From a bacterium (GTDB lineage: Bacteria; CAIWAD01), in contig JAUIFJ010000056.1 of assembly GCA_030429345.1 (NCBI GenBank), positions 1 through 13,704 on the forward strand: DNA of 13,704 nucleotides, read 5' to 3'. Position 1 is the first letter of the stretch; each line of letters starts with the position of its first letter. A model generated the notes under the pieces. The model was not told where the DNA came from and did no database searches. It saw only the letters and a list, made by a program, of their open reading frames with translations. This document shows, piece by piece, positions 1-13,704 of this stretch. Both the position numbers and the translations under genes were made by a program.

Positions 1-280
1 GGATCTGATGGACCTGGGAAAGCAATCTGGTGACGTACTCATCATTCATGTGTCCAAGTCTGGCGAAGGGTTGGTTTGGTTATTGTCAATCAGCAGTTCC
101 TGTTCCCTCTAAGTTTCGATCACGGGGCCACGTGTCCCAGGATGATTGTATTCTTCAAATCCCCGCGGTGGATGAATTGGAATCTGAAACCGCAAGGCCG
201 CCAGGCTCAGCCTGGTTTACCTGCATGCGAAATGGCCGCAACCCCCAGGGCCGGCTCGCTACACGGACTGCGCTTCCGGC
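1..280. other. left flank without a supported gene
   Basis: I see no convincing coding region here. One plus-strand frame is open from the left edge (base 2) to a TAA at 110-112, about 36 codons, and could be the 3' end of a gene outside the window, but it shows no recognisable motif. Short open frames elsewhere look like chance translations. The only structured element is a palindrome at 201-215, listed separately. The stretch lies downstream of the toxin-antitoxin operon and may simply be its 3' flank or the edge of an inserted cassette. Confidence 0.4.
201..215 (-). terminator. candidate hairpin downstream of the antitoxin gene
   Basis: CCAGGCTCAGCCTGG is a perfect inverted repeat (6-bp stem with a 3-base loop). 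It lies about 65 bases past the antitoxin stop in the direction of transcription. It has no clear T-run after it, so if it ends transcription it is a weak terminator or a 3' stabilising hairpin. The call rests on position and symmetry only. Confidence 0.25.
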
Positions 281-607
281 CTAGTCTTCCAGCCCCAGCC
301 TGTACTTGATGATCGTGGGATCACGCTCAATTGTCTTGAGCAGCACGGCCGTCGCGCCGGACGGGGGATTGGATCCCCGTTCCCACTTGGAGACTGCGAT
401 TTTGCTGACGCCCAGGACCTGGGCGAAGACGTCCTGGCTGAATCCCAGGCTTTCCCTGATTCTCGCCACCTGACTGGGCGAGATGCTCGGGGGCTTGATC
501 TCCAGCCCTACGCGCTTCAGGTCCCTGGCCGTGATGCCAGTGGCTTCGCCGGTGCCAAGAAGAGAGAGAAGCATCTCCCGCAGCTCCTGCTTCAGACGCT
601 TGGACAT
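281..607 (-). CDS. XRE-family HTH antitoxin (HigA-like)
   Basis: The 108-residue protein has a central Xre/Cro-type helix-turn-helix at about residues 45-90. The pattern includes IRESLGFSQDVFAQVLGVS and then VSKWERGSNPP, typical of HigA/NadS-like antitoxins that bind the operon's own promoter and neutralise the partner toxin. Residues 1-40 are the probable toxin-facing or dimerisation arm. The ATG at 605-607 is preceded by AAAAGGA at normal spacing. The gene follows the toxin gene by 40 bases on the same strand, so the order is toxin first, as in higBA rather than relBE. Regulation is probably autorepression of the promoter at 1023-1051. The HTH assignment is strong; the antitoxin role is inferred from the neighbour. 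Confidence 0.85.
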   Translation of the reverse strand: MSKRLKQELREMLLSLLGTGEATGITARDLKRVGLEIKPPSISPSQVARIRESLGFSQDVFAQVLGVSKIAVSKWERGSNPPSGATAVLLKTIERDPTIIKYRLGLED

Positions 608-647
608 TGACTTATCCTTTTCTGTGTCACAACTATGACTGGTTCTG

Positions 648-1016
648 TTACTCGATCTGTTTCAGTTCACCGCGCTCGATCAGCCCTTGAATGGCTTGAT
701 CGCTGAGCTCGGCGTACAACTGACTGATCTGCTTCGTAGCCTGCAAAAGCTCCTTGCTCAGGTTGTCTGCATCTGTTTTCTGGAATCCGTGAAGGAAAAT
801 CACCCGCTGTTCTTCTACCCATGTGGCGTAGACGCGGAAGCCTGCGCTAGCACCCCGGTTGCCGCGGGCAACGCGCAATCGCCAGAGATGGTGTCCCAGT
901 GACTTGGAATCTGCCAGACCGGCCTTCAGGTCTTCAACCGCCTTCAGCAGTTGCTTGGTCTGGATTTTGTTCTTCCGCGCCCAGCGCTGGAATCCGAGGG
1001 TGATCAGATTTTTCAT
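648..1016 (-). CDS. RelE/HigB-type toxin, probable mRNA interferase
   Basis: The 122-residue protein matches my memory of the short RelE-like family of Pfam PF06296. Hallmarks are RWARKNKI near residue 11, LRVARGNRGASAGFRV at about 47-62, IFLHGFQKTDADNL at about 73-86, and a helical tail ending in an ELSDQAI...ERGEL motif. Members of this fold usually cleave mRNA on the ribosome, with basic and aromatic residues forming the active surface; that activity is inferred from the family. It is first in a two-gene operon with the HTH antitoxin. The -10 box ends only 6 bases before the ATG, so there is almost no leader and no Shine-Dalgarno at normal spacing. In a phage such a pair could stabilise the prophage or exclude competing phages. 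Confidence 0.85.
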   Translation of the reverse strand: MKNLITLGFQRWARKNKIQTKQLLKAVEDLKAGLADSKSLGHHLWRLRVARGNRGASAGFRVYATWVEEQRVIFLHGFQKTDADNLSKELLQATKQISQLYAELSDQAIQGLIERGELKQIE

Positions 1017-1022
1017 GCCTTA

Positions 1023-1051
1023 AGTATAATAACAGATACCATAGAAAGCAA
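1023..1051 (-). promoter_or_regulatory. sigma70-type promoter of the toxin-antitoxin operon
   Basis: Read on the minus strand, -35 TTGCTT (1046-1051) and -10 TATACT (1023-1028) are separated by exactly 17 bases in a locally AT-rich stretch. The toxin ATG (1014-1016) begins 6 bases after the -10 box, so transcription would start at or next to the A of ATG, predicting a leaderless transcript. Short inverted repeats around the -10 (GTAT...ATAC, 1024-1039) could be part of an antitoxin operator, but they are only 4 bp each. Confidence 0.7.
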
Positions 1052-1075
1052 GCATATATTTCAGAAATTGTGTGA

Positions 1076-1100
1076 CAAAATAGCCCCGGAGACCGGGGCT
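1076..1100 (-). terminator. Rho-independent terminator of the integrase operon
   Basis: On the minus strand the sequence AGCCCCGG-TCT-CCGGGGCT (1082-1100) forms an 8-bp GC-rich stem with a 3-base loop, followed by ATTTTG. It lies 25 bases past the stop of the last gene of the leftward integrase operon and just upstream of the toxin-antitoxin promoter, which insulates the two leftward units from each other. Confidence 0.8.
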
Positions 1101-1124
1101 TGTGAATGCCGAAATGGGGGAAAG

Positions 1125-1427
1125 CTACTGGCTGCGGAACCTGTTGCTCAGCCCCCTGGCCGTGGCAGCTGCGCCTGCCGGGTCGGCCGGGGTGCCGGGT
1201 GGTAGTGCGTAGCACCAGCCGCGGCGCAGGGAGTAGAAGCTTTCGGCCACGGGGATTGTGGCCTGCGACCCATCCGCCAGCCGGACCTGTAGGCTGTAGC
1301 GAAGCTTGAACCGCCCGGCCTGATCGCCCGTCACTTCGAGGTCCAGCGGGTGGGCAAAGTGGTGGAGGAAGGCCACGAGGTCCTCGTGGGCGTAGCCGGT
1401 GGCCAGCCTGTGGGTCCTGCTGTTCAT
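1125..1427 (-). CDS. small protein of unknown function
   Basis: I do not recognise this 100-residue protein. It starts with MNSRTHRLATGYAHEDLV, has a middle rich in alternating hydrophobic and polar residues (about 35-80, likely beta strands, including SFYSLRRGWCYALPPG), and ends in an Ala-rich, basic tail. There is no signal peptide or membrane segment. The start is well defined: its ATG overlaps the stop of the preceding gene in ATGA (1424-1427), and AGGAGG lies 4 bases upstream at 1432-1437. It is the last gene of the integrase operon, ahead of the terminator. Translation is probably coupled to the gene before it. Confidence 0.7.
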   Translation of the reverse strand: MNSRTHRLATGYAHEDLVAFLHHFAHPLDLEVTGDQAGRFKLRYSLQVRLADGSQATIPVAESFYSLRRGWCYALPPGTPADPAGAAATARGLSNRFRSQ

Positions 1428-1762
1428 GCGGCCTCCTGGTCCGTCAGGTCCTGGAAGCCAAGGCCATCCAACACCTGGGTCAGGTGGATCGGGTCGATCT
1501 GCTTGCCCGCCAGCCGCTCAAGCTGCTCAACCAGATCGTGTGACAGGGTGAACAGGGAGCGCCAGGCGCCGTCCGGCAGCTGGAGTTCCGGTGTGATGGC
1601 CAGACCCTGGGGCCGATGATCCCGCCACTGGAAGGCAAAGGTACCGAGCACCAGGTTCCCATCCCGGACGACCACCACCACCTGATCGGTTATCGGGGCG
1701 GCGGCAACGGCTTCCACTTGGTCTCCGGTCTGCCGGCAGTACGTGCGCGTGAGATTCATCAT
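1424..1762 (-). CDS. small protein of unknown function, second gene of integrase operon
   Basis: A 112-residue protein that I do not recognise. A hydrophobic beta-like stretch VVVVVRDGNLVLGTFAFQW lies around residues 28-46, with helical, acidic C-terminal residues such as LSHDLVEQLERLAG. The frame is open further upstream, but that extension overlaps the integrase gene and reads as a shadow of it. The ATG ending at 1762 (the first of a tandem ATG ATG) has GGAAGGA at good spacing and starts 4 bases past the integrase stop. Its stop overlaps the next gene by 4 bases. It may be an integrase accessory or regulatory protein by position, but no helix-turn-helix typical of an excisionase is visible. 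Confidence 0.7.
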   Translation of the reverse strand: MMNLTRTYCRQTGDQVEAVAAAPITDQVVVVVRDGNLVLGTFAFQWRDHRPQGLAITPELQLPDGAWRSLFTLSHDLVEQLERLAGKQIDPIHLTQVLDGLGFQDLTDQEAA

Positions 1763-1766
1763 CGGT

Positions 1767-2480
1767 CTATCCTTCCATTTCGCTTGTGTTGCATTCAAAC
1801 TCTCCGGCCCGGTTTTCCAGCGCGGCCTGCAGCTCACCGTCCACCACGTGGGCGTAGATCGCCGTGGTCGACGGGGATTCGTGGTCCATGGCCCGCTGCA
1901 CAAGCCGCAGGTTCTGGGTCCGGTTCAGCAGGCTGGTGGCAAAGGTGTGCCGCAGGGTATGGGGGTGGACGTGCTTCTCAATCCCTGCCAGCCGCGCCCA
2001 GTGGACGACGATTCGGCGGACCTGGCGATCGGATAGCCTGGTGCCATCCCGGCCCTCGAATAGCGGTTCATCCCCCTCGCGATTGTGAATCATGGGCCCC
2101 AGGTGCTCCCGGGTCTCTGCCGGCAGGAACTTGGACCGCAGCTTCCCGCCCTTGGTCTGTAGCCGAACCCGCTTGTCCACCAGGTCGATATCCCCCACCG
2201 ACAGCCCAACGGCCTCCGCGACGCGCAAGCCCGTGTCGAGCATCAGGCACAGGAGTGCCCGGTCCCGGTCGCGGAAGGGCTGATCGATCCGGGCTTTCAG
2301 CACCTGGCGCAATTGCCGCTCCTCCCCCTCGGTCAGGAACTGGGGGATCCTGCGCACGGTCCGCGGAGCCCGCAGGTCCTTCAGCTGACGTGCAAGCGGG
2401 TGGTCCAGCCAAGTGTAGAAGGCGCGCAGGATGACAAGTCTGCGGCTGGTAGTACTGCTGGCCAAATCGTTTCGGGCCAT
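1767..2480 (-). CDS. tyrosine recombinase / phage integrase (catalytic part; N-terminus frameshifted)
   Basis: This frame encodes the last part of the core-binding domain and a complete catalytic domain. Counting from the Met at 2480, Arg86 (TGLRVAEAVGLS), Lys110/113 (QTKGGKLRSK), His174 and Arg177 (HPHTLRHTFAT), His200 (MDHESPSTT) and Tyr209 (IYAHV) supply the R-K-H-R-H-Y set of XerC/D-like integrases that cut and rejoin att sites. The Met at 2480 is unlikely to be the true start. The same frame carries convincing core-binding sequence upstream of it (HVRELSRFEAFC, at about 2535-2570), but it has no ATG, GTG or TTG there. The missing first 20 or so residues are found in another frame that begins at 2638 with a perfect ribosome-binding site. 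The gene is therefore frameshifted near 2570, either truly broken, recoded, or affected by a sequence error. It heads an operon with two unknown small genes. Confidence 0.85.
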   Translation of the reverse strand: MARNDLASSTTSRRLVILRAFYTWLDHPLARQLKDLRAPRTVRRIPQFLTEGEERQLRQVLKARIDQPFRDRDRALLCLMLDTGLRVAEAVGLSVGDIDLVDKRVRLQTKGGKLRSKFLPAETREHLGPMIHNREGDEPLFEGRDGTRLSDRQVRRIVVHWARLAGIEKHVHPHTLRHTFATSLLNRTQNLRLVQRAMDHESPSTTAIYAHVVDGELQAALENRAGEFECNTSEMEG

Positions 2481-2509
2481 GTACTGTTCTACCTGCGAGC
2501 GTCCCGCGC

Positions 2510-2638
2510 TCAGCAGGGGAGTCCCGGCCTGGGAACAGAAGGCCTCGAAGCGGGACAGTTCCCGGACATGTCCTGGGTGCCGGTGGCCAACCGGCGGGCC
2601 TTCAGGTGGGTGCTGAAAGACTGGATTTTGCTGTGCAT
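2510..2638 (-). pseudogene. N-terminal fragment of the integrase in a different frame
   Basis: An ATG at 2636-2638 with AAGGAGG 7 bases upstream opens a 42-codon frame. Its first 22 residues (MHSKIQSF then STHLKARRLATGTQ) look like the start of a tyrosine-recombinase core-binding domain. After that the frame turns meaningless and stops at TGA (2510-2512), while the homology resumes in the neighbouring frame with HVRELSRF. The span 2638 to 1767 is 872 bases, one short of a multiple of three. Adding one base near 2570 would give an integrase of about 290 residues, the normal size. I see no classical slippery heptamer at the junction. Confidence 0.7.
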
Positions 2639-2645
2639 GGTTCTT

Positions 2646-2652
2646 CCTCCTT
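2646..2652 (-). promoter_or_regulatory. strong Shine-Dalgarno of the integrase gene
   Basis: AAGGAGG on the minus strand, 7 bases before the ATG at 2638. This fixes the intended start of the integrase at 2638 rather than at the internal Met at 2480, and so is the main evidence that the reading frame is interrupted between them. Confidence 0.7.
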
Positions 2653-2706
2653 GTGGTTCAGATGGCCCGGCGTGCTAGCTCTCCGCGCGCCCGGGTCCTT
2701 CTGCGC

Positions 2707-2743
2707 GTGTGACAATGCCACATTTCCGGACGCAATGCAACAC
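2707..2743. promoter_or_regulatory. imperfect dyad between integrase and terminase (candidate operator)
   Basis: GTGTGACAATGC (2707-2718) and GCAATGCAACAC (2732-2743) are inverted copies matching at 9 of 12 positions, with a 13-base spacer. The pentamer AATGC also repeats directly, 21 bases apart, which is two helical turns. The dyad lies in the only divergent intergenic region of the window, between the leftward integrase and the rightward terminase. A weak sigma70-like pair (TTGCAT, 17 bases, CATTGT, minus strand) falls inside the two arms. It could be a repressor site or integrase-operon control region; the regulator is not visible here. Confidence 0.35.
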
Positions 2744-2760
2744 AAAAAGAAGGTTTCCGT

Positions 2761-4353
2761 GTGACAAACCGAACAGGGGCCGATCCGCCGCTTTCGAAGG
2801 ATGATCTGGCACTGGCGGAGATTCTGCTGGATCCGGTGAAGTTCGCCGCGGCCTTCATGCGCTCGCTGGACGCCCCGGAGCCGAACACGCCGCTCATTCT
2901 CTGGCCGCACCAGCAGGAGGATGTGCGGGACAACCACCCGCAGATCGTGCACCAGGACGGACGCGCGGTGGGCAAGACCGTGGACATCACGGTCCTTGTC
3001 TGCCACGAAGGTGTGACAGGCAAGAATTCCAAGACGCTGATCACCACGCCCAACGAGGGGCATCTGCAAAAAATCATCGAGGAGGTGGAGGACCAGATTT
3101 TCGGGTCCGATTTCCTGAACGCCCAGGTGGCCGTGGATCCCCGGTCGGGACGGCAGCTCATTACCCGCAAGCCCTACTACCAGATCAAGTGGAAGTCGGG
3201 GGTGATCCAGTATTTCCGGCCTGCAGGTTCCGCGGGGGCGGCCGTTCGATCCCTGCACTGTGCGCGGGTCATTGTCGACGAGGCCGCGATGTACCCGGAG
3301 GCGGCGTGGAAGGCGGTGTTCCGGGTGCTGAATCCGGGCGCCCAGCTCAGGGTGTACACGAATCCCAACGGCCTCAGGAACACCCAGTACTACCGGCTGA
3401 CCCAGGATGGCTCGGGATCCAAGGTCTACAAGTGGCCCAGCTGGATCGTCCCCACCTGGACCCAGGCAGACCGGGAGATGGCGATTCGGCGCTACGGCGG
3501 GGAAGACAGCCCGGGCTACCAGCACGAGGTGGCGGGAGAGCACGGGGCACCCAGTTACGCGGCCTTCAACCACAAGCAGTACCAGGGCTGCGAAAGAAAG
3601 CTCGAGGGCCGGTACCGCTGCGTGCGCATCGAGGGCGAGGAGTTCGTGGCCATCCAGAGCGTGGACGAGGCGTGGGACCGGCTGGCCTACCGGTTGGACC
3701 TGCAGGAGCGTCCGGGCGGCACCTTCTGGCTGGGAGGGGACCTGGGCTACACCAACGACCCCTCGGAGCTGACGGTCTGGGAAGAGGACGAGAAGGGACG
3801 GCTGATCCCTGTCCTGCGCGTGCACAACGAACGCCTGCCCTACACCTACCAGGCAGCGCTGATCGCCATCCTCGACGACCACTTCGCCTTCGCCGGCCTG
3901 GGCATCGATGGTGGATCGAACGGCGCGGCCGTCGAGCACATCCTGACCACCGAGGACCGCTACGCCAACTACCAGTTCGCGCACCGCCTGGTGGCCTTCG
4001 ATTTCGGCGGCTCGACCACCGTGGGCTACGATCCGGAGGGCCGGCCCAAGACCCGGTACACCAAGGAGCTGATGACCAGTCTGATCAGCGGCCGGCTTTC
4101 CAGCCGCACGATCCTGTTTCCCGCCGAGGGCGTGGATCCGGACTGGGCGGACCAGTTCCTGCGCCAGACCTACAGCATCATGCCCAGCGGCCGGATTGTC
4201 TACAGCAAGGGCAACGACCACATCATCGACAGCGCGCGGACCGCGATTCTGAGAATCGAGCGTGAGCGCCTCAAGCAGTACGACACGAACGACCAGGGGC
4301 TGGTCAAGGCGGAGTTCGTGATGCCCGTGATGACCGGGAAAGTCTTCGAGTAG
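2761..4353 (+). CDS. terL: phage terminase large subunit (packaging ATPase-nuclease)
   Basis: This 530-residue protein drives DNA into the prohead and cuts it. The ATPase domain shows a Walker A GRAVGKT at residues 67-73, a Walker B ARVIVDEA ending near residue 175 (Asp173, Glu174) and a coupling-type motif YTNPNG near 199-204. The C-terminal RNase H-like nuclease has candidate metal-binding acidic residues Asp327 (GGDLGYTND), Asp383 (GIDGGSNG) and Asp490 (DHIIDSAR). The length is normal for the family. The start is GTG at 2761, preceded by AGAAGG; the GTG lies inside a copy of the repeated octamer GTGTGACA. The next gene's Shine-Dalgarno overlaps its stop, so the packaging genes are one operon. 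No small terminase gene is seen beside it; the integrase occupies that place. Confidence 0.93.
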   Translation: MTNRTGADPPLSKDDLALAEILLDPVKFAAAFMRSLDAPEPNTPLILWPHQQEDVRDNHPQIVHQDGRAVGKTVDITVLVCHEGVTGKNSKTLITTPNEGHLQKIIEEVEDQIFGSDFLNAQVAVDPRSGRQLITRKPYYQIKWKSGVIQYFRPAGSAGAAVRSLHCARVIVDEAAMYPEAAWKAVFRVLNPGAQLRVYTNPNGLRNTQYYRLTQDGSGSKVYKWPSWIVPTWTQADREMAIRRYGGEDSPGYQHEVAGEHGAPSYAAFNHKQYQGCERKLEGRYRCVRIEGEEFVAIQSVDEAWDRLAYRLDLQERPGGTFWLGGDLGYTNDPSELTVWEEDEKGRLIPVLRVHNERLPYTYQAALIAILDDHFAFAGLGIDGGSNGAAVEHILTTEDRYANYQFAHRLVAFDFGGSTTVGYDPEGRPKTRYTKELMTSLISGRLSSRTILFPAEGVDPDWADQFLRQTYSIMPSGRIVYSKGNDHIIDSARTAILRIERERLKQYDTNDQGLVKAEFVMPVMTGKVFE

Positions 4354-4361
4354 GAGGATCC

Positions 4362-5942
4362 ATGCACATTCGTGATCTGTGGCCCTGGGGTCAGCGGCCG
4401 GCGATGAAGAGCGAGGGTGTAGCACACGAGCCGGCGCCCGCGTCTGTTAGCAAGGAGCTGGAAGCCGATTCCGTGATCGATGCCCCGGCGCTGAACTCGA
4501 GCGCCGCGACCATCGATCCCTTCGGCAGCCTGCTGACCACGGAGGGCGTTCCCAAGGACTGGCGCGACCGGGCCAAGCGGGCCTGGAAGTACTACCAGGA
4601 AGAGCCCATCGTCAACAACTGCATCAACGCCTGGCGTACCCTGGCCCTGGGCGAGGACTTCACCATCCTGTGCTCGGATTCCGAGCTGAAGAAAGAGCTG
4701 CTGGAGCTGAAGCGGCGGCTGGGGCTGAAGCGCTGGCTGAAGGACCAGCTGCTGCAGCTATTGACCAAGGGGGAAGCCGCTGCCTTCAAGGAGTACGGCG
4801 GCGCACCCACCGGCAAGAACGAGGATGGCCGGCCTACGTATACGGACTTCGCGCGAGTCAAGGTCTTGAACCCTGCGGACTTGAAGCCCACGGTAGAGGA
4901 CGGAGCGCTGGTCAGGGTCCTGCCGCTGATCACTCAGATCGAGGGCGGGGAGCCCACAGAGGGCAAGCCGATTCCGCTTCCGCAGTTCCGCCGCTGGATC
5001 TGGGACGCCCCGGACTTCGCGGAACATGGAACGTCCATGATCCTACCGGCCTTCGAGTCCATCGAGCTGCTGCGTGACTACCGGCGCGCGGACCGCGCGA
5101 TCGCCAAGCGCTGGGCCACGCCGATCCGACTGATCCAGGTGGGCGGCCAGTTCGGCCGCCAGGTCGTGATGCCGACCCAGGCGCAGATGAACGACGTGAA
5201 GAAGACCTTCGACAACATGGACCCCAAGCAGGGGGCGGTGGTCCCGTTCTACGTGGAGGTCAAGACCTACGGCGCCGAGGGCGAGGCGCTGAAGACGGAA
5301 GAGAAAATCAAGGAAGCCAAGACCGACATCATCGTCGCCATGGGCTTCACCCGGGCGCTCGTGTCCGGCGATGGCTCCAACTTCAGTACCGCCAGCATGG
5401 GCTTTGCGAAGATCCAGCTGATGCTGGCCGACCTGCGGGACATGGCACACGAAATGCTGGCCTGGGTGATCGACGACTACCTGGAGATGAAGGGCAAGCG
5501 GGACGCGGATGTCCAGATCGTCTTCCCCGGCATCGACTTGTCTGCCACGTCGGACACGCGGAAAGTCCTGGTGGAGATGTACGACAGAGGCCTGATCTCG
5601 GTCAACACCCTGCAGACCATGATCGGGCTGAACCCGGCAGTCGAAACGGCGCAGATGAAGAGTGAAACCCGCCAGGTGGCAGCACCGCTGACGCCCGGCG
5701 ACATCGTGGGCCTGGCCCAGCAGGGCATGCTGACCAATGAGCAGGTGGCCTTCCTCTTGAACCTGGCCGAGCGGCTGCAGGGCTTTCAGGGCAAGGAACC
5801 TTCCACGGAGGATCCGGAAGCCGGCGCAAGCATGACCGGCGATCCCAGCGGCCTGTATCACGCGGTGAATCGGCAACTGGAAGAGAGTGCGCGCGCCCGG
5901 GTGGACAAGCTGCTGGCCACGCTCGACGACCAGGCCGCGTGA
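4362..5942 (+). CDS. phage portal protein
   Basis: This 526-residue protein is very probably the portal, the dodecameric ring at the unique capsid vertex through which DNA enters. After a variable, Ser/Ala-rich N-terminus (about 1-60) comes a long alpha/beta body. A typical C-terminal portal signature follows: an AMGFTRALVSGDGSNFSTAS segment at about 328-347, then a long helix (MLADLRDMAHEMLAWVIDDY) and RGLISVNTLQTMIGLNP near 410, as in many siphophage and myophage portals. ATG 4362 has AGGAGG 6 bases upstream, and that site overlaps the terminase stop. Its own stop overlaps the GTG start of the MuF gene (5939-5942), matching the usual portal-MuF pairing. The identity rests on order and on these motifs. 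Confidence 0.88.
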   Translation: MHIRDLWPWGQRPAMKSEGVAHEPAPASVSKELEADSVIDAPALNSSAATIDPFGSLLTTEGVPKDWRDRAKRAWKYYQEEPIVNNCINAWRTLALGEDFTILCSDSELKKELLELKRRLGLKRWLKDQLLQLLTKGEAAAFKEYGGAPTGKNEDGRPTYTDFARVKVLNPADLKPTVEDGALVRVLPLITQIEGGEPTEGKPIPLPQFRRWIWDAPDFAEHGTSMILPAFESIELLRDYRRADRAIAKRWATPIRLIQVGGQFGRQVVMPTQAQMNDVKKTFDNMDPKQGAVVPFYVEVKTYGAEGEALKTEEKIKEAKTDIIVAMGFTRALVSGDGSNFSTASMGFAKIQLMLADLRDMAHEMLAWVIDDYLEMKGKRDADVQIVFPGIDLSATSDTRKVLVEMYDRGLISVNTLQTMIGLNPAVETAQMKSETRQVAAPLTPGDIVGLAQQGMLTNEQVAFLLNLAERLQGFQGKEPSTEDPEAGASMTGDPSGLYHAVNRQLEESARARVDKLLATLDDQAA

Positions 5943-8900
5943 GCCTGCCCTGGCACACGGGGCTGGACCAGCCTACTCTGCAGGCCCTGGTCTCCGAGGG
6001 CCTGCTGCTGGTTCGCGGCTCCCGCGCCTGGGCCGCGTTCAGCCCCTCGCAACGGGAGCTGATCGAGGAGGCGACCGCCCAGTCCCTGGCCCAGGTGGGG
6101 AAGATGACGGACCAGGTGCTGGTGCAGTCGCTGAAGCAGCTGGACCAGGCGGCCAAGGCCATCCACGCCGAGGTCCTCAAGCTGGGGGATCTCTCGCAGT
6201 TCACGGGAGACCGGCTGCCAGGCAAGCAGGTCGAGCTCGCGCGGCTGAAGGCGCTGGAGAAGTCCATCCAGCAGACGGGCGCGCGGCTGAAGAAAGACCT
6301 GCAGCTGGTCTACAAGGGCGTCACACAGGAAGCGGCCACAGCCGGCATCGAGGGTGTGCTTTCCAAGTTGGGGGCGCTCAAGCTCCCGGGCTACAAGGAC
6401 CTTCCGCTGGTCGACAAGCAGGACCTGGCAGCCGGGGCCTTCAGCCTCGTCAGCGACCAGGCCTTCGACTTCCTGACCGGCTATCAGCTGCAGCTGCTGG
6501 GCAAGCTCTCCGACGATCTGGTGGCCGGCACCAAGGCCGCCATCTCCGCTGGCATCCTGCAGGGCCAGGGCCCGGCGCGCATCGCCCGTCAGATCGGCGA
6601 CATCGTCACCGACCCCGCGGAGTTCAAGAAGGCCGGCAAGACCGTCTTCCGCAGCGTCCAGCATCGCGCCGAACTGATCGCCCGCTCGGAGACCATGCGC
6701 GCCTACAACCAGGGGGCGCGGAAGTTCGAGCAGCAGATTGGTGTCACGCGCCTGACCTGGCTGACCGCGGGGGACGAGCGCCTGTGCCCCGAATGCGAGC
6801 CCCTGGACGGCCGCGAGTACGCGATCGAGAAGTTCCCGCCCCAGCCGCTTCACCCCGCTTGCCGCTGCACCCATGTTCCAGCGCCCGGATCACTGGACCA
6901 GATCAAGGACCTGCCGGCCATCCAGGAGGTGGTGACGAAGCACACGCTGGGCCAGCAGGCGGTGAAACAGGCGCTGAAGACCGGGGATTTCTCCGCCCTG
7001 ACGGTCCGGCAGCTGCGCGAGCTGGCCAAGCAGAAGGGGATCCCGATTTCCCGCTCGAAGGCCTACCAAACCCAGCTGCTTGCCGATGTCTCTGGACTCG
7101 ATGTGTCACACCTGCAAGGCCTGAGCACCGCGGAGTTCAAAAAGCTGCTGAAACAGCACAAGGTCAGCCCGATCAAGTCCCGCGAGGACCTGGTGAAGGA
7201 CCTGCTGGGCGAGGGGGCGGAAAAGCATGCGGCCAAGCTGGCGGCGCTGAAGCAGGCGGAGAAGGCGGCGAAAGAGGCAGCGGAGAAAGCCAAGATCGCT
7301 GCCCAGAAGGCGGCCGAGGAAGCGAAGGCCAAGCAGGAAGCCACCGAAGCCCTGTACTCCAAGGTGGGGAAGCTGGTAGAGACCGCGAAGCCCGAGACCT
7401 TCGATGCGTATTACACGGCTGCCTATGAAGTGGGGGCCGTCCTGGAGAACGCGCAGAAGGTGCTGTCCATCGAGGCCCTCAAGCCGTTCAAGGCCCAGAT
7501 CGCCAAGGCCTACGATGGCTTCCTCGCCTCACTGAAGGGCATGAAGCAGAAGCAGCTGCGTGATCTGCTCAAGGCACACGGGGTCAAGAACTTTCAGTGG
7601 TACACGAAGGACGAGACCCTGTCCTACATCCTGAACCCGGAGAAGCGACCGGAGCTGATCGCCCAGGTGGCACAGAAACTGAAGGCGGTGAAAGCGAAGA
7701 ACGCGGCGAAGAAAGCCGCAAAACCGAAGCCCGTGCCGCCGGAGCCCAAGGCCCCGGTAATCCAGCTGGCCAACCAGGCGGATCAGGAGTGGGAGGCGCT
7801 CAAGGACGGCAGCACCTTCGTCTTCGACGGCGACGCCCGCAGCCTGGGCGGCGCGCACTCCAAGTATTTCTTCCGTGATGCGAATGGCAACCGCTGGCTG
7901 TTCAAACCGATTGCCGAGGAATTCCGCGCATGGGGCGATGAGGTGGCCTACCGGATCCAGCGGGAGATCGATCCCAACGCCGTGGAAGCCCGGTTCATCC
8001 GCTTGGAGGTGAAGGGCCGCCGGCTGGCCGGCTCGATTCAGCGGATGAAGACCGGGCTGAAGGAAGTCAGCGACTACGGCGGCCTGGGACTGGACACACT
8101 GCAGGCGGAGGAGCTGCTGCAGCTGCAGCGTGAGCACGTGATCGACTGGCTGATCTCCAACCACGACAGCCATGTGAACCAGTTTCTGCGCGCGCAGGAT
8201 GGGAAGGTCTACGGCATCGACAAGGGGCAGTTGTTCAAGTTCTTCGGCAAGGACAAGCTGAACCTGACCTACTACCCCAACCGGGTACACAATGCGGGCG
8301 AGCCCGTGTACAACCAGCTGCTGCGCCTGCACCGGAACGGGAAGATCCAGCTGGACCTTGGGGCCACGGAAGAATTCATCCGGCGCGCCCAGGCGATCAC
8401 GGACAGTGCGTACAAGGAGATGCTGCGGCCCTATGCGGAGCGCCGGTTTGCCGGTCAGCCCGGAGCCCTGGCCGACTTCCTGAACGGGGCGGTGAAGCGC
8501 AAACAGACGCTGCGCGAAGACTTTGAGCGCCTGTACAGCGAGGTGGAATCCGCGCGGACGGGAAAGAAGGTGACCTTCCGCTTCGGAGAGAAGGGGCCTG
8601 CGGCGCCGGCACCCGCTGCACCCGCGGATGCTCCAGAGCTCACCTGGGGGCGCGACGCTCGCTTCGATCTGTCACACGAGGTCAAGGAGATCCGGGACAA
8701 CGGCTGGCAGGGCAAGTCCCTGGGCATCGATTCGGATCAGATCGAGGACCAGAATGTCCTGGTGCGCGAGGTCCTGCTGCCCGGGGGCGGGAAGCGCACG
8801 ATGATGGAGCTGCGGCTTCGTCCTGAGGCCGATCAACGACTGACCCAGCTGCTAAAGCAGCAGGCAGGGCACTCGCCGTCAGAAGTGTATACGGACAACT

Positions 8901-10348
8901 ACTGGCATTCCATCCTGAACGCGGCGAAGACAGTGAACCATCATCTGTCCGATCTGGGATTCAATGACAGTACGATCAATACGATGCTGTCTCACGGCCC
9001 TGAGCTTCTGAAGCTGGCCAAGGCTGGAAACGTGGTTGAGCGAAAGATGGCGGCGCAGTACCTGGATGCCATGGAGCAGATCCAGCAGAAGGTTGTGGCG
9101 GCCAGAGCGGGCAAGACACCGGATCCGCTGCCGATCCTGAAGCAGTTCCAGGCGGATCCCAAGGATTTGAAGACCCTCAGCAAACCGGTGGCTTCTGATC
9201 CAGAGTACACAGTGACCGTGCGCGATCGTGTGACAGCGGACCGCACGCGCGCCAAGGGCGATCGCCTGGTGTTGGAGAAGGACAACGTACCGCTGAGTGA
9301 GTTCGATCACCGGCTCGCCGATCAGGCGGCGGAGTTCGAGGTCGACATGGGTGACGGCATCCAGGTGGTCTACCGTCCCTACCGCAGCCTGACGCAGCAG
9401 CACCTGTTCGCGGTCCAGGGCCGGATGACCGTGCGCGCCGCCGGCAAGGTCAGCGAGGCCCGGGTGGCACAGGCTCTGCAGAAGCTGCAGAAGCTGGGAC
9501 TGGACACCACGCCATCGACGGCAGCCCAGGAAGAGCTGATGTACTTGCAGAAGACGGCCTACGCCGCCAACATGGACCAGACGCCGCTGTTCCAGCAGGC
9601 GGCAGCCCGAGCCGCGGAGGCCGAGTCCACGGAGGCCGCGGTTGCCGTGTGGCGTGAGGCCTGGTCCTCTCAGCTGGGCGTGCCGGACGCGACCAAGCTT
9701 CCGGCCTACAAGCCCCAGGGCCACTACCAGTATTCCACGGTGCGCGGTGCCGGCAGCCAGGGCGGGATCCGCGTCCAGGAGCGCTTCGACCTGGACGACA
9801 AGACCTTTCAGAAATCGATGAAGGGACACGTCCTGGTCCATGAGATCACGAAGGGCGATATCGAGGAGTTTTTCGAAGTTGTGCTGCCGACGAACCGGGC
9901 CTTCGTTCCCACCGCTGATCGTTTCACCTCCGGTGTGCCGATCGGCGGGATGAGCCCCGGTTCCGACATGAATTCCGGCGGGGCCAGTTACTTTTTCACG
10001 CGCATCAAATCGCGCAGAAGCCTGGGCGGGGATCAGATCCGATTCAAAATCGACATGCTGAAGCGCGCGGACGCAATCAGCTATCCCCGTGACCTGTTCG
10101 GTCGTGTGACAGGAACAACAGTGCGGGACAACCGGCGCAGTGATCTTGCAGGCTTCAAGGCCAACGCGAGGTCCTCGAGCAACGAAACGGACTTCAAGGG
10201 GCCGGTCACCATTCTGGACAACCTGGATTCAATCGGTGTGCGCAGCCCCTTGAAACGAGATCGACTCTTGAAGACCTTCCGCAAGAATGGTATCACGGCC
10301 CTGCCCGACGGCAGGCCCATCGAAGATGTGATTGTGGTGGCCAATTGA
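5939..10348 (+). CDS. giant MuF-type head protein with kinase-like and ADP-ribosyltransferase-like segments
   Basis: This 1469-residue protein is three to five times the usual MuF length. The MuF (phage Mu gpF-like) head-morphogenesis domain ends at about residue 312: AELIARSETMRAYN (244-257), then Cys283, Cys286, His305, Cys308 and Cys310 in DERLCPECEPLDG and LHPACRC. SAP/HeH-like units follow at about 354-384, 395-423 and 535-565, with an Ala/Lys/Glu coiled coil at about 428-475 and a Lys/Pro-rich linker near 600. Residues about 625-800 look kinase-like (Lys656, Glu668, Asp743, Asn747, Asp761). A long helical, partly beta region follows. The last 170 residues carry a possible ADP-ribosyltransferase triad: His1301 (LVHEIT), Tyr1351 (GGASYFFTRI) and Glu1416 (NETDF). 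The GTG start overlaps the portal stop by 4 bases with no good Shine-Dalgarno, suggesting coupled translation. MuF is firm; the enzymatic roles are inference. Confidence 0.88.
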   Translation: MSLPWHTGLDQPTLQALVSEGLLLVRGSRAWAAFSPSQRELIEEATAQSLAQVGKMTDQVLVQSLKQLDQAAKAIHAEVLKLGDLSQFTGDRLPGKQVELARLKALEKSIQQTGARLKKDLQLVYKGVTQEAATAGIEGVLSKLGALKLPGYKDLPLVDKQDLAAGAFSLVSDQAFDFLTGYQLQLLGKLSDDLVAGTKAAISAGILQGQGPARIARQIGDIVTDPAEFKKAGKTVFRSVQHRAELIARSETMRAYNQGARKFEQQIGVTRLTWLTAGDERLCPECEPLDGREYAIEKFPPQPLHPACRCTHVPAPGSLDQIKDLPAIQEVVTKHTLGQQAVKQALKTGDFSALTVRQLRELAKQKGIPISRSKAYQTQLLADVSGLDVSHLQGLSTAEFKKLLKQHKVSPIKSREDLVKDLLGEGAEKHAAKLAALKQAEKAAKEAAEKAKIAAQKAAEEAKAKQEATEALYSKVGKLVETAKPETFDAYYTAAYEVGAVLENAQKVLSIEALKPFKAQIAKAYDGFLASLKGMKQKQLRDLLKAHGVKNFQWYTKDETLSYILNPEKRPELIAQVAQKLKAVKAKNAAKKAAKPKPVPPEPKAPVIQLANQADQEWEALKDGSTFVFDGDARSLGGAHSKYFFRDANGNRWLFKPIAEEFRAWGDEVAYRIQREIDPNAVEARFIRLEVKGRRLAGSIQRMKTGLKEVSDYGGLGLDTLQAEELLQLQREHVIDWLISNHDSHVNQFLRAQDGKVYGIDKGQLFKFFGKDKLNLTYYPNRVHNAGEPVYNQLLRLHRNGKIQLDLGATEEFIRRAQAITDSAYKEMLRPYAERRFAGQPGALADFLNGAVKRKQTLREDFERLYSEVESARTGKKVTFRFGEKGPAAPAPAAPADAPELTWGRDARFDLSHEVKEIRDNGWQGKSLGIDSDQIEDQNVLVREVLLPGGGKRTMMELRLRPEADQRLTQLLKQQAGHSPSEVYTDNYWHSILNAAKTVNHHLSDLGFNDSTINTMLSHGPELLKLAKAGNVVERKMAAQYLDAMEQIQQKVVAARAGKTPDPLPILKQFQADPKDLKTLSKPVASDPEYTVTVRDRVTADRTRAKGDRLVLEKDNVPLSEFDHRLADQAAEFEVDMGDGIQVVYRPYRSLTQQHLFAVQGRMTVRAAGKVSEARVAQALQKLQKLGLDTTPSTAAQEELMYLQKTAYAANMDQTPLFQQAAARAAEAESTEAAVAVWREAWSSQLGVPDATKLPAYKPQGHYQYSTVRGAGSQGGIRVQERFDLDDKTFQKSMKGHVLVHEITKGDIEEFFEVVLPTNRAFVPTADRFTSGVPIGGMSPGSDMNSGGASYFFTRIKSRRSLGGDQIRFKIDMLKRADAISYPRDLFGRVTGTTVRDNRRSDLAGFKANARSSSNETDFKGPVTILDNLDSIGVRSPLKRDRLLKTFRKNGITALPDGRPIEDVIVVAN

Positions 10349-10848
10349 GTGCAGCGATTGAAGCAAGGGATGAGCTCCAGAAGTATACGAGCTCGCTTTT
10401 CGGGGAGTTCGGTCTGAAACTGGATGTCGATTTTCAGGATGGCTCACAAGTCCTACACAGTTTTCTAGGTGGGCTTCGTGTGCTACGAGCGACACCCATC
10501 TTTGATCGCAGTGATGGCAGTATCCAGAAGTATCGCTACCTGTTGATGTTCGTTGACCAAGGTGTGATAGACTTGGTGAATGCAGGCAATCCGGTGCACG
10601 TATTCGAGTGCGAAGTGACCAAACAGACAGGCCATTCCTGTTGGCTTCGTGAAGTGGACGGCCCCTTGGCTTTCCTGCTATCGAAGAACGATCCCCACTC
10701 CTTCGATGAGCGCCAGGAGGCAGCCTACGCGGCATGGGACCAGGAGCTCGCGCGCTTCGGTGGGCAGAAGAAGCTGGACCAGCGGCTCGACGAACTGGCA
10801 GCCCGCCAGCTGAAAGACTGGGAGTGGCACGAGAGGCACAATCAATGA
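10345..10848 (+). CDS. unknown protein, candidate accessory or immunity gene of the MuF effector
   Basis: I do not recognise this 167-residue protein. The N-terminal two thirds have mixed alpha/beta character (for example KYRYLLMFVDQGVIDLV near 63-79). The C-terminal third is helical and charged (FDERQEAAYAAWDQELARFG, then LDELAARQLKDWEW). There is no signal peptide or membrane helix. The start is TTG at 10345, overlapping the MuF stop as TTGA, so it is probably translated by coupling. By hand count GC is about 51% over 10381-10680, against about 67% at 10741-10800 inside the same gene, so it looks mosaic. Its position directly behind a C-terminal effector-like domain is where immunity genes of polymorphic toxins sit; a head-completion or chaperone role is the main alternative. 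Confidence 0.7.
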   Translation: MSAAIEARDELQKYTSSLFGEFGLKLDVDFQDGSQVLHSFLGGLRVLRATPIFDRSDGSIQKYRYLLMFVDQGVIDLVNAGNPVHVFECEVTKQTGHSCWLREVDGPLAFLLSKNDPHSFDERQEAAYAAWDQELARFGGQKKLDQRLDELAARQLKDWEWHERHNQ

Positions 10849-11153
10849 TCGTCCGCTACTTCTATGTGCACGACATTGAGTCTGGCCGCAAAGCCCCCAT
10901 CGGCGCCTGGATCGTCGACCAGGACAAAGCCTTCCACTATGTCTTCCATCCCGACTACTATTTCTCGGATGAGCTGACTGCTTCTCATGTAATCGATCGC
11001 ATGATCGAGGAGAACCAGGACACGGTGGCCGAGGGCTTTCTTGAATACTGGCAGCCAAATGTAGGCTATTACCGCTCGGCCACGGAGATCCACACCGAGA
11101 CCGTAGACGACCTGCAGATTTTCCTGGACCGGATGCAAAAAGCCGTCCGCTAG
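10845..11153 (+). CDS. small acidic, aromatic-rich unknown protein
   Basis: This 102-residue protein, unrecognised, starts MIVRYFYVHDIESGRKAP and is rich in Tyr, Phe, His and acidic residues, with a beta-rich first half (AFHYVFHPDYYF) and a helical C-terminus (VDDLQIFLDRMQKAV). The frame is open further upstream, but the ATG at 10845 is preferred: it overlaps the previous stop in ATGA, has GAGAGG upstream, and avoids reading through the previous gene out of frame. It belongs to the same coupled chain as the MuF gene and the 167-residue gene. It could be a second immunity or accessory protein, or an unrelated head-module gene. Confidence 0.7.
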   Translation: MIVRYFYVHDIESGRKAPIGAWIVDQDKAFHYVFHPDYYFSDELTASHVIDRMIEENQDTVAEGFLEYWQPNVGYYRSATEIHTETVDDLQIFLDRMQKAVR

Positions 11154-11230
11154 CTTCAACTTCCCCCGCACTTTTTCTTCCAAAAGTCTTTTTCAAATCA
11201 TTTCGGGGCGGCTACCCTTGTCTCGTAGCA
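11154..11230 (+). promoter_or_regulatory. AT-rich gap that may hold a promoter
   Basis: This is the longest gap in the rightward operon (77 bases) and is AT-rich in an otherwise GC-rich region. CTTTTTC occurs twice, 17 bases apart (11171-11177 and 11188-11194), and AAAAGTCTTTT (11182-11192) is a small palindrome. A TACCCT at 11213-11218 could be a poor -10, but no good -35 is placed for it. The ATG that follows has no Shine-Dalgarno. I suggest a separate promoter here with low confidence. Confidence 0.25.
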
Positions 11231-13704
11231 ATGCATTTGTGCGAGACGGTGATGCCCTTTCTGACCGTGGAAGCCGCCCTGTTTCCCGAACTGTGTGCCG
11301 AGGCCAAGGGGCCTCCCATTCATGGCGTGCAGTACATCGGGAACAAGCGCCAATCCCTTGACTGGATCCGGGCCCAGGTCCCGGACGGGGTGACGCGCGT
11401 GGTCGATGCTTTCTCCGGCGGGGGCAGCGTCTCCTACATGTTCAAGCGCGAGGGATACCATGTAATCGCCAACGACTCCCTGAAATGGCCCTGGCACATC
11501 GCGCGGGCCACCGTGGTCAATCAGGGCCAGAAGGTGAGTGAGGATGAGGTGAAAGCGCTGCTGGAACCGAATCCGAAGGCCGGCAGCTGGGCGCGCACGC
11601 ACTACAAGACCAAGTTCTGGAAGCCGGGGGTCCACCAGCTGGTGGATGAGATCCGCGAGAACGTGGACGCCTTGTCGGGCTTCAAGCGCGACATCGCCCT
11701 CGCCGCCCTGGGGGCCACCATGCTTTCGGCGCGCGGCACCTTCCCCCAGTTCACGGTGCCCAAGATCGGCGAGAGGGCGTACACGCCAAAGCAGTTCAAG
11801 GCGCGCTACGCCCAAGTGATCCAGCGGCTGAACTCGATGGTGTTCAAGGGGCCCAAGGCCGAGGCCCGCTGTCTGGACGTGCGCGCTTTGCTGAAGACCG
11901 TCAAGGCCGATGCCGTGTACTTCGATCCCCCCTATGTGTCCGGCATCCTTACCCACAACTACAGCTACTACTACCACGCGGTCGAAGCCGTGATGGTGAA
12001 GGGCGAGGGCCGGAATCCGGATCCGGAGACCGCGGGCTCGACGGAGAAGACCCAGGAGAGCCTGGGCAAGAAGAACATCGGCCCGTTCTTCGAAGAGCTC
12101 TTCGCGGCAGCAGAGCACATCCCCACCTGGCTGCTGTCCTACCGGGACGCGGCCTTCCCTTCCGAGAAGGAGCTCAAGGAGCTGATCACGGCGGCAGGCC
12201 GCGAGGTCGACCTGCAGTCCCGCGAGCACGAGTACACGATGGCCGGGACAAAGCGGGGAGAGGCACCATCGAAGGCGAAGGAGCTGCTCTTCATCGGCCG
12301 GAAGGGCAAGCAGGCAAAGAACACGCAGCAGAAAGCGCCGGCAGCGGCGTCCAAGGCAAGCACGAAGGAGGACCCGAGGATGAAGGTGCCGAGCATTCAG
12401 CTGGCCGCGCAGGATGCCGCGCTGCCTGCGGACTACTGGACCCAGGAAGCACGCGCCATCGTGGCCGAGCACGGCTGGCCGGGCCTGGCCCTGGCCTGTG
12501 CCGTGGTCGACGCCGACCACCCGGGATGCGAGCTGGAGGACGGGCTGCCCAAGGCCTTCGAGGCCTACCACCTGCCGGTGATGCAGCGCGCCGAGAACGG
12601 GGAGCTGAAGGTGCTCCCCGCCGCCGTGGATTCCTCGATCGCCGCGCTCGCAGACGAGGGCGGCCGCCCGCGGCTGCCCGCCCAGGCACTCTCTCTGGCA
12701 GAGAAGAAGCTGCAGTCCCTGAAGGACTGGAGCCTGGCCTGCGAGGCCGTGGATGCTTTCGCCAGCCTGTCCGAGGAGGAGACGCAGGGGGTGACGGCCC
12801 CGCCGGCGCCCGTGGTTCCCGAGGGCACTCAGCTGCTGGCCATCGCCGGCAGCGGACCCCGTGTGCTGCCCATGCTCTCCAAGGCCCAGCTGGTGGCCGT
12901 GGCGGCCAAGGAGGACGAACAGGGCGATCACGCCATCAAGTTCATCCTGTGTCACGCCGGGACCAACAAGAACGGCGATCACTTCACGGCCGAGGAGCTG
13001 AAGAAGGCGGTCACGTCCGCGGCGGGCGTCAAGATCAACCTGAAGCACGGGCAGCAGGCGCAGGACATCGTCGGCAAGACCGAGACTGCATCCTTCGAGG
13101 ATACAGACGGCGGCCGCATTGTCTGCGCCGGCCGGCTGTTCACGAAGGAGGATGAGCTGGCGGCCAAGGCGCGCCGGCTGATCAAGGAGAACATCATCAC
13201 CAAGGTCTCGATGGAGTGCAGCTACACCGAAGGTGAGTGCTCTGTCTGCGGCGAGACCTACAAGAACTTCGACGAGCGCTGCGAGCACCTGAAGGAGAGC
13301 AAGGGCGGCACCGTCGACGGCAAGGAGGTCTACGCCATCCTGAAGGGCGTGACCTTCAGCGGCGCCGGCCTTCTGGAAGGCTACGAGCCCGCCGATCCCC
13401 GGGCGGACATCACCTCCATGGCCTACGAGCGCGACGGCCGCATGCACGCCATGTCCTACGGACTCTACGGGCCGTCGGACAAGCCCGAGTCCATGAAGGA
13501 AGTGCTGAACCAGGAAGAGATCCGCGAGGACCTGTGGAAGACGCAGGACGCCTTTCGCCGGGTCACCGATTCCCTGGTGATGTCCTTCGTCAAGGAGAGC
13601 AGCGAGCTCTCGGACGTTGAAAGCAAGCTGAAGAAAGCGGGGGCCGACTTCGCCGGCCGCGTGATCCAGATCCTGAAATCCATCAACACCAACACGGACA
13701 AGGA
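11231..13704 (+). CDS. DNA adenine methyltransferase fused in frame to a prohead-protease-like domain (3' end outside window)
   Basis: One frame stays open for at least 824 codons to the right edge. Residues 1 to about 355 form a D12-class (Dam-like) N6-adenine methyltransferase: GVQYIGNKRQSLDWI (32-46), the AdoMet-binding VVDAFSGGGSVSYMF (57-71) and the catalytic DPPY (232-235). A Lys/Ala/Gln linker follows (about 356-383). From Met384 comes a region of unknown fold and then a capsid-maturation-protease-like domain. That domain has HAGTNKNGDHF near 575, His606 (NLKHGQ) and Ser660 (KVSMEC) 54 residues apart, a CxxC...CxH cluster (Cys670, Cys673, Cys684, His686) and a VTFSGAGLLEGYEPADPRAD segment. 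The protease would process head proteins before DNA filling. The ATG at 11231 lacks a Shine-Dalgarno; Met at 11252 is an alternative start. An internal start at 12380 could make the protease alone. Confidence 0.8.
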   Translation, partial: MHLCETVMPFLTVEAALFPELCAEAKGPPIHGVQYIGNKRQSLDWIRAQVPDGVTRVVDAFSGGGSVSYMFKREGYHVIANDSLKWPWHIARATVVNQGQKVSEDEVKALLEPNPKAGSWARTHYKTKFWKPGVHQLVDEIRENVDALSGFKRDIALAALGATMLSARGTFPQFTVPKIGERAYTPKQFKARYAQVIQRLNSMVFKGPKAEARCLDVRALLKTVKADAVYFDPPYVSGILTHNYSYYYHAVEAVMVKGEGRNPDPETAGSTEKTQESLGKKNIGPFFEELFAAAEHIPTWLLSYRDAAFPSEKELKELITAAGREVDLQSREHEYTMAGTKRGEAPSKAKELLFIGRKGKQAKNTQQKAPAAASKASTKEDPRMKVPSIQLAAQDAALPADYWTQEARAIVAEHGWPGLALACAVVDADHPGCELEDGLPKAFEAYHLPVMQRAENGELKVLPAAVDSSIAALADEGGRPRLPAQALSLAEKKLQSLKDWSLACEAVDAFASLSEEETQGVTAPPAPVVPEGTQLLAIAGSGPRVLPMLSKAQLVAVAAKEDEQGDHAIKFILCHAGTNKNGDHFTAEELKKAVTSAAGVKINLKHGQQAQDIVGKTETASFEDTDGGRIVCAGRLFTKEDELAAKARRLIKENIITKVSMECSYTEGECSVCGETYKNFDERCEHLKESKGGTVDGKEVYAILKGVTFSGAGLLEGYEPADPRADITSMAYERDGRMHAMSYGLYGPSDKPESMKEVLNQEEIREDLWKTQDAFRRVTDSLVMSFVKESSELSDVESKLKKAGADFAGRVIQILKSINTNTDK
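12365..12382 (+). promoter_or_regulatory. internal ribosome-binding site and ATG before the protease part
   Basis: AAGGAGG (12365-12371), 8 bases and then ATG (12380-12382), in frame with the methyltransferase and lying exactly at the end of the low-complexity linker. It is a better initiation site than that of the full-length frame. It predicts a nested protein starting MKVPSIQLAAQDAAL, in which the putative catalytic pair would be His223 and Ser277. Confidence 0.6.

What the first reader, a model, noticed from the sequence alone, without database searches (positions are those of the whole stretch)
5939..10348. Giant MuF head protein built like a virion-carried effector
A 1469-residue protein starts with a MuF head-morphogenesis domain and continues with SAP-like repeats, a coiled coil, a kinase-like segment and an ADP-ribosyltransferase-like C-terminus. 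MuF proteins of some temperate phages are known to carry variable C-terminal toxin domains. A MuF chain holding two separate putative modifying activities, behind a portal gene and ahead of two small unknown genes, would be an unusual version, perhaps delivered with the DNA as T4 Alt is. Inference: it could modify host targets at infection or act between bacteria.
Basis: partly seen in the sequence, partly recalled or inferred. Interest (0 to 1): 0.85.

Follow-up and report, generated by a model that had tools for sequence, protein, structure and literature searches.

The report
Phage head protein carrying two enzymes
A very large phage head protein carries two enzyme-like domains at its end, a kinase and an ADP-ribosyltransferase shaped like the DNA-modifying toxin DarT; the same pair recurs in phages of many bacterial phyla and on Streptomyces plasmids, which suggests enzymes delivered with DNA to reprogram the cell it enters.

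Summary
In detail: 5939-10348 (+) encodes 1469 aa with a MuF domain, directly after a portal gene. Both suspected enzyme segments are supported. Residues ~605-885 fold like PI4KII/CtkA/Fam20 kinases (Z 13-16), with Lys656, Asp743 and Asp761 almost invariant in 112 relatives. Residues 1240-1469 fold as an ADP-ribosyltransferase, closest to DarT (Z 10.6), with His1301 and Glu1416 invariant in 42.

It is not a variable-tipped polymorphic toxin: the chain is conserved end to end (about 35%) in prophages of many phyla, in one gene order. The modules also separate: MuF can be its own gene, a cyanophage lacks the kinase, and 26 actinobacterial plasmid records carry the transferase (the five examined: kinase and transferase as neighbouring genes, no MuF). 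Of the 26, 25 also have an ADP-ribosylglycohydrolase-phosphatase fusion nearby; two sister plasmids examined have amidoligases plus a gamma-glutamylcyclotransferase instead, suggesting matched writer-eraser cassettes.

Best reading: a virion-carried two-enzyme effector entering with the DNA. Delivery, activity and targets are inferred. New variant of the known MuF-effector/polyvalent kind.

The parts
2761..4353 (+). terminase large subunit
   Evidence: PHROG 2, E 6e-25; same place in relatives
4362..5942 (+). portal protein
   Evidence: PHROG 2739, E 5e-30; conserved in order
5939..10348 (+). giant MuF-kinase-middle-ART protein, 1469 aa
   Evidence: relatives over the whole length
6536..6871 (+). 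MuF domain, residues 200-311
   Evidence: PF04233, E 5e-13
6986..7204 (+). SAP/Rho_N-like repeats, residues about 350-422
   Evidence: sub-threshold SAP and related hits
7751..8593 (+). PI4KII/CtkA/Fam20-like kinase domain, residues about 605-885; K656, D743, Q748, D761
   Evidence: AF2 model, VIA Z 15.8 to PI4KIIalpha, conservation
8639..9655 (+). middle domain, residues 901-1239, fold not identified; travels with the ART domain
   Evidence: alignment incl. cyanophage Pan1; plasmid protein, hhalign E 2e-13
9656..10345 (+). DarT-like ADP-ribosyltransferase domain, residues 1240-1469; H1301, E1416
   Evidence: AF2 model pLDDT 86, VIA Z 10.6 to DarT1, invariant residues
10345..10848 (+). S1, small gene that follows the giant gene in most relatives; fast evolving
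10845..11153 (+). S2, second small gene that follows in most relatives

Best explanation
The protein is a virion-carried, two-enzyme effector. The MuF end places it at the portal side of the head during assembly (known role of MuF proteins). On infection the C-terminal part enters the cell with the phage DNA (inferred). There an atypical kinase of the PI4KII/HipA/Fam20 fold and a DarT-like ADP-ribosyltransferase modify host molecules to favour the incoming DNA, as T4 Alt does with host proteins (inferred). Shown here: both folds by prediction, conservation of their catalytic positions, purifying selection, conserved gene order, and reuse of the same pair on actinobacterial plasmids without MuF. 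Not shown: packaging, injection, enzymatic activity and target.
For: Fold: kinase Z 15.8 (PI4KIIalpha), 14.0 (CtkA), 13.2 (Fam20A); ART Z 10.6 (DarT1), 10.1 (DarTG), next family 6.6, and the fifteen best PDB hits by Foldseek are all ARTs. Catalytic positions: K656 in all but one, D743 and D761 in all relatives with a residue there; H1301 and E1416 in 42 of 42, plasmid versions included. The same kinase module sits in other phages beside known injected-type enzymes: MuF + NUDIX + kinase + exotoxin-type ART, ART + MuF + kinase + ART, MuF + ART-PolyVal + kinase + ART. MuF is a separate upstream gene in L015, L022 and L023. Pan1 has MuF + middle + ART without kinase. 26 actinobacterial plasmid records carry the ART, and the five examined carry kinase and middle-ART side by side without MuF, beside conjugal transfer genes. 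An ADP-ribosylglycohydrolase-phosphatase fusion with an intact HCxxGxxR motif in those checked lies 4-19 kb away in 25 of 26. Two sister plasmids have amidoligases and a gamma-glutamylcyclotransferase instead.
Against: No virion proteomics and no activity data. The Asn that binds metal in related kinases is Gln in most relatives (Asn in some mycobacteriophages and on plasmids). Sequence profiles do not place the ART in DarT (hhalign probability 0.5%). S1 and S2 matched nothing on the plasmids. The writer-eraser pairing is seen on plasmids; no ADP-ribosylglycohydrolase or macro domain was found in the window's genome. The plasmids share a backbone, so co-occurrence there is not fully independent.
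Confidence: 0.62

Rival explanations
1. MuF toxin used as a weapon: the C-terminal enzymes kill or inhibit competing bacteria or superinfected cells, and S1 and/or S2 are immunity proteins for the lysogen.
For: DarT enzymes are bacterial toxins (PMC11543638). Small genes S1 and S2 follow the giant gene in most relatives, as reported for MuF toxins (PMC5576092). S1 diverges faster than its neighbours: 82-86% identity against about 96% between copies.
Against: The C-terminus is conserved across phyla rather than variable and is under purifying selection. No partner matches a known family. S1 and S2 are not detectably shared with the plasmid or Pan1 versions.
Confidence: 0.17
2. The enzymes act during assembly or on the phage itself: they modify packaged DNA, the portal or capsid proteins, for example to protect phage DNA or time packaging.
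For: The gene sits in the packaging module and the next large gene is a DNA methyltransferase joined to a protease-like region. The DarT fold can act on DNA.
Against: The same pair is kept on plasmids with no capsid genes annotated in the regions examined. The kinase can be absent (Pan1) or paired with a different ART.
Confidence: 0.13
3. The kinase and ART folds are catalytically dead and serve only as structural or binding parts of the head.
For: Gln in place of the usual metal-binding Asn in most kinase domains. MuF proteins are structural.
Against: Lys/Asp/Asp and His/Glu positions are almost invariant over very distant relatives and two delivery contexts. An eraser fusion with both matching activities lies near the pair on plasmids.
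Confidence: 0.06

Closest known systems
MuF polymorphic toxins of temperate phages (PMC5576092)
   Same: MuF domain first, enzyme domains last, gene right after the portal, small genes downstream, temperate phages
   Different: C-terminus is conserved, not swapped between close relatives; two enzyme folds in one chain; known hosts are mostly Desulfobacterota and other non-Firmicutes
Polyvalent proteins of phages and conjugative elements (PMC5512222, PMC9503650)
   Same: large multidomain chains with ART and kinase domains, found both in virion gene clusters and on plasmids
   Different: no hit to the Kinase-PolyVal or ART-PolyVal profiles in the window protein; PI4KII/HipA-like kinase and DarT-like ART with a conserved middle domain
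T4 Alt
   Same: proposed logic: head-carried ADP-ribosyltransferase delivered with DNA
   Different: Alt is of the R-S-E type; the window domain is His...Glu and DarT-like. Relatives such as McProf gp54 do carry the exotoxin-type ART
DarT DNA ADP-ribosyltransferase (PF14487)
   Same: fold (Z 10.6), conserved His and catalytic-position Glu
   Different: no profile match, no DarG or NADAR partner found, substrate unknown
PI4KII / CtkA / HipA / Fam20 kinases
   Same: fold, ATP-binding Lys, catalytic Asp, metal-binding Asp
   Different: own signature NHDxHxxQ...IDKGQ; below Pfam HipA_C and TIGR03843 cut-offs

Membership tests
MuF (PF04233) | profile match over cut-off and place after portal | tested here: met
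   50.1 bits against 29.6; portal 4362-5942
MuF polymorphic toxin | C-terminal domain variable among close relatives | tested here: not met
   conserved end to end, about 35% identity over the whole chain; copies 96% identical with no C-terminal hotspot
MuF polymorphic toxin | small gene directly downstream | tested here: met
   S1 and S2 in most relatives
MuF polymorphic toxin | toxic activity neutralised by an immunity protein | not testable with these tools
   needs expression tests
Polyvalent protein | several effector-type domains in one chain encoded with virion or transfer genes | tested here: met
Kinase-PolyVal (PF18762) | profile match | tested here: inconclusive
   no hit in Pfam scans of 23 members; the family rang in no genome searched, controls included
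DarT (PF14487) | profile match | tested here: not met
   no hit at E 1; hhalign probability 0.5%
DarT (PF14487) | ART fold closest to DarT, with His and Glu | tested here: met
   Z 10.6 against 6.6 for the next family; H1301 and E1416 invariant
DarT (PF14487) | Arg (R51/R52) and base-reading residue of DarT | tested here: inconclusive
   no residue-level superposition available; sequence alignment too weak
DarT (PF14487) | ADP-ribosylation of DNA | not testable with these tools
   biochemical test needed
PI4K/HipA/Fam20-type kinase | fold | tested here: met
   Z 15.8, 14.0, 13.2
PI4K/HipA/Fam20-type kinase | Lys, catalytic Asp, metal Asp; metal Asn | tested here: inconclusive
   Lys/Asp/Asp conserved; Asn replaced by Gln in most, kept in some relatives
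T4 Alt-type ART | R-S-E motif | tested here: not met
   window domain has no PF03496 hit; His...Glu pattern
T4 Alt-type ART | packaged in the head and injected | not testable with these tools
   needs virion proteomics

The most novel reading that the evidence does not exclude
Phages and conjugative-type plasmids share one portable 'two-writer' cassette (kinase plus DarT-like transferase) that enters a new host with the DNA and is reversed by a matching 'two-eraser' enzyme (ADP-ribosylglycohydrolase fused to phosphatase). On the plasmids the whole writer-eraser set can be exchanged for another matched set (amidoligases with gamma-glutamylcyclotransferase). This would be a general way for incoming DNA to take over a recipient cell reversibly.
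Probability: 0.35. Interest if true: 0.9.

Novelty: new variant of a known kind. Interest (0 to 1): 0.75.

Why it matters
If right, a phage lineage spanning many phyla injects two kinds of protein- or DNA-modifying enzyme in one chain, and the same pair rides on large Streptomyces plasmids. That ties phage infection and conjugation to one effector toolkit and gives concrete, testable writers and a candidate eraser. It also adds a kinase family and a DarT-like transferase family that the libraries searched here do not name.

Tried and rejected
Profile searches of the whole chain and of the kinase-middle and ART alignments against PDB sequences found nothing convincing. The IMG/VR scan with the single ART segment found no relatives. 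hhalign of the ART against a DarT alignment was too weak to claim family membership, though the one aligned stretch pairs E1416 with the DarT glutamate. S1 and S2 could not be linked to known families nor, by hhalign, to the small genes after Pan1, McProf-type or plasmid versions; an L097 gene resembles S2 only at probability 15%. An eraser gene in the window's genome was looked for and not found. Structure jobs were limited to two, so S1, S2 and the middle domain alone were not modelled. PF18762 could not be compared because no example turned up.

Full report
Observation. The ORF at 5939-10348 (+) is 1469 aa, overlaps the end of a portal gene (4362-5942) and follows a terminase (2761-4353). 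MuF is over its Pfam cut-off at 200-311. SAP-like hits at 350-371 are below cut-off but recur in relatives. The window is a whole contig (C62) of a 4.2 Mb genome that holds further copies on C90 and, in pieces, on C86 and C33. Between C62 and C90 about 270 codons differ synonymously and 54 non-synonymously, spread along the chain.

Relatives. IMG/VR gave 64 loci with the kinase segment and GTDB genomes gave 34 more, among them complete chromosomes of Desulfosarcina and drafts of Ectothiorhodospira, Armatimonadetes, Acidobacteriota and others. Most match over the whole chain at about 33-38%. Terminase, portal, giant gene, S1, S2, methyltransferase-protease keep this order. Presence in chromosomes suggests temperate phages (inference).

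Kinase. A 44-row alignment gave a model of 605-1245 with pLDDT 86, pTM 0.50. Its first 270 residues match PI4KIIalpha (Z 15.8, 234 residues, 3.7 A), CtkA (14.0), Fam20A (13.2), Fam20C (12.8) and actin-fragmin kinase (11.3). In 112 aligned sequences K656 is kept in all but one of the rows with a residue there, D743 in all, and D761 in all with a residue; position 748 is Gln, Asn or His. Sequence profiles see only TIGR03843 and HipA_C weakly.

C-terminal domain. A 38-row alignment gave a model of 1240-1469 with pLDDT 86, pTM 0.84. The fifteen PDB hits with the best Foldseek E-values are ARTs: DarT, SopF, CopC/OspC3, although no single hit passes E 0.001. VIA gives Z 10.6 for E. coli DarT1 (158 residues, 3.2 A) and 9.2-10.1 for other DarTs, then 6.6 and 5.7 for SopF and a tRNA 2'-phosphotransferase. 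Among viral models the best hits include baculovirus and iridovirus proteins and a phage minor capsid protein; the literature links the arthropod-virus ORF28 ART family to DarT-like enzymes (PMC9503650), but whether these hits belong to it was not tested. Invariant in 42 sequences, plasmid ones included: R1282, H1301, G1332, S1339, R1355, D1378, Y1382, D1385, G1388, E1416. DarT1 needs its ART glutamate E152 and R52, M71, N104 (PMC11543638); only the glutamate could be paired here.

Modularity. In L015, L022 and L023 MuF is a 287-aa gene just upstream and the kinase-ART chain stands alone. Cyanophage Pan1 gp15 has MuF, middle and ART domains without a detectable kinase. In other phages the kinase is joined to an exotoxin-type ART, with NUDIX or ART-PolyVal domains in the same chain; Onyinye gp16, annotated ADP-ribosyltransferase, has the kinase and lies upstream of terminase and portal. 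Candidate-phylum genomes hold stand-alone kinases of 300-350 aa.

Plasmids. tblastn found 26 actinobacterial plasmid records with the C-terminal domain. In Kitasatospora pKP058 the kinase protein matches at hhalign E 1e-25 and the next gene matches the ART at 2e-20 and the middle domain at 2e-13; four other plasmids examined have the same pair. Conjugal transfer, lytic transglycosylase and Replic_Relax genes lie nearby. An ADP_ribosyl_GH-DSPc fusion, with HCVAGRSR in the three checked, lies 4.5-18.7 kb from the ART in 25 of 26; the Mycolicibacterium plasmid lacks it, and the one Streptomyces record with the fusion but no ART hit, NBC_00829, turned out to carry the pair. A nearby ATPase gene is present in 120 plasmids; of the 31 at 60% identity or more, five appear in neither the ART nor the fusion list, and the two of those examined carry three amidoligase genes in the pair's slot and a gamma-glutamylcyclotransferase downstream on the other strand. 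McProf, a kinase-ART prophage, also encodes an ADP-ribosylglycohydrolase, far from that gene.

Reading. Conserved catalytic positions and reuse in two DNA-delivery settings favour enzymes delivered with DNA. MuF fusions to effectors, ARTs included, and polyvalent proteins are published (PMC5512222, PMC9503650, PMC5576092), so the kind is known; this architecture was not found in the papers searched. Packaging, injection, activity and targets are inferred.

Noticed in passing
window 11231-13702 (+): D12-type DNA adenine methyltransferase (PF02086, E 5e-22) continues in the same frame into a region resembling head-maturation proteases only weakly; the combination is kept across the lineage, often with a second methyltransferase copy.
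   Followed up: partly
window 281-1016 (-): RelE-type toxin (PF06296) with an HTH/MqsA-like antitoxin gene.
   Followed up: no
window 1767-2480 (-): Tyrosine recombinase (PF00589) just before the terminase gene, opposite strand.
   Followed up: no
L158 21892-28672, L159 21934-28914: Streptomyces plasmids related to the kinase-ART ones carry three amidoligases in the same slot and a gamma-glutamylcyclotransferase on the opposite strand downstream.
   Followed up: partly
L092 4825-6072: Giant gene of a Rhodopirellula MAG is interrupted near residue 1301 by an insertion-sequence-like transposase pair.
   Followed up: no
L102, L103, L104: Stand-alone 300-350 aa relatives of the kinase domain in Uhrbacteria and Magasanikbacteria genomes.
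   Followed up: no
L060 9853-11217, L061 11846-13297: Genes after the MuF-kinase-ART chains look like further effector-type proteins by eye; not tested.
   Followed up: no
window 10345-10848: S1 differs by 14-18% between copies in one genome while the giant protein differs by about 4%.
   Followed up: partly

Follow-up and report, generated by a model that had tools for sequence, protein, structure and literature searches.

In lambda (C/Nu3) and the herpesviruses (UL26/UL26.5), a protease is encoded together with a nested in-frame scaffold. Protease and scaffold are likewise nested in phages Mu and PaMx73, and the Mu scaffold gene (Z) starts inside the protease gene (I) (PMC4378225). The I/Z, C/Nu3, and UL26/UL26.5 systems resemble the gene described here in their position just before the major capsid gene and in having a C-terminal scaffold that an internal start also yields as a separate product, as predicted for our gene; unlike it, they have no DNA-modification enzyme ahead of the protease. 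T4 gp21 shares the fold (Z 11.3) and the motif order (NxN, His, VS) of the protease reported here, but it is a stand-alone protein, its scaffold is separate (gp22), and it has no zinc-knuckle insertion. The closest protease from an isolated phage in our searches was gp19 of Bacillus phage G (hhalign probability 99.2), which has the same zinc knuckle and is encoded near the portal gene; in contrast to the fusion, it is 300 aa long and carries neither a methyltransferase (MTase) nor a long scaffold tail. The same protease also occurs near the N-terminus of a 1286-aa hypothetical protein, gp98 of Mycobacterium phage MoMoMixon (L224), which is encoded two genes before the major capsid protein and whose capsid protease role is unannotated.

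Iyer et al. (2017; PMC5512222) pointed out assemblin-like peptidases that form the C-termini of polyvalent proteins in phages. Such proteins are like the fusion in combining unrelated enzyme domains with an assemblin-like peptidase toward the C-terminus, whereas the peptidase of the fusion is not strictly terminal and is followed by a scaffold domain; the passages of that paper on polyvalent proteins describe no D12/Dam MTase partner, post-peptidase scaffold domain, or nested scaffold start. According to passages in two papers (PMC12810830; PMC5512222), the Dar proteins of phage P1 are ejected with the DNA, and DarB is an adenine MTase-helicase, carried in the head, that protects the DNA on entry as an anti-restriction function. 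DarB differs from the fusion in its MTase class, in its helicase partner, and in lacking any attached protease or scaffold, and Pfam and PHROGs scans detected no SWI2/SNF2 helicase domain in the fusion. By analogy, we propose that the two proteins may be functional parallels.

The fusion belongs to the same family as phrog_27806, in which the protein from locus L052 matches positions 1–797 of 798 with 1736 bits. That family is annotated as DNA methyltransferase only, its protease and scaffold parts being unrecognized, and among open-licence papers we found no report of a D12 MTase fused to a maturation protease with a nested scaffold. An earlier note on this DNA, made from the sequence alone, had called the pairing of MTase and prohead protease unknown as a standard phage gene; given phrog_27806 and the peptidases noted in 2017, the pairing is not altogether unknown. 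Here we describe one gene that encodes an MTase, a protease, and a scaffold-like domain, with conserved active sites, a nested scaffold start, and a position in a phage head module.

A continuous frame joins both enzyme domains

The window, the whole stretch of DNA analyzed here (13,704 nucleotides), is the entire contig C62 of genome G000. At positions 11231–13704 (+ strand), the list of open reading frames and the translation show 824 codons and no stops, and a D12/Dam-class adenine MTase runs uninterrupted, in the same frame, into a capsid-maturation protease, as the earlier note had reported. Because the window is the whole contig, the fused ORF is truncated at 13704, by the contig end alone. 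A second prophage of the same genome (contig C86) carries a complete homologous copy (L003:4416-7358) that encodes a protein of 980 aa ending in an Ala/Glu-rich, scaffold-like coiled coil; the window gene therefore runs beyond 13704 and has a full length of about 980 aa. The window and C86 copies are 96% identical in protein and 91.8% identical in DNA over 6.9 kb, and the frame is continuous in both. The sequencing error near 12300–12380 that the earlier note feared is not borne out, and a frame error or hidden stop at 12250–12400 is excluded by the C86 copy together with 42 diverged representatives in which a single frame runs through the domains in this order. Contig C90 holds the beginning of a third copy. 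Contigs C62, C86, and C90 derive from three related prophages that are about 91.5% identical and inside which the contigs break; related copies also occur in G001 (two) and G184 (two).

The more likely start codon of the fusion is ATG 11252–11254 rather than ATG 11231, because the MPFLTVEAALFPEL start is conserved in relatives (compared with the starts in G001 and G002); it is preceded by a weak ribosome-binding site. Upstream, also on the + strand, are genes for the large terminase (2761–4353; phrog_2, E 6e-25), the portal protein (4362–5942; phrog_2739, E 5e-30), and a MuF head protein of 1469 aa with a long C-terminal extension (5939–10348; PF04233, E 5e-13). In L025, L034, and L052 a major head protein (phrog_2522) is encoded directly downstream of the fusion, a point before which the window stops, and a tail sheath follows farther downstream in relatives; the gene thus lies in the head module of a contractile-tailed phage, and its host element is a Mu-like contractile-tailed prophage. 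Comparison of the window with C86 gave dN/dS values of 0.05 (MTase), 0.08 (protease), and 0.25 (the linker between them). By these sequence comparisons, both enzyme domains are under purifying selection and are maintained.

The N-terminal domain is a predicted adenine-N6 MTase

Profile, motifs, and predicted fold identify the N-terminal domain (11315–12304, + strand) as a D12/Dam-class adenine-N6 DNA MTase, and the corresponding activity is predicted. The family profile covers exactly these nucleotides, and the Pfam MethyltransfD12 model matches aa 35–249 (E 5e-22; 79 bits versus a cut-off of 22). A G.K motif is followed by motif I, DxFxG, and then by the catalytic motif IV, DPPY. The AdoMet-binding motif I of the window reads DAFSGGG (11405–11425) and has its D, F, and G invariant in 56/56 aligned MTase domains; DPPY (11924–11935) is invariant in the same 56, and the invariance of the AdoMet and DPPY motifs extends to both MTase copies of the double forms described below. 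The AlphaFold model (pLDDT 91.1) is Dam-like, with Mcbe1, EcoDam, and DpnM as best Foldseek matches (E 4e-8 to 2e-6), although with a second structure aligner other Rossmann MTases scored as high as the Dam-like ones. Along its entire length, the domain additionally resembles the companion MTases of type II restriction systems (PADLOC PDLC03385, 1.5e-41).

The second domain is a predicted capsid maturation protease

The protease domain (12878–13462, + strand) yielded no match in a Pfam scan of the window protein. Its identity follows from the family profile, from weak matches of the same part in relatives to prohead proteases (Peptidase_S78, S78_2 (XkdF), HK97 proheadase, and PHROG head maturation proteases), and from a confident AlphaFold model (pLDDT 89.7) that matches gp21 and herpesvirus proteases. 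The match to T4 gp21 (5jbl) covered 128 residues at 3.0 Å. Herpesvirus assemblins scored Z 8–11 against the model (1vzv, Z 11.0), compared with an unrelated background of Z 6–7, and the Foldseek E-values were just 2e-3 to 3e-3. An hhalign comparison of the protease profile with T4 gp21 alone was not significant, and a PDB sequence search with the same profile returned zinc fingers only, via the zinc knuckle; the fold comparison resolved the identity. The predicted catalytic residues, His (LKHG; 13046–13048) and Ser (KVSMEC; 13208–13210), correspond to H57 and S111 of the model, are invariant in 44 sequences, and were matched by motif order and fold to H85 (GELNHP) and S140 (GVSSRG) of T4 gp21. 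After the Ser lies a zinc-knuckle-like insertion, CxxC...CxH (13238–13288), with invariant C121, C124, C135, and H137 (model numbering). On this profile and model evidence, the second domain is a capsid maturation protease of the T4 gp21/assemblin superfamily, with proteolysis as the predicted activity.

A nested start precedes the scaffold-like domain

Beyond the protease, alignment with C86 identifies a helical protease-scaffold connector (13463–13704, + strand) that ends in AAGGA (13700–13704), the first bases of the nested scaffold gene's ribosome-binding site; the window end cuts this site in half. In C86 the internal scaffold start consists of AAGGAG and a GTG at codon 828, and the window counterpart would fall just past the contig end. 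The scaffold tail is a coiled coil with a conserved C-terminal helix and a weak scaffold-family match (phrog_206, E 0.02). We counted, by domain, in-frame ATG or GTG codons preceded by a Shine-Dalgarno (SD) match of at least 6 bases and compared the counts with 200 synonymous-codon shuffles within each gene. Such a start was present in the protease-scaffold linker of 33/47 representatives, versus 5.2 ± 1.7 (maximum 10) after shuffling, and none was found inside the protease or M1 domain in these 47. An SD of at least 6 nt preceded 28/37 scaffold starts versus 0/37 full-length starts. The combination of a strong SD and an in-frame start before a scaffold-like domain marks a predicted nested gene for the scaffold, the arrangement seen in Mu I/Z.

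The fusion is typical of a large family

We ran a profile for each of the two domains against species genomes and viral contigs and classified all loci with HMMs; the 47 representatives are those under 80% identity in which protease and scaffold are present. The MTase is fused to protease and scaffold in one frame in 42/47, with one MTase in 22 and two in 20, a proportion that is not unbiased since the sample was seeded with fused proteins. The search for the same two-domain order that the earlier note had suggested thus gave abundant relatives, and its alternative, that relatives always have two separate genes, fails. In the other 5/47 representatives the available frame has no MTase, and two of these (L157 and L066) run off the contig start. 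Unfused close homologues were found at L047, L158, and L032; because of these and the stand-alone gp19 of phage G, the MTase is not needed for protease function. Two apparent split genes were rejected: that of L070 is a gap of N, and that of L147 reflects damage in the second MTase. The second MTase of this locus contains a deletion and an in-frame TAG (L147:7088-7092), which marks it as a decaying two-MTase form.

The same frame occurs in dozens of independent assemblies, complete genomes of isolates included, and the isolate carriers belong to Desulfosarcina, Desulfobulbus, Desulforhopalus, Desulfofustis, Ectothiorhodospira, Acanthopleuribacter, and Sulfidibacter. No isolated phage with the fusion was found among 50,697 phage records. 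A scan of IMG/VR with a single protein found no relative, whereas alignment-based scans did find relatives. A profile search of 7 genomes from the phylum of G184 gave strong matches, all within long frames of which some reach contig ends, and a single divergent match that is unfused. This large family belongs to a widespread and barely described group of bacterial viruses. As a separate observation, L041, L043, L044, L045, and L046 have fusion genes of identical length (1291-aa frame) and near-equal domain scores in MAGs of different phyla, which reflects either a broad-host phage or mis-binning.

In trees, the fused MTases cluster together, separate from solo MTases (99/98), and within this cluster M1 and M2 represent a pair of old paralogues (99/99 for M2; 98/92 for M1 together with the single forms). 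This topology fits one MTase duplication followed by repeated loss of one copy. The window MTase is of the M1 type, and a solo MTase of G002 is nested inside its clade, so the fusion can be undone.

Candidate processing sites in the wider family

The linker between MTase and protease (12305–12877, + strand, by the domain boundaries) is Lys/Ala-rich at its start and longer than in most relatives; its Lys/Ala character is conserved solely among the window's close relatives. A motif defined after inspection of the sequences, [LMI]x[STA][DEN]A, had 26 matches in MTase-protease linkers of the family versus 2.8 in shuffled sequence, and 36 versus 2.3 before the scaffold C-terminal helix. It never occurs in the protease, and the MuF protein has 2 matches versus 6.7 expected. 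In the wider family these positions, one immediately ahead of the protease fold and one close to the C-terminus, are the best candidates for processing and may be cut; the window's own linker has no exact match, and we limit the proposal to the wider family. We hypothesize that the MTase is released by self-cleavage, which the earlier note had placed in the Lys/Ala linker.

Proposed role and alternative explanations

We consider it somewhat probable (roughly 0.6) that the scaffold domain draws a few MTase-protease copies into the prohead, where the MTase would be retained or from which it would be released as an anti-restriction enzyme. The weak upstream start would yield few full-length copies and the internal start many scaffold copies; as both products would share the capsid-binding scaffold C-terminus, a few MTase-protease molecules would enter every prohead core. 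The protease would become active in the prohead and at maturation would destroy the scaffold and probably free the MTase, which would then stay in the head or methylate packaged or ejected DNA as a guard against host restriction. The earlier note's suggestion that the fusion couples modification with the assembly of the head, or carries the MTase into the prohead, is strengthened by the scaffold continuation and its putative nested start. A more specific version, in which the prohead core acts as a "modification station" where an MTase freed by maturation methylates DNA in the head at packaging or on ejection, in one- and two-MTase forms, is tentative and somewhat less probable than not.

The main rival, which we regard as unlikely, is that the fusion is an expression arrangement only: an early cytoplasmic cut would let the MTase act before packaging, and the fusion would just time it to late infection. 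The late-gene position between head genes agrees with this, as does the candidate cleavage motif, which many relatives have in the linker ahead of the protease and which is nearly absent from the MuF protein. However, an operon would suffice for timing, and the frame would not have to stay open throughout so diverged a family; the shared C-terminal scaffold would still bring uncut protein into proheads; and gp21- and assemblin-class proteases are typically active only in proheads. Separate initiation of the protease is improbable. Here the fused form would be a minor by-product and ATG 12380 would start a protease-scaffold protein from a possible internal start (12365–12382, + strand) in which AAGGAGG (12365–12371) stands eight bases before the in-frame ATG, a feature kept in C86 and paralleled in G001 and L083, where AAGGAGG accompanies a GTG at the corresponding position. 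Most relatives have no such start, and strong starts in the MTase-protease linker were no commoner than expected by codon shuffling (7/42 versus 4.6; about 0.6–0.8 probability per protein in the window's clade), so that a separate protease from ATG 12380 was rejected as not above chance.

Two further explanations fare worse than these. That the MTase serves the prohead core as a structural or DNA-binding element, with no catalytic use, would agree with its constant tethering to a head protein, but the invariance of the AdoMet and DPPY motifs, in both copies of double forms, and the dN/dS of 0.05 make this very improbable. A sequencing or assembly error masking a stop or frame change between two genes might be suspected in a short contig that ends inside the gene; with the same frame in C86, in dozens of independent assemblies, and in complete isolate genomes, its probability is negligible. 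The fusion links capsid maturation and DNA modification, normally treated apart, in one conserved polypeptide, and it suggests a general route for loading enzymes into the phage head, by fusion ahead of a protease whose C-terminus is also that of the scaffold. Should this hold, it would explain how these phages deliver anti-restriction activity with the genome and would offer a genetically encoded way to pack enzymes into capsids. The database family labelled DNA methyltransferase would also provide the capsid protease and scaffold that these phages had seemed to lack. The proposed role is directly testable in cultured carriers, namely Ectothiorhodospira shaposhnikovii, Desulfobulbus rhabdoformis, Desulfosarcina species, and Sulfidibacter corallicola.

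Neighboring genes

The MuF protein (5939–10348) contains a SAP-like stretch and an extension of about 1000 aa at its C-terminus with a weak HipA_C-like match; its relatives are similar in length (about 1500 aa), and the extension may be another cargo or effector domain. Near its left end, at 281–1016 (− strand), the window encodes a toxin-antitoxin pair, a RelE-family toxin (648–1016; PF06296, E 4e-25) with an MqsA/HTH antitoxin (281–607). A tyrosine recombinase (1767–2480, − strand; PF00589, E 1e-40) lies just left of the head module, which suggests a prophage end or a neighboring element.
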